Source: Acidithiobacillus sp. HP-2 (lineage in GTDB: Bacteria; Pseudomonadota; Gammaproteobacteria; Acidithiobacillales; Acidithiobacillaceae). From it: 64,000 bases of DNA. A program made the position numbers and the translations under genes. Below the pieces are notes generated by a model, which made no database searches, was not told where the DNA came from, and worked only from the letters and a program-made list of their open reading frames with translations. Shown here piece after piece: positions 1 through 64,000 of this stretch (the first letter of the stretch is position 1; the number at the start of each line of letters is the position of its first letter). The DNA is taken from the NCBI RefSeq assembly GCF_015100155.1, contig NZ_JACKZA010000001.1, positions 186,001-250,000 of the forward strand, read 5' to 3'.

Positions 1-342
<342 letters not shown>

Positions 343-392
343 TTATCTATCCATCCTGGATGGTTGTATCAAATTTAAAACGATCACCGATC

Positions 393-420
393 AATACGGC
401 ACGGTGCCGATAAAACTTTA
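393..420 (-). promoter_or_regulatory. Sigma-28 (FliA) promoter reading toward the cheB remnant
   Basis: On the minus strand, TAAAGTTT (413-420) is followed after 12 bases by GCCGTATT (393-400). The -35 is a perfect match to the FliA consensus. The 12-base spacer is the same as in four other candidates in this window. The rest of the 267-545 gap holds a CGGCAC/GTGCCG inverted repeat (398-410) overlapping this element and no further gene. Confidence 0.65.
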
Positions 421-545
421 GGGGGAGCTAATACGGCTTGTGCTGCTTTCTGGATTGCCCCATGCTCATTCAAAAAAAGGTTGGAAGATTCCAGGGAAAT
501 GACTAATTGTTGTACCATCCATGTGCGAAGGATTGCGGTAACCAA

Positions 546-1802
546 ATGAGCCAAAACTCCCAAAACTCGCTTCCCCCTGAAGACGATCAAGAACTGGTGG
601 CGCGGCAGGCCATACTCGGTCGCCAGGATGAGATCATCGGCTATGAGCTTTTTGCGCGTAACGAAAGCAGCGGACCGCTGGAAGACCCCTTTCTTTGCTC
701 GGCACGGGTTTTGATAAAAACATTCAGTGTCTACAATCTTGAAAGCCTGCTGGGCGGGAAACCTGCCTTCATCAATTTTACCAATAGTAACTTTGATGAG
801 AAAAGCCTGGAGTTGTTTCCTGCTCGTCAGGTGATTCCTGAGTTCACCATTACCGAAGCACCCAGTCGGGAATTCCTCGGGCATCTCCTTCATCTGCAGA
901 AATTGGGTTTTCGTCTGGCCCTGGACCGCTTCGAAGCCTCACCCTGGCACCTGGCATTACTCAAAATTGTTGACTTCATCAAGATCGACTGTTTTAGCAA
1001 CGCACCAGAACAATGGGAAGTCCGGGTCAGGCAAATTAAAAACTGCAAGCTTCCCCGACAACCGGCAATAGTTGCCACGCGCGTTGAAACCGCCCTTTTG
1101 GCGCGTCGCTGCTTCGAGGCGGGCGTCGATTACACTCAAGGCTTCTACTATATGGAGCCCGAAGTCGTCAAAGGGAAAGCCCTGACCTCCAATCAACATA
1201 CCATTTTCGACCTGCTCAATTTGCTACTCGAAGAAAACCCTGTCTGTGATATTGAAGAAGCCTTCCACCGTGATCCGGGTCTTTCCTATCAGCTTTTACG
1301 CTATTTGAATTCTGCTGGAATGACTCGTGGTCAGGAAATAGAGAGTATCCGCCAAGCTCTTATTTTACTTGGTCGACAACCCTTGCAACGCTGGCTGACT
1401 TTGCTGTTGTTTGCCAGCAAGGGTACTCAAAAATCATCTGTTCTCGTTATGGCTACAACCCGCGCCAAATTTGCAGAAATTCTCAGAGAAAAATCTCCAG
1501 TCCTGGATGATCAGCCAGCTGCCCTTCATCGTAGCTTTCTCGCTGGCATGTTGTCTCTTCTGGATGTTTATTTAAAGCAGCCATTAGCCGATCTTTTGAG
1601 TGAACTGAAAATTTCAGATGAAATGCGCAAGGCTCTCATTAACCATGAAGGCGAGGACGGCGCAATACTGACGCTTATTGAAGCGGCAGAACATGGAGAT
1701 CTGGCCATAGTTAAAAAAATTGGTCAAACCCTGGCGTTAACGCTTGCCGAAATCACGGCTGCATCACTGGAATCGATGAACTGGTCTTCCAGTTTAAAAT
1801 AA
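546..1802 (+). CDS. EAL-HDOD signalling protein (YuxH-like), EAL probably degenerate
   Basis: This 418-residue protein has an N-terminal EAL-like domain (about residues 15-200) and a C-terminal HDOD domain (about 205-400), the arrangement of the YuxH family. The EAL signature is reduced: YELFAR replaces the catalytic E-A/V-L context, and LDRFEA stands where active enzymes have the DDFG loop, although FIKID and a TQGF segment survive. I therefore expect c-di-GMP binding or scaffolding, not hydrolysis. I chose ATG 546, with GAAGGA 12-18 bases upstream, over the TTG at 507. A second HDOD gene follows within about 40 bases, suggesting co-transcription. No clear promoter was seen. Confidence 0.8.
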   Translation: MSQNSQNSLPPEDDQELVARQAILGRQDEIIGYELFARNESSGPLEDPFLCSARVLIKTFSVYNLESLLGGKPAFINFTNSNFDEKSLELFPARQVIPEFTITEAPSREFLGHLLHLQKLGFRLALDRFEASPWHLALLKIVDFIKIDCFSNAPEQWEVRVRQIKNCKLPRQPAIVATRVETALLARRCFEAGVDYTQGFYYMEPEVVKGKALTSNQHTIFDLLNLLLEENPVCDIEEAFHRDPGLSYQLLRYLNSAGMTRGQEIESIRQALILLGRQPLQRWLTLLLFASKGTQKSSVLVMATTRAKFAEILREKSPVLDDQPAALHRSFLAGMLSLLDVYLKQPLADLLSELKISDEMRKALINHEGEDGAILTLIEAAEHGDLAIVKKIGQTLALTLAEITAASLESMNWSSSLK

Positions 1803-1844
1803 TTACATTATATAGAATTGATCAATAGAAGGATGCTTACAATC

Positions 1845-2987
1845 ATGCTCATTGAAGCTTTTTTACCTCAGCTAGATAAAGGCAATTGTCCTTCTCCATC
1901 GCAAAGTACATTAGCGCTCATGCAGTTGTTGCAAAAGGAAGATGCAAGCCTGGACGAAGCTGCGCGCCTCATTCGTCTTGATCCGATTTTGGTAGCGAAA
2001 ACTATCAAGCTCGCCAATTCTCCCATATATCGCCCTACGCGTCCGATTGTATCTTTGGATGAAGCCTTGATGCGAATAGGTCTGCAAGTAGTAGTTCGCA
2101 TGGCACTGGGCCTTGCCTTAATCAATGGAAAGCTTTCTTTCGCTCCTGATTTTGATTTGTATCGTTTCTGGTCAGCCAGCTTATTACGGGCAATTGCTAT
2201 GCAGGCCCTGGCGAAAGAAATGGGAAGCTGGCCCGCCGGAGAGATTTTTATTTTTGGTTTATTAAGTGAAATCGGCAGCCTGATGATGGTTTGTACAGCT
2301 CCAGAAAAAAGCACTATATTCAGTAATGAAGACTTAAGTTTTGCCGAACAGAAAATTCTGGAAAAAAATGAATTCGGATTTAGTCGTCACGATTTAACCG
2401 CCGCCCTGATGCGGCAGTGGCGACTCCCGGAAACCATGGTTATGGCCATTGAAAGCTGCAATTCTGGTACTGATTTCGACCTTGAGCACGCATCCAATAG
2501 TGCGCCAGATCGGCTACATACGCTTATTCGTATTCTCGGTGCCGGACGTAGTATCACTGAATGGGCCATGTCCCCAGCGTCTGATCGTAGCCTGGAAATC
2601 CTGCAGGAAAACATCAAAAGCTGGTGGATGAATACGCCGCACTTTGTAGCTATGATTCACCATGTACTCTCTGAGTGGGCAGATATCGCCGAAATTTTTG
2701 AATTACCGCAATATCCCCCAGGACTTGATAATCTGGAATCAATTCGTAATACATTAATGCGATCACAAGATGATCAAGAAGATATTCGCAACAAGCCACT
2801 GCTTCTGGTGGATGACCAAACCGGAGATCGGGCGTTGTTACAACGCACCCTGGAGCCTGCCGGTTATCAAACTCTGCAGGCATTTTCTGCAGACGAAGCA
2901 TTCACCATTATATATAAAAATGCTCTACGGATTATTCTTGCTGACCAGGCCTTACTTGTAGCGAAACGAAATGATCGAAGAAAATAG
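1845..2987 (+). CDS. HDOD protein with truncated C-terminal receiver domain
   Basis: An HDOD domain occupies roughly residues 10-240 (LIRLDPILVAKTIKLANSP is the typical first helix pair). It is followed by a receiver start, LLLVDDQTGDRALL, that runs only as far as the presumptive phosphoacceptor strand IILADQAL before ending in an unrelated VAKRNDRRK tail at TAG 2985-2987. The helix 4/beta 5 half with the conserved Lys is missing, so the receiver cannot be complete. A transposon resolvase fragment starts 11 bases downstream, so the truncation looks like a breakpoint of that rearrangement. The start is ATG 1845 with AGAAGG upstream; ATG 1833 and TTG 1818 are alternatives. Confidence 0.7.
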   Translation: MLIEAFLPQLDKGNCPSPSQSTLALMQLLQKEDASLDEAARLIRLDPILVAKTIKLANSPIYRPTRPIVSLDEALMRIGLQVVVRMALGLALINGKLSFAPDFDLYRFWSASLLRAIAMQALAKEMGSWPAGEIFIFGLLSEIGSLMMVCTAPEKSTIFSNEDLSFAEQKILEKNEFGFSRHDLTAALMRQWRLPETMVMAIESCNSGTDFDLEHASNSAPDRLHTLIRILGAGRSITEWAMSPASDRSLEILQENIKSWWMNTPHFVAMIHHVLSEWADIAEIFELPQYPPGLDNLESIRNTLMRSQDDQEDIRNKPLLLVDDQTGDRALLQRTLEPAGYQTLQAFSADEAFTIIYKNALRIILADQALLVAKRNDRRK

Positions 2988-2998
2988 GCGGCCCGGAA

Positions 2999-3160
2999 GT
3001 GTTGCTGGAAGTTAAACATCTTACAGGCGTCCTGATTCGTGCGAACCAGATATTTACCGACAAGATATCCGGCAGTCACGTGAACCGCGAAGGCCTCCAG
3101 ATGCTACGGCTCAAGGTAGAGGAAGGTGATGCCATCCTGATGCGGCAGATCCACCGATGA
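2999..3160 (+). pseudogene. tnpR: Tn3-family resolvase (serine recombinase) fragment
   Basis: The plus frame from 2999 reads GVLIRANQIFTDKISGSH, then NREGLQMLRLKVEEGDAIL, then a stop at 3158-3160. This matches the segment of TnpR resolvases between the N-terminal strand and the conserved LDRLGRD motif (family pattern: IFTDKxSGS, REGLxxLRxKVEEGDxIL). The catalytic Ser segment (YARVS) and everything from LDRLGRD onward are absent. It is a dead fragment of a mobile element. Its right edge lies inside the 3' end of motB on the other strand, and its left edge follows the truncated receiver gene. No terminal repeats or res site are recognisable. Confidence 0.75.
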
Positions 3161-4064
3161 CTTGTTGAGCCGCACTGGTATTATTCACACTTTTTTCCAT
3201 CTTCTGGTTATTAACAATCCGTAATGCTGCTTTTTGACTTAATACCACAATGCTTACTCGTCTATTCAAGGGAGAGTCCGGCTCTTTTGGTACGTACAAC
3301 ACCGCCGATCCCATGCCGACTACTCTCAGTATTTTACTCTCATCCAGACCATTCTGGACCAGCACCTGACGAACAGCATTAGCACGTCCCGCCGACAGAT
3401 TGAAATTACTGTAACCTTTGCCACCATTCGCATAACGTACGGCATCCGTATGCCCAGTAATGCTGATTTGATTGGGTAATTGATTCAATGTTGGTGCAAT
3501 GGCCTTGAAAATCGTCTGGGCATACGGCTCCAGGACAGTACTTCCATTTGGAAACATGGAACGTTTGGCACTATCGACCACCTGAATTCGCAAGCCTTCC
3601 GGAGTAATATTGATCAGCAACTGATGACGAAAAGCGGCCAGCGCAGGGTTGCCAGCAATTTGAGCTTCCAAAGCTTTTTTCAAATGCTCCAGGTTTTGGT
3701 GGTCCACCGCTTCTTCAGCTGTAATGATTTCCGGATTACTGGCAAGATTTTGCCGCTTTTCGCCGCGCTGAATTTCTCCAACAGTTTTCGTCAAATTTTT
3801 GCCGCCACCAGGCAAAATGGAATTGGAAGAACCACTACCGGGGCCACCCATCAAAGAAACCCTCTCAGGATTTTTAAACCACTGGGAAATACCCTGTAAC
3901 TGCGCTTTGGTCGTGGAACCCAGCAACCACATCAGCAAAAAGAAAGCCATCATGGCGGTAATAAAATCAGCATAAGCAATTTTCCAGGCACCGCCGTGTC
4001 CTCCACCACCTCCTTTCTTGATGCGTTTTATGACAATAGGCTTATTTTTTCCCTCTTCAGCCAT
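3111..4064 (-). CDS. motB: Flagellar stator protein MotB with a transposon-derived tail
   Basis: MotB pairs with MotA as a proton-driven stator and anchors it to peptidoglycan. Seen here are a basic, glycine-rich N-terminus, the single membrane helix beginning AYADFITAMMAFFLLMWLL with the proton-carrying Asp near residue 33, a plug/linker, and an OmpA-like peptidoglycan-binding domain (ITGHTDAV, then NFNLSAGRANAVRQVL, up to NRRVSIVVL). The last 16 or so residues (after SAAQQ) are read antisense through the resolvase fragment (3111-3160), so the native C-terminus was replaced. The OmpA domain is complete, so function should persist. It follows motA by 6 bases in the fliS-like/fliL/motA/motB operon. 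Confidence 0.95.
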   Translation of the reverse strand: MAEEGKNKPIVIKRIKKGGGGGHGGAWKIAYADFITAMMAFFLLMWLLGSTTKAQLQGISQWFKNPERVSLMGGPGSGSSNSILPGGGKNLTKTVGEIQRGEKRQNLASNPEIITAEEAVDHQNLEHLKKALEAQIAGNPALAAFRHQLLINITPEGLRIQVVDSAKRSMFPNGSTVLEPYAQTIFKAIAPTLNQLPNQISITGHTDAVRYANGGKGYSNFNLSAGRANAVRQVLVQNGLDESKILRVVGMGSAVLYVPKEPDSPLNRRVSIVVLSQKAALRIVNNQKMEKSVNNTSAAQQVIGGSAASGWHHLPLP

Positions 4065-4070
4065 GACGTG

Positions 4071-4931
4071 TCATTTCCCCTTGAGCTCCCGCAAATGATT
4101 GTCCAACTCTTGAAAACTTGGACGTTCTGTCGAATATAAAACCTTACGACCAAACTCCACGGCTACCTGGGGAGGATAAGCATTCATAGTTGCCAGTAAC
4201 GCCACCTTGATACATTCAAAAATTTTACCCCCCTCAGCTGCCCGATCTTCAAGTCGCGAAGCCAAAGGCGACAAAACTGCATAACCCAGAAGAATACCCA
4301 GAAAAGTACCTACCAAGGCTGCTGCAATCAACTCACCCAGAACGGAAGGCGGCTTGTCTACGGAACCCATGGTATTTACCACGCCCATTACCGCAGCAAC
4401 AATACCAAAAGCTGGCATTCCGTCTGCAGTACGAACCAGGGCATGAATAGGAATTTCCATCTCACGATGATGGGTATCAATATCCACATCCATAAGATTT
4501 TCCATTTCGAATGCGCCAAGATTTCCGCCAATCATCAGGCGTAAGTAGTCGGTCAAGAACTCCATTACATGATGATCCGCAACAATACGCGGATATTTTT
4601 TGAATAATTCACTGGCCGCTGGATCATCAACATCGCCCTCAATAGACATGAGCCCACCCTGGCGAATCTTACTAAAAAGTTCATTGAGCAAACTGAGTAG
4701 TTCCATATAAATGGCTTTGTTGTACTTTGATCCCTTGAAGGCTAGCGGAAGAGATTTGATGACAGCCTTGAAAGTACGGGGAAAAGTCGCCGCAAAAAAG
4801 GCTCCAAAAGCACCGCCGCCAATCATGAGAAGTTCATAAGGCTGGATCAGCGCAGTGATGGCACCGCCTTCCAGCATGAAACCACCAAAAATGGCACCCA
4901 GTGCAATCACATAGCCAATAATCAGAAACAT
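4071..4931 (-). CDS. motA: Flagellar stator protein MotA
   Basis: This 286-residue inner-membrane protein forms the ion channel of the MotAB stator with MotB, the next gene. It has the four expected hydrophobic segments (starting FLIIGYVIALGAIFGGF, then around YELLMIGGGAFGAFFAA, and the pair GIVAAVMGVVNTM and LIAAALVGTFLGILLGYAVL) and a large cytoplasmic loop after the second helix. The loop contains the charged stretch that contacts FliG. The Pro between helices 3 and 4 (DGMPAFG) is present. Its length is normal for proton-type MotA. A second, shorter MotA homologue (motC) lies at 8731-9474. Confidence 0.96.
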   Translation of the reverse strand: MFLIIGYVIALGAIFGGFMLEGGAITALIQPYELLMIGGGAFGAFFAATFPRTFKAVIKSLPLAFKGSKYNKAIYMELLSLLNELFSKIRQGGLMSIEGDVDDPAASELFKKYPRIVADHHVMEFLTDYLRLMIGGNLGAFEMENLMDVDIDTHHREMEIPIHALVRTADGMPAFGIVAAVMGVVNTMGSVDKPPSVLGELIAAALVGTFLGILLGYAVLSPLASRLEDRAAEGGKIFECIKVALLATMNAYPPQVAVEFGRKVLYSTERPSFQELDNHLRELKGK

Positions 4932-4944
4932 GCGTTAAATCCCA

Positions 4945-5454
4945 CTATTGAACAACAAAACTGGCAAAATAAACGGCCGCTATGGGAGGATTCTTTTCTG
5001 GTACCGGTTTAGCCAGAGCGCCGCCATCTGTTTCCAGCACTTTATTAACCTGCTCTCTAATTTTTTGCAGGAGTTGATCACGCATCGCTGGCTGGCTGAC
5101 CGTATCGGCATTCTGGGCACTTAATAACAGTAAAATGCCATTACGGATTTCAGGCATATACGATTTGACCGAGGCTTCTACCGAAGGCTCATAAGTTTTC
5201 AGCTGAATCTGAACCTGTATGTAGTGCGTATTGCCATCTGCACTTTGTAAATTGGTTACCAGGGAGCCAAGGTCAATGAACTTGGTGTTCTGGAGTTTTT
5301 GTTGAGCCTGTTGTTGGGCGATTTGTGCAGGGGTGGGAGCGGAAGTGGATCGCATCATGAACCACCAGACAGCAGCACCACCAACAATCACCAGCAACAC
5401 AATGACTGCAATCAACATTATAATCAGTTTACTTTTTCCTGCTTTTTCTGCCAT
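4945..5454 (-). CDS. fliL: Flagellar basal-body-associated protein FliL
   Basis: FliL surrounds the stator at the inner membrane and supports torque. The 169-residue protein has a short basic N-terminus, one membrane helix (about residues 10-34), a Gln-rich linker and a periplasmic FliL domain ending in the typical AAVYFASFVVQ. In many relatives fliL precedes fliM; here that position is occupied by fliK followed directly by fliM, and fliL has moved to the motAB operon. The move makes functional sense, because FliL acts with the stators. It should be expressed late, from the sigma-28 promoter at 5958-5985. Confidence 0.93.
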   Translation of the reverse strand: MAEKAGKSKLIIMLIAVIVLLVIVGGAAVWWFMMRSTSAPTPAQIAQQQAQQKLQNTKFIDLGSLVTNLQSADGNTHYIQVQIQLKTYEPSVEASVKSYMPEIRNGILLLLSAQNADTVSQPAMRDQLLQKIREQVNKVLETDGGALAKPVPEKNPPIAAVYFASFVVQ

Positions 5455-5493
5455 GGCATCCTTGCCTATATCTATTTCTCAATAATGTAGAAT

Positions 5494-5928
5494 TTACCCA
5501 GCAAGCATATCATCAAAGTCTATTAACCTGGAAAAACGGACATCTTCATCTCTCTGTTCTCCGTGTACAATAGACCACTCCAGTCGCAAATCCTCAATGA
5601 TCGGCTCGCAAGCGTAAAGCGACTCCAGATCATTGAACATATTACAGTGGGCCAATTTGAGAAGCAGGTAACGATACAATCGGTCCAGGCGCACAATCAC
5701 TGCTTTTTGTATTTCTTCTCCTAAATGCAGAAGCAGATGTTGTACGAGTTGTTCGGCGCGTTCTACTGCCACACGTTTGGCCACATAATCACGGTGATCG
5801 AGGGCGTTCTTGATGCGCAGCAAATAGGCTACAACGCCCTCCAGACCAAGCTGCATCAGTGAAAAATCTGTTTCCTGAATTGAATCCAGAGTCTGGTCAC
5901 GCGCAGATCGCTTTGATGTATGGTGCAT
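5494..5928 (-). CDS. FliS-like export chaperone paralogue
   Basis: This 144-residue helical protein aligns with the fliS product encoded at 30768-31148: LMQLGLEGVVAYLLRIKNAL corresponds to LVLLGLEGVLEYIRRARLAI, and the RLDRLYRYLLLKLAHCNMF segment to SLYRFLLNQLAQANIF. FliS binds the flagellin C-terminus before export. This copy has a longer C-terminus (ending RLIDFDDMLAG) and heads an operon with fliL-motA-motB. It might serve the second flagellin, or the export or stator system. The start at 5928 is set by GGGAG six bases upstream, not the longer frame. The homology is confident; the partner is unknown. Confidence 0.7.
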   Translation of the reverse strand: MHHTSKRSARDQTLDSIQETDFSLMQLGLEGVVAYLLRIKNALDHRDYVAKRVAVERAEQLVQHLLLHLGEEIQKAVIVRLDRLYRYLLLKLAHCNMFNDLESLYACEPIIEDLRLEWSIVHGEQRDEDVRFSRLIDFDDMLAG

Positions 5929-5957
5929 AATGAATCTCCCACCCCGTAATAAACAGG

Positions 5958-5985
5958 ATAACGGCACATCTCAGGAAAAACTTAA
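5958..5985 (-). promoter_or_regulatory. Sigma-28 promoter of the fliS-like/fliL/motA/motB operon
   Basis: TTAAGTTT (5978-5985), 12 bases, then GCCGTTAT (5958-5965), about 30 bases before the start codon at 5928. It lies back to back with the sigma-54 element at 6029-6044 of the divergent GGDEF gene. Confidence 0.75.
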
Positions 5986-6028
5986 GGATGCATTTCCAAC
6001 AAAGACTTGAGCCGGAAAAATCGAAAAA

Positions 6029-6044
6029 TGGCATGGCTTTTGCT
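6029..6044 (+). promoter_or_regulatory. Sigma-54 promoter of the first GGDEF gene
   Basis: TGGCATGGCTTTTGCT has the GG and GC dinucleotides at the obligatory 10-base separation and a perfect TTGCT -12 half (consensus TGGCACG-N4-TTGCW). It is 27 bases upstream of the ATG at 6071. It implies activation by an enhancer-binding protein such as FleQ or FleR. Confidence 0.8.
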
Positions 6045-6070
6045 CTTAAAATCTCAAACGGAGGTGAGCC

Positions 6071-6952
6071 ATGACTTCACGATCACAAACTGAAACATAC
6101 GCGCATCAAAATAGTGCTTCTCAAGTTGACAGCAGCCCCTATCTGGCTGATCTCGTCAATTTTTATGAGGCATGGAAATCATTCTGGCAACTTTGGCTAC
6201 GCGAGCACATGCAAGGACGCCCATTACCTCGAAAAGCTGAGCAGGGCGTACTGCAATCCCTACATACACCGGAATCGCGGGTCCCGGAAGGACGTCGTGT
6301 GTTTTGGCAGGGTCTGCAGAAAAGCTATCACAACATCCTGCAAAAACTGCAAGATCACAATTTCAATCAGGAACCTGCCAGTGATTTATTTGCGGTGATG
6401 AATGCCGCCGAGGACCTTGAGCGCCAATGTTTTGACGAAATTGTGGCATTCAGTAGAAATTTGGGGGAGGTGGATCCACTCACTGGCCTGCTTAATCGTC
6501 GCCGTATGGAGGATGACATCTGTCGCGAACAGGCCTTGGTTGACCGTGGTGCTCATGCATTTATTGCCATGCTCGATGTTGATCATTTCAAGGTATTAAA
6601 TGATCGCTTTGGACATGTGAACGGCGACCTTGTCCTGAAGGAGCTTTCCCGACGTTTGCACTCTGCATTGCGCCCGTACGATGGATTATATCGCTACGGT
6701 GGCGAAGAGTTTTTGGCTATATTTCCGCAAATGCATAAAAGTTGCGCTCTGCTTACTGCCCAACGACTTTGTCAAAAAATCGCCTCTGCCTCCTTTCCGC
6801 TGGAAAAACACGCCCCTGTTCAGGTGACCATTTCCATTGGAATAACACCCTTGCTGCCTAATGTGCCATCCCATGAACGGGTTGTTATTGCCGATGCAGC
6901 ACTGTATCAGGCCAAACATGAAGGTCGAAACCAGGCTCGCCTGCTGCCTTGA
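6071..6952 (+). CDS. Diguanylate cyclase (GGDEF) in the flagellar regulon
   Basis: This 293-residue soluble protein makes c-di-GMP from two GTP. The helical N-terminal region (about 1-135) is of unrecognised type. The GGDEF domain runs from VDPLTGLLNRRRM to the end, with the DVDHFKVLND metal/nucleotide segment and an intact YGGEEF active site. The feedback inhibition site RPYD lies five residues before GGEEF, so product inhibition is expected. GGAGGTGAGCC before ATG 6071 is a strong ribosome site. A sigma-54 promoter directly upstream ties it to flagellar class II expression, so it may tune the PilZ proteins in this locus. Confidence 0.93.
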   Translation: MTSRSQTETYAHQNSASQVDSSPYLADLVNFYEAWKSFWQLWLREHMQGRPLPRKAEQGVLQSLHTPESRVPEGRRVFWQGLQKSYHNILQKLQDHNFNQEPASDLFAVMNAAEDLERQCFDEIVAFSRNLGEVDPLTGLLNRRRMEDDICREQALVDRGAHAFIAMLDVDHFKVLNDRFGHVNGDLVLKELSRRLHSALRPYDGLYRYGGEEFLAIFPQMHKSCALLTAQRLCQKIASASFPLEKHAPVQVTISIGITPLLPNVPSHERVVIADAALYQAKHEGRNQARLLP

Positions 6953-7022
6953 CCTTTCCTTTTTTCCACCAAGTCATTACGATAGCTTTTGAGCGTAGCA
7001 AGAATCCAAAGGCATTATCAGC

Positions 7023-8585
7023 ATGACCCACAAAACTCCCTCAGAAATTGCGCGGGAAGCCTTTACCCGCCTTATGGAGCTTGGTTTATCACCGACCCCC
7101 GAAAATTATACGCAGTGCTATCATGAAATTTCAGGAGCCCATAGCACCCCCGAAATGAATTGGCAAGATCTTATGCGACGCTTCTCTACGGAATGGGAAA
7201 GATCTCAATCGGGTTTATCGCATCTTCAAAAAATACTGGCTAAAAACCAGCTTCTGGAAGAAAAAAATAACAGCACTCTGGCCATAAAACTGGATCAACT
7301 TCTCCAAAAATGGGAAAAACTCTCCACACGACAGGTAAAGATCAGCCCCAAAGAAATTAATGAAAATGCTTCTGAAGATGTAAATTGTGAGATCTGGCAG
7401 AAGTTATTCAGGACGGTTATCCGGCATTCCATACGAGACCATGACCAGTCTAGCACCTTTCTTCTGGAGCAACTGGATGGACTTCTTAAGAAAAACGAAA
7501 TTCAACCGGATGCACTGTTTCCTTTAGCCAGAGACCTTTTACATCACCAGCAGGAGCTGGACGAAAAAGAAATAAAAATACGCAAGGGGTTACAGGAACT
7601 TTTGCAACTACTGCTGCGAAATGTTGCCGACCTGACTGAAAATGATGCGTTTTTGTCTGGACAAATGGATATTGTGCGGCAGGCCGTGCAAATTGCCGAT
7701 AATCACGAAGAGCTGGATTTGGCGATCAGCAGGGTGAAAGAAGTGATTTTTCAGCAAGGAAAGCTGAAATCTGAGGTCAGAGAAGCCCGCGAAGCCATTC
7801 GTGATCTCGTGAATCTGGTGCTGATATCTGTCGAAAGTATGGCCGGTGAAAACGGACGTAATCACCAGCAATTGGAGAGCCTGGCCAATGAACTGGATAG
7901 CGCAACAGATTGGGAGCAAATACGAAAAATTGTCAGTGAAGTCTTGAATACCAGCAAAAACATTACTAAACAATCCATTGAAGCAAGAAATACCTTGATC
8001 CAGGCAAAAAACCGTCTGAGCGCTGCTCAAGAAAAAATTCGTAAGCTGGAAGAAGAAATGGAATCTATCAGTCAGCTGGTTCATGTAGATCCTCTCACAG
8101 GAACATTAAATCGGCGGGGGCTGAGCGCCGCCTTTGCTCGCGAATCCGCCAGAGCCCAGCGACTCAAACAGCCGCTGACCGTCGCCATTGTCGACCTTGA
8201 CCATTTCAAACAGGTCAATGACCGGCATGGACACGATCTGGGTGACCAGGTGTTACAGGGAATGGCTAAAATTTTACAGGACACATTGCGAGCCAATGAC
8301 GTCATCACCCGTTACGGAGGTGAAGAATTTGTCATTTTGATGCCCGATACAACCCCAGAAAACGCATTGGATATTCTGGAGCGTGTGCAAACCCGACTGG
8401 GACGGCAGTTATTTCAGACTCAAGACCAGCCACTGAAAATCAGTTTTAGCGGAGGAATCAGCCTCTGGCAAAATTCCTGTAGTCAGGAACAAAGCATAGC
8501 TGCCGCCGACAAGACCATGTATCGTGCTAAAACAGATGGGCGCCAGCGCATTTATCTGGCCGATCAGGCAAACTCGTCCACTTGA
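7023..8585 (+). CDS. Diguanylate cyclase with long coiled-coil N-terminus
   Basis: A 520-residue protein beginning with a helical module (PSEIAREAFTRLMELGLSPT then YTQCYHEISG) that recurs at the N-terminus of many GGDEF proteins. It is followed by a long predicted coiled coil (about 180-350) and a C-terminal GGDEF domain (from VDPLTGTLNRRGL). The active site is GGEEF, with an RAND inhibitory site five residues before it, so it should be an active, feedback-regulated cyclase. No membrane segment was seen. It lies 70 bases after the first cyclase gene with no obvious promoter of its own between them, so it may be co-transcribed. Its 3' end overlaps the convergent 51-residue ORF. Confidence 0.92.
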   Translation: MTHKTPSEIAREAFTRLMELGLSPTPENYTQCYHEISGAHSTPEMNWQDLMRRFSTEWERSQSGLSHLQKILAKNQLLEEKNNSTLAIKLDQLLQKWEKLSTRQVKISPKEINENASEDVNCEIWQKLFRTVIRHSIRDHDQSSTFLLEQLDGLLKKNEIQPDALFPLARDLLHHQQELDEKEIKIRKGLQELLQLLLRNVADLTENDAFLSGQMDIVRQAVQIADNHEELDLAISRVKEVIFQQGKLKSEVREAREAIRDLVNLVLISVESMAGENGRNHQQLESLANELDSATDWEQIRKIVSEVLNTSKNITKQSIEARNTLIQAKNRLSAAQEKIRKLEEEMESISQLVHVDPLTGTLNRRGLSAAFARESARAQRLKQPLTVAIVDLDHFKQVNDRHGHDLGDQVLQGMAKILQDTLRANDVITRYGGEEFVILMPDTTPENALDILERVQTRLGRQLFQTQDQPLKISFSGGISLWQNSCSQEQSIAAADKTMYRAKTDGRQRIYLADQANSST

Positions 8586-8719
8586 TGACCCGGCTCCCCC
8601 TTCTTGCGCTTCAGGGTTTTGGGCGACTTTGAATTTTGCTTTTGATCCTGACTGACAGGACGCAAAGGTTGGACTGGTTGAGTGCCGGTTTCTACTGGAC
8701 GAAAAGGAATATCAGCCAT
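8564..8719 (-). CDS. Small Pro/Lys-rich protein (51 aa) downstream of motC
   Basis: The frame starts MADIPFRPVETGT, continues through a Pro/Gln stretch into a lysine-rich patch (KTLKRKKGE) and ends HQVDEFA. It starts 11 bases after the motC stop with GGAGCACCCAG before the ATG, so translation and operon membership are plausible. Its last 22 bases overlap the end of the convergent GGDEF gene. I do not recognise a family. It is probably disordered and basic, and could bind nucleic acid or an acidic partner. Being last in the fliA-motC transcript suggests a motility-linked role. Confidence 0.5.
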   Translation of the reverse strand: MADIPFRPVETGTQPVQPLRPVSQDQKQNSKSPKTLKRKKGEPGHQVDEFA

Positions 8720-8730
8720 CTGGGTGCTCC

Positions 8731-9474
8731 TTATTCCGCATAAAAACTTTGGAGTCGTCCTTCAATGAGTTTCGGATTTTCTCCTTCCGCAATGCTGACC
8801 AGGCCTTCAATAATCATTTCCCGCAAATAATTCTGCTGGTGAACAATACCCTTAAGCTTGCTGGAAACAGGCAAAAACAGCAAATTGGCAGAGCCTACCC
8901 CATATATCGTGGCAACAAAGGCAGTGGCAATACCTGCTCCCAACTTTGCAGGATCGGCAAGGTTTTCCATCACGTGTATCAAACCCAAAACTGCACCAAG
9001 GATACCTATGGTCGGTGAGTAGCCACCCGCTGACTCAAACACCCGCGCCGCCTGACGTTCAATCTCCGAGCGGGAATCCATGTCGACTTCAAGGGTAGCA
9101 CGGATTTTGGCAGGCTCTGAACCATCCACTAACATCTGCAGACCTTTGCGCATAAATGGATCAGTGACGCTTTCCAATAATCCTTCCAAAGCCAGCAAAC
9201 CATTTTTGCGCGCTGTATTACTCCATTCCAGAAGCTCTTGAATGATCGGCTGCGGATCTGTTTTGGGGGGCAAAATAATCCACGGCACCATTTTCAAAGA
9301 ACGTACAAAAACCGGAAGCCGATACTGCACCATCACCGCCCCCATGGTGCCTCCGATGACTATAATAAAAGCCGTAAGCTGCAAAATGGAGCCCAGCTTA
9401 CCGCCCTCCATAAATTGCCCTAAAAATATCCCGCCAAAGGCCACTACCAGACCTATTATTGTCAAAAAATCCAT
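8731..9474 (-). CDS. motC: Second MotA-type stator protein, MotC
   Basis: A 247-residue MotA/PomA-family membrane protein with helices near residues 4-18, 30-48, about 150-170 and 178-200. The conserved GGYSPTIGILGAVLGLIHVM carries the channel Pro. It is shorter than MotA (286 aa) and matches the MotC/PomA branch. Its presumed partner MotD lies about 48 kb away at 57499-58344; in Pseudomonas motC and motD are adjacent. The gene is immediately downstream of fliA. A second stator set typically adds torque at high load or on surfaces; which ion it uses cannot be told from sequence alone. Confidence 0.9.
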   Translation of the reverse strand: MDFLTIIGLVVAFGGIFLGQFMEGGKLGSILQLTAFIIVIGGTMGAVMVQYRLPVFVRSLKMVPWIILPPKTDPQPIIQELLEWSNTARKNGLLALEGLLESVTDPFMRKGLQMLVDGSEPAKIRATLEVDMDSRSEIERQAARVFESAGGYSPTIGILGAVLGLIHVMENLADPAKLGAGIATAFVATIYGVGSANLLFLPVSSKLKGIVHQQNYLREMIIEGLVSIAEGENPKLIEGRLQSFYAE

Positions 9475-9486
9475 GTAGCACCCATT

Positions 9487-10212
9487 TTACGGAGCATCAT
9501 TCCAATCACCCAGATTACTGCGCAAACGCAAAATGGCCTGACGCATAATCTGGCTAACCCGGGATTCTGTGACTTCAAGCACGATGCCGATTTCTTTCAG
9601 GGTCAACTCTTCCTGATAATACAGGGCTAATACCTGCTGCTCCCGCTCGGGAAGACTTTTTATACCACCTTGAAGATCTCGAGCGAATTCCGCCGAACCC
9701 AATATGGCTGTCATGTCAGGGGTTTTATCGCGCAAATAACGACCCGCAAAAACATCCTGATCCGCACTTAAATCTTCCAGATAAACAATTTGCCCACCCG
9801 TATCCTGCAAAGCAGATTGATAGGTTTTGAGATTCCATCCCAGCGCAGCGGCAACTTCCTCTTCTTCAGGAGCGCGACCCAATTGCTGTTCAAGGCGAGT
9901 AATGGCTTTGCGTATAGATTGCTCCTTGGCCCGCGCACGCCGGGGAAGCCAGTCCTGGTTACGTAGCTCATCCATAATACTGCCACGGATACGCAAACTG
10001 GCATAAGCTACAAAAGCCTCACCCGCACTGTTTTCCTGCCCGGAAAGAGCATCCATCAAACCAATCAATCCCGCCTGAACCAAATCTGCCAATTCAATAT
10101 TGGCCGGCAACCGCGCCCACACCCGCTGGGCAATACGCTGTACCAATGGTGCGAAACGGGCGACATCTGCACTCATTGCAACTGATGGATCAGCGGCCCG
10201 TCGAGCACTCAT
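9487..10212 (-). CDS. fliA: Flagellar sigma factor FliA (sigma-28)
   Basis: This 241-residue sigma factor directs RNA polymerase to late flagellar genes. Region 2 (LVQRIAQRVWARLPANIELA then DLVQAGLIGLMDAL), region 3 (MDELRNQDWLPRRARAKE) and the region 4 helix-turn-helix (LTLKEIGIVLEVTESRVSQI) are all intact. It ends the flhB-flhA-flhF-flhG-fliA string, as in Pseudomonas, and shares one base with flhG. It is antagonised by FlgM (55056-55400). Its likely targets in this window are the five TAAAGTTT-N12-GCCGTTAT-like sites. Confidence 0.97.
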   Translation of the reverse strand: MSARRAADPSVAMSADVARFAPLVQRIAQRVWARLPANIELADLVQAGLIGLMDALSGQENSAGEAFVAYASLRIRGSIMDELRNQDWLPRRARAKEQSIRKAITRLEQQLGRAPEEEEVAAALGWNLKTYQSALQDTGGQIVYLEDLSADQDVFAGRYLRDKTPDMTAILGSAEFARDLQGGIKSLPEREQQVLALYYQEELTLKEIGIVLEVTESRVSQIMRQAILRLRSNLGDWNDAP

Positions 10213-11114
10213 CAGATAGATATCTCGGGATTTTTCATCAGCAGACGCTCCATGAAAAAAGCCATATGCCCTGAAGTATTAAAGGCGTGCGGCCAACGTT
10301 CAACCGTCACAGCCAAATCTTGCAGCGCGCGCGAAACCGGGGCATCCGGATACATTTCCACAACCGCTTTCTGGGAACGAACCGCCGCACGCAGGGCAGG
10401 ATCCAGCGGAATACTGCCAATCTGTTCCAACGTCACATCCAGATATCCGTCGGCCACTTTAGCAATACGCTGGAACAAGGCATCCCCTTCTCTTTGATCC
10501 CTGACCATGTTGGGTAACACCTTGAAACGACGCACTCCATGATTACGACTGAGCACCTTGATTAACGCGTAGGCATCCGTAATGGAAGCGGGTTCGTTGG
10601 AAAGTACTACCAGAACTTCCTGTGCTGCCTGACTGAATGTCAGCACGTCGCCGGCAATACCTGCAGGCAGATCTATCAACAGATAATCCATATCCAGACT
10701 CAGATCACCAATACCCTGAATCAAATTGGCCTGAGACTGTGTATCCAGATTGGCCATCTGTGCCACTCCACTGGCAGCGGGCAGGATGCGGATATTCCAC
10801 GGGCCGGTAATGAGCACCTCTTGCATGCTTTTTTCGCCGGAAATCACATGCGACAGGTTATAGCGCGGACTCAGCCCCAGCAGCACATCGACATTGCCAA
10901 GACCAAGGTCCGCATCAAAAAGCAGGGGCTTGGCCCCCTGCTGCGCCAAAGCTACCGCCAGATTAACGGCTACATTGGTTTTGCCCACCCCACCCTTGCC
11001 ACTGGCAATGGCGATTACTTTAATTGGTTTTCTTGCCCGCATTCGGCGTAGCCCTTCTGCTTGATCCAACCTGTTTTCGTCCTGAACCAATATATTCAAC
11101 CCGGATTTATTCAT
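10212..11114 (-). CDS. flhG: Flagellar number regulator FlhG (FleN), MinD/ParA ATPase
   Basis: A 300-residue MinD-like ATPase with a deviant Walker A (SGKGGVGKTNVAVNLAVAL), the switch DADLGLGNVDVLLG and the YLLIDLPAG strand. A short N-terminal segment (QAEGLRRMR) matches the DQAxGLR activation helix that stimulates FlhF GTPase. A C-terminal amphipathic helix (FFMERLL) would attach it to membrane. In polar flagellates FlhG limits flagellar number and restrains FleQ. It overlaps flhF by four bases, so the pair is translationally coupled. Confidence 0.96.
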   Translation of the reverse strand: MNKSGLNILVQDENRLDQAEGLRRMRARKPIKVIAIASGKGGVGKTNVAVNLAVALAQQGAKPLLFDADLGLGNVDVLLGLSPRYNLSHVISGEKSMQEVLITGPWNIRILPAASGVAQMANLDTQSQANLIQGIGDLSLDMDYLLIDLPAGIAGDVLTFSQAAQEVLVVLSNEPASITDAYALIKVLSRNHGVRRFKVLPNMVRDQREGDALFQRIAKVADGYLDVTLEQIGSIPLDPALRAAVRSQKAVVEMYPDAPVSRALQDLAVTVERWPHAFNTSGHMAFFMERLLMKNPEISI

Positions 11115-12298
11115 AACTGGCCGCCATGGTAACGGCTCCCCGGATCATCTGCCAGTTTATCCTTATGGAGCACGCTATTCATCTTGAGCAAGTTCATTAT
11201 TTGCTCCCACGGCGCCTCATGCATATCTTCCGGGACTTTCTGGCCATCACTATACCAGGCAACGGGCAGATGCTGTGCGGCAAGCCATTCCAGCACTGCC
11301 GCAAAGGCTGGAGTTTCATCCACCTTGGAAATAATGGCTCCACTGAGAGGAATATCCGTATAAGGTTGCAGGACAGTAGCCAGATTTCGACCACTAAGAC
11401 TGGCAGGAATCAGCAGAAATCTTTGCGCATCAGCGCCCAGTGCCGCAAACCACTGGAGTTGTTCATTCAAGCGGGGATCCCTGGGTCCCATGCCGATGGT
11501 ATCTATAAATATCCATGAACGGTCACGATGTTTTTCCAGGGATTTCAACAAATCCTCAGGGCCTTTGATCACATCCAGAGGAACACCGAGAATACGCGCA
11601 TAAATATCGAGCTGTTCAACACCGGCGATCCGATAAGTATCAGTAGTCAGAAGTGCTACCGAGTGAGGACCATGCCGGAGAACCTGAGCAGCAGCCAACT
11701 TGGCGACGCTGGTAGTTTTACCCGAACCCGTTGGCCCCATCAAAACAAACAATCCTGGTTTTTCCAAAGATACCTGGCTAATCCCGACCTTTTCCTGGAG
11801 AGTATTGAGCAATAACTGCTCCCACTCCCGGGATTGTTCCTGCTCCAGAAACTCAGTAATCCACGCTTCGCAAAAGCCCATCTCCGTCAATGCCTCCTGA
11901 GCGGATTGCTGCACGAGTTGCGGCCCCCAACGTCTTTCCACCAGCTGTTTGAGGGCTTGCAGTTCATCACGCAATGGTGCGGAGACCAGTGGATGAGACA
12001 TGTTACGTGGCGAGGCAGTTGTCGAAGATTGTAGCGCTGCTATTGCGGCCCCTTGCGCCGGTAGCTGTGCTGACTGGAATGCTTCTGTTTTTTCCGGATG
12101 GGTACGCAAAGGCTCTGGCCAGGCCGGGATAGATTGGGTTTCATTCCATTGTTTTTCATCAAAATCAATGGCAGCTACTATTTCCACTTCACCGTCAGAC
12201 TCCCGATTGGAGAGAATCACTGCATCAGGACCCAGAGTGCCCCGAATCTGCTGGAGAACTTCCCGGGTGTTGGCACCACTAAATCGTTTGATTTTCAT
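11111..12298 (-). CDS. flhF: Polar flagellar placement GTPase FlhF
   Basis: A 395-residue SRP-type GTPase that marks the pole for flagellar assembly. It has the basic N-terminal B region beginning MKIKRFSGANTREVLQQIR, a helical N domain (about 115-180), and the G domain with P-loop GPTGSGKTTSVAKLA, DTYRIAGVEQLDIYA, DTIGM and SKVDE. It sits between flhA and flhG as in other polar flagellates. AGGAG precedes the ATG. The short gap to flhA carries GGTGCCTGA twice (12322-12330 and 12342-12350, minus strand). Confidence 0.96.
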   Translation of the reverse strand: MKIKRFSGANTREVLQQIRGTLGPDAVILSNRESDGEVEIVAAIDFDEKQWNETQSIPAWPEPLRTHPEKTEAFQSAQLPAQGAAIAALQSSTTASPRNMSHPLVSAPLRDELQALKQLVERRWGPQLVQQSAQEALTEMGFCEAWITEFLEQEQSREWEQLLLNTLQEKVGISQVSLEKPGLFVLMGPTGSGKTTSVAKLAAAQVLRHGPHSVALLTTDTYRIAGVEQLDIYARILGVPLDVIKGPEDLLKSLEKHRDRSWIFIDTIGMGPRDPRLNEQLQWFAALGADAQRFLLIPASLSGRNLATVLQPYTDIPLSGAIISKVDETPAFAAVLEWLAAQHLPVAWYSDGQKVPEDMHEAPWEQIMNLLKMNSVLHKDKLADDPGSRYHGGQL

Positions 12299-12341
12299 AA
12301 AAACTGTCTCCTGTTAGACGTTCAGGCACCATTCTGAAAAA

Positions 12342-14396
12342 TCAGGCACCCAGGGTAGCCACCACCCTGATTTTTTTACTTTCGGGTATTTCCGCATAAG
12401 AAAGAACCCGCATCCGGGGGGCACTCCGCGCCAGAAAACGTGCCAAAAACGTGCGCATGGGGGCCATGGCCAACAATACCGGCTGCATACCCCCTGCCTC
12501 CATTTGCTGCATCAAGTCCCCTGCCTTTTCCAGTACGCGTTGAGCCAAACCCGGCTCCAAAGCTTCGCCGTTACTATTGCGCAGACTCTCTTGCAATAAG
12601 TGTTCCAACTGCCCGTCCAGCACGGCAACAGGTAGTTCGGACTGCCCGGGAAACAGCCCCTGAACAATGTAGGGACCCAGAGCTGTGCGCACGGCTGCCG
12701 TCAATTCGTCAACATCCTGGCTTTGGGGTGCATGCTCCGCCAAAATTTCGACAATGGTGCGCATATCGCGAATCGGGACGCCCTCATTCAGGAGGTTCTG
12801 CAAGACTTTTTTCAGCTTGTCCGGGGAAAGCATTTTTGGAATGACATCTTCCACCAGTTTGGGAGAACGACTGGCCAAATGAGAAAGCAAGCCTTCCACT
12901 TCTTCCCGACCCAACAAGTCCGCACCATGGCTTTGGAGAATCTGGTGCAACTGGGTGGCAATCACGGTAGCCGGGTCCACCACGGTATAACCCAAAGCCA
13001 CGCTTTTATCGCGCTCTTCCTTATCAATCCAAACGGCGGGTAATCCAAAAGAGGGATCGGTGGTCGGGGTGCCCGCGATTTTTCCGAGAACATTTCCGGG
13101 ATCAATCGCCAGCAGCAAATCCGGAAATACCTCCCCGCCCCCCACCTCCACGCCTTTCACGTTAATACGATAAGCCGTTGGTCTTAATTCCAGATTATCC
13201 CGAACATGGACTGCCGGTACCAGAAATCCAAAATCCTGGGCAAATTTTTTGCGAACGCCACGAATTCGAGCCAGTAATTCTCCCCCCTGGCCTTTGTCCA
13301 CCAGTGGAATCAAACGATACCCTACTTCAAGTCCCAAAGGATCCAATGGCTCCACACTCGCCCAGGTCACCTCCTCCGGCTCTACACCACCAACAGGGGG
13401 TTCGACAACTTTTTCCGGTGCCTTACCCTGTTTGCCATACCAGACGACTGCGCCCAACAATGCCGCCGCACCGAGGAAAGGCAAATGGGGCATTCCTGGA
13501 ATCAGACCCAGTATGGCCAAAATAACAGCCACGATAGTCATCACCTCTCTATTTTGAAATACCTGGCCGATCAGTTGTTTGCCCAAATCCTGACCGGTAT
13601 TGACGGTGCTGACCACAATACCGGCCGCTATGGAGATGACCAAAGCCGGAATCTGTGCGACCAGTGCATCACCAATACTCAACAAGGTATAATCGTGCGC
13701 GGCTGTACTTAAACTCAGGCCATGCTGCCAGATGCCAATAATCAGACCACCAATCAAATTGATAAACAAAATCAAAATTGCCGCTACTGCATCACCCCGC
13801 ACAAATTTGCTGGCACCATCCATCGATCCGAAAAAGTCGGCTTCCTGAGCAATTTCACTGCGCCGTCGATGGGCTTCTTCCTGATCGATAATTCCCGCAT
13901 TTAAATCGGCATCAATGGCCATTTGTTTGCCGGGCATGGCATCCAGGGTAAAACGGGCACTGACTTCGGCAATACGACCAGCCCCTTTGGTGATCACCAC
14001 AAAATTGATGATCACCAGAATGGCGAAAACAATAATGCCAACGACGTAATCTCCACCCACCACAAACTGACCGAAAGATTCAATCACCTGCCCCGCTGCG
14101 CCCGGACCATTCTGTCCATGCAGGAGAATAATACGAGCAGCAGCCACGTTCAGGGACAAGCGCAGCAGGGTCGTCAGCAGCAAGGCTGTAGGAAAGGCTG
14201 CAAATTCGAGGGGCCGCTTCATGTACAGGCTGACCAGCAAAATAATCAACCCCAGGGTAATATTGAACGTAAACAGAATATCCAGCAGAAAAGTGGGTAG
14301 CGGGATAATCAGCATGGCCAGTACCATAATCACCAGTATGGGCGCGGCCAGAGTATGCCAGTTGAGTTTTTGTATGAGACGGCTGATAAAGTTCAT
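12342..14396 (-). CDS. flhA: Flagellar export gate protein FlhA
   Basis: A 684-residue component of the type III export gate. The N-terminal half has about eight membrane helices with the FHIPEP-region signature (VVITKGAGRIAEVSARFTLD then AMPGKQMAIDADLNAG) and the EAHRRR motif. The C-terminal half is the cytosolic nonamer-ring domain that docks chaperone-substrate complexes. The length is normal. It starts 3 bases after the flhB stop and should be co-translated with it. Confidence 0.97.
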   Translation of the reverse strand: MNFISRLIQKLNWHTLAAPILVIMVLAMLIIPLPTFLLDILFTFNITLGLIILLVSLYMKRPLEFAAFPTALLLTTLLRLSLNVAAARIILLHGQNGPGAAGQVIESFGQFVVGGDYVVGIIVFAILVIINFVVITKGAGRIAEVSARFTLDAMPGKQMAIDADLNAGIIDQEEAHRRRSEIAQEADFFGSMDGASKFVRGDAVAAILILFINLIGGLIIGIWQHGLSLSTAAHDYTLLSIGDALVAQIPALVISIAAGIVVSTVNTGQDLGKQLIGQVFQNREVMTIVAVILAILGLIPGMPHLPFLGAAALLGAVVWYGKQGKAPEKVVEPPVGGVEPEEVTWASVEPLDPLGLEVGYRLIPLVDKGQGGELLARIRGVRKKFAQDFGFLVPAVHVRDNLELRPTAYRINVKGVEVGGGEVFPDLLLAIDPGNVLGKIAGTPTTDPSFGLPAVWIDKEERDKSVALGYTVVDPATVIATQLHQILQSHGADLLGREEVEGLLSHLASRSPKLVEDVIPKMLSPDKLKKVLQNLLNEGVPIRDMRTIVEILAEHAPQSQDVDELTAAVRTALGPYIVQGLFPGQSELPVAVLDGQLEHLLQESLRNSNGEALEPGLAQRVLEKAGDLMQQMEAGGMQPVLLAMAPMRTFLARFLARSAPRMRVLSYAEIPESKKIRVVATLGA

Positions 14397-14399
14397 CGA

Positions 14400-15527
14400 T
14401 TAATCCCGTTTATCCAGTTCTGCAGGAACTGACCAGGTATCCGGCAATGGCGGATACTGCTGCGGAGCAGCAACCCGTAATTGATATAAATAGGCGAGAA
14501 GTTCTGCCACTGCCCGATACAAGCTCACAGGAATTTCCTGCTCCAGTTCGACATGATGAAACAGGGCGCGAGCCAAAGGTGGCGCTTCGACAATAGGAAT
14601 GTGGTGTTCAGCTGCAATTTCACGAATTTTTATGGCAACCAGATCGGCACCTTTGGCGAGTAACATGGGTGCACGTTGTTCCCCTTCTTTATAACGCAGG
14701 GCAACGGCATAGTGAGTTGGGTTGGTCACAATGACATCGGCTTTAGGAATGGCTGCCATCATTCGCCGGCGCGCCATTTCCCGCTGCATGGCGCGCACTT
14801 TGGATTTGATTTCAGGATTACCATCCGACTCTTTCATTTCATCCTTGATTTCCTGACGGGACATTTTCAACTTCTGATTCAGGGTCCAGATCTGGAAAGG
14901 GACGTCAAAAAGCACGATCAACAGTGTGGTGGCGGAGAGGGTCAAAAAAACCAGTCCGCTCATTCGCATCAGATGTAAAAGCGCATGATCGGGGGTTTCC
15001 GCTACCAGCCCGAACAGGGCATGACGCTGCGCCCAAAGCAGGGTCACCCCGAAGCCGCCAATCACCAGGGTTTTCAAAACCGCTTTAACCAGTTCCAGAG
15101 CACCATGTTTGGAGATGATTTTCTGGGCACCACTGATTGGGTCCAGCCTGGTAAAATCCGGTATTAAGGATTGGGTACTGAAAACCCAACCTCCGACCAT
15201 CAGTCCCGCCGCCATAACCGCTACCAGCAAAATCAGGAAATAAGGCAAGGTCATCCAGGTAGCCATCATTAACATACGTGCAAAATGTCTGAGTAACTCA
15301 CCGTTATCCGTCATTTCGGGAGTAGACAAATGCAGACCGGCATACAAAAAAGCAGAAAGATTTTGATAAATATGGTCCCCAAACACATAAAACAAACTCG
15401 CTGAAACCAGTAACAGCGCGCTGGTAGAAAGCTCCCGGGAGCGCGCTACCTGCCCTTTTTTGCGGGCGTCCTCCTGACGTTTCGGCGTCGCCGCTTCAGT
15501 GCGTTCCTGCGCGTTTTCTTCCGCCAT
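14400..15527 (-). CDS. flhB: Flagellar export switch protein FlhB
   Basis: A 375-residue export-gate protein with four membrane helices and a cytosolic C-terminal domain that autocleaves at NPTH; the site reads VTNPTHYAVAL here. Cleavage switches export from hook to filament substrates under FliK control. The N-terminus has the typical ERTEAATPKRQEDARKKGQV. It lies between fliR and flhA, as in most proteobacteria. Confidence 0.97.
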   Translation of the reverse strand: MAEENAQERTEAATPKRQEDARKKGQVARSRELSTSALLLVSASLFYVFGDHIYQNLSAFLYAGLHLSTPEMTDNGELLRHFARMLMMATWMTLPYFLILLVAVMAAGLMVGGWVFSTQSLIPDFTRLDPISGAQKIISKHGALELVKAVLKTLVIGGFGVTLLWAQRHALFGLVAETPDHALLHLMRMSGLVFLTLSATTLLIVLFDVPFQIWTLNQKLKMSRQEIKDEMKESDGNPEIKSKVRAMQREMARRRMMAAIPKADVIVTNPTHYAVALRYKEGEQRAPMLLAKGADLVAIKIREIAAEHHIPIVEAPPLARALFHHVELEQEIPVSLYRAVAELLAYLYQLRVAAPQQYPPLPDTWSVPAELDKRD

Positions 15528-15561
15528 CAGACGTCCTCCCCCCTGCTCTGTGACCGAAACG

Positions 15562-16353
15562 TCATGGCTGTGCCGCCGTCAACATGGCTTTTCCGGCAAA
15601 AGTCATGGACATGCTCAACAAATGTTCGACCAGCATTTGCATGGCGGGCATGAATATATAAATGGCCAGCAGTCCAAGTCCCAGCAATAGCGGAAAGCCA
15701 ATCACGAAGATGTTCAGTTGGGGGGCCAGCTTTCCCAATATCCCCAAGGCAATATTGACCAGTATTAATGTACCCAATACCGGCGTGGAAATGGCCAGGC
15801 CCAAAGAAAATATCACGGCCCCTTCGCTGACCAGCAAATGCCAGGTTGAGGGGTTCAGGCTGAGGCTGGCGCTGACCGGCAACAAGGTAAAGCTGCGCAT
15901 CAAGGTCGCGAGTACCAGCAATTGTCCATTCATCCCCATGAAAAGCAGCAGTACCAGCAAATTCAGAAAATTTGACAAGGTCGGGACCTGCACACCGGTA
16001 ACAGGGTCGAAAAAGCTGCTGAACCCCAGGCCCATCTGCAAACTGATCACCGAACCCGAGAACTGGATCACACTGAAAATCAGGGTAATGGCAAAACCCA
16101 GTCCAAAACCGATCAACAATTGCTGAATCAGGAGAACCACCCCTTCGCCGCTCAGGAAATGCACCGCAGGCATGGCGGGCAAGGCCGGGGCAATAGCCAC
16201 GCTGATCAGCAGCGCCAAGCCTACCCGAACCTGAACCGGTACTTGGGTCGCACTGAATACCGGCGCTGTGGACAGCAGGGCCAGCACCCGTACGAAAGGC
16301 CAGAAGACCAGACCGATCCAGTGCTCTAACTGCAGACTGGTAAAGTGAATCAT
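15562..16353 (-). CDS. fliR: Flagellar export gate protein FliR
   Basis: A 263-residue, very hydrophobic protein with six predicted membrane segments, a core of the FliPQR export channel. Typical features are the N-terminal WPFVRVLALLSTAPVFS and the central GLGFAITLIFSVIQFSGSVI. It overlaps fliQ by four bases. A longer frame-shifted ORF on the same strand is only its shadow, having no hydrophobic pattern of the family. Confidence 0.95.
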   Translation of the reverse strand: MIHFTSLQLEHWIGLVFWPFVRVLALLSTAPVFSATQVPVQVRVGLALLISVAIAPALPAMPAVHFLSGEGVVLLIQQLLIGFGLGFAITLIFSVIQFSGSVISLQMGLGFSSFFDPVTGVQVPTLSNFLNLLVLLLFMGMNGQLLVLATLMRSFTLLPVSASLSLNPSTWHLLVSEGAVIFSLGLAISTPVLGTLILVNIALGILGKLAPQLNIFVIGFPLLLGLGLLAIYIFMPAMQMLVEHLLSMSMTFAGKAMLTAAQP

Positions 16354-16622
16354 TGATCAATGAGATGAGGAATATTATGAAAAAGCTGGATGGTATAATC
16401 CATCATCAAATGCAACATCCAGGGTCCGAGAATAACCATGACCAAGCCCATGGCAATCACCTTGGGCACAAAACTCAGGGTCATTTCGTTGATTTGCGTA
16501 GCCGCCTGGAAAATGCTGACCAGCACCCCGACCACCAGAGCAATACCCAAGAGCGGAGCAGAAAGCAGGAGCGTCGTCCAGATGGCACGTTGCCCCACAT
16601 CAATAATACTTTCAGGAGTCAT
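16350..16622 (-). CDS. fliQ: Flagellar export gate protein FliQ
   Basis: A 90-residue protein with two membrane helices (LLLSAPLLGIALVVGVLVSI and KVIAMGLVMVILGPWMLHLM) and the linking FQAATQINEMTLSFVPK motif that is nearly invariant in the family. It is part of the FliPQR channel in the MS ring. It lies between fliP and fliR. Confidence 0.96.
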   Translation of the reverse strand: MTPESIIDVGQRAIWTTLLLSAPLLGIALVVGVLVSIFQAATQINEMTLSFVPKVIAMGLVMVILGPWMLHLMMDYTIQLFHNIPHLIDQ

Positions 16623-16634
16623 AATAGATTCTCC

Positions 16635-17429
16635 TCAATGTACAAAACTTTGTACCAGCGAGCCGATCACCAGATCCCAGCCATTGACCAGCACAAAAAG
16701 CATCAGTTTAAAAGGAAAAGAGATGGTGACGGGTGACAACATCATCATGCCCATGGACATCAGCACTGCTGCCACGACCAGATCAATGATGACAAAAGGA
16801 ATAAAAATCAGAAAACCGATCTGAAACCCGGTTTTCAGTTCGGAAGTCACAAAAGCTGGAACAAGCAAAGTGATGGGCGTATCGGCAGGGGCCTGCAACT
16901 GCTTGTGTCCGGATAATTTGACAAAAAGTGCCAGGTCGTCGGGTCGGGTCTGGGAAAGCATAAAAGTCCGCAGGGGTCCTTCGGCACGAGACATGGCCTC
17001 AGTGAGATTAATCTGGTTTTTGCTTAATGGCTGCAGGGCCTGGGTATTAAGCTGCTGAAAAACCGGCGCCATCACAAAAAACGTCAAAAAAAGGGAAAGC
17101 CCGACAATAATTTGACTCGGAGGCATCTGGGTAGAACCAAGAGCTTGTTTGAGCAGGGATAACACAATGATGATGCGGGTAAATGCGGTCATCATCAGTA
17201 ACATGGCTGGCAGGAAAACCAGCACGGTCATGAAAATCAGGGTTTGGATGCTGAGGCTGTACTCGGTAGCGCCCCCAGCCTGTGGCGTTGCGGTCAGGGC
17301 CGGGAGCCCTCCTGCCAGCGCAATCCCCGGCAGGAAAAAAACCATCAGTCCGGTGAAGAATCTCCTGAAGGTGGATGTTGATCGCCGGTTTTTACATTTC
17401 CCTTGGGGGCTGGGGTGTTTGGGCTCCAT
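16635..17429 (-). CDS. fliP: Flagellar export gate protein FliP
   Basis: The core of the export channel; FliP is made with a cleaved signal. Family motifs are LLMMTAFTRIIIVLSLLKQA, LGSTQMPPSQIIVGLSLFLT and the C-terminal FVIIDLVVAAVLMSMGMMML. With the start at 17429 the protein has 264 residues, and residues 22-40 (RRFFTGLMVFFLPGIALA) make a plausible signal peptide, but the frame then overlaps fliO by 85 bases. An ATG at 17345 overlaps the fliO stop (TGATG) but leaves too short a signal. I prefer the longer start. Confidence 0.93.
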   Translation of the reverse strand: MEPKHPSPQGKCKNRRSTSTFRRFFTGLMVFFLPGIALAGGLPALTATPQAGGATEYSLSIQTLIFMTVLVFLPAMLLMMTAFTRIIIVLSLLKQALGSTQMPPSQIIVGLSLFLTFFVMAPVFQQLNTQALQPLSKNQINLTEAMSRAEGPLRTFMLSQTRPDDLALFVKLSGHKQLQAPADTPITLLVPAFVTSELKTGFQIGFLIFIPFVIIDLVVAAVLMSMGMMMLSPVTISFPFKLMLFVLVNGWDLVIGSLVQSFVH

Positions 17430-17872
17430 GTTCCTTGCTTGCGCCTCTCCATCGCAGTACGTAACCAGCTGGCAAAAGCCGTTGCTGAATTACTGGTCGT
17501 ATCCGGCAGCGCTGTCTCCAGGGTATGCAACAGATGAATGCCTGTTGGTGTTACCCCGAGTAGCAATTGCTGCTCTCCGACCTGTACTAGCAAAAGACGT
17601 TCCCGCGTCCCCAAAGGCAGTGATGTCACTACTTTGAGCCCGGCAACCGGGTTATTCATTGCCCCCGGCTGGAAATGTTTGAGCATCCAGATCACCACAA
17701 AAAATATAGCCAATACAAACAACAAAGCTGCAAACAACTGCAATATGGACATCCATGAAAAGGGGCTGCCCGTGTCCATCACGGCGGGAGTACCTGCTTG
17801 GGCCAAGGGACTGAACCCGGACAATACCCAGAAGATCAGCCAAAATTTTGGCGTTTCAAAAAGGTGTTTCAT
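17345..17872 (-). CDS. fliO: Flagellar protein FliO
   Basis: A 175-residue bitopic protein that helps assemble the FliP ring. It has a cleavable-looking N-terminal hydrophobic stretch (FWLIFWVLSGFSPLAQA), a second helix (LQLFAALLFVLAIFFVVIWM) and the cytosolic FliO domain (VVTSLPLGTRERLLLVQVGE then QLLLGVTPTGI). It overlaps fliN by four bases upstream and fliP downstream. Confidence 0.92.
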   Translation of the reverse strand: MKHLFETPKFWLIFWVLSGFSPLAQAGTPAVMDTGSPFSWMSILQLFAALLFVLAIFFVVIWMLKHFQPGAMNNPVAGLKVVTSLPLGTRERLLLVQVGEQQLLLGVTPTGIHLLHTLETALPDTTSNSATAFASWLRTAMERRKQGTWSPNTPAPKGNVKTGDQHPPSGDSSPD

Positions 17873-18393
17873 CGCAATTTTTTTGCGCGCTCTGCAGGGC
17901 TGACAATGTCGGTCAAACGGATCCCGAATTTGTCATTCACCAGCACGACTTCGCCCTGGGCAATCAGATAACCGTTGACCAGAACATCCATGGGTTCACC
18001 AGCGAGCCTTTCCAACTCGACCACCGAACCTTGGGCAAGCTGCAACAAATTACGAATCTGAATTTTGGTTTTCCCCAATTCCACCGAAAGGGTTACTGGA
18101 ATATCCAGTATCATGTCGAGATTTTGTGCCTGGGTTCCCGTCGTTCGGGAAGCTTGCAATTCCGGCATGGACACGGGTGTTGCTGTTTTAGCGGATGCGG
18201 CTGATGCAGCATCGTCCTGCTCTGCAGTGCCACCTGCCTCTCTGGAAACAGCTTCAGAAGGATTCTTGGCCGTTGTTTCTGCAGCCTCCTGTTCGCTCAT
18301 TGCTGCTGCCCAATCGGCCATAATATCGTCTGCCTGAGCATTGTCCGCAGACTCTGTTGCAGACGCCGCCGGGGTTTTCTTTTCTTCAGCCAT
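17869..18393 (-). CDS. fliN: Flagellar motor switch protein FliN
   Basis: A 174-residue protein. The C-terminal about 80 residues form the SpoA/C-ring domain (LDMILDIPVTLSVELGKTKI then LLQLAQGSVVELERLAGEPM and NGYLIAQGEVVLVNDKFGIR). The N-terminal 95 residues are Ala/Glu-rich and probably disordered, so it is longer than the E. coli protein, as in pseudomonads. FliN forms the base of the C-ring and docks FliH. It is 3 bases after fliM. Confidence 0.96.
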   Translation of the reverse strand: MAEEKKTPAASATESADNAQADDIMADWAAAMSEQEAAETTAKNPSEAVSREAGGTAEQDDAASAASAKTATPVSMPELQASRTTGTQAQNLDMILDIPVTLSVELGKTKIQIRNLLQLAQGSVVELERLAGEPMDVLVNGYLIAQGEVVLVNDKFGIRLTDIVSPAERAKKLR

Positions 18394-18396
18394 CTT

Positions 18397-19410
18397 CTAG
18401 TTCTCCATAGCGGCTATAGCTGCATGCCCGGCAATCATTTCCGGACATAAATGTTTTTCCAACTGCACAGCAATTTTTCCGTTAGAAACCCCATAGCGTC
18501 CGGAAAAAATCGGGATTCCATCCACCTGAGCAAAAACCTCCTCGGGCATTTCTACGGGAATAATGTCTCCATCACGGAGCGCCAATAATTGCCGAAGCGT
18601 CAGTTGCGTTTGCAGAAAGTTTATTTCCATTTCCAGGGAGGCCTCCTGCATTTCATCTTGCATGGATTGTACCCAGCGTCGATCTATTTCCGAACGGTCT
18701 GCCGTTGTTCCTGCGGTCAGTTGATCGCGAACCGGTTCCACCATGCCATAAGGCAGACAGATCTCAAACGTGCCACTACCCGATTCCAGTTCAACATTAA
18801 ATGTACTGACAATAACCACTTCCGTAGGTGTAGCAATGCTGACAAATTGCGGGTTCACCTCGGAACGGGTTAGTTCCGGATTTAATTCGGTCACGGGTGT
18901 CCAGGCATTTTTAAAGTCTTTAAATGCCAGGTCCAGCAGTCGTTTAATAATTCTTTGTTCCAGAGGCGTGAACTCACGGCCCTCAATACGCGCATGAAAA
19001 CGCCCATCTCCTCCGAAATAATTATCTACCACTGCAAAAATCAGTCGTGGATCAAAAACGAACAACGCGGATCCTCGCAAGGGTTTGATTTGCACAATAT
19101 TGATATTACTGGGAACGACCAGTCTGCGTATAAATTCACTATATTTAATCAGGCGCACCGGACCCACAGAAATTTCAGCCGTACGGCGGAGAAAATTAAA
19201 CAGACTGACCCGCCAGAGTCGTGCAAAACGTTCGTTGACCACCTCCAAGGTGGGCATTCGGCCACGCACAATCCGATCCTGATTCGCCAGATCATAGGGA
19301 CGTACGCCGCCCGGATCAGGCTCAGGTTCTACTTGGGTTTCCACCTCACCATCTGACATACCCTTAAATAGGGCATCCACTTCATCCTGAGAAAGAATAT
19401 CCTGTACCAT
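18397..19410 (-). CDS. fliM: Flagellar motor switch protein FliM
   Basis: A 337-residue C-ring protein. The extreme N-terminus ILSQDEVDALF is the CheY-P docking peptide. The central CheC-like domain (about 45-230) and C-terminal SpoA domain follow. The presence of cheY and cheZ in the window fits a CheY-P-controlled switch. It follows fliK by 38 bases. Confidence 0.97.
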   Translation of the reverse strand: MVQDILSQDEVDALFKGMSDGEVETQVEPEPDPGGVRPYDLANQDRIVRGRMPTLEVVNERFARLWRVSLFNFLRRTAEISVGPVRLIKYSEFIRRLVVPSNINIVQIKPLRGSALFVFDPRLIFAVVDNYFGGDGRFHARIEGREFTPLEQRIIKRLLDLAFKDFKNAWTPVTELNPELTRSEVNPQFVSIATPTEVVIVSTFNVELESGSGTFEICLPYGMVEPVRDQLTAGTTADRSEIDRRWVQSMQDEMQEASLEMEINFLQTQLTLRQLLALRDGDIIPVEMPEEVFAQVDGIPIFSGRYGVSNGKIAVQLEKHLCPEMIAGHAAIAAMEN

Positions 19411-19448
19411 GGCGTCACCGTATATGGAGTGTCAGGACAGTGCAAGAT

Positions 19449-20759
19449 TCATGCAAAAGCATTGATCAGTCCCAAATGCACTCTGAGAATAGTGGAAGGC
19501 GCAGTACTCTCCAGCGGCTCTGTCATGGATTTGACAGTGCCTGTCGAGGCTGATCTGTTTTTGGAAAAAAACCGTCCACCGCCATCTGCACCCACATTGG
19601 CTTGACCAAGACTCATACCTGCAGCGGCAAAGCTTTGTTGCAACTGTGGGATGGCCGCACTGATGGCCTGCAGAACCTCCGGATGCGGCGATATAAAAGT
19701 CGCATTTGCCTGTCCATTAGCCTGAATATCCAAATGCACTTCCAGAGGACCTAAATGCGGCGGATTGAGTTGTAATGTTGCCTGCTGAATCCCCTGCCCT
19801 AACAGGAACTGAACCTGCTGCCCCAGAGCTTCACCCCACTGGGGATTGGCACCGACCGGAGTGGCCACAACCTGCGCAGTAGGCGTAGATGCAGCGGGTG
19901 GTAACATAATCGTGCTGGCAAGTAACGGCGCTGCACTGTTACCTGCAAGGCTGACTCCCGGATCAGAAACGGTCTTTAATAATTGCGTGGAGGGATCAGC
20001 CCAGGAATTACTGAAAGCACTTGATGCGACAGATTGCGGGCCGGTAGTGGAACTCGCAGCGAATGCCTGGGCGAGATTCTGCAGAAAATGTCCGACAATT
20101 TGCGAAGACGACCCATCTTGAATGGCCGATGACGCTACTGCAGCAGTTAATTTTCCGTCCGTACCCGGGTGATCAGCATCTGCTAACTGTAAAAGGCCCG
20201 GTTGCGAAGACCGGGGCAAAACAGACTTTACTGATACTTGTGCTGACTGATTCCTGCTGCCACCCATATGGGTGGCAGCGTTATCCTCTTCAGAAAAGTC
20301 AACAGACGAAAGCGTCTGACTGGAATCCGGCGACATGACGACAGGTAATGACAGCAACCCGCTTGGCAAATTTTCTGTCATTACAATAGATGAATTGGCT
20401 GGTTGATCTTTCGATTTTTTAGGGTCACTGTCTTTGCTAACCGTTCCATTTTGATCTCTAATATTTGACTGTGGCTGCGGCAAACTTTTGCCGCTTAAAG
20501 GTTGCAGTGAATTTGCCGCGTCCGCCTGCGTGGTTTCAGCAGAGGATTGTGAATGTCTACTCGGGTTCGCACCGGTATCGTGCTGCTGGTGCTCTGGTGA
20601 CTTTTGCGGCGGCGTTTCCCGTGTTTGTTGCTTTGCCATGACTGCAGCAAATTTTATACTGTCGGGCTTTTCATTACCTGCTGGCGCACCGACCTTGCCC
20701 ACTGGGTTTGGGGCAAGGCTTGATGAAGACACAGGGTTGACGATGCTTGCCGCTGCCAT
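19449..20759 (-). CDS. fliK: Flagellar hook-length control protein FliK
   Basis: A 436-residue secreted ruler. The first 300 residues are low-complexity, rich in Ser, Gln, Ala and Pro. The C-terminal domain has the Flg_hook signature (WGEALGQQVQFLLGQGIQQA then TLQLNPPHLGPLEVHLDIQ). It signals FlhB to switch export when the hook is complete. It lies where fliJ-fliK-fliM is expected, with fliL missing from this position. A sigma-54 element sits about 40 bases upstream. Confidence 0.9.
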   Translation of the reverse strand: MAAASIVNPVSSSSLAPNPVGKVGAPAGNEKPDSIKFAAVMAKQQTRETPPQKSPEHQQHDTGANPSRHSQSSAETTQADAANSLQPLSGKSLPQPQSNIRDQNGTVSKDSDPKKSKDQPANSSIVMTENLPSGLLSLPVVMSPDSSQTLSSVDFSEEDNAATHMGGSRNQSAQVSVKSVLPRSSQPGLLQLADADHPGTDGKLTAAVASSAIQDGSSSQIVGHFLQNLAQAFAASSTTGPQSVASSAFSNSWADPSTQLLKTVSDPGVSLAGNSAAPLLASTIMLPPAASTPTAQVVATPVGANPQWGEALGQQVQFLLGQGIQQATLQLNPPHLGPLEVHLDIQANGQANATFISPHPEVLQAISAAIPQLQQSFAAAGMSLGQANVGADGGGRFFSKNRSASTGTVKSMTEPLESTAPSTILRVHLGLINAFA

Positions 20760-20799
20760 CCGGATAAATCCTCAGCTTAAAAATATCAGACAGTACCTA

Positions 20800-20815
20800 A
20801 GCAAATTCCACACCA
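20800..20815 (-). promoter_or_regulatory. Probable internal sigma-54 promoter before fliK
   Basis: TGGTGTGGAATTTGCT keeps GG and GC at the 10-base separation and an intact TTGCT. The -24 half is weaker (TGGTGTG against TGGCACG). It lies just after the fliJ stop in a 58-base gap, 41 bases before the fliK ATG. Confidence 0.5.
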
Positions 20816-20817
20816 GC

Positions 20818-21261
20818 TTATTGACAACCGGGGCGACGATTCGCCCATTCATCCAGTTCTTTCTGAATTTTGCGCAATTCCAGCTCATGTTGTTCTATCT
20901 CGATACGCCGTGCCAAAGCGGCAAAGCCTTTTTCCTGCACACGGGCAGAAGCCCATTCAGATTGGATTTGTGCCACGCTTTGCTGTTGACGTAGGGCATT
21001 TTCCTTCTGAATCTGCAGGACCTGATCCAGTTGATGAATAAAATTGCGGGTATCCAGAGCCTGCACACCGAGGATGCCCGAGGTCTCGGCTGCAATCGCC
21101 TGATTTCGATACTGCTGCAGATAATTTTCCAGGAGTTGCAACTTCTGCTGCACTTCACTCAGTAAACTTCGCTGCTTCCCCAGACGAACAGCAATTTCTT
21201 TCTGTCTTTTATCAGCGTCCTCCCGCAAAAATAACAAGACGTTCTGGCGGCTCATCATCAA
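20818..21261 (-). CDS. fliJ: Flagellar export protein FliJ
   Basis: A 147-residue almost entirely coiled-coil protein (KRQKEIAVRLGKQRSLLSEV and further heptads), as expected for the FliJ stalk that inserts in the FliI hexamer. It starts 3 bases after fliI. Assignment rests on position plus coiled-coil character and size. Confidence 0.88.
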   Translation of the reverse strand: MMMSRQNVLLFLREDADKRQKEIAVRLGKQRSLLSEVQQKLQLLENYLQQYRNQAIAAETSGILGVQALDTRNFIHQLDQVLQIQKENALRQQQSVAQIQSEWASARVQEKGFAALARRIEIEQHELELRKIQKELDEWANRRPGCQ

Positions 21262-21264
21262 TAA

Positions 21265-22632
21265 CTACCCCTCTTCCATATACGTTGCCATGATCTGCGC
21301 CAATTGCTCCTGACTGCTCTGCAAAGGCACGGACTGCTGCTGATTCTGGCGGAGAAATCCCAGAATCGCCGGATAAGCACGTACTGCCTGGTCCAGCAAT
21401 GGATCCATGCCCGGTGTATACGCGCCTACCGCAATCAGATCCTGATGTTCCCGATAACGACCATAGAGACGTTTTAGACGATGCAACTGATTGATCTGAT
21501 TAGAAGACACAATGTTGGGCATGACCCGGCTGATGGATGCTTCCAGATCAATGGCCGGATAATGGCCCTGTTCCGCCAGACTGCGCGACAAAACCAGATG
21601 CCCGTCAAGAACTGCCCGGGCGTTGTCGGCAATAGGGTCTTGTTGATCATCCCCTTCCATCAAAACGGTATAGAAAGCCGTAATACTCCCGCCGCCCACT
21701 GGACCGTTACCCGCCCGTTCCACCAGTGCTGGCAGCCGTGCAAAAACGGAAGGTGGATAACCGCGAACAGCGGGTGGTTCGCCTACTGCCAGCGCAATTT
21801 CTCTTTGGGCCATGGCATAGCGGGTCAATGAGTCCATCAGCAATAACACATGCTTTCCCTGACTACGAAAATATTCGGCTATGGCTGTGGCCAGATGCGC
21901 CCCACGAATCCGGGTCAACGCCGGAACATCAGCAGGCGCTGCGACCACTACAGCGCGACGCAATCCCTGCGCGCCAAGAATATCTTCTATAAATTCCTTG
22001 ACTTCACGACCACGTTCACCAATCAGCCCCACCACAATCACGTCAGCATCGGTGTTTCGCGCCATCATACCCAACAAAACACTTTTGCCGACACCACTCC
22101 CGGCAAAAAGCCCCATACGCGCGCCGCGACCAATGGTAAACAAGGCATTAATGGCGCGCACCCCAACATCCAGGGGGCGTTTAACCGGGGCACGCTGCAT
22201 AGGGTTGATATTGACACCCAACAGAGGCACACGGATGAGTCCTGACACCGGACCAAGGCCATCCAGAAACTGACCCTGCCCATCCACTACACGACCCAGG
22301 AGACGTTCGCTGACACTCGCCTGTGCTTCCCCGGACAAGGGTTGTACCCGGGCACCCGGCCTGACTCCGTGCAAATCACCAGCAGCCATCAACTGCAGCT
22401 TTTCATTGTGAAAACCGACCACTTCGGCATCAATACCGCGTTGATTACTGGCTTCCACCCGGCAGCGGGTACCGACACTCACATCAAACCCTTCTGCTTC
22501 CAGAACCAGCCCCACCATACGCACCAAGCGGCCGCTGGGCAGCAAGGCGGGGAATGTTTCAGGTAATCTTTGCGTATAATGATTCAGGGTATCTCCCCAC
22601 AATTTTTGACGATCAGCAAAGCGCAACATCAT
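21265..22632 (-). CDS. fliI: Flagellum-specific export ATPase FliI
   Basis: A 455-residue F1-beta-like ATPase that primes substrate unfolding at the export gate. It has Walker A FAGSGVGKSVLLGMMARN, the GLIGERGREVKEFIED segment and Walker B VLLLMDSLTRYAMAQREIAL. The N-terminal hexamerisation domain is complete. It overlaps fliH by four bases. Confidence 0.97.
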   Translation of the reverse strand: MMLRFADRQKLWGDTLNHYTQRLPETFPALLPSGRLVRMVGLVLEAEGFDVSVGTRCRVEASNQRGIDAEVVGFHNEKLQLMAAGDLHGVRPGARVQPLSGEAQASVSERLLGRVVDGQGQFLDGLGPVSGLIRVPLLGVNINPMQRAPVKRPLDVGVRAINALFTIGRGARMGLFAGSGVGKSVLLGMMARNTDADVIVVGLIGERGREVKEFIEDILGAQGLRRAVVVAAPADVPALTRIRGAHLATAIAEYFRSQGKHVLLLMDSLTRYAMAQREIALAVGEPPAVRGYPPSVFARLPALVERAGNGPVGGGSITAFYTVLMEGDDQQDPIADNARAVLDGHLVLSRSLAEQGHYPAIDLEASISRVMPNIVSSNQINQLHRLKRLYGRYREHQDLIAVGAYTPGMDPLLDQAVRAYPAILGFLRQNQQQSVPLQSSQEQLAQIMATYMEEG

Positions 22633-23381
22633 ACCGAAAGCTCACCAAATAAGCGTTCAAGGACGGCACGCCAGCGATTTTCCAGACGCAAATCAAGCTG
22701 AGTGGCGGCATGATCCAGATCCCGATCCTGCCAACGGCGGTCGGGTCTGGCCGCATTATCATCCAGACCCGCAGAAACCAGGACGCCACCCCGTTCGATT
22801 TGGGCATCAGCAAGCAGATCCACTCCCTGGTCGGCAAGTTCGGGCATGAGACGCTGCAGCATATCCATATCATCAGGATGCAAACGGATAACGGGGTTGA
22901 CACTCCGCAGTGGTACCGCACGCAACGCTTCCTTCAACAAGGGTAACAAAACTTGCGGGCGCAGCCGCAATTCTTGACGAATAACCTGGCGGGCGATTTC
23001 CAGAGACAGCGCCAGCAAAGATTGCTCAACACTCGTATCCAGGGCTTGTAAGGGCGAAAAAAGACCGGAAAGAATATCCTGCAAAGAACGTCTTTCAGCT
23101 TCTGCGCGGGCCAGCCCCTCTTGATAGCCTTCGGCCCGCCCTTCTTTATAACCCTGCTGGTAACCCTGTTCATGCCCTTTCTGCTCACTTTCCGCATAAA
23201 TGGCCTGCAGTTGTTCGGCAGTTGGTAAAGCGATGGCGGCAGCAGAAAGGGTTTCGCCCTCTTCTAGGGACGACCCTGTATCACCTTGGGAACCTGGTGA
23301 AAAATTTTTGACCTCCGGCAATTGCCAGCGCTGTACCTGAGCACTGCTGTCTCCGGAGATGATCTCCGCACGCTTGTTCAC
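22629..23381 (-). CDS. fliH: Flagellar export regulator FliH
   Basis: The frame carries a FliH C-terminal domain (QVLLPLLKEALRAVPLRSVN then IRLHPDDMDMLQRLMPELAD) preceded by a helix with the family's GxxxG run (GHEQGYQQGYKEGRAEGYQE). FliH is the FliI stator-like partner and links it to FliN. The frame is open back into fliG (to 23447), but GTG at 23381 (VNKRAEIISG) is the better start: it follows the fliG stop. That gives 250 residues. The start is uncertain because no strong ribosome site is visible. Confidence 0.9.
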   Translation of the reverse strand: MNKRAEIISGDSSAQVQRWQLPEVKNFSPGSQGDTGSSLEEGETLSAAAIALPTAEQLQAIYAESEQKGHEQGYQQGYKEGRAEGYQEGLARAEAERRSLQDILSGLFSPLQALDTSVEQSLLALSLEIARQVIRQELRLRPQVLLPLLKEALRAVPLRSVNPVIRLHPDDMDMLQRLMPELADQGVDLLADAQIERGGVLVSAGLDDNAARPDRRWQDRDLDHAATQLDLRLENRWRAVLERLFGELSV

Positions 23382-23394
23382 AAGGACTGCCCAA

Positions 23395-24405
23395 TCACAA
23401 CATGGCCTCGCTACTGCCACCACCCAGACTGAGCTGACCAGCGGCATCCAGTCGTGTAGCTATCTGCAAAATCGCCTTCTGACTGCTTTCCACCTCACTG
23501 ACCCGCACCGGACCTTTTGCCTCCAGATCATCGCGCATCATTTCTGCCGCACGTTTGGACATGTTGGCAAAGAATTTTTCGCGCAAGGCGGCATTGGCAC
23601 CCTTCAGTGCTGTCACAAAACCGTCCGAGGGTATTTCACGCAGTAACACCTGCATGCTGCGGTCATCCAGCTTGATCAGGTCGTCAAAGACAAACATTTT
23701 CTCCTGGACCTTGTCAGCCAACTCATCGTCGGTCTCACGCATGTTGTCGAGAATACTGGATGAAAGACTGGTTTCCAGCCGGTTCAGAACGTCAGCTGCC
23801 GCTTTTGGTCCACCCAGGCTGGCTACCTGCAGACTTTGCGCTTCACCGGAAATTTGTTCCTCCAGAATTTCATTCAACTCGCGAATGGCAGCAGGCTGCA
23901 CGGTTTCCAGGCTGGCCAGACGCATCATGGCTTCACTGACCAGGCGATCAGGAAGATGATGAATGACCTCTCCCGTCTGCTCCGGCTCCATATAGGCAAA
24001 AATCATGGCAACCACCTGGGGATGCTCCAGTTTGATCAAGTCGGCTATGGAACGGGCATCCATCCATTTCAGATTTTCCAGACCACTGGCATCACCACCA
24101 TGAAGAATCCGATCAATCAGACTACCCGCTTTATCCGCACCCAGAGCCTTGGTCAACATGGCCCGTATATACTGGTCACTACCCACGCCCAATGAAGTCT
24201 GGCGCTCCAGTCGGGAGCGAAAATCCGAAAGAACTAGCTGTACCTGGTCCGTGGAAATGTGCGACATCCGGGCCATTGCCGCACCGAGCTTCTGCACTTC
24301 TCGCGGTCCCAGATGGCGCATGACTTCAGCAGCTTCATCCTCACCGAGACTCAACAAAAGAATGGCACTACGATCCATGCCACTGAGATCTTCACTCGTG
24401 CTCAT
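23395..24405 (-). CDS. fliG: Flagellar motor switch protein FliG
   Basis: A 336-residue C-ring protein that contacts the stators. The N-terminal domain begins SGMDRSAILLLSLGEDEAAE; the middle domain has VAMIFAYMEPEQTGEVIHHL (EHPQ motif just before); the C-terminal torque helix region has FDDLIKLDDRSMQVLLREI with alternating charges. The start at 24405 overlaps the fliF end by 14 bases. A longer in-frame extension back to 24579 lies within fliF and does not look like protein. Confidence 0.96.
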   Translation of the reverse strand: MSTSEDLSGMDRSAILLLSLGEDEAAEVMRHLGPREVQKLGAAMARMSHISTDQVQLVLSDFRSRLERQTSLGVGSDQYIRAMLTKALGADKAGSLIDRILHGGDASGLENLKWMDARSIADLIKLEHPQVVAMIFAYMEPEQTGEVIHHLPDRLVSEAMMRLASLETVQPAAIRELNEILEEQISGEAQSLQVASLGGPKAAADVLNRLETSLSSSILDNMRETDDELADKVQEKMFVFDDLIKLDDRSMQVLLREIPSDGFVTALKGANAALREKFFANMSKRAAEMMRDDLEAKGPVRVSEVESSQKAILQIATRLDAAGQLSLGGGSSEAML

Positions 24406-26098
24406 TAGACAACCATTCTTTGACAACCTGCGCTGCTCTGGCAGGGTCTTGCATGACCAGCTGCCGGGAGACATACAAATCGGTTTCCAGGGGATTACCG
24501 GGAATGTTGACCTGCTCGCGAATGACTTCAGCATTAGCCATTGCTGCTGCTGATTCTGGAGAGGCAGCCCGCGCCTCATTCACGGATTTGTCTCCAGTTT
24601 CCATATCCGCACTCTCCATGCTTGGTTCCTGGCGCGCACGGCGTTTTAAAAGCGGGCGGACAACACCAAAATAGAGGAGTAATGCCACAAAAAGAATGAC
24701 CAGATAACGCAGCCCGCTGTTCAGGAGATTCAGGAACCAGGACTGCTGCCACCAGGGCAATGCGCTTGCCGCTGACTGGGTAGTGAAAGGCATATTGACG
24801 ACCTTGACCGTATCGCCCCGCCTGGCATTATAACCAATGGCATCTTCCACCAGCTGCTGGATTTGCGCCAATTGCGCCGCCGATAAAGGTTTTGCCTTGA
24901 CGACACCCAGAGAACTTTCGGAAGCCTGATCATCGACGAGCACTGCCACAGACAGGCGTTTAACGGTTCCCACCGGCAGAACCGTGTGCACAACAGTCTT
25001 GTCCACATCGTAGTTGGTGGTCGAATCCGTACTGCTTTCGGTAGGCGCCAGCATTTTCAGCGTAGGGGCCAGAGCAATAAGCGCCCCGGGTGACAAATTG
25101 GAAGCCACCGGCGCAACCAAGGGAGCTACCGCCACTCCGGGAGGCGTGTTGGAGAGCGCTCCAGGAACTCCGTAAGGCCCGGAACCACCGGTTCCAGAAG
25201 TATTGTGGGTCTGCTGGCTGAGAATCTGACCTTTACCATAACTCACCGAACTGCTTTCACTTTTGGCGAAATCAATATCCGCCGATACGGCTACGCGCAC
25301 GCCTTTGGCACCGACAATAGGGGTCAGAATAGCCTGAATACGTTTTTCGTATTGCTGGTCCACGCTACGCTGGTAAGCCAGCTGGGAAGGCTGTAATCCG
25401 TTATCCGCATTGCCACGGGTGCTCAGCATATTGCCGTGCTGATCCACTACCGTAACATTTTTATCCAACAGCCCCGGCACGCTGGCAGCAACCAGATGAA
25501 CAATGCCGGCCACCTGAGCCCCGCTGAGTTCGCGACCGGGATACAGGTTCAGCATCACCGAAGCCGTGGGTTTTTCCTGCTCGCTCAGGAATACCGAGGG
25601 CTTGGGCATGGCCAGATGTACTTTGGCACCTTCCACAGAACTGAGGGATGCAATGGTTCTTTCCAGAGAACCTTCCAAAGCACGCTGGTAATTCACGTGC
25701 TCCACAAAATCACTGGTACCCATGGGTTCATGGTCCAGAATGGCGAAACCCACACCGGCACCTTTGGGTAACCCGTCTGCGGCCAATTTCATGCGGGTCG
25801 CATAAACCTGATTGGCAGGCACAGAAATCACTGCACCACCATCGCCAATTTGGTAGGGCACATTCAGCTTCTGTAACTCGGCAATCACCTGCCCACCATC
25901 ACGATCCGAAAGATTGGTGTACAGCACCTTGTACGAAGTGCTTCCATTCATGAAAATTACGGCAATCAGAACGGCAAGCACAGCAGCCAAAGCTACCAAC
26001 ACGCCCAGACGGCGATTCGGCGGCAGATCCTGCCAGCGTCGCTGCACTTGTGCTGCTCCGCCCGCCAGGTTGAGATTCCTAGCGGTTTCAGTCGCCAT
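24392..26098 (-). CDS. fliF: Flagellar MS-ring protein FliF
   Basis: A 568-residue inner-membrane ring protein with two membrane helices (about 31-50, LGVLVALAAVLAVLIAVIFM; and about 455-475). Two ring-building motifs (KVLYTNLSDRDGGQVIAELQ and VEGAKVHLAMPKPSVF) are visible, and the C-terminal FliG-binding tail ends VVKEWLSNEHE. A Gly/Pro-rich loop interrupts the periplasmic part (about 295-330). It follows fliE by 36 bases. Confidence 0.97.
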   Translation of the reverse strand: MATETARNLNLAGGAAQVQRRWQDLPPNRRLGVLVALAAVLAVLIAVIFMNGSTSYKVLYTNLSDRDGGQVIAELQKLNVPYQIGDGGAVISVPANQVYATRMKLAADGLPKGAGVGFAILDHEPMGTSDFVEHVNYQRALEGSLERTIASLSSVEGAKVHLAMPKPSVFLSEQEKPTASVMLNLYPGRELSGAQVAGIVHLVAASVPGLLDKNVTVVDQHGNMLSTRGNADNGLQPSQLAYQRSVDQQYEKRIQAILTPIVGAKGVRVAVSADIDFAKSESSSVSYGKGQILSQQTHNTSGTGGSGPYGVPGALSNTPPGVAVAPLVAPVASNLSPGALIALAPTLKMLAPTESSTDSTTNYDVDKTVVHTVLPVGTVKRLSVAVLVDDQASESSLGVVKAKPLSAAQLAQIQQLVEDAIGYNARRGDTVKVVNMPFTTQSAASALPWWQQSWFLNLLNSGLRYLVILFVALLLYFGVVRPLLKRRARQEPSMESADMETGDKSVNEARAASPESAAAMANAEVIREQVNIPGNPLETDLYVSRQLVMQDPARAAQVVKEWLSNEHE

Positions 26099-26134
26099 CA
26101 GCAGAATCTACGCAAGTGCTAGAAACGCATGGAA

Positions 26135-26458
26135 TCATGCCTGTATATTCATGATGTCCTGATACGCAGAAACCAGCTTGTTGCGCACCTGAAGCATGGT
26201 CTGAAAGGAAAGATCCGCTTTTTGCGAAGCAACCATCACCTGACTGAGACCGACCGATTTGTCGCCACTGGAAAAATCCGACTGCAGTGCATTCGCCTGA
26301 CTTTGTTGATGATTGACCGACCCAACCATGCTTTTCAGGGTGTTGGCAAAGTCATCCGGACCGGCAGTGGATTTATCCGGCACTTTGACACCCTGTGCCT
26401 GATCGGCCAGAGCGCGCAACTGCGTCATCAAGGAATCCAGGGAATCTACACTACTCAT
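26135..26458 (-). CDS. fliE: Flagellar hook-basal body protein FliE
   Basis: A 107-residue MS-ring/rod junction protein, first substrate of the export system. The C-terminal family motif VGLSQVMVASQKADLSFQTM then LQVRNKLVSAYQDIMNIQ is exact. It is the first gene of the long fliE-to-motC operon and is directly preceded by a sigma-54 promoter. Confidence 0.96.
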   Translation of the reverse strand: MSSVDSLDSLMTQLRALADQAQGVKVPDKSTAGPDDFANTLKSMVGSVNHQQSQANALQSDFSSGDKSVGLSQVMVASQKADLSFQTMLQVRNKLVSAYQDIMNIQA

Positions 26459-26494
26459 GGTCGCACCTTTCGTTCACTCTTCCTGAAAACTACA

Positions 26495-26510
26495 AGCAAT
26501 ATCCGAGCCA
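26495..26510 (-). promoter_or_regulatory. Sigma-54 promoter of the fliE superoperon
   Basis: TGGCTCGGATATTGCT differs from the consensus TGGCACG-N4-TTGCW at one position. It is 36 bases upstream of the fliE ATG and downstream of the fleR stop, in a 55-base gap. Confidence 0.88.
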
Positions 26511-26513
26511 GTT

Positions 26514-27878
26514 TTATCCCAACTCATAACCAGCTTCCCGAAAGCGCTGGATTTTGTGACGCAAGGTCCTGGGACTAATGCCTAAACGCTCTGCAGCCAG
26601 AGCCCTTGAACCGCGACTTTGGCCCAAGGCCAAGGCAATGGCTTCACGTTCATGATGCGCACGCAGATCATCCAGGGCCACAACGGGGCCTGCTGTTTCC
26701 TCCACAAATGCATTACCCGCCTCAGGCAAAGGTATGCTTGCAGACGATCCCTGTAAACCCAGATCATTTACCTGAATGTCACTTTCTACCGAGAGAATGA
26801 GCGCACGTTGCAGGGCATTTTCCAGTTCGCGCACGTTGCCGGGCCATTCATAAAAGTAGAGCTGCTGTTTTGCTGCCATACTGAGCCCTTTTACGGGAAG
26901 CCCCATCTGCTGACAGTGCCGTTTTAACAAATGCTCGGAAAGCGGGAGAATATCCGCCTGGCGTTCGCGCAATGGTGGAATCTGTATAGGAAAAACCTGT
27001 AGACGATAATACAGGTCTTCCCGCAGAACGCCTTCCGCTACGGCCTGGCGCAAATCCCGATTACTGGTGGCAATCAGACGAATATTGAGGGGAATGGTCT
27101 GCTTGCCGCCGACCCGCTCCAGCTCACGCTCCTGCAGCACCCGCAGTAACTTGGCCTGCAATTGAACAGGCATTTCTGTCACTTCATCAAGCAGTAACGT
27201 ACCGCCTTGGGCCTGCTCGAACTTCCCTGCGCTACTCTGCGCCGCACCCGTAAATGCCCCCTTTTCATGCCCAAACAAAGTGGCTTCGAGAAGGCTTTCC
27301 GGAATGGCTGCACAATTGACAGCAACAAATGGCCCCGCCTGACGACGGCTTTGCTGGTGGATATAACGTGCCAACACTTCTTTTCCAACACCGCTTTCGC
27401 CCATCAGCAGCACAGTGGCGTCCGTGGAAGCCACCTTTTTCGCCATTTCCAGCGTTGCCAACATGGCCGGAGACTGCGCCACAGGTCCTTGGCTATCGGC
27501 TGGCAAATGTGGAAGCGCAAATTTACGCAGCTTTTCCAGCAGAACATCTACCGTAAAGGGTTTCACCACATAATCTACCGCACCATTTTGCAAAGCCTGC
27601 ACCGCCTCGGAAATCGTACCCCAGGCGGTCATCATCAATACTGGCGGTGCATCATGTTGTACGCTCAAGGTTTTCAAAAGGGTATAACCATCCATAGGAC
27701 GCATCTGCACATCACTGACCACCAGATCAAAAGACGTCGCCGCCAGCAGGCGCAATGCAGCCGTGCCATCTTCGGCCCATTGCACCCGATAGCCTTGATC
27801 ATCCAGCGCCTCCTGCAAGGCTTCAGCCAGATATTCATCATCTTCAACCAGTAAAATACGGGCATGGTACTGCTCCAT
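26514..27878 (-). CDS. fleR: Sigma-54-dependent response regulator FleR
   Basis: A 454-residue NtrC-class regulator. The receiver (1-115) has the phosphoacceptor in DLVVSDVQM. The AAA+ domain (about 130-370) has Walker A GESGVGKEVLA and an intact GAFTGA sigma-54 loop. The C-terminal Fis-type helix-turn-helix reads ALAAERLGISPRTLRHKIQR. It pairs with FleS, the preceding gene, to activate basal-body and hook genes. GGAGTAGGAAGC before ATG 27878 fixes the start. Confidence 0.94.
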   Translation of the reverse strand: MEQYHARILLVEDDEYLAEALQEALDDQGYRVQWAEDGTAALRLLAATSFDLVVSDVQMRPMDGYTLLKTLSVQHDAPPVLMMTAWGTISEAVQALQNGAVDYVVKPFTVDVLLEKLRKFALPHLPADSQGPVAQSPAMLATLEMAKKVASTDATVLLMGESGVGKEVLARYIHQQSRRQAGPFVAVNCAAIPESLLEATLFGHEKGAFTGAAQSSAGKFEQAQGGTLLLDEVTEMPVQLQAKLLRVLQERELERVGGKQTIPLNIRLIATSNRDLRQAVAEGVLREDLYYRLQVFPIQIPPLRERQADILPLSEHLLKRHCQQMGLPVKGLSMAAKQQLYFYEWPGNVRELENALQRALILSVESDIQVNDLGLQGSSASIPLPEAGNAFVEETAGPVVALDDLRAHHEREAIALALGQSRGSRALAAERLGISPRTLRHKIQRFREAGYELG

Positions 27879-27883
27879 GCTTC

Positions 27884-29089
27884 CTACTCCTGACTCATTG
27901 AACCGCTGGGCAATGGCTGAGCAACCTGCCATAACGGCAGAAGCAGCACCAAGCAGGTACCGGGGGATACCTTTTCCAGCTCTATACTTCCCCCCATGGC
28001 CACCACAAAATTACGGGTAATGGCCAAACCCAATCCGGTACCATCCCGGCGTGTGGTATAAAATGGGATGAAAATCCTTTCCTGATCCGTTTCAGCAATA
28101 CCCGGGCCAAAATCCCGAATGCTCAGGCGTAAGGTACCCCGATTGACTTCTTCAAGCCTGATGCTGACTGACTGTCCAGCGTTGCTGAAAAGCAGCGCAT
28201 TATGCAGGACATTGGCCAATACGCTGACCCAGGCAGCCAGGGTTCCCGTCAAAAACCAGTCATCCCGTGCAACCCCAATCTCCAGAGTGACATTTTTTTG
28301 ACGAAAATGTGGATCCCATTCCCGCTGCAAGGTATGGAGAATTTCGATCAATGCCACAGAGCCACTTTCCTGCTCCGCACCGCGCAAAAAACGCAGCATG
28401 GCATCAATGGTCGCATCCAGATGTTGCAATCTCTCCAGCGCGCGCTGCTGTTGCCGCGCAAAATGTTCGGAACCACGTTCAAATTGCAGGTGTGAAACAG
28501 AGAGCAGCGCCGTGGCCAAAGGTGTGCGCAATTGATGCGCCAGTCCTGCCATCGTTTCTCCCATCGCAGCCAGACGTTCCCGTCGTTGGGCAGCCTCCTC
28601 ACGGGCGCGCGCCGCTGTCACATCCTGCAATAAAACCACCTGCCCCCCCCCGCCCGGCAACGCATTGACAGCAAGTGTCACCTGTACAGGCTGATCCCTG
28701 CCAGGACCACGCAGCAGCAACCACTCATTCCCGGAACCTGACATGGGTCTGGGTTGCAAGGCCTGCCAGTCCGAACCACGCAAATCCGCTCCCAGCAAAC
28801 GAATCGCTTCCGGATTCATTTCCACAATCAGCGCCGCATGATCCACCACCAATACCGCACCCGGGAGCATTTCCAGAAGCAAAGCAAGGCGTTCACGCAT
28901 TTGTTCCTTGGCTTGCAGTTCGGCACGAAGACGCACGTTCGCCTCGGCCAGCTCGGCAGAAAGACGTTGCACTTCCTGCTGCAGGGTACCGTAGGCTTCC
29001 GTCAGTTCTTGTGAGGTTTTGTTGAAGAGTTTGAAAGCTTCGATAAGGCTCGAAGCATCAGACAAGGGCGGAGAGCCAGCATCAGACAT
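27884..29089 (-). CDS. fleS: Flagellar sensor histidine kinase FleS
   Basis: A 401-residue cytosolic kinase. A coiled coil (about 15-75) is followed by a PAS domain (about 75-175), the phosphoacceptor helix GLAHQLRTPLATALLSVSHL and an ATPase domain with NVLHNALLFSNAGQ, DFGPGIAE and GTGLGLAI. No membrane helix is present, so the signal is internal. It starts in a TAATG overlap with the fleQ stop and is followed by fleR after 5 bases. The longer open frame to 29200 lies in fleQ and is not used. Confidence 0.93.
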   Translation of the reverse strand: MSDAGSPPLSDASSLIEAFKLFNKTSQELTEAYGTLQQEVQRLSAELAEANVRLRAELQAKEQMRERLALLLEMLPGAVLVVDHAALIVEMNPEAIRLLGADLRGSDWQALQPRPMSGSGNEWLLLRGPGRDQPVQVTLAVNALPGGGGQVVLLQDVTAARAREEAAQRRERLAAMGETMAGLAHQLRTPLATALLSVSHLQFERGSEHFARQQQRALERLQHLDATIDAMLRFLRGAEQESGSVALIEILHTLQREWDPHFRQKNVTLEIGVARDDWFLTGTLAAWVSVLANVLHNALLFSNAGQSVSIRLEEVNRGTLRLSIRDFGPGIAETDQERIFIPFYTTRRDGTGLGLAITRNFVVAMGGSIELEKVSPGTCLVLLLPLWQVAQPLPSGSMSQE

Positions 29090-30159
29090 TAATGATCCAT
29101 ATCCCTGATCGTGCTCAGTCCGTATTTTTTCAGTTTTTCGACCATAGTCGTCCTCCGCAAACCCAAACGTTCCGCAGCACGGGCAACCACCTGATCGCAC
29201 ATGGCCAACGCTTGCAGCAGGAATTCCTTTTCGATTTCTTCCAGATGCAATTTGAGATCAAAGGGCGGTTCCGGCAAGCTCACCGAAGGCTCTGCCCACA
29301 CGGCAGCAAGACTTTGCCGTTCATCCTGCAACTCCAAATTTTCCACACTGCGCATGCGGGCGGGCAGGTCTGCACAGGAAAGCTTTTCGCCGCCATGCAA
29401 AATCGCCAGTCGCTCTGCCAGATTGCGCAGCTCCCGGACATTCCCGGGCCAGTGGTAGGCATTCAAGGCCCGCAGGGAATCATCATCAAGGATGACAGAC
29501 AGATGACCTTCAGCGGTCAATTTGTCCATGAAATAGGCGAAGAGCAAATGAATATCACCCGGGCGATCGCGCAGGGGCGGCACGTGTACCGGAAAAACAT
29601 TCAGACGATAATACAGGTCTTCTCTGAAGCTGCCTTCCTGAATCCGCGCCTCCAGATTACGATGCGTAGCGGCCAGTATCCGCACATTGCTCACCAACAC
29701 CCGCGCACCGCCCACCCGTTCAAATTGTTTTTCCTGAAGCACACGCAGCAGTTTCACCTGCATTTGCGGACTCATTTCGGCAATTTCATCCAGAAAAAGA
29801 GTTCCACCCTCGGCCAGCTCAAAACGGCCTTTACGCGCGGCCAAAGCACCCGTAAAAGCTCCTTTTTCATGACCAAAGAGCTCACTTTCCATGAGTTCTT
29901 CGGGAATGGCCCCGCAGTTTACTGCCACAAAAGGCCCCTGACTACGCAGGGATTGTTGATGCAGACAGCGGGCGATGACTTCCTTGCCAGTACCCGATTC
30001 ACCCAGAATCAAGACGGTACTGTCTGTTTTTGCCACCTTGGCCAGCATCGCTGTCATGCGCTGAATAGACACACTGTTCCCAACCAGTCCGCAGCTTTCG
30101 CGCGACAGGCTGCGCCTCTCCAGAGTCGATCCGCTTTCCGTGCTTACTTCAGTGTACAT
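29089..30159 (-). CDS. fleQ: Flagellar master regulator FleQ lacking its receiver-like domain
   Basis: A 356-residue enhancer-binding protein: AAA+ domain from about residue 25 with Walker [27 protein letters not shown] (sigma-54 loop intact), LFLDEIAEM, arginine-finger region, and a C-terminal [23 protein letters not shown]. Pseudomonas FleQ is about 490 residues with an N-terminal REC-like domain; here that domain is absent. The protein starts [10 protein letters not shown] just before the ATPase. The FleQ identity rests on its HTH sequence and its position before fleSR. It could still bind c-di-GMP at the AAA+ domain, as FleQ does. Confidence 0.88.
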
Positions 30160-30171
30160 AACAAACGCCTG

Positions 30172-30735
30172 TCATTCTGCGGAAAAATGATGATGATCCT
30201 TTTGCCGCGCTATGGAACGCCGATGATGACGGAATATTAGTCGATCTAATGATTCTTGCACGCGTGCGTCTAGCTGAAAGTGCAAATGATAACGGAATAG
30301 CGTTTCTGCGCTTGCCTCTGGCTGAGTCACTGACATCTGGAGGGTGCCCGGAAGAAACAGCGGCATGGCAATCCTGGGGCGCAAAAAAAGGGCCACACAA
30401 ACCGGGCCATTCTCATGGGGAAACCCTGCCGGAGATGCTGTCTCCCAATACAAATCCTCTGCGCCCAGCGCGCAGGAATAACATGGTGGCAAAGGTTCCA
30501 GCCCTTGTATGCCCTTACCCACCAGGAGCAGCAGCAAATCGATTTTGGTTTCCAGGCTGCTGATGGCTTCCCGGCTATCATCTTCCACGAGCAAGTGATC
30601 ATCCATCACCAGCAACGCTTTAAGAAGCGCCATGTTATCCAGCATCAGACGACCGCGTCGCGCAGTGTCTACTTCACCCTTCTCCAGACGCAGGGGAAGC
30701 ACATCTTCCAGTACGACGGCATGCTGCTCCAGCAT
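30172..30735 (-). CDS. PilZ-like protein next to fleQ (atypical)
   Basis: A 187-residue protein that starts LEQHAVVLEDVLPLRL and has a beta-rich middle plus a C-terminal helix with FRHHRRSIARQKDHHH. The layout and the terminal RRxIARQ helix are like atypical PilZ-domain proteins of flagellar loci. However, I cannot find the RxxxR and D/NxSxxG c-di-GMP motifs, so binding is doubtful. GGGAG sits before ATG 30735. The gene lies between fliS and fleQ with 12 bases to fleQ, so it is co-transcribed. The family assignment is tentative. Confidence 0.5.
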   Translation of the reverse strand: MLEQHAVVLEDVLPLRLEKGEVDTARRGRLMLDNMALLKALLVMDDHLLVEDDSREAISSLETKIDLLLLLVGKGIQGLEPLPPCYSCALGAEDLYWETASPAGFPHENGPVCVALFLRPRIAMPLFLPGTLQMSVTQPEASAETLFRYHLHFQLDARVQESLDRLIFRHHRRSIARQKDHHHFSAE

Positions 30736-30767
30736 CAGTCACTCCCTAACATGCGGAAAGTTATGCC

Positions 30768-31148
30768 TCAGGAATGACTCAGCAGCCCCCTCCATGCATC
30801 GCGCAAATCTATCAGCACCGGCTGGCAGGCATCCAGCGCCTGCAAATCATCAAAAATATTGGCTTGTGCCAACTGATTTAACAGGAAACGATAAAGACTG
30901 TCGAGATTTTTGGCAATTTCACCGCCCTCCTGAAAATTCACGCTGGCTAAAAGATGCGCGGTCAACTGGTAGGCCTTGTCCATGGAAACGGCCTTGGCAC
31001 TAATGTCCATAGCTTGAATCGCCAAACGAGCGCGCCGTATATATTCCAGTACACCTTCCAGACCTAACAAAACCAGCCGATCACTGGAAACCCCCTGATT
31101 GCCAACCTGCTTATAAGCCTGCATGGCCGCTGCTGTTGCTACACTCAT
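30768..31148 (-). CDS. fliS: Flagellin export chaperone FliS
   Basis: A 126-residue helical bundle starting with the typical AMQAYKQVGNQGV and including LVLLGLEGVLEYIRRARLAI, AYQLTAHLLASVNFQEGGEI and LYRFLLNQLAQANI. It binds the flagellin C-terminal helix and prevents polymerisation in the cytosol; in FliW-containing bacteria it also influences FliW release. It lies 15 bases after fliD. A divergent paralogue heads the motAB operon. Confidence 0.95.
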   Translation of the reverse strand: MSVATAAAMQAYKQVGNQGVSSDRLVLLGLEGVLEYIRRARLAIQAMDISAKAVSMDKAYQLTAHLLASVNFQEGGEIAKNLDSLYRFLLNQLAQANIFDDLQALDACQPVLIDLRDAWRGLLSHS

Positions 31149-31163
31149 GGCCTAAAACCTCCC

Positions 31164-33113
31164 TTAACTACTGGAGCTCGAACTGGAACTGGACGAGCTG
31201 GAACTGTTGGAAGAATAAAATGCATTCAGATACTGACCGGTAGACTGCAGAGAAGACAGTTGTGACTGCATGGCAGCAAACTGCTGGGTGAGCAAAGCGG
31301 TCTGATTGGAGGCTGACTGCTGCAGCGTCGTAATTTGCGCACCCAAGCCATTAATGGAAGAGGTAATGCCATTCTGTGCGGCGCTCACAAAACCACTTTG
31401 GGCATTCAGCGCCGAACTCAAAAGCGCAGTCATCTGTTGATACAACCCCTGACTGAGGGTTACCGAACCAAGATTGCCGGTGCTGTTTCCGGTAATGCTG
31501 ACCTGTAAACCCGAAGCATTCCCCGGTCCGGTCACCGTCAGGGTCTGACCGGAACCGCTGGTACTTTGACCATTAATCGTCCCCGCCACATCGGTTCCGG
31601 TAGCCGTCAGCAGGCTGGTACCGATGCCTGTGCCGCCGGAACCTGCCGCCACATTAGATTGCACGGTAAAAGACTGGGCGCTTCCGTAAGCATTGGACTG
31701 CAATTCCAGATAACCATTATTGGCGCTGGCGGTAATGCCCGTCATTCCCGACTGCTGCAAGGTATCATTGATGGTATTGACGATATCATTGAGGGTGCTG
31801 CCCGAACTCAATGAAACCACCACCGAACTGGCCCCCGATCCAAAAGTCAGACTTTCGCTCTGAAGAATGCCACCGGAAGGAATGGCGGCACTCCCCGATG
31901 TGCTGGCCTGGGTCGCAGCCTGGCTCACATTAATGGCATAAGTCCCTGCCTGCGTTGCGCTGGTCGCCGTCAGATACTGGACATTGGCATTGCTGGTACT
32001 ACCCGCCTGACCAAACAGGCCCGCTACCGTATTGAAATCAGCAGAGAGAGCCGTACTCAAAGTGCCGGTATTCAGGCTGATCGTGCCACTGCTGGTGAGT
32101 CCCAAACCCACACTGCCAAGGGAGTTATACGAACTACCCGAAGAGATCCCGATACCCTGTCCGGAAATCATATCCAGCAACTGGGTACGCAAACCCTGCA
32201 CCGAAGCATCACCCAACAAGGGGCCGCCAGAACCAGCCTGAGCATTATAGGCGGTCAACTGGTTGATGGTACCCATGGTCTTATTGAAAGCGCTCACAAA
32301 GCTCTGCACGCCCGACACAAAACCACTATTACTGCTGGAAACCTGCAGGGTTGCACTACCGCTGGCCTGCAGCAAATTGAGCGTCACCCCGGGAATGGCA
32401 CCGGAAATCGTATTGGTCGCACTGGTAACCGGCAAACCGTTAATGCTGACGCCAGCATTTTGAGCCTGTTGGCTCAAGGTCATGGAACCTGATGCACCAC
32501 TGCTGTAGCTGAGCGAAGATAAGCTGCCGGTTGCACCACTGGTACCCACTGAGAAAGCACTATTTACCCCCGTACCCTTTCCGGTCAATGTCAGGCGATA
32601 GCCCGTACCATCATAGACGACGGCGGCATTCACCCCGGTGTCGGCCTGATTAATGGCACTGGCAATACCATCCAGACTGTCATTGGAGGCGTTGATAGCC
32701 ACATTCTGGACAGCCCCACTACCCACCTGAAGTTGCAGGGTACCGGTACCCACTGAATTATTGGTGGCGCTGGTAAAATTGCTGGAATAAATACTCTGGG
32801 ACTGTGCAAGGACCATATTACTCAGACTGTAACTTCCCTGCGGCGCATTGGCTGAAGCCGAAGCCGAAGCTGCATTGTCATTGGAAAGAGTCACGCTGCG
32901 ATTATTGGTATTTCCCAGATTCTGCAAACTGCTCATGGCCGACTGCAAACCAGAAAGACTGCTTTGCAGGGTACCCCAGGCACTTAAAGTAGTTTGGTAA
33001 GATTGTTGCTGATTTTGCAGGATAGTAATAGGTGCCTGATAAGCCGCACTTAAATTCGTAATAAGTGACTGGACATCAATGCCACTGACCAAACCAGATA
33101 GTGAAGCGGTCAT
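31164..33113 (-). CDS. fliD: Flagellar filament cap protein FliD with poly-serine tail
   Basis: A 649-residue cap protein that folds exported flagellin at the tip. N-terminal FliD domain: SLSGLVSGIDVQSLITNLSA. The variable middle is Ser/Gly/Thr-rich. The C-terminal coiled region ends QSQLSSLQSTGQYLNAFYSS, after which the protein finishes with 13 consecutive serines encoded by a mixture of AGT, AGC, TCC and TCG. Typical FliD proteins end near the coiled region, so the tail is an addition. AGGAG precedes the ATG. The gene follows flaG. Confidence 0.94.
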   Translation of the reverse strand: MTASLSGLVSGIDVQSLITNLSAAYQAPITILQNQQQSYQTTLSAWGTLQSSLSGLQSAMSSLQNLGNTNNRSVTLSNDNAASASASANAPQGSYSLSNMVLAQSQSIYSSNFTSATNNSVGTGTLQLQVGSGAVQNVAINASNDSLDGIASAINQADTGVNAAVVYDGTGYRLTLTGKGTGVNSAFSVGTSGATGSLSSLSYSSGASGSMTLSQQAQNAGVSINGLPVTSATNTISGAIPGVTLNLLQASGSATLQVSSSNSGFVSGVQSFVSAFNKTMGTINQLTAYNAQAGSGGPLLGDASVQGLRTQLLDMISGQGIGISSGSSYNSLGSVGLGLTSSGTISLNTGTLSTALSADFNTVAGLFGQAGSTSNANVQYLTATSATQAGTYAINVSQAATQASTSGSAAIPSGGILQSESLTFGSGASSVVVSLSSGSTLNDIVNTINDTLQQSGMTGITASANNGYLELQSNAYGSAQSFTVQSNVAAGSGGTGIGTSLLTATGTDVAGTINGQSTSGSGQTLTVTGPGNASGLQVSITGNSTGNLGSVTLSQGLYQQMTALLSSALNAQSGFVSAAQNGITSSINGLGAQITTLQQSASNQTALLTQQFAAMQSQLSSLQSTGQYLNAFYSSNSSSSSSSSSSSSS

Positions 33114-33147
33114 AATCTTTACTCCTGCACAATAAATTTCAAAAAAT

Positions 33148-33555
33148 TCAGGCCTTAGTATTCATCAGGCTACCGGGTTGCAATGCGTCAACGGTTTCAG
33201 CACTTTTCACAACCTGTTCAGCCGGGACGTAATATTCAAAAAATGTTTGTTTGGTAACTTTATCACTCAGTTTCACCAGAACCTGTCCGGGATGGGTTCC
33301 GTCCGGGTCCAGACCAGCCTGTAAGGTAACAGAAGCACTTGCCGGTAAATTATTTTGTAATTTCTGAATAGCCTGTTGCACCTTTTCAGGTTGCAAGGTT
33401 ATGTTTTTGGGTGTTGTTGAAGTTATGTCCAAAGTATTTTGCTGTGCTGTTGGCGGTCGTGCCGGCGGAACATTCGCCTCTAACCCCTGCCGGGTATCTG
33501 CCACTGCGGCTCCCTGACCAGTTAGCGAACTGTTTGCAATAGAGAGCTTATCCAT
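33148..33555 (-). CDS. flaG: FlaG family flagellar protein
   Basis: A 135-residue protein: variable N-terminus, then the FlaG domain with VQQAIQKLQNNLPASASVTL, KVTKQTFFEYYVPAEQVVKS. FlaG influences filament length. ATG 33555 is chosen because GGAGA lies six bases upstream; ATG 33561 is too close to it. It sits between flagellin 1 and fliD, as in Pseudomonas and Aeromonas. Confidence 0.88.
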   Translation of the reverse strand: MDKLSIANSSLTGQGAAVADTRQGLEANVPPARPPTAQQNTLDITSTTPKNITLQPEKVQQAIQKLQNNLPASASVTLQAGLDPDGTHPGQVLVKLSDKVTKQTFFEYYVPAEQVVKSAETVDALQPGSLMNTKA

Positions 33556-33572
33556 GTCCATTCTCCACTGAT

Positions 33573-33603
33573 AAAACTCTCCCACCCTGCAGAAGTGGGA
33601 GAG
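33573..33603 (-). terminator. Rho-independent terminator after flagellin 1
   Basis: A perfect 9-bp stem CTCTCCCAC/GTGGGAGAG (33577-33585 with 33595-33603) is followed on the minus strand by TTTTAT. It separates the abundant flagellin message from flaG-fliD-fliS, which need read-through or an unseen promoter. The end of the hairpin is only about 18 bases from the flaG start. Confidence 0.85.
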
Positions 33604-33626
33604 AAACTGATTAAAGCATCATGACC

Positions 33627-35204
33627 TTAGGGCAGAAGCTTTAGGTAGCTCTGCTGCAAAGAGTTTTCCTGCGCCAGGGTAGAAATACCTGCCTGCTGCA
33701 GAATCTGATACTTGGTCAACTGCGAAGTCGCCTGCGCGATATTCGCATCCTGAACCACCGACTGCGCAGACTGCAGGTTGGTAGCCGTAGTCTGATCATT
33801 GGAGACCGAAGCCTGAATCCGGTTCTGGATGGCACCCAGACTACCGTTTTGCTGGTTCAGATAGTTGATGGCCTGATCGACAATACCAATAGCCTGCTGG
33901 GCACCGGCGGCGGTGGTGACGTTGATGTTTGATACCGCAGATCCACTCAAGCTGGTTGCCTGTGTACTAAAGCCTATGCTACCACCGTTGCCAATAGCGT
34001 AAGAGCTGGCGGAATTAAATTGCACCGCACCCTGAATCAAGGCATTTGCAGAACCGCTGGTGATGGCTGTCCCAACTAATGAAGCACCCGTTCCACTGAC
34101 CGCCTGTAACGAACCCGTTGATCCTGAAGCCAGTCCAGCACCACTCAGCGCCCCTCCACTGGTTACTCCTGCCGAAATGTTGATGTTGTTACCGTTCGCA
34201 TTGGTCAGCACTAATTCCGTTGTGCCATTGACAGTCTGCGTACCTGCCGATACACCAGTAACAGCCGCCTGATTATTGATGGCCGTGACCAGCGAACTAA
34301 TATTAGCCTGACCATTGGAACCCTGAGTGACATCTGCAGAAATATTAACTGCATTGGTTGGGGCACCACTACTACCATTACTGAGAGTAAAGGTGTATGT
34401 ACCTGCTGTAGCCGTAAATGCAACACTGGTATAAGCCTGAGCAGAAACACCAGTCTGTGCAGAAACACCGTTCACCGCAGCGGCAAGATTGGCGGCAGAC
34501 TCAGTCGAGGAATTTACACTCACTGAGGCGTTACCGACACTACCCTGAATGTTCAATGCCGAACCGGAAAGGAAGTTTCCCGCACCGCTACTGGTACTGA
34601 TTGTGAATGATCCACCAGCAGCATAACCACCCATCTGAAAAGATCCGCTGCTTGTGTATGCACCCCCTGATACAGTCGTAGAATAGTTACCCATTGAAGA
34701 GGTAGTTGTATCTCCAACCGCCACATTAATAATCTGGTTGGAGTTGGCACCTACCTGGAAGGCAGCACCCGCAAAAGTACCATCCAGCAGGTTTTGGCCA
34801 TTGAACTGGGTCTGGGTGGCAATGGTCTGCACCTGCGCCAACAATTGGCTGACCACGCCCTGCAGAGCCTGCCGGTCTGAAGTGGTGTTGGAAGCGTTAG
34901 CTGCCTGGACAGCCGTGGTGCGAATCTGCTGCAACAGGCTGGTCTGGTTCTGAATGGCACCTGTAGCGGTCTGAACCAGAGAAACGCCCTGGTTACCGTT
35001 GGAAACCGCCTGATTCAACCCGTTTATCTGGGTCTGAAAACGCTGGGCAATCGCGTAACCCGCAGGGTTATCCGCCGGGCCATTGATACTCTTGCCCGTG
35101 GACAACTGCTGAAGGTATGTATTGAGACTTCCTTGCGTACCATTTAATGCATTCAGCGTACTCAATGCTGAGGTATTGGTATTGATAATTCCTGAAATTG
35201 CCAT
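33627..35204 (-). CDS. fliC: Flagellin 1
   Basis: A 525-residue flagellin. The D0/D1 N-terminus (INTNTSALSTLNALNGTQGS; GYAIAQRFQTQINGLNQAVS) and C-terminus (SQLTKYQILQQAGISTLAQE) are canonical. The centre (about 180-425) is Ser/Thr/Gly/Ala-rich with flagellin-IN type segments. It shares near-identical ends with flagellin 2. Promoter: sigma-28 (35272-35299). The leader carries a GGA hairpin (35232-35245) and an AAAGGAGC Shine-Dalgarno. Its own terminator follows. Confidence 0.97.
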   Translation of the reverse strand: MAISGIINTNTSALSTLNALNGTQGSLNTYLQQLSTGKSINGPADNPAGYAIAQRFQTQINGLNQAVSNGNQGVSLVQTATGAIQNQTSLLQQIRTTAVQAANASNTTSDRQALQGVVSQLLAQVQTIATQTQFNGQNLLDGTFAGAAFQVGANSNQIINVAVGDTTTSSMGNYSTTVSGGAYTSSGSFQMGGYAAGGSFTISTSSGAGNFLSGSALNIQGSVGNASVSVNSSTESAANLAAAVNGVSAQTGVSAQAYTSVAFTATAGTYTFTLSNGSSGAPTNAVNISADVTQGSNGQANISSLVTAINNQAAVTGVSAGTQTVNGTTELVLTNANGNNINISAGVTSGGALSGAGLASGSTGSLQAVSGTGASLVGTAITSGSANALIQGAVQFNSASSYAIGNGGSIGFSTQATSLSGSAVSNINVTTAAGAQQAIGIVDQAINYLNQQNGSLGAIQNRIQASVSNDQTTATNLQSAQSVVQDANIAQATSQLTKYQILQQAGISTLAQENSLQQSYLKLLP

Positions 35205-35231
35205 GATCGTGCTCCTTTCTTAGGGTTGAAA

Positions 35232-35245
35232 TGGCATCCTTGCCA
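35232..35245 (-). promoter_or_regulatory. Candidate CsrA-binding hairpin in the flagellin 1 leader
   Basis: On the minus strand, TGGCA-AGGA-TGCCA overlaps itself as TGGCAAGGATGCCA: a stem closing on an AAGGAT loop. CsrA recognises ANGGA in a hairpin loop. A second GGA is the Shine-Dalgarno itself (35211-35216), with GGA triplets 24 bases apart. The layout is that of the CsrA-controlled hag leader of Bacillus subtilis. Confidence 0.6.
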
Positions 35246-35271
35246 AGCTGTACTTACTTCGTACATTCCCT

Positions 35272-35299
35272 ATAACGACACTCCAGCGAAAAAACTTGA
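35272..35299 (-). promoter_or_regulatory. Sigma-28 promoter of flagellin 1
   Basis: TCAAGTTT (35292-35299), 12 bases, GTCGTTAT (35272-35279). The predicted start gives a leader of about 65 bases that includes the GGA hairpin. Confidence 0.7.
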
Positions 35300-35318
35300 A
35301 TCGACTCAGTTAGTGGGG

Positions 35319-35339
35319 AAGCGATGATGTTTATCGCTT
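35319..35339 (-). terminator. Stem-loop downstream of flagellin 2 (weak terminator or processing site)
   Basis: AAGCGAT/ATCGCTT (35319-35325 with 35333-35339) around a 7-base loop, 9 bases after the flagellin 2 stop. It is followed by CCCC, not T, so it is not a classic rho-independent terminator. Confidence 0.4.
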
Positions 35340-35347
35340 TGAACATC

Positions 35348-37387
35348 TCAGCCTGATGGCAGAAGCTTGAGATAGGCCTGCTGAAGCGCGTTTTCCTGAG
35401 CCAGGGTCGAGATGCCTGCCTGTTGTAAAATCTGGTATTTGGTCAACTGTGAGGTTGCCTGGGCAATACTGGCATCCTGGACAGTCGATTGGGCCGACTG
35501 CATATTGGTGGCCGAGCTCTGGTCATTGACTACTGAAACCTGAATCCGGGTTTGGGTGGCACCCAGCTCACTGGCTTGCTGGTTCAAATAGTTCAAGGCC
35601 TGATCCACAATGGTAATGGTCCGTTGCGCCCCCTCTTGGGTGCTCACATCAATATCGGCCAGAGCCGAACCACTCTGCAGTCTGCTGACCTGGCTGCTGA
35701 ATCCGATCATATCGCCATTATTGATCCGATAGGCGCTGGCCGAAGCAAATTGCACCGCCCCCTGGATCAACGCGGCATGAGATCCACTGTTGATGGGGTA
35801 ACCGATAAGGGCCTGAGTGCTGCCACTGACGGCTTGCAAACTGCCGGTGGAACCTGCGGCAAGGGCCGTGGATGCCAACTGACCATTGGCTAACCCAGCT
35901 GAAATATTGATATTGTCGCCATTGGCATTGGTGAGAATCAGCTCGGGTTTACCATTGATTACCCGGCTACTGGCAGCGATTCCGGTTACCGCCGTCTGCT
36001 GGTTGATGGCCGTCAACAAGGCATTCAAATTAGGCTGGCCGTTGGTGGCATTGTTCACGCTGGCGGAGATGTTCACGGCATTCCTTGGTAAACCACTACT
36101 CCCATTACTGAGGGTAAAGTTGTAGCTTCCCGTGGTCACCAGGAAGGAGGCGCTGGTATAGGCATTGGCCGTGACTCCTGTCTGCTGGGATACGGCATTG
36201 ACGGCCGCAGCAATGCTTGCTGCCGATTCAGTTTCGGTGTTGACATCCACTTGCGCGTTACCGAATGGGCCTTGGATGCTGAGCCCGCTACTCCCCGTTC
36301 CGGAACTGAAGGAGCCGTAATAGGTATTCGGGGGGATAATCGCTTCATCAGTTGTCGTCCCACTACTCAATGGAATTCCTTGAGAACTGATAGTACCGTT
36401 TCTGATATAAACTTCCCGAAAAATTCCTGTAGAACCCGACGCAACAGCCTGACCACTGCCCGGGATGATACCGCTGGTTCCACTGGTTGCACTAAAATAA
36501 ATCCCCTGATCATTAGCAGGATAGGTCAATCTCAGCACAGGAATACCATTGACCATTTGCGTTGTTCCAGAAATCTGAATGCCCGCACTACTGATTTGCG
36601 TGGCCAAGGTTTGCAGTTCAGCCATATCCGGCGGATTCCTCAAATTGACCTGAATTTGCTGAGGACTGGAGTTAAGCTGTTCGCCACCTCCGTTAATACG
36701 ACCCACCCCACGGGATATATAGAAATCATAAGAACCACCGCTAAAAGTAAAGTAAGCACTGGTCTGGGCAGGAGTGATGGTAAAGGCGCCTCCAGGTGCA
36801 AAACCGCCGCTCACAAAGGAGCCATCACATCCGTAGCTATCGCTGTATGGGGAAACTGCGGGTATATGATCGCCCATGGCTGAAGTCTGCGCATTTCCCA
36901 CCGCCGCATTGATTATCTGGTTGGAGTTGGCACCCACCTGAAAGGCAGCACCCGCAAAAGTGCCATCCAGCAAGTTCTGACCGTTGAACTGGGTCTGGGT
37001 CGCAATGGTCTGCACCTGGGCCAGCAACTGACTGACCACGCCCTGCAGAGCCTGGCGATCTGAAGTGGTATTGGAAGCATTGGCAGCCTGCACTGCCGTG
37101 GTCCGAATCTGCTGCAATAAATTGATCTGATTCTGGACGGCTCCAGTGGCGGTCTGTATCAGGGAAACGCCTTGGTTGCCGTTGGCAACCGCCTGGTTCA
37201 ACCCATTGATTTTGGACTGAAAACTCTGGGCGATGGCGTAGTCTGCCGGATTGTCAGCCGGGCTATTGATACGCTTACCCGTAGATAGCTGTTGCAAATA
37301 AGTATCAAGGCCACCCTGGGTGCCATTGAGTGCGTCCAGCGTGTTCAAAGTCGAAGTATTTGTATTGATCACACCTGATATAGCCAT
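35348..37387 (-). CDS. Flagellin 2 (longer, with extra central domain)
   Basis: A 679-residue flagellin. The first about 160 and last about 120 residues nearly match flagellin 1. The middle is about 150 residues longer, with a unique stretch (about 175-375) of Ser/Gly/Pro/Ile-rich sequence before a shared flagellin-IN-like block (NFTLSNGSSGLPRNAVNISA). Start ATG 37387 (MAISGVINTNTSTLN) matches flagellin 1 and has GGACAGG upstream; the frame extends 10 codons further but without a ribosome site. The promoter is sigma-54, not sigma-28, so it is likely made earlier or independently of FliA. Confidence 0.95.
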   Translation of the reverse strand: MAISGVINTNTSTLNTLDALNGTQGGLDTYLQQLSTGKRINSPADNPADYAIAQSFQSKINGLNQAVANGNQGVSLIQTATGAVQNQINLLQQIRTTAVQAANASNTTSDRQALQGVVSQLLAQVQTIATQTQFNGQNLLDGTFAGAAFQVGANSNQIINAAVGNAQTSAMGDHIPAVSPYSDSYGCDGSFVSGGFAPGGAFTITPAQTSAYFTFSGGSYDFYISRGVGRINGGGEQLNSSPQQIQVNLRNPPDMAELQTLATQISSAGIQISGTTQMVNGIPVLRLTYPANDQGIYFSATSGTSGIIPGSGQAVASGSTGIFREVYIRNGTISSQGIPLSSGTTTDEAIIPPNTYYGSFSSGTGSSGLSIQGPFGNAQVDVNTETESAASIAAAVNAVSQQTGVTANAYTSASFLVTTGSYNFTLSNGSSGLPRNAVNISASVNNATNGQPNLNALLTAINQQTAVTGIAASSRVINGKPELILTNANGDNINISAGLANGQLASTALAAGSTGSLQAVSGSTQALIGYPINSGSHAALIQGAVQFASASAYRINNGDMIGFSSQVSRLQSGSALADIDVSTQEGAQRTITIVDQALNYLNQQASELGATQTRIQVSVVNDQSSATNMQSAQSTVQDASIAQATSQLTKYQILQQAGISTLAQENALQQAYLKLLPSG

Positions 37388-37428
37388 TGCCTGTCCGTCT
37401 GTTTGCAGCACCAACACTCAAGACCGGA

Positions 37429-37444
37429 AGCAAAATCAGTACCA
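37429..37444 (-). promoter_or_regulatory. Sigma-54 promoter of flagellin 2
   Basis: TGGTACTGATTTTGCT: TGG-AC and TTGCT conserved with GG and GC 10 apart. It lies 41 bases before the ATG, giving a leader of about 30 bases. The remaining gap to 37655 shows no gene or clear repeat. Confidence 0.8.
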
Positions 37445-37655
37445 TATTTATTTAATACCGGAATATCAGCAGGATAAAGCTGATCAAGGCATATTTGATG
37501 GTAGTTGCGCCAAGATATGACATAAAGCCGACTCAAAAGTGGCAATATGTTGCCGCTCTTCTTTCCGGGCAAACCGGCCATTTCCAGAGCTTGAGGATCC
37601 AGCCCCTACAAGCTACATTCATCGCCAATGGCCCCCTTCATCACCGAGGTAACCC

Positions 37656-38219
37656 ATGAGCGCCTGTACCGAGCATCGAAGCCTGAGCGAAACAGAGTAC
37701 CTTGATGCCGAAGCACTGGCTGATGTTAAAAGCGAGTATCTGGCTGGCGAAGTGTTTGCCATGGCCGGTGCCAGCGAGCGACACAACCGTATTGCGGGTA
37801 ATATTTTTTTTCATCTGCGCGCAGTCAGCCGTGGTCGCCCATGCCGTGCCTTCATGGCGGACATTAAGCTGCGCATCTCCACCCATCAGGCCTATTATTA
37901 TCCTGATGCCATGCTGGTCTGTGATCCAGAAGACAATCATCCCTTGTACAAAAGCGCGCCCTGCTTTCTGGCCGAGGTCTTATCTCCGGCTACCGCCGCC
38001 ATCGACCAGCGGGAAAAATGGCTCGCCTACCGGGATATCCACGCTTTACGGTACTATCTTCTGGTAGATTCGGAGCGGGTTTACGCCCGCCTGTTCAGTC
38101 GCGAAGGGAGCACTTGGGGCGAGCAGATTCTCGACCCCGGCGATATCCTCCAGTTGGACTGTGGAGGGTTATCCATCAGCCTATCTCTGGATGATCTTTA
38201 TGAAGACAGCGGGCTTTGA
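37656..38219 (+). CDS. Uma2 family (DUF820) putative endonuclease
   Basis: A 187-residue protein with the Uma2 pattern: EYLDAEALADVKSEYLAGEV, MAGASERHNRI, YYPDAMLVCD, FLAEVLSPATAAIDQREKW and YRDIHALRYYLLVD. The D and E-x-L elements form a restriction-endonuclease-like fold, but function in the family is unproven. These genes are abundant in cyanobacteria and some acidophiles and often occur in accessory DNA. It is the only plus-strand gene between two minus-strand flagellar blocks and has GAGG before its ATG. Nothing here connects it to motility. Confidence 0.85.
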   Translation: MSACTEHRSLSETEYLDAEALADVKSEYLAGEVFAMAGASERHNRIAGNIFFHLRAVSRGRPCRAFMADIKLRISTHQAYYYPDAMLVCDPEDNHPLYKSAPCFLAEVLSPATAAIDQREKWLAYRDIHALRYYLLVDSERVYARLFSREGSTWGEQILDPGDILQLDCGGLSISLSLDDLYEDSGL

Positions 38220-38222
38220 GCC

Positions 38223-41200
38223 TCAGGGCAGCCAGGCCGCCAGCCAGTCGTCCAGATGCTCCTCCAGTAGCCAGTGGGCGCGCACATGTTCCCGCAAGCG
38301 GTCGCCCGCCGCTACCAGCGCCTGCCGATCGGCAATCTGCTCACGGATGGCCCGTACCCAGTCGCGATAGCGATTGGCGACCCGGGTGACGGGAAAATCT
38401 CCCTGATAGGGGAAAATGTCTGAACAAATCACCGGATAGCCGAGGATTCCGTATTCCAGAATCCGCAGGTGGCTTTTGGCTTCATTGAACGGATTGTTTT
38501 CCAGGGGCGCCAGAGCCAGATCCAGGTCCAGACTGGCCAATTTGCTGGGATACTGGGGTAAGGGCACGCCGGTATGGAACTCGCGGACGTACGGTCGCAG
38601 GGCATCGGGGCAGAGGCCGAAAAACACCCAGTCCACCTCGTCGGCCAGATCGCGCACCACATCAGCGATCATCTCCAGATCACCCGTGTGCCCTACACCG
38701 CCGGCCCAACCGACCCTGGGCTTGGCCTCAGCGCGTCGGCGGGGCTGCAAGGATCCCCAAATGGCGTCTTCAATACAATTGGGTTGAACGCGCACCTCAT
38801 CGGCGAATCCTTTATAGGCTTTGGCGAGGGGCTCAGTCGCGACCACCAGACGGTTACACAAACCCGCTGCCTTGCGGAAACGCTTGGCGATGTCTTTGTG
38901 TATTTGGACCTTGTGCAGGCTTTTTACCGGTAGATTAGTGATAAGATCATCAATTTCGAACACCCGGAAGGTTTTCAGCAGCTTTTTGTGCCTTTCCAGG
39001 GCTTCGATTTGCGGCCATTCCATCTGCCGCTGCAACACAATACTTTCCGGAGAAAAACGTTCCATTTCTGCCGGTTCAAAAATTCGCATGGTTTCCCAGC
39101 CCTGTGCTCTCCCCGCCTTTTGCAGGGCGCGCATAGGGGAGATGATCCGGTACTCTCCACAACCCTCCCGGTCCGCCGGATGCACCAGAATGCGCGGACG
39201 CGGACACCATTCCGGATCCCAGGTCAGGGCGGCCTGATCTTCAAGCAAGAAATCCGTACTCGCCAGACTCAAATGGCGATTATAGGCGGGATCAAAAGCT
39301 AATTGTGGCAGCCATTTTTGATAAAAAGCCATTTTTTCGCCGGCAAAGCGTTTTTCTTTTTCGGGACTGGGTTTTTTCTCGACTTCACCACGCTGACTGG
39401 CGGAACCTTCATGGAGGAGCATCGCCCAAGGGGTGAACACAATTTTATGACCGGCCTCGCGTGCTTTCAGGCAGAGATCAATGTCGTTGTAGGAAACCTG
39501 AAACTGTTTTTCATCCAGCCCACCCAGCTCTTGATATAAGGATTTTTCAATCAGCAGACAGGCTCCCGTCACCGCCGATAAATTCTGGGTCAGCATGGCC
39601 CGGCCAAAATAGCCCCGATATTCGGGTGGCTGACCAATGAAGGGATGTTCTGCCGGCCCGCGCATTCCCAGAATCACGCCGGCATGCTGAATTTTGCCAT
39701 CGGGAAAAAGCAGTTTTGCGCCCACAACACCCACCTCCGGACGCAAAATCTGACTGACCATTTCATCCAGCCAGTCGTCATGCAGCGCAGCCGTGTCGTT
39801 ATTGAGCAAAAGGATATAACCGCCCCGCGCCTGTTCCACTGCCCGGTTATTCATGGCTGAAAAATTGAATGGACCGGGATGCCTTAGTACGCGCAAACGG
39901 CCACCCAATTGCTCTTCCTGCGCCGCAAGCATTTCCAGATAAGTGCGCGCCTCGGCATCATCGCTGTCATTATCGACAATGAGAATTTCATATTGCGCAT
40001 ACCTGGTTTTCTCGATCAGCGATTCCACGCAGCGCTGCAAATAGCCGAGTTGATTGCGGGTGGGAATAATGATGGAAACCAGAGGCGTGCCAGTCAGGGG
40101 ATAACGCACCCGAGTGGCGGGCGGGAAAGGTCCGGGCAATACTTCCGCCGCAATATTGAGGCGCTGTAAATGCCGCTGCAAAGCAGCCTGACTGACCTGG
40201 AGGATTTCCTCAACGGACTTGTTGCAGTGCCCGCCACCCTGCAAGCGATGGTAAAGCACTTCTGGAATATGACCGATACCGGCGTCGCCGATTTTTTCCC
40301 AGGCACGCAGGACGAAATCGTAATCTTCCGCGCCATCGGCTTGCGGATCAAAACCGCCAAGCGCTTCAAAAAGTTCTTTTTTGATGACCAGCAAACCACC
40401 TATGTAGGGGAGGCTTCGCAGATAGTCGAGGTTGAAATCGGGCTTGCAGTGGGGATTGACGTGCTGACCATCGGCCGTGAGGGAATCTTCGTCGGTGTAG
40501 ATGAGTTGCCATTCGGGATGATCCCGTATGACATTGGCTACCCTGAACAAAGCATCCGGGGCCAGTTGGTCGCCAGCGTCGATCAGGCCGAGCCAGTCGG
40601 TGTCCCCGACGAGCAGCTCGTGGTTAGCGCGCGCGATCAACCCGGCGGTGTCGGATCGCACCGGAACCAACAGTATCTTGCAGCCGAGCCGTTGCGCCTT
40701 CAAGGAGTCAGCAGTGTGCTGCACCCCTGACTGCACGTGCGGCAGCAAGCCTAGAGCAAAATCAGGGACCGCGTCTTCGGCATGACCCCACTTAGCGATG
40801 GTTTCATCGATCCAGGCCTTTTCTGATGGCAGCCAACGGGCTTCGGGGAGCCAAGGGACGGGCGTGGGCGACGACCCGGCCGCAGGGCCGTTATAAGACG
40901 CAGCGGCACCAGCGATTTCTCCCGACAAGAGCGCACTCCTTACCGGTTCTGACCATTGCGGAGACTGCGAATGCTCCGAAAATTGCCCACATCCACCCAG
41001 TCGCAGGCGGGTGCGCCACGCATCTGCAGGCCGGCGATCAAGTTGATTAAGCACCGCTGTGATAACCTGAGTCGGAGAGATCGCCTCCATGCAGAACGCC
41101 TGACCGAACTTACACCGAGGGTCGGTGTTTGGCGCGGGTAGATCGTGCAGACAGCCGGCGCACTCGACTGGCGAGCGTAGCGCAGTCTGTTCCGAGCCGA

Positions 41201-42926
41201 ATGGGACACGATACTTTGGATCAGCCATTCCATAGAGGCCTACCGCCGGAGTACCGACTGCGGAAGCAACGTGAAGCAGCGCTGAGTCTGGGCCAACCAA
41301 CAAGTCGGAGACTGCTATCGCAGCGGCGGTTCCACGCAGATCTAGCTGGTTAACCAGATTGAGGACGCGCGCTGCAGCGGGCGGTTGGAAATCGGCGCCA
41401 GCACCGACCGCAATCAGGCCTAAGCACGGATCGGCCAGTAACACAGCGAGCAGTGACTGCCAATGCGCCATTGGCCACGACCGGTCGGGGGTCGCGCCCA
41501 TATGCACGGCTACAATGCGGTTTACCATTCCCCAGGAATCACCTGCGGCAGCCACCCTCCTCCCGATAATTTGATAATCGCGGCGATCAAGATGTAATTC
41601 AAGTGATGGATTTGGCAAGACAACACCGGCCTCATTAGCATAGGCGATCAATATGTGCTGCTTTGGCTGGCGCTCGTAAACTTCATCAAGATTAATGACC
41701 AAATCGCTCTCTCTTGGTCGGAAGCCGGATGATGTCGCCATAAGCAAGTCAACGTGTGGATTACCCGCGAATACCTCGTTGATATCGGTAGAAACTACCA
41801 AAGTGTGATCCGGCAGCTTCTCGCGTACCCCGCGCACAATAGGGGTGACTTGAAGTACATCACCACGAGCATAGCGCCTCTGCACAACAACACGAGGACG
41901 GCACGGAGCTTCGCGCGGTTCCTCCAAGAGCATCAGATAATCCTCATCTTGATCCGGGTTGATCTGCTCCAGCGGGGTGATCCGTCCCGTATCGTCCAAG
42001 GCATTTTCCTGAAACAACGGCCGCCCTTGGCGCCAGTAGCTGATCCGACCGAAATGTGGCTGCAGGAAGTCGCGAATGCGGCGGTAGTTCCACGCGCTCC
42101 AATGATGGGGGTTGAGATGAAAGCCGTGCCAGCGTTCGCAAGGCAGCGACAACAGCATGCGCCCGCCCGGTGCAAGCTTACTCATGAGTGCGATCAAAAA
42201 AGCTTCAGGATCGCCGGTATGCTCGACGGTCTCAAGCGAGAACACCCAGTCGAAGCTCGACTCCTCCAACTCCTCAAGGGGGCCAAGATGGAAGCGAGCC
42301 CGACCCGGCGGGTTGATACGACGGGCCAGACCGACGGCCAGCGAATCAAGGTCGGCGCCAAGGTAGTCAGTTACACCGGGACGGCGTTCGAGTAACCATG
42401 CCGCGCCGTAGCCGGGGCCCGTGGCAACTTCGAGGACCCGACCTTCAGTGACGAGGCTATCGACCCATCGGTAGCGGTTGAGTACCTGTGCAGTCGTCCA
42501 GTAGTTTTCCATCCCAGGGATCGAGCGACCATCAAGCATTTGCTGAACCGTACCGCCGAATGCCTCCTGGAACTCGCCGGTTACGATGACCTGTCCCTGC
42601 TGCGGATTGCCCTTCCAGTGTTTCAGCACCTCGGTCGTGATACGCGCAAGAAGGATGTCTGGCCAGTCGGCGAAGCAATCGGGCCAGGTCAACCAACTGG
42701 CCGCATCATTGATCGGCAATGCCAACGCCGGAACCAGACGGCCGGATTTCGGTAGGTGGAAGTACAGATCAACGTGCGGTTGGGCCACGCCGTCGGCCAG
42801 CAGCACGTCGAAGCGGACGGTGCAGAGGTCAATTCGCTCTTGATTGAGGTCCCGCAGCGTGGCGCGGGAAAACAGTTGCCGCTGATCAAGCTGCGAGTCA
42901 AAGCTGAAGATACGCTGGGATTTCAA
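38223..42926 (-). CDS. Giant methyltransferase/glycosyltransferase, likely flagellin glycosylation
   Basis: A 1567-residue protein of at least four units: a SAM-dependent methyltransferase (about 140-300, VLEVATGPGYGAAWLLE); a GT9/heptosyltransferase-like domain (about 342-640, LLVGPDSALLHVASAVGTPA); tandem GT2 domains (about 700-945 with IYTDEDS; from 950, VSIIIPTRNQLGYLQRCVES with LLNNDTAALHDDW); and a C-terminal GT4-like glycosyltransferase (about 1240-1567). No membrane helix is seen. Start is TTG 42926 with GAGGGCGACAC upstream. It follows flgL by 28 bases in the sigma-28 flgN-like/flgK/flgL transcript and lies between filament genes, so flagellin is the probable acceptor. The N-terminal third seems richer in GC than the rest. 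Confidence 0.85.
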   Translation of the reverse strand: MKSQRIFSFDSQLDQRQLFSRATLRDLNQERIDLCTVRFDVLLADGVAQPHVDLYFHLPKSGRLVPALALPINDAASWLTWPDCFADWPDILLARITTEVLKHWKGNPQQGQVIVTGEFQEAFGGTVQQMLDGRSIPGMENYWTTAQVLNRYRWVDSLVTEGRVLEVATGPGYGAAWLLERRPGVTDYLGADLDSLAVGLARRINPPGRARFHLGPLEELEESSFDWVFSLETVEHTGDPEAFLIALMSKLAPGGRMLLSLPCERWHGFHLNPHHWSAWNYRRIRDFLQPHFGRISYWRQGRPLFQENALDDTGRITPLEQINPDQDEDYLMLLEEPREAPCRPRVVVQRRYARGDVLQVTPIVRGVREKLPDHTLVVSTDINEVFAGNPHVDLLMATSSGFRPRESDLVINLDEVYERQPKQHILIAYANEAGVVLPNPSLELHLDRRDYQIIGRRVAAAGDSWGMVNRIVAVHMGATPDRSWPMAHWQSLLAVLLADPCLGLIAVGAGADFQPPAAARVLNLVNQLDLRGTAAAIAVSDLLVGPDSALLHVASAVGTPAVGLYGMADPKYRVPFGSEQTALRSPVECAGCLHDLPAPNTDPRCKFGQAFCMEAISPTQVITAVLNQLDRRPADAWRTRLRLGGCGQFSEHSQSPQWSEPVRSALLSGEIAGAAASYNGPAAGSSPTPVPWLPEARWLPSEKAWIDETIAKWGHAEDAVPDFALGLLPHVQSGVQHTADSLKAQRLGCKILLVPVRSDTAGLIARANHELLVGDTDWLGLIDAGDQLAPDALFRVANVIRDHPEWQLIYTDEDSLTADGQHVNPHCKPDFNLDYLRSLPYIGGLLVIKKELFEALGGFDPQADGAEDYDFVLRAWEKIGDAGIGHIPEVLYHRLQGGGHCNKSVEEILQVSQAALQRHLQRLNIAAEVLPGPFPPATRVRYPLTGTPLVSIIIPTRNQLGYLQRCVESLIEKTRYAQYEILIVDNDSDDAEARTYLEMLAAQEEQLGGRLRVLRHPGPFNFSAMNNRAVEQARGGYILLLNNDTAALHDDWLDEMVSQILRPEVGVVGAKLLFPDGKIQHAGVILGMRGPAEHPFIGQPPEYRGYFGRAMLTQNLSAVTGACLLIEKSLYQELGGLDEKQFQVSYNDIDLCLKAREAGHKIVFTPWAMLLHEGSASQRGEVEKKPSPEKEKRFAGEKMAFYQKWLPQLAFDPAYNRHLSLASTDFLLEDQAALTWDPEWCPRPRILVHPADREGCGEYRIISPMRALQKAGRAQGWETMRIFEPAEMERFSPESIVLQRQMEWPQIEALERHKKLLKTFRVFEIDDLITNLPVKSLHKVQIHKDIAKRFRKAAGLCNRLVVATEPLAKAYKGFADEVRVQPNCIEDAIWGSLQPRRRAEAKPRVGWAGGVGHTGDLEMIADVVRDLADEVDWVFFGLCPDALRPYVREFHTGVPLPQYPSKLASLDLDLALAPLENNPFNEAKSHLRILEYGILGYPVICSDIFPYQGDFPVTRVANRYRDWVRAIREQIADRQALVAAGDRLREHVRAHWLLEEHLDDWLAAWLP

Positions 42927-42954
42927 GTGTCGCCCTCTTATATCACCGACTGGG

Positions 42955-44277
42955 TCACAGATATTGAAACAGACTCAACCCCTGCACCTGCACAAAGGCC
43001 TTCTGTGCAGCCTGCAACGCTGTCGAGCTTTCCTGAAACTGGGTAATCACCTGGGGGTAACTCACATCGGCAATATTACCCCGGTCGGTCTGGAATTGCT
43101 GGGTCAGATTAGCATTCAGCGATTGCACACTCTGGGCCTGCTGGATGTTCGAACCAATTTGCGCCTGGGTACTCAGCAGCGTGGTCTGGAACTGGTTCAA
43201 ATTTGCCAGGGCATTACTAATGTTTTGTGAGCGACTCGTGTTAGCACCTGGAGAACCGGCACTACCAGTAAAGGCGGCAATCAGATCACTGAACGTCTGA
43301 AAAATGCTTTGGGGCTTTGCCGCAGCCAAAGTAAATTGGGCGGTCTGTCCCGATACCGGCTGCCCATTGGTCGAGACCGTCATAAAGGGGCTGCCGCCCA
43401 AGGTGCCGGGTATGTTAATGCTTTGTCCGGGAGTATAAGTGCCGCTGACAACGGTGCCGGCGCTGGCAGTCCATCCTGAACTGTCAACCGCACCTGTGCC
43501 ACTGCTAACCGTATATGTCAGGCCGCTGGAAGTATTACTGATACTGACTTCGTATTGAGCATTATTGGCCACAAACTGGCTGTCTGCCGTCGCCTGATTC
43601 AGCACACTGCCCGGCCCTAAAGTGGTATTGCCTACATCCGTGGCTGTTGCTCCGGAAGTTGCCGGAATCAGATAATTACTGCCGGACGCCGTTACCGAAA
43701 AAGTGCCATTTCCTGCCGGGATATTCATGAAAATCGCATTACCCGCCTGAGAAACAGGCGTTGTCAGTCCCGGGCCGATTTGCATGGTTTTCTGGCTGGA
43801 ATCGCCCATGTATTGAACAGTGCCATCACTCTGTAGCTGAAATGGCGGCGTCTGGGCATTGGACCCGCCATAGATATAAGTACCATTGGCATCCTGCGTA
43901 TTGGCCAATTGCACCAGTTGCTGCAAATTTCCCTGCATGGTCGTTACAGCATTTTGCAGGTCATTGGAATTGACCGTGGCATTATTCATCTGCACCGCCA
44001 GTTGCTGCACCTGATTCATCAGGGTGCCGACACTTTGCAAGGTACTGGAACTCATACTGAGTCCCTGCTGAGCGTAAGTATTACTTTGTTGATAGCTACC
44101 CAGATTGGCAATTTTGGTATTGAGATTCAAAACCTGAGCATTACCCACAGGATCGTTGGTAGGGTTGATCAGCGCATTGCCGGTGGACAGTTGCTGCGAA
44201 AGATTATTCAGCGTACTTTGTTGGTTCAACAAGGAATACAGGCTGCTTTGGTAAAATTCCTGGGTGCTGACGCGCAT
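42955..44277 (-). CDS. flgL: Hook-filament junction protein FlgL
   Basis: A 440-residue flagellin-like protein: N-terminus MRVSTQEFYQSSLYSLLNQQ, then LSTGNALINPTNDPVGNAQV, and a C-terminal helix LQAAQKAFVQVQGLSLFQYL. The central domain is variable. It is the second junction protein joining hook and filament. It follows flgK by 10 bases. Confidence 0.96.
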   Translation of the reverse strand: MRVSTQEFYQSSLYSLLNQQSTLNNLSQQLSTGNALINPTNDPVGNAQVLNLNTKIANLGSYQQSNTYAQQGLSMSSSTLQSVGTLMNQVQQLAVQMNNATVNSNDLQNAVTTMQGNLQQLVQLANTQDANGTYIYGGSNAQTPPFQLQSDGTVQYMGDSSQKTMQIGPGLTTPVSQAGNAIFMNIPAGNGTFSVTASGSNYLIPATSGATATDVGNTTLGPGSVLNQATADSQFVANNAQYEVSISNTSSGLTYTVSSGTGAVDSSGWTASAGTVVSGTYTPGQSINIPGTLGGSPFMTVSTNGQPVSGQTAQFTLAAAKPQSIFQTFSDLIAAFTGSAGSPGANTSRSQNISNALANLNQFQTTLLSTQAQIGSNIQQAQSVQSLNANLTQQFQTDRGNIADVSYPQVITQFQESSTALQAAQKAFVQVQGLSLFQYL

Positions 44278-44287
44278 GCTGTTCTCC

Positions 44288-46309
44288 TTATAGAGCCTGT
44301 ATCAATGACTGAAACAAGGTACTGCCCACAGAAATGGCTTTCGCCGCCGCCTGATAGGCCTGCTGATACTGAATCAGACTGGCTGCCTCTTGATCCAGAT
44401 TCACGCCGGAAACCGCTTGCTGCGAGGCTTGGGCCGACTGCAAAACCGTGAGCTGGGCCTGGGCATTATTCTGAGCCTGTGCTGCCTGATTGGTCACCTG
44501 AGTGAGTAATTGCGCGGCATTATCATTGAAGGTGGCCGTTCCATTGTTCAAAACTTTGCTGGTGGCCAGCGCTGCCATCGCCTGGGCATTGCCGTTACTC
44601 CCCGCCCCACCGGGATTCAAGGTAAACGCATCGCCGGAAGCCGCCAGGGTGCCACTGAGATTCACTTGCCAATAACCGCCTGTAGGGTTGGGGTACGGGA
44701 TGTCGATGAGCGTACCGGAACCACCCAGGCTGACAGTTCCAGAACCTATCACCAAACCAGTGCCCAACCCGGAAGAAATCTGGAAGGTCGCCGAACCTCC
44801 CTGACTGGCACCACTGGTCATGGTGATCTGCAAATTAGTCGGAAATGACGATATGTCGCTAGGGGGGACTCGCACGCCGGCGGCATCGCTGACATATTGT
44901 CCGGCAGAAAGGGTCATATTACCCAGATTATTATTCTGCAGACTGCCGCTGACTAACATGCCGGGGCTACTTACAAACGGACTGGCGGCTGCGATGCCCG
45001 CAGGATCAGTCAGCACCGTCTGCATACCTACGGCACCCTGACGCGTCGGCTCTACCAGAAAGCTGTCCCCTGCTGCCGCAGTTCCGGACACCTGCAACTG
45101 GAATCCTACCCCGGAAAAATTCAGGCTCGTCGTACTCGCACCCGAAGATACAGAACCAGAAGTGCTTGCCACCGTTGCTCCCGTACTGCGGTCTTGCAAA
45201 GTCCATAAGAAACCTGAGCTTTTGGTCAAAATATAATCATTGCCGCTCAGATTTCCGACGTTGGTAATGGTGCCCAGCACCGAAGCAGCGCCACTACTGT
45301 TATGTGTATTTGCGAATACCTGCACCGCACCTGTGCTGAACAAGGCTGAACCGCTGCTACCGTTGAGATTCAAACCCTGCGCCTGCTGGGCATTCAAGGC
45401 CGAGGCAATACCATCTGCCAAAAGTCCCAAGCCATTTTCAGCAGGGTTCAACGATTGACTGCGGAATTGCAATAATCCGCCCAGGGTTCCACCAGTGAGG
45501 CTTTTGGAGATATCCGCGCCGTTGTTGGCATAACCTACATCCAGAGTTTGCTGGTTATATGGGCTACTCTGGGTCTGCAGGGCAAACGATTGACCACCCG
45601 CCACCAACACCTGTCCATTACTCAGAAAAACACTGAGCTGGGAATTCTGCTGTTTAAGAACCTGCACACCCACCTGACCATTTAATTCGGTAATCAGATG
45701 ATCGCGCTGATCCAGTAAATCATTGGGTGACCCGTTGGGATTACCCTGCGCGGCAGAAATCTGGACATTCAATTGTGCAATCTGCTTGCTGATGCTGTTG
45801 ATCTGGTCAACGGACTGGGTAATCTGCTGATTCACCCCGCTGCCTACGCTGGCCAACTGCTGTCCCAATGACTGAAATGTCTGGCTGAGGGTCTGTGCAT
45901 TGCTGAGCATACTCTGGCGGGCGGGAATATCATCCGGGCTGGCCGCCACTTGCGCGACCCCGGAAAAAAACTGGCTGACCTGGGAGCTGACGCCGCCATT
46001 ATTGAGCATACCCAGGATATTCTGGAGGGAGCTGGATAAACTGGCCTGTCCGCTTGCGCTGGCACTGGCCGTCCAGACCTGACCCTGTAAAAAGCTGCTG
46101 TAACTGCGTTGCACGGAATCGACCTGAGTACCGTTTCCGTAATAAAGGCCGCCAATAGCGGTAGGGATAGCCGTTGACTGCAAAGCACTTTGTTGACTGT
46201 ATCCGGGCGTATTTACATTGGCAATATTGTCCCCAACCACCTGCAAGGCAGATTGGGCAGCTTGCAAACCGGTCAATGCATTATTCACCAGCCCACTGAT
46301 TCCAGACAT
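44288..46309 (-). CDS. flgK: Hook-filament junction protein FlgK
   Basis: A 673-residue junction protein with the rod/hook signature NALTGLQAAQSALQVVGDNI then ANVNTPGYSQQ and the C-terminal GVNLDQEAASLIQYQQAYQA then AAKAISVGSTLFQSLI. The centre is Ser/Gly-rich, as in the flagellins here. It starts 2 bases after the flgN-like stop, so the putative chaperone is translated with its client. Confidence 0.96.
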   Translation of the reverse strand: MSGISGLVNNALTGLQAAQSALQVVGDNIANVNTPGYSQQSALQSTAIPTAIGGLYYGNGTQVDSVQRSYSSFLQGQVWTASASASGQASLSSSLQNILGMLNNGGVSSQVSQFFSGVAQVAASPDDIPARQSMLSNAQTLSQTFQSLGQQLASVGSGVNQQITQSVDQINSISKQIAQLNVQISAAQGNPNGSPNDLLDQRDHLITELNGQVGVQVLKQQNSQLSVFLSNGQVLVAGGQSFALQTQSSPYNQQTLDVGYANNGADISKSLTGGTLGGLLQFRSQSLNPAENGLGLLADGIASALNAQQAQGLNLNGSSGSALFSTGAVQVFANTHNSSGAASVLGTITNVGNLSGNDYILTKSSGFLWTLQDRSTGATVASTSGSVSSGASTTSLNFSGVGFQLQVSGTAAAGDSFLVEPTRQGAVGMQTVLTDPAGIAAASPFVSSPGMLVSGSLQNNNLGNMTLSAGQYVSDAAGVRVPPSDISSFPTNLQITMTSGASQGGSATFQISSGLGTGLVIGSGTVSLGGSGTLIDIPYPNPTGGYWQVNLSGTLAASGDAFTLNPGGAGSNGNAQAMAALATSKVLNNGTATFNDNAAQLLTQVTNQAAQAQNNAQAQLTVLQSAQASQQAVSGVNLDQEAASLIQYQQAYQAAAKAISVGSTLFQSLIQAL

Positions 46310-46311
46310 GA

Positions 46312-46668
46312 TTACGCACTCCCCAATGAACGGCCCGTATATTCCCCACTACCATAAACAATTCCGGCTTGTTGACGCAGCATAACCAGAGCCTCCCCTA
46401 AACCTGAACCGGCAACCCGCAAGGCATGATCCAGGGCGCTGTAACTTTCCTGAAGTGCCAATACCGCCTCACTAAGTTCTACTGAATTCGCAACCTTTTG
46501 ATTACTTGCGCGAAGCGCCAATAGACGCTTTCCCAAACGTTCGGGGGCATCAGCCTTGGGCATGGGTTGGGTCCAGTCACCACGAGCAAGCCACTGCCTT
46601 TGCTCTTCAAAGGTAGTCGTTAATTGCATAACGGTTTCCAGTTCCTGCGCCAACGATTGACCATCCAT
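46312..46668 (-). CDS. FlgN-like export chaperone beside flgK
   Basis: A 118-residue helical protein with an Arg/Leu-rich middle (LGKRLLALRASNQKVANSVE) and a terminus AGIVYGSGEYTGRSL resembling the FlgN tail (YGPDGR). A longer frame begins at 46713, but the sigma-28 -10 element (46704-46711) lies inside it, so ATG 46668 is the real start. FlgN chaperones FlgK and FlgL, the next two genes. Another FlgN candidate follows flgM at 55408, so the two may divide clients. Assignment by position, size and tail only. Confidence 0.6.
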   Translation of the reverse strand: MDGQSLAQELETVMQLTTTFEEQRQWLARGDWTQPMPKADAPERLGKRLLALRASNQKVANSVELSEAVLALQESYSALDHALRVAGSGLGEALVMLRQQAGIVYGSGEYTGRSLGSA

Positions 46669-46703
46669 ATTTCGATTATGTCTCCGCACTATTCCACTTT
46701 CAG

Positions 46704-46731
46704 ATAACGGCACAAAAAGGCATAAGGTTTA
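46704..46731 (-). promoter_or_regulatory. Sigma-28 promoter of flgN-like/flgK/flgL/glycosyltransferase
   Basis: TAAACCTT (46724-46731), 12 bases, GCCGTTAT (46704-46711). The -10 is identical to that of the motAB operon. The -35 overlaps the flgJ stop codon (46729-46731). Confidence 0.72.
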
Positions 46732-47691
46732 GCCGTCTGCCTTAGCAACCGACACGCCTCCCATCACTTCTTGCATGAGCGGGCTATCAGCCACTGCCAC
46801 CAGCTTGTTCGCATATTGCGGATCAGTCGCATAACCTCCTTGCTGCAAGGCTTCAGCAAATCCGGCAATATTGTTACCCTGCCCTAATGCCCCGCGATAA
46901 CGGGGGTTATTCATCAACAAACTGGCGTAATTACGCACACTGTCCCCGACCGACTGGTAAGCGCGAAAAGCAGCATTTTCCACTTCATTCACGCCGTTTT
47001 CGAATTCGTGCGTCAGACTATCCACCGAACTGCCCAGCCAGGAACCGCCCCCCTTGATGCCGAAAAGATTGTTACCGGCCACATGACTCCCCCAACCGGT
47101 TTCCAGGGCGGCCTGGGCAATAATGGCCGTGGGTGCCACACCCAACTTCTGTGCCGCTGCCTGCACGGCAGGCAGTATGGATTGCACAAAGGACTTGGCT
47201 TGTTCCAGAAGACTCTGCGAAGGCTTGGCCCAGCTTGCCGAAGTCATGACCGGAGCTGATAAGGCCGCATTACGGGCGGGCATGGTCATCGCCTTGTCCC
47301 CGGCCGGTGATGCGTTCTGCTTACCCCAATGAAGGTTGTAACGCGTAGCAATTTCCTTGGCCAGGGTCTGGGCAATACCTATGCCCTGCCCCTGACTGAC
47401 GGTTTGCGCAATCTGCTGGTTAAACAGAGACTTCAGCATAGGCCCGGAATTTTTTCCAGTTAAATCAGAACCGAAAGAAGTGGCCGACATGGACGAGAGC
47501 ATCTCTTGCAGCAAAACGGCTTCAAACTGTTTGGCGACGGCCAGAATGGTTTTTGGATTGTGGGCTTGGGCCTCACTACGCAACTGGTTCAGTCCGGAAA
47601 AGTTGAGGGCGTCACTGGCAGTAGCTGCCGCAGCCTGTGGACCAACCTCCGCAGAGCGCGTTGTAGCTGTGAGATTGATGGCAGCACTCAT
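46729..47691 (-). CDS. flgJ: Flagellar rod cap and peptidoglycan hydrolase FlgJ
   Basis: A 320-residue two-domain protein. The N-terminal rod-capping domain has LAVAKQFEAVLLQEMLSSM and FNQQIAQTVSQGQGIGIAQT. The C-terminal glucosaminidase-type domain has AIIAQAALETGWGSHVAGNN LFGIKGG with the catalytic Glu in ALETGWG. It opens the peptidoglycan for the rod. It overlaps flgI by four bases. Confidence 0.95.
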   Translation of the reverse strand: MSAAINLTATTRSAEVGPQAAAATASDALNFSGLNQLRSEAQAHNPKTILAVAKQFEAVLLQEMLSSMSATSFGSDLTGKNSGPMLKSLFNQQIAQTVSQGQGIGIAQTLAKEIATRYNLHWGKQNASPAGDKAMTMPARNAALSAPVMTSASWAKPSQSLLEQAKSFVQSILPAVQAAAQKLGVAPTAIIAQAALETGWGSHVAGNNLFGIKGGGSWLGSSVDSLTHEFENGVNEVENAAFRAYQSVGDSVRNYASLLMNNPRYRGALGQGNNIAGFAEALQQGGYATDPQYANKLVAVADSPLMQEVMGGVSVAKADG

Positions 47692-48815
47692 ATGACTTCC
47701 AGTTGCGCGTGCAAGGCACCGGCCGCTTTCATGGCCTGCAAAATGGCAATCAAGTCTGTAGGCGTTGCTCCCACCGCATTGAGAGCACGAACCACCGCTT
47801 CCAGACTGACTCCCGGTTCAAACATCAACAACTTCGCCTGGGGTTGCTGAACTTTCACATTGGCCTGCGGCGCCACCACTGTCTGCCCCGCGCCCAGGGG
47901 ATTGGGCTGACTGACCAGATACTTCTGGGAAATGGTCACGGATAAATTGCCATGAGCCACTGCACAGGCACCCAGCGTGACATTTTGTCCTAACACGACC
48001 GTACCGCTGCGGGCATCAATAACCACCTTGGCCAGTGGTGTTTCGGGACTGACATCCAGGTTTTCTATTTGCGACAGAAAATTGACCCGCGCCCCGGGCG
48101 AACCGGGTGCATTGACCCGTATTTCTCCGGCGTTCAGTGCTTCTGCTACCCCATATCCCAGCTGCTGATTGATGACATTGGCAATACGTGCCGCCGTCGT
48201 AAAACTCGGATTATGCAATTCGAGCATCATCGGCCCCGCCTGATCAAAACCCGACGAAACAGACCGCTCCACATTGGCCCCGTTGGGAATGGTTCCAGCC
48301 GTAGTGATATTTACCTGTGCCGAGGAGCCGTTACTGCTGGCACCGAAACCGCTGACAATCAGGTTTCCCTGAGCTACTGCATAAGTCTGTCCATCGGCGC
48401 CCTTCAAGGGCGTCATGAGCAAGGTCCCTCCCGCCAGACTACTGGCATTACCCACAGCAGAAACGGTCACGTTGATGGTTTGTCCCGGTTGCGCAAAAGG
48501 CGGCAGGTGTGCGGTCACAATCACTGCAGCCACATCTTTGGGTTGCAGGTTGGTGGCAACAGAGGCGGGTAAATTGATCCCCAAACGCTGAAACATATTG
48601 AGCAGAGACTGGGTGGTATAAGGTACCTGCGTAGCTTGATCGCCCGTACCATTCAGCCCGACTACCAAACCATAACCGACCAGCTGGTTGCTGCGCACCC
48701 CGCCTACCGACACCAGATTGCGGATTGTTTCGGCCTGGGCGGAAAACAATCCGGTAAATGTCATCATGACCAGCATCAAGATGATTGCAGAAGATGATCG
48801 CAAGAGCTTGGGCAT
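47688..48815 (-). CDS. flgI: Flagellar P-ring protein FlgI
   Basis: A 375-residue periplasmic ring protein with a signal peptide (about residues 1-28, ending FSAQA). Family blocks: NLVSVGGVRSNQLVGYGLVV, GLNGTGDQ and LNAVGATPTDLIAILQAMKA. The start is ATG 48815 because GAGGAAAA lies upstream; the in-frame ATG at 48839 would be inside flgH without a ribosome site. Confidence 0.96.
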   Translation of the reverse strand: MPKLLRSSSAIILMLVMMTFTGLFSAQAETIRNLVSVGGVRSNQLVGYGLVVGLNGTGDQATQVPYTTQSLLNMFQRLGINLPASVATNLQPKDVAAVIVTAHLPPFAQPGQTINVTVSAVGNASSLAGGTLLMTPLKGADGQTYAVAQGNLIVSGFGASSNGSSAQVNITTAGTIPNGANVERSVSSGFDQAGPMMLELHNPSFTTAARIANVINQQLGYGVAEALNAGEIRVNAPGSPGARVNFLSQIENLDVSPETPLAKVVIDARSGTVVLGQNVTLGACAVAHGNLSVTISQKYLVSQPNPLGAGQTVVAPQANVKVQQPQAKLLMFEPGVSLEAVVRALNAVGATPTDLIAILQAMKAAGALHAQLEVI

Positions 48816-48826
48816 CTGTTTTTTCC

Positions 48827-49588
48827 TCAGAAAGGCCATAGCGACAGGAAAAAGCGCGCCAGCCAGGGCATTCGTGCGGCCGAGTAAATGCTGCCATTGC
48901 CGCTATATTCCACACGCGCATCGGCAATTTGCGTGGATAAAATGGTATTTTGTGGCGTCACATCAGCCGGCCGCACCACTCCCGCGACCCGGATATACTC
49001 ATGCCCACCATTGAGCAGCACTTCTTTGGAACCCTCAATGACCAGATTCCCATTGCCCTGCACCCTCACTACCGTTACTTCCAGAGTGGCGGTAAAAGTA
49101 TTGCTTTGGGTAGTTGCACCGGAGCCCCCAAATTTCTGGACACTGTTTGCCCCCATACTGGGGCTGAAGGCTTTACCAGCCACGCTACCAAAAGCAGGGG
49201 TGATCCCAAAAAAGTTGGTCAGCGCTGCACTCAAGGAATCTGAAGAGTTAATGGCGGTATTGGTGTTGTTGCTGGCACTGGAGTTTTCCTGAATCAACAC
49301 GGTAATCAGGTCGCCCACCCGATTGGCCCGGTTATCACTGAACAAAGAAACATTGGTACCCGCCTGCCAGATGGACCCGTTGGGGGCATGGGCCGCCAGT
49401 GATTCCGGTTCTGCGGGAATGGGTAAGGGTTTGAGCGGCTTGAGATCATGATGTCCCTGCAAGGTGGCGCAAGCCGTCAAGCCCAACACCAGCATCATCA
49501 AGAAACCCAGACGCAGCAAAACCATCCAGATTTTTCCGTAGGAGAATGGAAAATGCATGAGAACTTTGCGGATGGCTTGCGCAGTCAT
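48827..49588 (-). CDS. flgH: Flagellar L-ring lipoprotein FlgH
   Basis: A 253-residue outer-membrane lipoprotein. The lipobox is LGLTAC (Cys about residue 39). Family motifs are GSIWQAGTNVSLFSDNRANR then VGDLITVLIQENSSASNNTN and GNLVIEGSKEVLLNGGHEYI. TGAGG before ATG 49588 supports this start, giving a long n-region; internal ATGs at 49558 and 49525 would give more conventional signals and cannot be excluded. Confidence 0.95.
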   Translation of the reverse strand: MTAQAIRKVLMHFPFSYGKIWMVLLRLGFLMMLVLGLTACATLQGHHDLKPLKPLPIPAEPESLAAHAPNGSIWQAGTNVSLFSDNRANRVGDLITVLIQENSSASNNTNTAINSSDSLSAALTNFFGITPAFGSVAGKAFSPSMGANSVQKFGGSGATTQSNTFTATLEVTVVRVQGNGNLVIEGSKEVLLNGGHEYIRVAGVVRPADVTPQNTILSTQIADARVEYSGNGSIYSAARMPWLARFFLSLWPF

Positions 49589-49598
49589 GTTATCAGCC

Positions 49599-50384
49599 TC
49601 ACAAATTCTGGGTGAGATACCCGAGCATGGAATCCGAAGTGGATACCGCCTTGCTGTTGATTTCGTAGGCGCGCTGCGTGGCGATCATATCCACCAATTC
49701 CGATACCACATTGACATTGGAGGATTCCAGGTAGCCCTGCTGCACAGAACCCAAACCATTGAGGGTGGGCTGTCCCGTTTGCGGCGCGCCGGAAGAACCC
49801 GTCTGCAAATAAAGGTTGTCGCCAATACTTTGCAAGCCGGTTGGATTAATAAAATTGGCGAGCTGGATGGTACCCACTTGCTGAGGTTGAGCTTGCCCCG
49901 GCAGCACTACCGACACGGTCCCATCGCTACCAATCGTAATGCTTTGGGCATTGGGTGGAATGGTTACTGGTGGCTGCAACAGATAACCGTTGGAGGTGAC
50001 CAGTTGTCCCTGATTATTCATCTGAAATGTACCATCCCGGCTGTAAGCAATGGTCCCGTTGGGCTGCATGATCTGGAAAAAGCCCTGGCCATTGATCCCC
50101 ACATCCAGCGCGTTACCGGTCTGAGTCAAATTGCCCTGGGTCATCAGGCGCTCCGTAGAAACCACGCGCACCCCGGTGCCAAGCTGAAGTCCTGAGGGAT
50201 ATTGGGTAGTCTGCGAAGACTGCGCACCCGGTTGCCGCAGATTCTGGTAGAGCAAATCCTGAAAAACCGCACGAGACTGCTTGAATCCGGTGGTGTTGAC
50301 GTTCGCCAGGTTGTTGGCGATAACGTCCATTTTGGTCTGCTCACCCTCCAGGCCAGTTGCTGCTACATAAAGAGAACGCATCAT
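49599..50384 (-). CDS. flgG: Distal rod protein FlgG
   Basis: A 261-residue rod protein beginning [20 protein letters not shown] with [20 protein letters not shown], then [20 protein letters not shown], and the C-terminal [20 protein letters not shown]. The characteristic extra FlgG loop ([15 protein letters not shown]) distinguishes it from FlgE and FlgF. Confidence 0.97.
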
Positions 50385-50404
50385 GATTTATTGCTCCTCA
50401 TTGT

Positions 50405-51145
50405 TCATGACAGAACCAGCAATTGATTGGCACTTTGCCGATCCTGGGAAATGGTCTGCATCAACTTGGTCTGCATGTCGAACTGGCGGGTATCTTCGAG
50501 CATCTGGATCATCGCATTGACCGGATTCACATTACTGCCTTCCAGCGCTCCAGGCTCAAGCACCACATTGCCATCTTCAGCTGCCGGTTTGCCGTCGCTA
50601 TTCTGAAATAGTCCATCGGGATTTTTCTGCAAGCCTTTTTCAGAAGGATTCACCAGCTTGATCTGGTTGATTGTGACAATGGCATTAGGTTGACTGCCTA
50701 CCGGCACCCCGGAAATCACCCCATCACTACCAATGACCAGAGACTGCATCGGCGGCAGAGAAATAGGTGAGCCATTCACACCCAGCACCGGATGCCCGGT
50801 CGCGGTCATAAGGATACCCTGGCCGTTGAGTTGCAGATTCCCATCCCGGGTGTAAGCCTCCTTACCATCAGGCCCCTGAACAGTCAGCCAGCCCTGGCCA
50901 TTCACTGCCACGTCCAGAGGCCGTCCGGTATGCACTACGGGGCCAGATTGAAAATCCACACTGGGGGTTTCCGTAGCGGTGTAGGCGCGGGTCGGTAAAC
51001 CTTGCCCATATACCGGCAAGGCGCTGAACTGGGCCTCATCCGCACGATATCCGGTGGTATTGGCACTAGCCAGATTGTTCGCCGTAACCGTCTGCTTTTG
51101 CAGAATGGCATTGGCGCCACTCATGGCAATGTAAAGGGTATCCAT
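50405..51145 (-). CDS. flgF: Proximal rod protein FlgF
   Basis: A 246-residue rod protein: LYIAMSGANAILQKQTVTAN NLASANTTGYRAD at the N-terminus and NVNPVNAMIQMLEDTRQFDM at the C-terminus. It lacks the FlgG loop and lies between flgE and flgG. Confidence 0.95.
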   Translation of the reverse strand: MDTLYIAMSGANAILQKQTVTANNLASANTTGYRADEAQFSALPVYGQGLPTRAYTATETPSVDFQSGPVVHTGRPLDVAVNGQGWLTVQGPDGKEAYTRDGNLQLNGQGILMTATGHPVLGVNGSPISLPPMQSLVIGSDGVISGVPVGSQPNAIVTINQIKLVNPSEKGLQKNPDGLFQNSDGKPAAEDGNVVLEPGALEGSNVNPVNAMIQMLEDTRQFDMQTKLMQTISQDRQSANQLLVLS

Positions 51146-51156
51146 GACTTATCCTC

Positions 51157-52401
51157 TTACAAACTCAAGAGCGTCTGTACTACCGTATTCTGGGTTTTAA
51201 TGGTCTGGGCATTGGCCTGATAAGCCTGCTGCGCCACAATCAGATTCACCAGATCCTTGGAAATATCCACATTGGACTGTTCCACCGCCCCGGCCTGTAA
51301 AACGCCCAGATTGGAACTGCCAGGACCACCAGAAAGGGGTTGTCCCGAAACATAGGTTTCTGCCCAATAATTATTTCCGAGATTTTGCAAACCATTATTA
51401 TTGGGGAATCGGGTCAGGCTGATTTGTCCCATGAGCTGGGATTCACCATTGCTGTAACGCCCGAAAATATTGCCGCCGGAGTCAATGGAAAGACCGGATA
51501 ATTGCCCGGCACTATAACCGTTACTGTTGTTGGTAATCACGGAATTGGGGGAATTATAATTGGTGCTGCCACTAAAACTCACATTAATGGTATTGGAAGC
51601 CGCCCCATCAGCCCAGGAAATACCGGATATAGACGTAGAAGTTGAGCCGGTTTCCTGACCAAGGTTATTAAATTGCAAGGTTCCGAGGCTACCAGAGGTG
51701 ACGCCACTGGCGCCATTGGTACCCGTTACCGAGTAATCCACATCCCAGGTTTGTCCGGAGCTTGTCGCACCTGAACCGCTTTGTAATTGATAATAAGTGG
51801 TCAACAATTGCGGGGTACCGAGACTATCGTATACCGTCGTCGTGGTCGAATAATTATAGGTACTCGGATCATTCATATTAATAGTGCCGCTGATGGGCGT
51901 ATTGGTTGAATCCAGGTTCAAACCCAAACTCAATCCTGAAGTAGCTTGCGGAGCAATGGCATTCTGATTGATGGTTAAGGGGCCGCTGGCACCAGTCAGT
52001 TGACCACTTTGCGCTTGGATCCCAATCAATTCGCCACCATTAGCGTCTACAATAACGCCGTTTTTATTAAGCTGAAACTGTCCATTACGGCCATAAACTG
52101 TCGAACCATTATAATTGAACTGAAAAAAACCATTGCCGTTAATGGCAACATCCAGAGGATTACTGGTTGTTTCAATATTTCCCTGAGTAAACTGTTGAGC
52201 GATGGTTTGCACGGTAGTACCAATACCTACCTGCCCATCGGTTGGCGCCGTATTCGCCATGGCGGAAGCATAGGCATCAGCAAACTCGGCATTGGAACTT
52301 TTGAACCCTACCGTATTGGCATTGGATATATTATTACCCAGAGTCTGCAAATCCGTATTAGCTGCCTGTAATCCACTTAACGCTGTATTGAATGCACCCA
52401 T
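51157..52401 (-). CDS. flgE: Flagellar hook protein FlgE
   Basis: A 414-residue hook subunit. Ends: FNTALSGLQAANTDLQTLGN NISNANTVGFKSS, and VDISKDLVNLIVAQQAYQAN AQTIKTQNTV. The central domain is Ser/Thr/Gly/Asn-rich. The first residues and length fit FlgE of polar flagellates. Confidence 0.97.
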   Translation of the reverse strand: MGAFNTALSGLQAANTDLQTLGNNISNANTVGFKSSNAEFADAYASAMANTAPTDGQVGIGTTVQTIAQQFTQGNIETTSNPLDVAINGNGFFQFNYNGSTVYGRNGQFQLNKNGVIVDANGGELIGIQAQSGQLTGASGPLTINQNAIAPQATSGLSLGLNLDSTNTPISGTINMNDPSTYNYSTTTTVYDSLGTPQLLTTYYQLQSGSGATSSGQTWDVDYSVTGTNGASGVTSGSLGTLQFNNLGQETGSTSTSISGISWADGAASNTINVSFSGSTNYNSPNSVITNNSNGYSAGQLSGLSIDSGGNIFGRYSNGESQLMGQISLTRFPNNNGLQNLGNNYWAETYVSGQPLSGGPGSSNLGVLQAGAVEQSNVDISKDLVNLIVAQQAYQANAQTIKTQNTVVQTLLSL

Positions 52402-52413
52402 TTTGCAAACTCC

Positions 52414-53109
52414 TTAAATAATATTCTGCACAGAGCTGAACGGCACCGAGCCTTGTTGCCCCTGTAACTGCAGGGTAGGACCGGAACTTCCCAAAGTAAC
52501 GCCATTCACCACGCCAAACATGTAGGGGGTAGTCGTCACCGCATTACCATTGGCATCGGCGGCCTTTACCGAAAACTGGTAATTACCCGACGGCAAAGCG
52601 CTCCCGTTGGCGCCTTCTCCATTCCAGTTAAAAGTCTGCATTCCCGAAGACTGTGCACCCTGGGGTAAAACCGCCAGCGTCTGACCGGCGCCATTCTGTA
52701 CCAGCACGTCTACCGCACTGGCGGCGCTGCCCAGGTCATAAGCCCCATTGGCACTGCCGCTGCTCAAGGTCAACTGATTCCCTGAAGTGGTGACCGACTT
52801 GCCAATCAGGGAAGCTGCCTGCAAGCCTTGATTCTGATTGATTTGATCCATGAGAGAACTCAGCGAACCCTGAATGGCCTGGACGCCATTCGCCATGCTG
52901 AATTGTGCCAACTGTGAAGATAAATCCTGATTACTGAGTGGGTTCAAGGGGTCCTGATTGGTGAGCTGCGTAACCAGAAGATTGTAAAATGTACTTTCGC
53001 TGGCAAGACCACTGGCTCCGCTGCTGGCGGTACCTGAACTACTTGCCGAACTGGTCTGCAACGACTGATAAAAAGGATTGACGCTGGATGTCAGAGAATT
53101 GACGCTCAT
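52414..53109 (-). CDS. flgD: Hook cap protein FlgD
   Basis: A 231-residue scaffolding protein for hook assembly. The N-terminal part has FYNLLVTQLTNQDPLNPLSN and LSSQLAQFSMANGVQAIQGS; the FLG-like beta domains follow (TFNWNGEGANGSALPSGNYQ). The N-terminal 40 residues are Ser-rich. Confidence 0.95.
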   Translation of the reverse strand: MSVNSLTSSVNPFYQSLQTSSASSSGTASSGASGLASESTFYNLLVTQLTNQDPLNPLSNQDLSSQLAQFSMANGVQAIQGSLSSLMDQINQNQGLQAASLIGKSVTTSGNQLTLSSGSANGAYDLGSAASAVDVLVQNGAGQTLAVLPQGAQSSGMQTFNWNGEGANGSALPSGNYQFSVKAADANGNAVTTTPYMFGVVNGVTLGSSGPTLQLQGQQGSVPFSSVQNII

Positions 53110-53111
53110 GT

Positions 53112-53528
53112 TCAGGCTCCAAGGCTAAGGGTTTTCTGCAGCAGGGATTTCGTGGTGTTCATCACATTCACATTGGCCTGATAAGCCCGCGAAGCCGAAA
53201 TCATGTTGACCATTTCATCGACGGGATTCACATTGGGCATTTTGACGTAGCCTTCTTTATCCGCCAGCGGATTCCCCGGTTGATACACCATTTTGAATGG
53301 CCCGGGTTTACTGATGACCCCGGCCACCCGTACACCATTGACTCCGGCGGGAGCGCCAGCATTGGCAAAAGGTTGCGCGGCAAAAACCACCTCCCGGGCC
53401 CGGTAGGGTTGACCATCTGAACTGGTTGCCGAATTGGCATTGGCCATATTACTCGCGACCACGTTGAGTCGATAACTTTGGGCGGTCAGCGCCGAGCTCG
53501 CTACATCCAAAACTGAAAACAATGACAT
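53112..53528 (-). CDS. flgC: Proximal rod protein FlgC
   Basis: A 138-residue rod protein: [40 protein letters not shown] and [20 protein letters not shown] at the C-terminus. It lies between flgB and flgD. Confidence 0.96.
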
Positions 53529-53547
53529 AAGTCTTACTCCTGCATAT

Positions 53548-53961
53548 TTAAGCGGTTGTTCCCGTAATGGCCGAGGTCAAGATTTTAATTTTACCGGTCA
53601 AAAAGGTCAGATCGGCCTGGTAACGCACGCTGTTTTGCAAAAAATCTGCCTGCTCTCGATTCATGTCTACCGAATTATTATCCAGCCCTACCTGGCTGCC
53701 ACGTTGATATTGCACAAAAGCAGCCATGTTCGCGTTATTGCCGGTTTCAGAAAATTGCCGGTTACTGTCAGTCGTCAATGGTAAACTGCCTTTATCACCC
53801 GCCTGAACGGCTTGCATCACCTGAGCAAACGGAATATCTACGGCCCGATAATTGGGCGTGTCGGCATTGGCGATATTGGCTGACAGCAGTTGCTGCCGGT
53901 AACCCGTAACCTTAAGCGCTGCAGCCAAAGGATCCAGAGCCTGATCTAACAATCCCGACAT
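53548..53961 (-). CDS. flgB: Proximal rod protein FlgB
   Basis: A 137-residue rod protein with [20 protein letters not shown] and the C-terminal [23 protein letters not shown] 53961 has AGGAGCTCACGAG upstream; the ATG at 53994 has none. It is first in the flgB-to-flgJ operon, preceded by a near-perfect sigma-54 promoter. Confidence 0.96.
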
Positions 53962-53999
53962 TCTCGTGAGCTCCTTAAAATTATTCACGATCACCTTAT

Positions 54000-54015
54000 A
54001 GCAACATGCATGCCA
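54000..54015 (-). promoter_or_regulatory. Sigma-54 promoter of the flgB-C-D-E-F-G-H-I-J operon
   Basis: TGGCATGCATGTTGCT has one mismatch to TGGCACG-N4-TTGCW and lies 39 bases before the flgB ATG. The 160 bases between it and the divergent flgA element (54176-54191) hold no ORF and would be the place for shared FleQ/FleR binding. Confidence 0.9.
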
Positions 54016-54175
54016 AAAATTATCACGTGATTACCCCCTTCATTACGCGTGCCACACGGCAGAAAAAAGCCGCCCTGCTTCAACTCTCAGGACACGACCG
54101 GCAAAAAAATGCCGCTCAGCCAACCCTGCTGCGCGCATTCGGAAATCACTGGGCGAAATAAGCGCCTTAAAAATC

Positions 54176-54191
54176 TGGCGCATTATTTGCT
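54176..54191 (+). promoter_or_regulatory. Sigma-54 promoter of flgA
   Basis: TGGCGCATTATTTGCT, with GG and GC 10 apart and an exact TTGCT, 46 bases before the flgA ATG at 54237. Confidence 0.82.
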
Positions 54192-54236
54192 TGGTTGGTT
54201 TACTAACACCCTAATTCCATGAGGTGCCCCGGGGTT

Positions 54237-54959
54237 ATGAAGTTCGGTTTCTCAAACACCATAAAATCTATTGTTGCCAGCTTGCTGCTCGCGACGATAT
54301 CCGCCATTGACAGCCCCTGCGCTCAGGCTGCCGTGGAAAACCCCGCAACCATTCGTGAGGTGGTTCGAAATTTTGTGCGGGCGCATTTGCCTGATCAATC
54401 AGCGGATGTACATATTCAATTGGACGGACCGGCCCCGGGCATTCATTTTCCTGCCTGCAGCAAATTGACAGTGGCTTATTTTGGTTATAGCAACCCCTAC
54501 GGCAACCAAACCGTACAAGTCCACTGTCAGTCGCCCTCCCCCTGGCAGTTATATTTATCCGTACAAATCCAAGTGGATCAGAGTGTCGTCATTGCTTCTC
54601 GCCCGCTATCTGCCGGAACCATTCTGCAGAAAGGAGATCTGGCTGTAGTTCGCAGGGATACCAGCGGCTTAGGGGGCAACACCTTAAGTTCGCCCCATGG
54701 AGCCATTGGAAAAGTCCTGCGATTTGGAACACTCGCCGGACAACCCATAACTACGACCATGCTGAATGCCCCTGATGTAGTCCACGCAGGTGAGCAGGTA
54801 ACCCTTTATGCTGAAGGCAATGGAATTCGCATTGCCACCATTGCCGACGCCATTGAAAACGGTCGCCCCGGACAAAGCATCATGGTCAGAAACCTGCAGT
54901 CCGGTCGCGTAATCCGGGGAACAGTAACCGCACAGGGGCATGTTGTGGTAGCCTTTTAG
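54237..54959 (+). CDS. flgA: P-ring assembly chaperone FlgA
   Basis: A 240-residue periplasmic protein with a signal peptide (MKFGFSNTIKSIVASLLLA to about residue 32) and the SAF-type C-terminal domain (VVIASRPLSAGTILQKGDLA, then GQSIMVRNLQSGRVIRGTV). It helps FlgI polymerise. The start at 54237 gives a clean signal peptide; the upstream ATG 54219 has no better ribosome site. It is divergent from flgB. Confidence 0.93.
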   Translation: MKFGFSNTIKSIVASLLLATISAIDSPCAQAAVENPATIREVVRNFVRAHLPDQSADVHIQLDGPAPGIHFPACSKLTVAYFGYSNPYGNQTVQVHCQSPSPWQLYLSVQIQVDQSVVIASRPLSAGTILQKGDLAVVRRDTSGLGGNTLSSPHGAIGKVLRFGTLAGQPITTTMLNAPDVVHAGEQVTLYAEGNGIRIATIADAIENGRPGQSIMVRNLQSGRVIRGTVTAQGHVVVAF

Positions 54960-54990
54960 GCTAAGAGGTGCAGTTCATTGACTGTTTCGC

Positions 54991-55018
54991 TTTAGTTTTT
55001 ACGCTGGTGTGACGTAAT
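54991..55018 (+). promoter_or_regulatory. Probable sigma-28 promoter of flgM
   Basis: TTTAGTTT (54991-54998), 12 bases, GACGTAAT (55011-55018), 37 bases before the flgM start. It keeps the spacer of the other elements but the -10 is weaker. It would give the usual FliA-FlgM feedback in addition to read-through from flgA. Confidence 0.5.
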
Positions 55019-55055
55019 AGTGACTATGGCAGCAGATACGTTAGGAGATAAGCGC

Positions 55056-55400
55056 ATGAATCCCATCAATCCATATTCTGGATCGCTTGCAGGAAAACCG
55101 ACAGCAGACATCCGGAGTAACACCGATAAAGCGGTTAGTGGGTCCACAGCAGACTCCGGCAAATCTTCCGGACAAACTCTTGCCGCGAGCTCTGTTGCAC
55201 AGGATCATCTCACGCTTTCACCGCAGGCGCGGCAATTGATGGCTGCTCAGGATACGAATACTGGTCATACTGATCAGCTCGCGCAGATCAAAGCCGCCAT
55301 ATCCAATGGAACCTATCAGATTTCTCCACTCAAAATTGGCCAGGGCCTGACTCAGGATAATCAGCAGTTCATGCCTGCAAGCACTAACAAGTCAGCCTGA
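55056..55400 (+). CDS. flgM: Anti-sigma-28 factor FlgM
   Basis: A 114-residue, mostly disordered protein. N-terminus MNPINPYSGSLAGKP; C-terminal sigma-binding helices include LSPQARQLMAAQ and QIKAAISNGTYQISPLKIGQ. It holds FliA inactive until exported through the finished hook. ATG 55056 is preceded by AGGAGATAAGCGC, so the in-frame upstream start (55020) is rejected. It is followed by flgN after 7 bases. Confidence 0.93.
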   Translation: MNPINPYSGSLAGKPTADIRSNTDKAVSGSTADSGKSSGQTLAASSVAQDHLTLSPQARQLMAAQDTNTGHTDQLAQIKAAISNGTYQISPLKIGQGLTQDNQQFMPASTNKSA

Positions 55401-55407
55401 GCCGATC

Positions 55408-55797
55408 ATGGATATCAACGATTCGGCTGATTCTCAGGAAAGCGTGCTGCTCGCACAATTACAGGCCTTACTGGATGACGAGACTGAGTGCCTGAAATCA
55501 GGTCAGATGGAAGAACTCCAACAGATTGCCACTGAAAAAATGCGCTGTTTTGCTGACATTCAGAGCCGCATGACACCAGCAAGACAGTGTTCAAAAAATT
55601 CATCCGCTGATGCGCATTTACGCAATTTATTAAACGAAATCATGCGTAAAAACCAGCTAAATGGTCAAATTATCAGCGCATTGGAACGCTTTAACCAGGG
55701 AGCCTGGGAAATTTTTTTTGGTGCACAGCCCTCAACCTACTCAGACCTGGGTACTGCAAAATCAACTGCTGAGCGCCATTTGATCGGGAGTGCCTGA
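55408..55797 (+). CDS. flgN: Flagellar export chaperone FlgN
   Basis: A 129-residue helical protein: LLAQLQALLDDETECLKSGQ then MEELQQIATEKMRCFADIQ, and LRNLLNEIMRKNQLNGQIIS. Size, coil pattern and position after flgM are those of FlgN, which escorts FlgK and FlgL. A second FlgN-like gene adjoins flgK. Confidence 0.85.
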   Translation: MDINDSADSQESVLLAQLQALLDDETECLKSGQMEELQQIATEKMRCFADIQSRMTPARQCSKNSSADAHLRNLLNEIMRKNQLNGQIISALERFNQGAWEIFFGAQPSTYSDLGTAKSTAERHLIGSA

Positions 55798-55800
55798 ATC

Positions 55801-56067
55801 GTGCTGGTTCTTACCAGACGACGCGGTCAGGCCATATGTATTGGTGACAATATTCGTATTGTCGTCACCCGTATTGAGGACGGGCAGGTACGCTTGGGCA
55901 TAGAAAGCAGTGACAATGTCACTATTTTACGTGAAGAATTACTGGAAACCGTCAAACAGGCCAACCAGTCCGCTCTGAGCTCAGCCCCGGAAGCATTGGA
56001 TCACTGGCTGAATCAACAGCTCAAAGCAGTTGATGAAGCTGGCAACACAAAGGATAAAGCCGGATGA
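55801..56067 (+). CDS. csrA: Carbon storage/flagellin regulator CsrA
   Basis: An 88-residue RNA-binding protein starting at GTG (MLVLTRRRGQAICIGDNIRI), with the LTRR first strand and the VRLGIES strand that forms the RNA-binding surface. The C-terminal helix is extended by about 25 residues (LDHWLNQQLKAVDEAGNTKD), longer than E. coli CsrA (61 aa). GGGAG lies upstream. It overlaps fliW by four bases, so the two are made together. Likely target: the flagellin 1 leader. FliW, when free of flagellin, binds and inhibits CsrA. Confidence 0.95.
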   Translation: MLVLTRRRGQAICIGDNIRIVVTRIEDGQVRLGIESSDNVTILREELLETVKQANQSALSSAPEALDHWLNQQLKAVDEAGNTKDKAG

Positions 56068-56564
56068 AAACCTATGATACCCGGTTCGGCCCATTTTCTA
56101 TTGCCGACGAGGAAATATGGCACTGTATTGCGCCCATGCCAGGCTTTACCAACTTGCAACGCTTTGCTTTACTGCATCTTCCCAGTCAAGGACCATTTGT
56201 CTGGTTACAGTCACTGGATGAAGCGCTGATCACTTTTTTACTGGTTGCTCCCAAGCACTTTAATTTACATTATTCCCAAGCTCCGTATTTTGCCAAAACG
56301 TCAGGAGTACCCATGCTAATGGTAATACTTCCCCAAACGGAAAACGGCATGCTCCAAAGCAACTCACTGGCCCCGCTCTATTTTCTCCCCGAAACCAGAC
56401 AGTTCGGACAATGGATTGTGGAACGTCACGAAATGCCCCCTGAATCATTAAGTGCTTCACATCTACCACCGGCTGAACTTCAAGCTCAGATTATTGTTCC
56501 CATTCAGAAAATGAATATCCAAAAAACTGAAGGAGATCAATCCCTAGCGACTGGCGCGGCGTAG
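56064..56564 (+). CDS. fliW: Flagellar assembly factor FliW
   Basis: A 166-residue protein with FliW signatures: DTRFGPFSIADEEIWHCIAP, FALLHLPSQGPFVWLQSLDE and LNAPL-type region reading SNSLAPLYFLPETRQFGQWI. FliW binds flagellin or CsrA in a partner switch. It is common in Firmicutes, spirochaetes and Epsilonproteobacteria but much less so in Gammaproteobacteria. The extended C-terminus (about 140-166) is poorly conserved. Its 3' end overlaps the convergent ycgR gene by 21 bases. Confidence 0.92.
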   Translation: MKTYDTRFGPFSIADEEIWHCIAPMPGFTNLQRFALLHLPSQGPFVWLQSLDEALITFLLVAPKHFNLHYSQAPYFAKTSGVPMLMVILPQTENGMLQSNSLAPLYFLPETRQFGQWIVERHEMPPESLSASHLPPAELQAQIIVPIQKMNIQKTEGDQSLATGAA

Positions 56565-57287
56565 GCATTCACGATCGTAACGTAGCGTATACTGAATGAT
56601 TTTATCCTCCAGCGCAGCAGGCAAATGGATAAACGCCAGACCTAAGTGCTGAACCGCGCCTTGGGTGTGAATTCCTGGCCCCAGATGACAGACCTTAGCC
56701 TCTACTGAACAGGCTTGCCCCTGAAACTTAAACTGAACCCGAGCCAGGAGTTCACCCTGAGTCACCGGATAGTCCTGTGGCGCTGTGATGGCGACACGCA
56801 TACCACCGGCACCAATATCCACACATTCGCTCTCTACGGCCATTGCCCCATAACGTTTTAATAGTACAGAAGTTTTATTGGACGAATCGACCGCTGCACG
56901 CAATGTACTCCGTCTTTGCCATTGAAAAACCATTTCGGGTCGCTGGATACGAATGGCCGCAAAACGCTGCCAGATAAGTTGCTCTACAACCACCGTCTGA
57001 AAACCAAGGGGCAATGCATCGTCAGTCCACAGCAGCAGATCTTCACCGGCGAGCGCATAGGCATTAGCCGCTTCCGGCGTCAGAGCATCCAGAATCAGGC
57101 TCTCATTAAGCACATCATCGTACAGCAAAGCGGCGTGCCCCATGAAAGTGCCGGGTTGCCCTACCAGGACCTGCATATTTTGCTGGTTTTTCACCAGGGA
57201 CTGGAGTGCGCGTTCGCACGCTGTTTTTAACGTCAAACGATTGGCATCTACAAACAATTTACCCAACCGGGTTTCACCATTGATCAT
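56544..57287 (-). CDS. ycgR: YcgR-type flagellar brake (PilZ protein)
   Basis: A 247-residue protein with an N-terminal YcgR domain (about 1-115) and a C-terminal PilZ domain starting FQWQRRSTLRAAV, which contains RxxxR. The second motif reads DIGAGG, with Gly for the usual Ser of D/NxSxxG. c-di-GMP-loaded YcgR slows the motor at the stator/C-ring. It is next to motD and downstream of the cyclases in regulatory logic. GAAGGAAG precedes ATG 57287. No convincing promoter; a GTCAAA/TTTGAC inverted repeat lies at 57317-57330. Confidence 0.88.
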   Translation of the reverse strand: MINGETRLGKLFVDANRLTLKTACERALQSLVKNQQNMQVLVGQPGTFMGHAALLYDDVLNESLILDALTPEAANAYALAGEDLLLWTDDALPLGFQTVVVEQLIWQRFAAIRIQRPEMVFQWQRRSTLRAAVDSSNKTSVLLKRYGAMAVESECVDIGAGGMRVAITAPQDYPVTQGELLARVQFKFQGQACSVEAKVCHLGPGIHTQGAVQHLGLAFIHLPAALEDKIIQYTLRYDRECLRRASR

Positions 57288-57402
57288 GACCGCTTCCTTC
57301 TCACATCCATCTATATGTCAAAAATTTGACAAAACCAATAAGGTTGACCCTGTATTGACGACCTTTCAGCAGAATTCATGCCGTTTCACAGCCAGCCCGA
57401 TC

Positions 57403-57418
57403 AGGCATAAATCTCGCT
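57403..57418 (+). promoter_or_regulatory. Weak sigma-54-like element before motD
   Basis: AGGCATAAATCTCGCT keeps GG and GC 10 apart but has A at the first position and C in TTGC. It lies 81 bases from the motD ATG. Recorded as a possibility only. Confidence 0.25.
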
Positions 57419-57498
57419 TATTTTTCGAGTGGGCACTGCAAACGTGAAAAATCGACTAGTTAATGGTTCAGCGTATGGAGAACACAGGAGATTAGGGG

Positions 57499-58344
57499 AT
57501 GGCACGCAAAAAAAAAGCAGAAGAAGAATGGGAAAATCACGAACGATGGCTGGTCTCTTACGCCGACTTCATTACCCTGCTTTTCGCATTTTTTGTGGTC
57601 ATGTATGCCATTTCTTCAGTAAACGAAGGAAAATACAAGGTATTATCAGAAACCATGGTATCCGCCTTCAGTGGTCAACCCTGGTCACCCGTCCCGATAA
57701 GATCGGATACCAACAGCCTTACCCAAACCCCGGTAGTCCTGCCGGCATTACCGAAAGTGGCCACCCTGGACCCGGTTCCCCATATCCAGCAAGGTCAGGT
57801 ATCACCCCGAGCACATGAACCCAAACCCCCGGCAAACCCGGAAATGCAAAAAATTGAATCACAAATGAAAGCCTTACTTAAGCCATTGATTGATCAGGGT
57901 AGCGTTGCCATCCACCGCAGCAATTTGGGGGTTGTCATTGACTTGAATGCCAAGATTCTCTTTCCATCGGCGCAGACACAGATCAGCGGTAATGCGCGCG
58001 ACACCTTAGGCAATATCGCCAAAGTTCTGGCGCTGGTACCTTATCAAATCCAGGTGAACGGCTTCACCAACGACCTGCCCATCCGTACTCCGCAATTTGC
58101 CTCCAACTGGGCACTATCTGCAGCGCGGGCCGTATCCGTCGTCGAACTGTTTATTGAGCATGGGGTCAACCCGCATCATCTGGTCGCTGCCGGATATGGC
58201 AAATACCATCCTGTTGCATCCAATAATACCGCAAAGGGTCTGGTCATGAATCGTCGTGTAAGCATCGTGGTAGTTGCCCCGCAAAACCCCAGCGAGGCAG
58301 GAACAGACCCGATCATGGCTGGCAACATCAGTCAGCGCGGCTGA
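57499..58344 (+). CDS. motD: Second MotB-type stator protein, MotD
   Basis: A 281-residue MotB-family protein. The membrane helix reads WLVSYADFITLLFAFFVVMY with the ion-binding Asp at about residue 23. A proline-rich linker (80-120) and an OmpA-like domain (FTNDLPIRTPQFASNWALSA; NRRVSIVVV) follow. AGGAGATTAGGGG precedes ATG. The partner MotC is encoded 48 kb away. It is upstream of the chemotaxis operon but separated from cheY by the inverted-repeat element. Confidence 0.94.
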   Translation: MARKKKAEEEWENHERWLVSYADFITLLFAFFVVMYAISSVNEGKYKVLSETMVSAFSGQPWSPVPIRSDTNSLTQTPVVLPALPKVATLDPVPHIQQGQVSPRAHEPKPPANPEMQKIESQMKALLKPLIDQGSVAIHRSNLGVVIDLNAKILFPSAQTQISGNARDTLGNIAKVLALVPYQIQVNGFTNDLPIRTPQFASNWALSAARAVSVVELFIEHGVNPHHLVAAGYGKYHPVASNNTAKGLVMNRRVSIVVVAPQNPSEAGTDPIMAGNISQRG

Positions 58345-58363
58345 TTGCCTATGTAAGCATTCT

Positions 58364-58571
58364 TTAAACTGAAAACGGCAGTTGCCGTGGGAGCTTTGCA
58401 GCGACTTTTGTTCCGCGCCGTTGTTGTTCTTGGCGAAATCCAGCGCCCGTCAGGAGAGCTGTCTGAGCCCGCAGGGCGAGTTCTCTCCTGACAGCAAGAT
58501 GAACCTCAGAACAACAGGCAAGGAACAATGGAGCAAAAAGCACCCACGGCAACTGCCATTTTTAGATTTAA
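58364..58571. repeat. 208-bp imperfect palindrome (possible MITE or structured RNA)
   Basis: The two halves pair around about 58468. Outer arms: TTAAACTGAAAACGGCAG with the complement of the 58552-58571 end, and GGCAGTTGCCGTGGG (58377-58391) with its mirror at 58541-58555. Middle arms share GTTGTTCT and TTGTTCC. The core GTCAGGAGAG (58449-58458) pairs with CTCTCCTGAC (58483-58492) and encloses GCCC-GCA-GGGC. The tips themselves contain CGGCA-GT-TGCCG. No ORF fits. It lies between the motD stop and the cheY sigma-54 promoter. Confidence 0.75.
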
Positions 58572-58645
58572 TCAAGCGGCTTCAGTTTTCCCGGAGATGT
58601 GCCGTATTGAAGAGCAGAACATCTGCACTACTCCATCCAGACAGG

Positions 58646-58661
58646 TGGAACAGGAATTGCT
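58646..58661 (+). promoter_or_regulatory. Sigma-54 promoter of the cheY operon
   Basis: TGGAACAGGAATTGCT: GG and GC 10 apart, exact TTGCT, 50 bases before the cheY ATG. The open frame extending upstream of cheY crosses this element, so it is not coding. Confidence 0.75.
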
Positions 58662-58710
58662 TTTCCAACTACAACGGGTGGGGTGCGACTCAAGGAGGAG
58701 ATCAGCATTT

Positions 58711-59127
58711 ATGGGTATTGATCAGGTCGATAAGGGCATCCACATTTTAGTGGTGGATGACTTCTCTACGATGCGGCGAATTGTACGCAATTTGTTACGC
58801 GAACTCGGTTTCAGTAATTTTGATGAAGCCGAGGATGGCGTTCAGGCATTACAAAAATTGCACGGCAGACCCTTTGATTTCGTCGTTTCCGACTGGAACA
58901 TGCCCAATATGCAGGGAATTGATCTGCTGCGCGCCATCCGCTCAGACCCGCAACTCAAACATATTCCGGTACTCATGGTCACCGCTGAGGCCAAACGCGA
59001 AAACATCCTGGAAGCGGCCCAGGCTGGAGTCAACGGCTACATCGTCAAGCCTTTTACTGCCGACACCCTGAAAGAAAAGCTGGATAGCGTGTTCAAGCGT
59101 CTTCAGGCGGCTCAGGGAGGCCAGTGA
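58711..59127 (+). CDS. cheY: Chemotaxis response regulator CheY
   Basis: A 138-residue single receiver: acidic pair in [18 protein letters not shown], phosphoacceptor in [12 protein letters not shown] (Asp about 61), Thr in [13 protein letters not shown] and Lys in GYIVKPFTA. CheY-P binds the FliM N-terminus to switch rotation. AAGGAGG upstream fixes ATG 58711. cheZ starts inside its stop (TGATG). Confidence 0.96.
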
Positions 59128-59618
59128 TGACCACACAAAATCTACTGGATCCCAATCGTCTGCTCAGTGAAGCGGAGTTACTGCTGCGTGAAGGCCTGAA
59201 GCGGATCGCCAATAGCGCCGAAGAAAATTTGTCCGGTGCACAAAATCCTCTGGAAGAAGCCCTGCGCTTAACCGAAGAGCAGACCATGGCCACTCTCGCC
59301 GCTGTCGAAAGAGCGCAGGATGCGGTAATCACCATTCGTAATGCGCACAATAGCTATATTGATGAGCCCTTGAAGCATATTGAAAGCGCCTTGCTCGTGA
59401 TTCTGGCCAGCCAACAGGGGCAGGATCTTGCCGGTCAACGCTTGAAAAAAGCCATCACACTGCTTCGGGCTGTTGAAGAACGTATACGCCTTACCTTGGC
59501 TGAAGTAGGTATGGAATCAGCCAACAATATCGCAGAGGAAAACACCGCAACCGCCAAGGCCAATCCCAGCATTAATCAGGATGAAGTGGATAGCTTGCTG
59601 GCAGAGCTGGGGATCTAA
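59127..59618 (+). CDS. cheZ: CheY-P phosphatase CheZ
   Basis: A 163-residue protein, shorter than E. coli CheZ (214) but with the catalytic segment SQQGQDLAGQRLKKAITLLR (Gln equivalent to E. coli Gln147) and a C-terminal CheY-tethering peptide DEVDSLLAELGI. The long helical hairpin is intact. ATG 59127 overlaps the cheY stop and is preceded by GGGAGG. Confidence 0.93.
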   Translation: MTTQNLLDPNRLLSEAELLLREGLKRIANSAEENLSGAQNPLEEALRLTEEQTMATLAAVERAQDAVITIRNAHNSYIDEPLKHIESALLVILASQQGQDLAGQRLKKAITLLRAVEERIRLTLAEVGMESANNIAEENTATAKANPSINQDEVDSLLAELGI

Positions 59619-59622
59619 AAAC

Positions 59623-61722
59623 ATGGACATGGAAATTCTGCAGGATTACTTGCCGGAAGCTCGGGAACTCCTCGAAAAAGCTCAGGACGACACCCTGCGT
59701 CTGGAATCCGATCCGAACAATGATGAAGTGCTCGCCTCCGTATTCCGGGCTTTTCATACACTCAAAGGGGGAGCCGGTTTTCTCGAAGCCGAGCATCTCG
59801 TCAGTTGGACCCATCATCTGGAAGACCTGCTGGACAAACTTCGCTCACACAGCTTGATCGTTAGCGGACCCATGATCGATGCTATCCTGCGCGGTCTTGA
59901 TGTGATTGATGACATGCTGCAACAACTTGCCAGCGGAGAAAATCCCAGTCCAGGACCAGAACAACTAGGCCAGACCATTCAGAATCTGGCGTTAGGCAAA
60001 GGACCCATGGAAAGCGCAGCGCCTCCTTGCAGCCGCCCACCTGCAGAATCCATGTTGTTGGTCAGCCAGCGACCAACAGCTACCGGTGAATCGGGACTGT
60101 TCCTGGAACACTCTGAATCAGCACCTCACCCGGAATCACAGAGCAATCCATCCGGCCCACACAGCGAAATGGCAGCCGACGAAATTACCGGCGCAGAGTT
60201 TGAGGCCACTCTCGACGCCCTGTATGGTAACAAGGCTCCGGGGATGTGCGATGGACCGGATTCCGGCAACCAGAACAGTGGCCAAATTTCGCCAGAAGAG
60301 TTTGAGCAGGTACTGGATCAACTCTACGGCCAGCAAGCTCCAGGTTATGTCCAGCCAGCGCTTGGCTCAGCCGTTTGTGCAAGTTCGTTAGAATCAGAAC
60401 AAGTCACTGCTGAGCTTGTTCTGCCAACAAAATCGGTCCGTACAGAAACTGTCCAACCCCGGGAAGCTTCAGGCAAGGCAACACCACCTGCGCGCAGTAG
60501 CGCCACCGCACAGGAAGCAGCCGAAACCACCCTACGCGTTGATGCCGCCCGACTGGACGCCGTAATGAATCAGGTGGGTGAACTGGTTTTGCTCCGTAAC
60601 CGACTGAGCTCTGCCATCGGCAGCCTGGGCGAAGAAAATGAAGACATGCTGCGCATCGCCCGAGAGGTCGACCTCACCGTCAACGACATTCAAAGCACCG
60701 TCATGCGTTTGCGCATGCAACCCTGCAAGCGTCTGTTTCAGCAGTTGCCCAGAGTAGTCCGGGATGCTTCCCGGCAACTCGGCAAAGAAGTTGCGCTCGA
60801 AATTGTGGGCGAAGACGTGGAAATCGACAAAGCAGTGGTCGATGCGCTGTCTGGTCCAATGACCCATTTGCTCCGCAACAGTCTCGACCATGGCGTTGAG
60901 TTACCCGCAGATCGCCAGGCCGCAGGGAAGGCGCGCAGTGCCAAAATCAGTGTTGCTGCTGTCCATTTGGGCGATAAGGTTCGCATTGAAGTCTCCGATG
61001 ACGGGCGCGGCATTGATAGTCAGTTTGTCACCCGGAAAGCGGTAGATAAGGGGGTCATCACTGCTGAGCAGGCGGCTCGCCTCTCGGAACAGGAAGCGGT
61101 TGAACTGATTTTCCGCCCCGGATTTTCTACCAATGATCAGGTTACCGATATCTCCGGACGTGGTGTCGGCATGGATGTGGTCAAGGAAACCGTTCGCAAG
61201 CTGCGCGGGCGCCTGGACATTCAGACTAAACCAGGTTTAGGTACGAGTATTTCCATGGAGTTTCCTTTGACCATGGCGGTATTACCCGTGCTTTACCTCC
61301 GTTTGCGGCGGGAAATCTACGCTCTGCCGGTATCCAGTATTGACAGTCTGGTGGACATACAGGAAAGCCGGATTCATCGCATGAGTGGTCGCAGTGTCTA
61401 TCGGGTAGACGGTACTGAAGTCATCCCCATGGTAGATCTCGGCAGGCTTCTTCATGATCGCCCCCTCCATTTGGGATCAGAACCTATAGAGGGAATATTG
61501 ACAGAGCGTGGCTTGATTATGGTTTCTGAAGTGCTCGGGAACGAGGACTCTGTGGTCAAACCCATTGATTTCCTGACTGAACAGAACTGGTATCAGGGCG
61601 CTACCATTTCCGGAAAGGGAGATGTGGTGCTGATTCTTGATGCCGGCACACTGGCTAACCATGTGATTGATCATGGCGATGATTCGACCATCATGGATAT
61701 TTTCTGCAAAGGAGCCGCCTGA
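59623..61722 (+). CDS. cheA: Chemotaxis histidine kinase CheA
   Basis: A 699-residue kinase. P1 domain with FRAFHTLKGGAGF (phosphorylated His about 45). A long linker (130-300) contains a duplicated motif, EFEATLDALYGNKAPG (about 187) and EFEQVLDQLYGQQAPG (about 224). P3 dimerisation from TLRVDAARLDAVMNQVGELV, P4 kinase with LLRNSLDHGVELP, DDGRGID and GRGVGMDVV, and a CheW-like P5 domain at the end. The start at 59623 (MDMEILQDYLPEAREL) is typical. The next gene begins in its stop codon. Confidence 0.97.
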   Translation: MDMEILQDYLPEARELLEKAQDDTLRLESDPNNDEVLASVFRAFHTLKGGAGFLEAEHLVSWTHHLEDLLDKLRSHSLIVSGPMIDAILRGLDVIDDMLQQLASGENPSPGPEQLGQTIQNLALGKGPMESAAPPCSRPPAESMLLVSQRPTATGESGLFLEHSESAPHPESQSNPSGPHSEMAADEITGAEFEATLDALYGNKAPGMCDGPDSGNQNSGQISPEEFEQVLDQLYGQQAPGYVQPALGSAVCASSLESEQVTAELVLPTKSVRTETVQPREASGKATPPARSSATAQEAAETTLRVDAARLDAVMNQVGELVLLRNRLSSAIGSLGEENEDMLRIAREVDLTVNDIQSTVMRLRMQPCKRLFQQLPRVVRDASRQLGKEVALEIVGEDVEIDKAVVDALSGPMTHLLRNSLDHGVELPADRQAAGKARSAKISVAAVHLGDKVRIEVSDDGRGIDSQFVTRKAVDKGVITAEQAARLSEQEAVELIFRPGFSTNDQVTDISGRGVGMDVVKETVRKLRGRLDIQTKPGLGTSISMEFPLTMAVLPVLYLRLRREIYALPVSSIDSLVDIQESRIHRMSGRSVYRVDGTEVIPMVDLGRLLHDRPLHLGSEPIEGILTERGLIMVSEVLGNEDSVVKPIDFLTEQNWYQGATISGKGDVVLILDAGTLANHVIDHGDDSTIMDIFCKGAA

Positions 61723-62342
61723 TGGATATTCAGCACATCATGGGGGTCGTCGATGCGTCCTTTGCGGCAAGGCAAAGTATCGAAAAGGCATTGCGTGATA
61801 TTGATCGGCGCGCACTCAATGCCATGGTTCTGGTTAAACGTCATGGTAATGCCCTGGCTGGTTATGGTGTAGTAGCCCAGGCCTTCCGGGAAAGAGCGGC
61901 CATTTTAAAGACATCAGCCTCCCATCTTCAGGAAAGTATCGCGCCACTCATTGAAGCTTATATGCGTATTTTGCAGCATCAGCGCTTTGTTCAATCATTC
62001 CAGGAAATGCTCAGTGACAGCCCGCTGCATGGCAAGGCTTGTCCCAACCTGATCAGCACCCAGTCCAAATGGCAAACAACCATCCATGAAGAGGAAGCCA
62101 CCGCCAGAAAAATTCTGGTCCAGTTACTGGAAGCCGTACAAACGCTTCAGGAAGGCGTTGAAGAACAGGAATACATCGTCACCAACGGCCGAATCGAAGC
62201 GGCCCTTGCAGAAAGTACCGGAGCCCCGCTGATGCGGGTTTCCCGGGATATGGGCGAAGCCGTCCGCACCGTCGCGCAGGCGATTCGTAGCTATCGCCAT
62301 CAACTGGAGAGTCTGGAACATGAAAGCAGCACCCGTCTTTGA
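61722..62342 (+). CDS. Unknown helical protein with a degenerate chemoreceptor-tip-like segment
   Basis: A 206-residue all-helical, soluble protein. I know no named family. Its C-terminal third reads YIVTNGRIEAALAESTGAP followed by LMRVSRDMGEAVRTV. Aligned to the chemoreceptor hairpin tip ([19 protein letters not shown]...VVADEVR), it keeps the N-x-x-IEAA-x-A spacing, the turn Gly and later Val/Arg positions, and the preceding helix shares a QT...E pattern. It is coupled to cheA (TGATG) and overlaps the ODP gene by 23 bases. It may be a small CheA-binding adaptor between ODP and CheA; this is inference. Confidence 0.5.
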   Translation: MDIQHIMGVVDASFAARQSIEKALRDIDRRALNAMVLVKRHGNALAGYGVVAQAFRERAAILKTSASHLQESIAPLIEAYMRILQHQRFVQSFQEMLSDSPLHGKACPNLISTQSKWQTTIHEEEATARKILVQLLEAVQTLQEGVEEQEYIVTNGRIEAALAESTGAPLMRVSRDMGEAVRTVAQAIRSYRHQLESLEHESSTRL

Positions 62343-63069
62343 AGCAGGCAGCCATCGCTGGTGGATCATTTATGATCAGGACGAACATCGGGTTATTGAT
62401 TCCAATGTTTACGTCATGGAGTCGAAGGGACAAAGCATCATCCTTGATCCGGGAGGATTTGAGATTTTCCCCCAGGTATTTGCAGCCATGGTGGAGGTCA
62501 TTCCGCCTTCCAGCCTGAAAGCAGCCTTTGTTTCACATCAGGACCCCGATATTGCTTCCAGCTTGCCGCTTTGGCATGCCTGTAACGATAAAATGGAATG
62601 GTACGTTCCCAAGCTATGGGAAGGTTTTATTCGTCATTATGGTGCGCTCAATGCACCGCTGCAAAACATTTCAGATGAAGGCGGGGAGGTGATGATTGGA
62701 GGGCGGCGGCTGGAATTTATACCGGCTCACTACCTGCATTCTTCAGCCAATTTTCATGTTTATGACCCAGAAGCTAAAATCCTGTTTTCCGGTGATGTGG
62801 GTGCCGCATTATTACCCCCCGGCCATGACGCCTGGGTAGATCGACGCGATAACACCGGTCGCGCTTTTGAAGAACATATCAAAAAAGCCAAATATTTTCA
62901 TGAACGCTGGATGCCTTCCAATGCCGCCAAGAAAAACTGGATAGAGCGGGTGAGTCAATTGGATATACAACATCTCTGCCCTCAGCATGGGGCTATTTAT
63001 AGTGGTGACAACGTTAAGCGTTTTCTGGACTGGTTCGACAAAATCAATGTTGGCACGGCCATCATCTAA
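62320..63069 (+). CDS. Di-iron oxygen-binding protein (ODP), metallo-beta-lactamase fold
   Basis: A 249-residue protein of the flavodiiron-type MBL fold without a flavodoxin domain. Metal ligands appear in FVSHQDPDIASSL (H-x-D-x-D), HYLHSSANFHVYD (His), ILFSGDVG (Asp) and LCPQHGAIYSG (His). The IDSNVYVMES start and CPQHG end are those of ODP, the di-iron protein that in Treponema denticola acts as an O2/Fe(II) sensor for CheA-based chemotaxis. The FDP glutamate ligand position (HxExD) is Asp here, as far as I can see. It overlaps the preceding gene and is followed after 21 bases by a receptor. Confidence 0.82.
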   Translation: MKAAPVFEAGSHRWWIIYDQDEHRVIDSNVYVMESKGQSIILDPGGFEIFPQVFAAMVEVIPPSSLKAAFVSHQDPDIASSLPLWHACNDKMEWYVPKLWEGFIRHYGALNAPLQNISDEGGEVMIGGRRLEFIPAHYLHSSANFHVYDPEAKILFSGDVGAALLPPGHDAWVDRRDNTGRAFEEHIKKAKYFHERWMPSNAAKKNWIERVSQLDIQHLCPQHGAIYSGDNVKRFLDWFDKINVGTAII

Positions 63070-63090
63070 TAATCAGCGGAGGAAAAAATT

Positions 63091-64000
63091 ATGGATAGAA
63101 TAGCACTCGAAGAATATGCGAAATCACTTTTGGATCCCTTACCTAGCCTGGAAATGCTCTGTGAAGCGGATGAGGCCATGGAAAATGTCATTTTTTACAT
63201 GAATCCCGCAGCGCTAAGTATCATGAATTTTCATCATCAAAAATTAAATCCTCTATTACGCGGCGCAGATGTGCGCAACGCCCTGCATTACTCCATTCAT
63301 CAATTTCATAAAGATCCGGAACGGATTCGCAATATCTTTAGGGAGTTAGCTAAGGGAAACATCAAGCAACATCAAGCAGAGCTAAAACTGGGAAAAATTG
63401 TTTTTGGGTTAAATTTTACTTTGTTACGCGACACTTCCGGGTCGCCTATTGCCTATCATGCCAGCTGGCAGGACCTGAGCGATCAGCGTCGTGTTGACGA
63501 ACTATCAACAAGCAGTTCCAGAAATGCCAACGACAACGCGCAAACCCTCTCCCGCACTACGGCCGAAGTGGACGAAGCCATGGAGACCGTCAATAAAAAT
63601 CTGATTTTGCTGGAAAAAACCAGCGAAGAAAACCATCAGGCCACTGCATCACTCACGGGTCAGGTGGTCGCTATCAGTCGAATTGCCCAGACCATTCGTG
63701 AAATAGCCTATCAAACCAATCTTCTGGCACTGAATGCGGCCATTGAAGCCGCTCGTGCCGGAGAGCATGGCCGAGGCTTTGCGGTAGTTGCAGACGAAGT
63801 GCGCAATCTCTCCAAACGCGTACAGGAAGCCACTGACGAGGTTCAAAATAACATTTCAAGGATCACTGCAACTGCCCAAAATATTGATACCGTTGCACAG
63901 AAAAATCAGCATCAGGCCCAACAATCCATGGATGTTACCCAAAATTTGCGCAAGGAAATAAAAAGCCTTCGCACGCTGGCACTTTTCATGTCTCTGAACG
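63091..64000 (+). CDS. Soluble PAS-type chemoreceptor (partial)
   Basis: The frame opens at ATG 63091 behind GGAGGAAAAAATT and runs off the window after 303 residues. An N-terminal PAS-like domain (about 10-140; [13 protein letters not shown], then [17 protein letters not shown]) precedes a receptor signalling hairpin with the tip [40 protein letters not shown]. No transmembrane segment or HAMP domain is present, so it is cytosolic. Placed directly after ODP, it is the candidate receptor that reads ODP state into the CheA array. Only a short stretch past the tip is visible, so the C-terminus is unknown. Confidence 0.92.

Follow-up and report, generated by a model that had tools for sequence, protein, structure and literature searches.

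A probable doubled receptor-tip protein paired with ODP in the chemotaxis operon of Acidithiobacillus sp. HP-2: a candidate cytosolic oxygen and iron receptor

The chemotaxis operon of Acidithiobacillus sp. HP-2 probably constitutes a cytosolic chemosensory system run by the internal state of the cell, in which a 206-residue protein (X206) would act on CheA as a fused receptor tip linked to ODP. X206 resembles a dimer of receptor tips joined in a single protein, as judged from profile comparisons and a structure model, and it is a widespread companion of che-type ODPs, common to many other bacteria. No chemosensory system other than this operon is found in the draft genome of the host. The operon lies at the right end of the window, which is the whole stretch of 64,000 nucleotides that was analysed (contig NZ_JACKZA010000001.1, positions 186,001 to 250,000; Table 1).

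Table 1. Chemotaxis features of the window, with positions counted from its first letter
Feature	Position	Strand	Evidence or remark
cheB remnant (3' part, continues left of the window)	1..272	-	adjoins scar of 8.1-kb deletion
cheY, response regulator	58726..59127	+	NCBIfam CheY equivalog 2.3e-60, residues 67-192 of open frame
cheZ, CheY-P phosphatase	59124..59618	+	Pfam CheZ 7.3e-10
cheA	59623..61722	+	Hpt, H-kinase_dim, HATPase_c and CheW domains
X206	61722..62342	+	each half vs MCP tip profile (hhalign); PDB 3g6b/3g67; AF2; adjoins ODP
X206 tip motif 1, residues 31-57	61812..61892	+	N33 invariant, A34, G42 and G47 nearly so (61 X sequences); hhalign half 1
X206 tip motif 2, residues 155-178	62184..62255	+	E159 and L170 nearly invariant (61 sequences); hhalign half 2
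ODP, candidate di-iron O2/Fe(II) sensor	62320..63069	+	PF19583; PDB 6qrq, 6qnm; invariant ligand positions
MCP1, soluble receptor	63091..64000 (window end)	+	weak PAS-like N-terminus, MCP signalling domain, CZB zinc domain

The gene order is cheY-cheZ-cheA-X206-ODP-MCP1, followed beyond the window end by cheV and then the gene of a second soluble CZB receptor (MCP2). The genes and coordinates given in the first-pass annotation hold on re-examination; the open frame of cheY begins at 58528, and the start at 58726 is our choice within that frame. Start/stop overlaps had been described all the way from cheY to ODP. They are present between cheY and cheZ (59124-59127), between cheA and X206 (the stop TGA at 61720-61722 and the ATG at 61722 have one base in common) and between X206 and ODP (23 bases, from the ODP ATG at 62320 to the end of the X206 stop at 62342), but not between cheZ and cheA, where 4 bases lie between the end at 59618 and the ATG at 59623 and an overlap arises only with an upstream ATG at 59581. 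The tight coupling of the X206 and ODP genes to cheA stands. The end of ODP (63069) is separated from the ATG of MCP1 (63091) by 21 bases. X206 and ODP lie inside the che operon in 22 of the 29 genomes of the host family, and this layout is therefore not due to chance. In the family counts, doubled loci apparently from the same genomes (L057/L084, L059/L085, L060/L087, L061/L086, L064/L088, L067/L090 and L070/L089) are counted once, and L010 and L069 are a single place.

The draft genome of the host (G000; 48 contigs, 100% estimated complete) contains two MCP domains, two CheW domains (those of CheA and CheV) and one CheA; H-kinase_dim has a single match, so that the cheA of the operon is the only one found. 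Neither a CheW apart from these two domains nor a membrane receptor is found in the draft, and CheR has no match at E <= 0.001. CheB is represented by a remnant with a stop and by no intact gene. The remnant adjoins the scar, at 273-276 of the window, of a deletion of 8.1 kb in which a second chemosensory cluster was lost. The pair of CheR and intact CheB expected of a methylation-adapting system is accordingly not found in the genome as assembled. The proposal of a built-in chemosensory unit emerges stronger than first worded, the operon being the only such system found.

An MCP-tip-like protein had been noticed after cheA, and both halves of X206 do match the MCP tip. Compared by hhalign with a profile of 56 MCP tips, half 1 gives a probability of 98 with a score of 73.2, and half 2 a probability of 95 with a score of 44.5; the reversed control scores 18.7, and none of 30 column shuffles exceeds 13.2. 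At this profile level the two halves share one register in their alignment to the hairpin tip of chemoreceptors, while half 1 against half 2 yields a probability of just 61 (score 26.2 vs 12.8 reversed). Among single sequences, the tip 1 domain is detected at E < 0.01 in 67 of 74 and tip 2 in 7 of 74, one of the 74 (L120) being in the wrong frame. The family alignment comprises 61 sequences, namely X206 of the window and 60 of 73 upstream frames, with L091 shortened in frame. PF00015 (Pfam MCPsignal) is matched at E <= 0.01 by 40 of the 61, and X206 itself scores 12.6 bits, far under the cut-off of 34.6; the glutamate usual in the IEAA stretch is lacking from its tip 1.

The AF2 models of X206 and of a 23%-identical family member have mean pLDDT values of 93.5 and 92.9. 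Both align with 5vju, a designed four-helix bundle in one chain, the first over 176 residues at 2.3 Å and the second over 173 at 2.1 Å. DSSP assigns an unbroken helix to residues 3-99 of the X206 model, in which the first hairpin turn is placed from the bundle alignment, with no visible break. Foldseek returns nothing for this model at E <= 0.001, and a structural Z of 16.8 is read as topology and not as kinship, because a best Z of about 14 is typical of helical models. In the PDB, the family profile finds its best match in the soluble receptor 3g6b/3g67 of T. maritima (E 3.3e-15), a protein of 213 aa that is, like X206, cytosolic and provided with an MCP tip. The T. maritima receptor forms one long hairpin with the tip in mid-chain. 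In X206, by contrast, a tip stretch occurs twice, near residues 42 and 165; a reading of X206 as one long hairpin was abandoned because its model has a TM of 0.34 to 3g67, which amounts to no superposition, and aligns to four-helix bundles.

ODP matches PF19583 in a profile search (E 5.4e-68; 229.1 bits, curated cut-off 27.2), and its matches in the PDB are 6qrq (1.3e-59) and 6qnm (5.4e-44), presumably the ODPs of Treponema and Thermotoga. H73, D75, D77, H137, H140, D159 and H223 are invariant across 13 aligned ODPs, including the positions of 6qrq and 6qnm, and are candidate metal ligands, as the fold would imply. The homology to solved di-iron sensors is thus borne out. A stable peroxo species formed with iron and O2 would be expected of a member of this family, and the protein of the operon, a candidate for such binding, likely senses oxygen and iron, as far as its sequence can tell. 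Two further ODPs are encoded in the host genome away from che genes, one adjoining a protoglobin.

Loci from other genomes were compared as the best 80 of at least 467 confirmed, which are the nearest relatives and no census. An X206-like gene directly precedes ODP in 79 of these 80, and the "new partner" of the first-pass annotation is therefore a widespread companion. X-like genes are called in 77 of the 80 with an HMM built from many of the same loci; 73 of the 80 have a match to an MCP-tip HMM or an Acidithiobacillia-X HMM, the latter sharing at least three genomes with the loci compared. X accompanies none of 17 non-che ODP loci, several of which are just 3-3.6 kb long. ODP homologues acting only as oxidoreductases, with no che genes nearby, had been named as a finding against a sensory role; this is borne out in part, as 50 of the best 80 X-ODP loci lack che genes in the surrounding DNA examined, but the receptor-tip companion is kept in nearly all, as counted above. 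A CheA-type domain occurs in all 38 genomes taken from loci whose X-ODP pair has no che cluster alongside, compared with 147 of 199 in a phylum draw; the 38 were hand-picked as 34 of the 50 without che genes, all three with MCP alone, and one (L156) with a CheB match. X206-ODP might be a transferable two-gene oxygen/iron receptor, made of a single-chain tip and an unfused di-iron sensor, which has spread through Beta- and Gammaproteobacteria and here forms the centre of a full chemosensory system that has given up membrane receptors, CheW and methylation; we give this wider reading a little less than an even chance.

Alternatively, ODP might be a flavodiiron-like scavenger that reduces O2 or NO and merely rides in the operon, with X206 as its electron-transfer or scaffold partner. 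ODP does resemble flavodiiron proteins in its metallo-beta-lactamase di-iron domain, the host has its other ODPs apart from che genes with a protoglobin beside one of them, and four genomes (G011, G014, G018 and G028, the last 61% complete) contain ODP without an MCP match. Hemerythrin, another O2-binding kind of protein, is encoded by the next gene after X-ODP in three Rhodocyclales loci scanned, which is in keeping with the sensory reading and would fit detoxification as well. However, ODP (249 aa) differs from flavodiiron proteins in being che-linked and in having no flavodoxin domain, only ODP and Lactamase_B domains being matched. Moreover, the ODPs of the MCP-less genomes are of another kind, 33-35% identical and without X, and four such non-che ODPs separate in the tree with support of 100/100, whereas che-type ODPs are accompanied by the receptor-tip protein and, in every one of the hand-picked genomes, by a CheA-type domain. 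The scavenger role is considered unlikely.

It is quite improbable that ODP signals instead to the downstream PAS/CZB receptor MCP1, X206 being an accessory or decaying receptor. MCP1 extends 341 bases past the window end to 416 aa in the contig, and carries, like MCP2, a CZB domain after its MCP domain (42.5 and 41.6 bits, cut-off 29.4), C-terminal in MCP1. No strongly hydrophobic segment is found in it (highest KD19 0.91). Of the cytosolic PAS receptor described earlier, solubility and spacing from ODP are retained, but the PAS match is under the cut-off (PAS_4, E 0.021; 15.5 vs 23.1 bits). Some receptor is present at the position of MCP1 in 18 of the 22 operon-bearing genomes of the family, and X206 is a degenerate receptor tip, both in accord with signalling to MCP1. 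On the other hand, MCP1 is absent, fragmentary or N-terminally shortened in 7 of these 22 genomes, all of which keep X206 and ODP within the operon: it is missing from L059 (G005) and from L040, one of the two copies of the operon in G021, reduced to 58 residues in L063 and L064 (G002 and G007) and to a 77-aa trace in L066 (G012), and deprived of its first 134 residues in L036, L038 and L073. In loci L102-L163, ODP is never directly followed by an MCP. MCP1 is thus no constant partner of ODP. X206 might also act by competition, blocking CheA/CheV sites of the array as a mimic of the tip until ODP releases it, and so tune array assembly without a receptor role. Its half-degenerate tips would suit this, as would the altered ordering of CheA in arrays of T. 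denticola after ODP deletion, as given in PMC7666581; the wide spread of the X206-ODP unit fits a receptor at least equally well, and we regard competition as rather unlikely.

If X206 is the ODP-linked receptor tip, ODP would bind iron and O2 in the cytosol, as reported for the Treponema protein. X206, as a signalling tip composed of two hairpins fused in one chain, which profiles and model support, would dock on CheA/CheV in the manner of a receptor dimer and, through its presumed contact with CheA, pass on the state of ODP. MCP1 and MCP2 may feed the same CheA via CheV, to judge from gene content. By the established pathway, CheA would set the level of CheY-P and CheZ would remove it, acting on the flagellar motor. 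Since no CheR, intact CheB or membrane receptor is found, adaptation, if present, would have to proceed through phosphorylation of CheV or through the sensor's own chemistry.

ODP-coupled receptors in eight phyla, with an effect on CheA-P, are said to have been described by Muok in 2019. The ODP of T. denticola serves chemotaxis by sensing O2, and it is coupled genetically to a receptor that has no membrane or sensing modules and is able to modulate CheA (PMC7666581). With ODP TDE2498 and receptor TDE2496 as described there, the present system shares the ODP family, the conserved ligand positions, a neighbouring receptor without membrane or sensing part, and a single CheA. It differs in that the partner is a doubled-tip protein, that the genes lie within a cheYZA flagellar operon, that no membrane receptor is found, and that CheV and CZB receptors belong to the set. 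Natural soluble single-chain chemoreceptors exist, "in numerous genomes" according to one passage of PMC4692393, in which an engineered Tsr~Tsr signals and the roles of natural single-chain receptor tips are called unknown. X206 resembles those described there in having two receptor tips per polypeptide, and is set apart from their published description by being short, strongly diverged and constantly partnered by ODP.

A large family of single-chain receptor tips with a constant gene partner of described cofactor chemistry makes their function directly testable. The host genome, a minimal pathway left without membrane receptors or CheR by a visible deletion, is a good system for the question of adaptation. 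Steering by O2 and redox state is relevant to bioleaching and acid-mine bacteria. The suggested link to Fe(II) oxidisers is weakened: rusticyanin, one marker for Fe(II) oxidation, has no match in the host genome, and among the 15 genomes of the same genus that carry the operon, 5 have one.

In the single-contig relative G004, the che-linked ODP is frame-broken. An apparent ODP-MCP1 fusion in G017 (570-aa frame) was rejected as a spurious extension, because the ODP match sits in another frame. Among the matches listed in a literature search, no title deals with an ODP of Acidithiobacillus or with an X-ODP pair. A figure legend of PMC5468388 numbers a "flavoprotein" between CheV and CheA in an Acidithiobacillus chemotaxis cluster, and the gene so labelled in that legend is probably the ODP described here.

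A first-pass annotation had read cheA, a 206-aa protein resembling the tip of a chemoreceptor (X206), a putative di-iron O2/Fe(II) sensor (ODP) and a receptor as a candidate built-in chemosensory unit. The locus itself is as described, with all genes present and their domains as expected, in a genome of 3.2 Mb in 48 contigs with an estimated completeness of 100%; the window spans bases 186001-250000 of its contig C22. The interpretation was right in direction, while its assignment of partners has to be changed. Gene content, synteny, the deletion and family relations are read here from sequence comparison; ligand binding, contacts of X206 with CheA and ODP and the direction of the response are inferences. 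X206 and ODP are present in this operon in 22 of the 29 genomes of the host's family; one of the other seven has a contig break at the operon (G027), five have only another kind of ODP (G011, G014, G018, G023 and G028) and in G025 no ODP was found. A receptor stands at the place of MCP1, the soluble receptor after ODP, in 18 of the 22, three of which (G001, G004 and G010) lack its first 134 residues; it is absent in G005, fragmentary in G002 and G007 and reduced to a 77-aa trace in G012, and one of the two operon copies of G021 is without it. By this distribution, the operon has an invariable core of X and ODP, to which the receptor does not belong. No strongly hydrophobic segment occurs in MCP1, X206, ODP or the second soluble receptor, MCP2: their Kyte-Doolittle maxima over 19 residues range from 0.84 to 1.45, compared with 2.36 for a relative's membrane receptor. 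The cheA-X-ODP operon occurs in two copies in G021 (L039/L040) and G026 (L043/L044), and G023 keeps a receptor 56% identical to MCP2, with no che-type ODP found in that genome.

Features of the che-ODP operon and of the loci compared with it
Feature	Locus	Coordinates	Remark
cheY, cheZ, cheA, X206, ODP, receptor start	window, right end		domains as expected
MCP1	contig, completed beyond window		416 aa, C-terminal CZB domain
cheV	contig, after MCP1		CheW plus receiver
MCP2	contig, after cheV		soluble, CZB domain
CheB remnant	window	1-272	minus strand
CheB remnant	L077	9934-10342 (with the deletion junction)
Deletion junction (8.1 kb)	L077 = window	10273/10276 = 273/276
Hemerythrin gene after X-ODP	L109	9794-11774 (with the protein of ~431-433 aa)	Rhodocyclales
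Hemerythrin gene after X-ODP	L131	9735-10250	Rhodocyclales
Hemerythrin gene after X-ODP	L139	9755-11828 (with the protein of ~431-433 aa)	Rhodocyclales
X protein	L156	8325-9011	Methylophagaceae-labelled MAG
Receptor like MCP2	L165	4482-5819	G023
Second ODP kind, Roadblock/LC7	L035	7336-8504
Second ODP kind, Roadblock/LC7	L042	5852-6990
Further ODP	L034	5957-7774	window's genome
Broken che-linked ODP	L036	7833-8351	G004
342-aa protein	L003	17018-18043

Judged by gene neighbourhoods, X206 accompanies che-type ODP, and it presumably contacts it. In the best 80 of at least 467 relatives found by scanning contigs with che-type ODPs, the gene immediately before ODP is X206-like in 77 according to a family HMM, which was built partly from the same 80 loci, and in 73 according to either of two other HMMs, one for MCP tips and one for X sequences of Acidithiobacillia. 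Beyond the HMM, L154 has X by tblastn and L105 a partial X at a contig end; the one remaining locus (L137) has 736 bases of contig ahead of ODP. As a control, this family HMM was applied to 17 distinct loci, several of just 3-3.6 kb, with non-che ODPs 33-37% identical to that of the window, and detected X in none. The DNA examined around these best 80 of at least 467 contains core che genes in 27, an MCP alone in 3 and neither in 50 (15, 2 and 28 among the 45 loci whose two flanks are each 5 kb or longer). Because che genes are missing nearby at many loci, the X-ODP pair is often by itself, in the manner of an orphan receptor. A CheA-type domain is encoded in 38/38 genomes chosen by hand, neither independently nor randomly, from loci without an adjoining che cluster, versus 147/199 in an even draw across the phylum. 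Different che clusters also contain the pair: for example, CheW and CheR flank it in a genome of the same order (L045), and a Gallionella MAG (L160) is another case. A hemerythrin gene directly follows it in the three Rhodocyclales loci scanned, and in L109 and L139 a protein of ~431-433 aa without a Pfam match also comes after pair and hemerythrin gene.

X206 looks like a receptor-tip dimer within one chain, as suggested by profile comparison and structural modelling. The best PDB match of the family profile is the soluble receptor of T. maritima (3g6b/3g67, E 3.3e-15), and 40/61 members have an MCP-domain match at E <= 0.01, the window's X206 being nowhere near the cut-off. Against a profile of 56 MCP tips, residues 1-103 (probability 98, single-comparison E 1.7e-13) and 104-206 (probability 95, score 44.5, single-comparison E 4.3e-8) align to identical columns; for the second half, the score falls to 18.7 on reversal and does not exceed 13.2 in 30 column shuffles. 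Half against half gives probability 61 and a score of 26.2 versus 12.8 reversed. In single X sequences (74, including one wrong frame), the first tip is detected at E < 0.01 in 67 and the weak second tip in 7. AlphaFold2 models were made of X206 and of a family member from a Dechloromonas MAG that shares 23% identity with it (pLDDT 93.5 and 92.9). Both align with 5vju, a designed four-helix bundle made of one chain, the first over 176 residues at 2.3 A and the second over 173 at 2.1 A. The first turn of X206 is deduced from this alignment, since DSSP gives residues 3-99 as a single helix. The X protein of L156, whose two tips have stayed similar to ordinary MCP tips (E 3.9e-8 and 2.8e-5), is possibly an intermediate. 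Excerpts of one paper mention soluble natural single-chain receptor proteins, with roles given as unknown, and engineered single-chain receptors that do signal (PMC4692393). X206 would contact CheA.

The che-ODP operon is the only chemosensory system found in the window's genome, which has one CheA, two MCP domains, both from this operon, two CheW domains, one each in CheA and CheV, and no match to CheR. CheB is a remnant at the extreme start of the window, where 8.1 kb are missing relative to G010 (DNA 90-92% identical). By Pfam, G010 has there a 308-aa soluble MCP, CheY, a STAS protein, a second CheA, a HAMP-bearing receptor, CheW, CheR, CheD and the first part of CheB. The deletion removed a second chemosensory cluster, which relatives (L078, L080) keep; a further 2.4 kb are deleted from the adjacent gene, which has GGDEF/EAL in a relative. 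A strong CheR match over the cut-off was obtained in 11 family genomes, all with the ODP operon, and no match over it in the other 11 operon-bearing genomes, two of which are <90% complete (G007 and G020). The family can therefore dispense with the methylation module, whereas it retains the ODP unit. Some of the 11 genomes without such a CheR match have extra MCPs (for example 5, 5 and 6 matches in G013, G017 and G021); the other receptors are lost too in the window's genome.

As to what is sensed, ODP suggests cytosolic O2 and iron. It scores 229 bits against PF19583, the solved structures most closely related to it are 6qrq and 6qnm, both oxygen-binding di-iron proteins, and seven candidate ligand residues are invariant across 13 aligned ODPs; from this family relation and the kept ligand positions, it would bind iron and O2. 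CZB domains are associated with zinc or redox state, and the PAS-like part of MCP1 is weak. The suggested link to Fe(II) oxidation is not supported, because the distribution of rusticyanin, just one of the iron-oxidation markers, does not follow the operon: it is absent from the window's genome and 9 others of the 15 same-genus genomes having the operon, and is present in G011 and G014, which have no MCP. Steering by O2 or redox state is more likely than a use in iron oxidation. The nearest relatives place the host in Acidithiobacillus: the closest named ODP among the matches listed, that of A. montserratensis, is 92% identical to the window's. In a tree in which 54/89 sequences fell in no group, a single group (support 99/100) unites the cheA-linked ODPs of Acidithiobacillus, Thiomonas, Tibeticola and MAGs, and four non-che ODPs, two from the window's genome, branch apart (100/100). 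The che-linked ODP of G004, a single contig, is broken by a frame change, through decay or sequencing error. Downstream of a second ODP kind, which shares 33-34% identity with that of the window, comes an overlapping Roadblock/LC7 protein of ~114-125 aa, and a further ODP of the window's genome lies between protoglobin and a 121-aa protein without a Pfam match. Elsewhere, the 342-aa protein of L003, also without a Pfam match, adjoins a queC-like gene.
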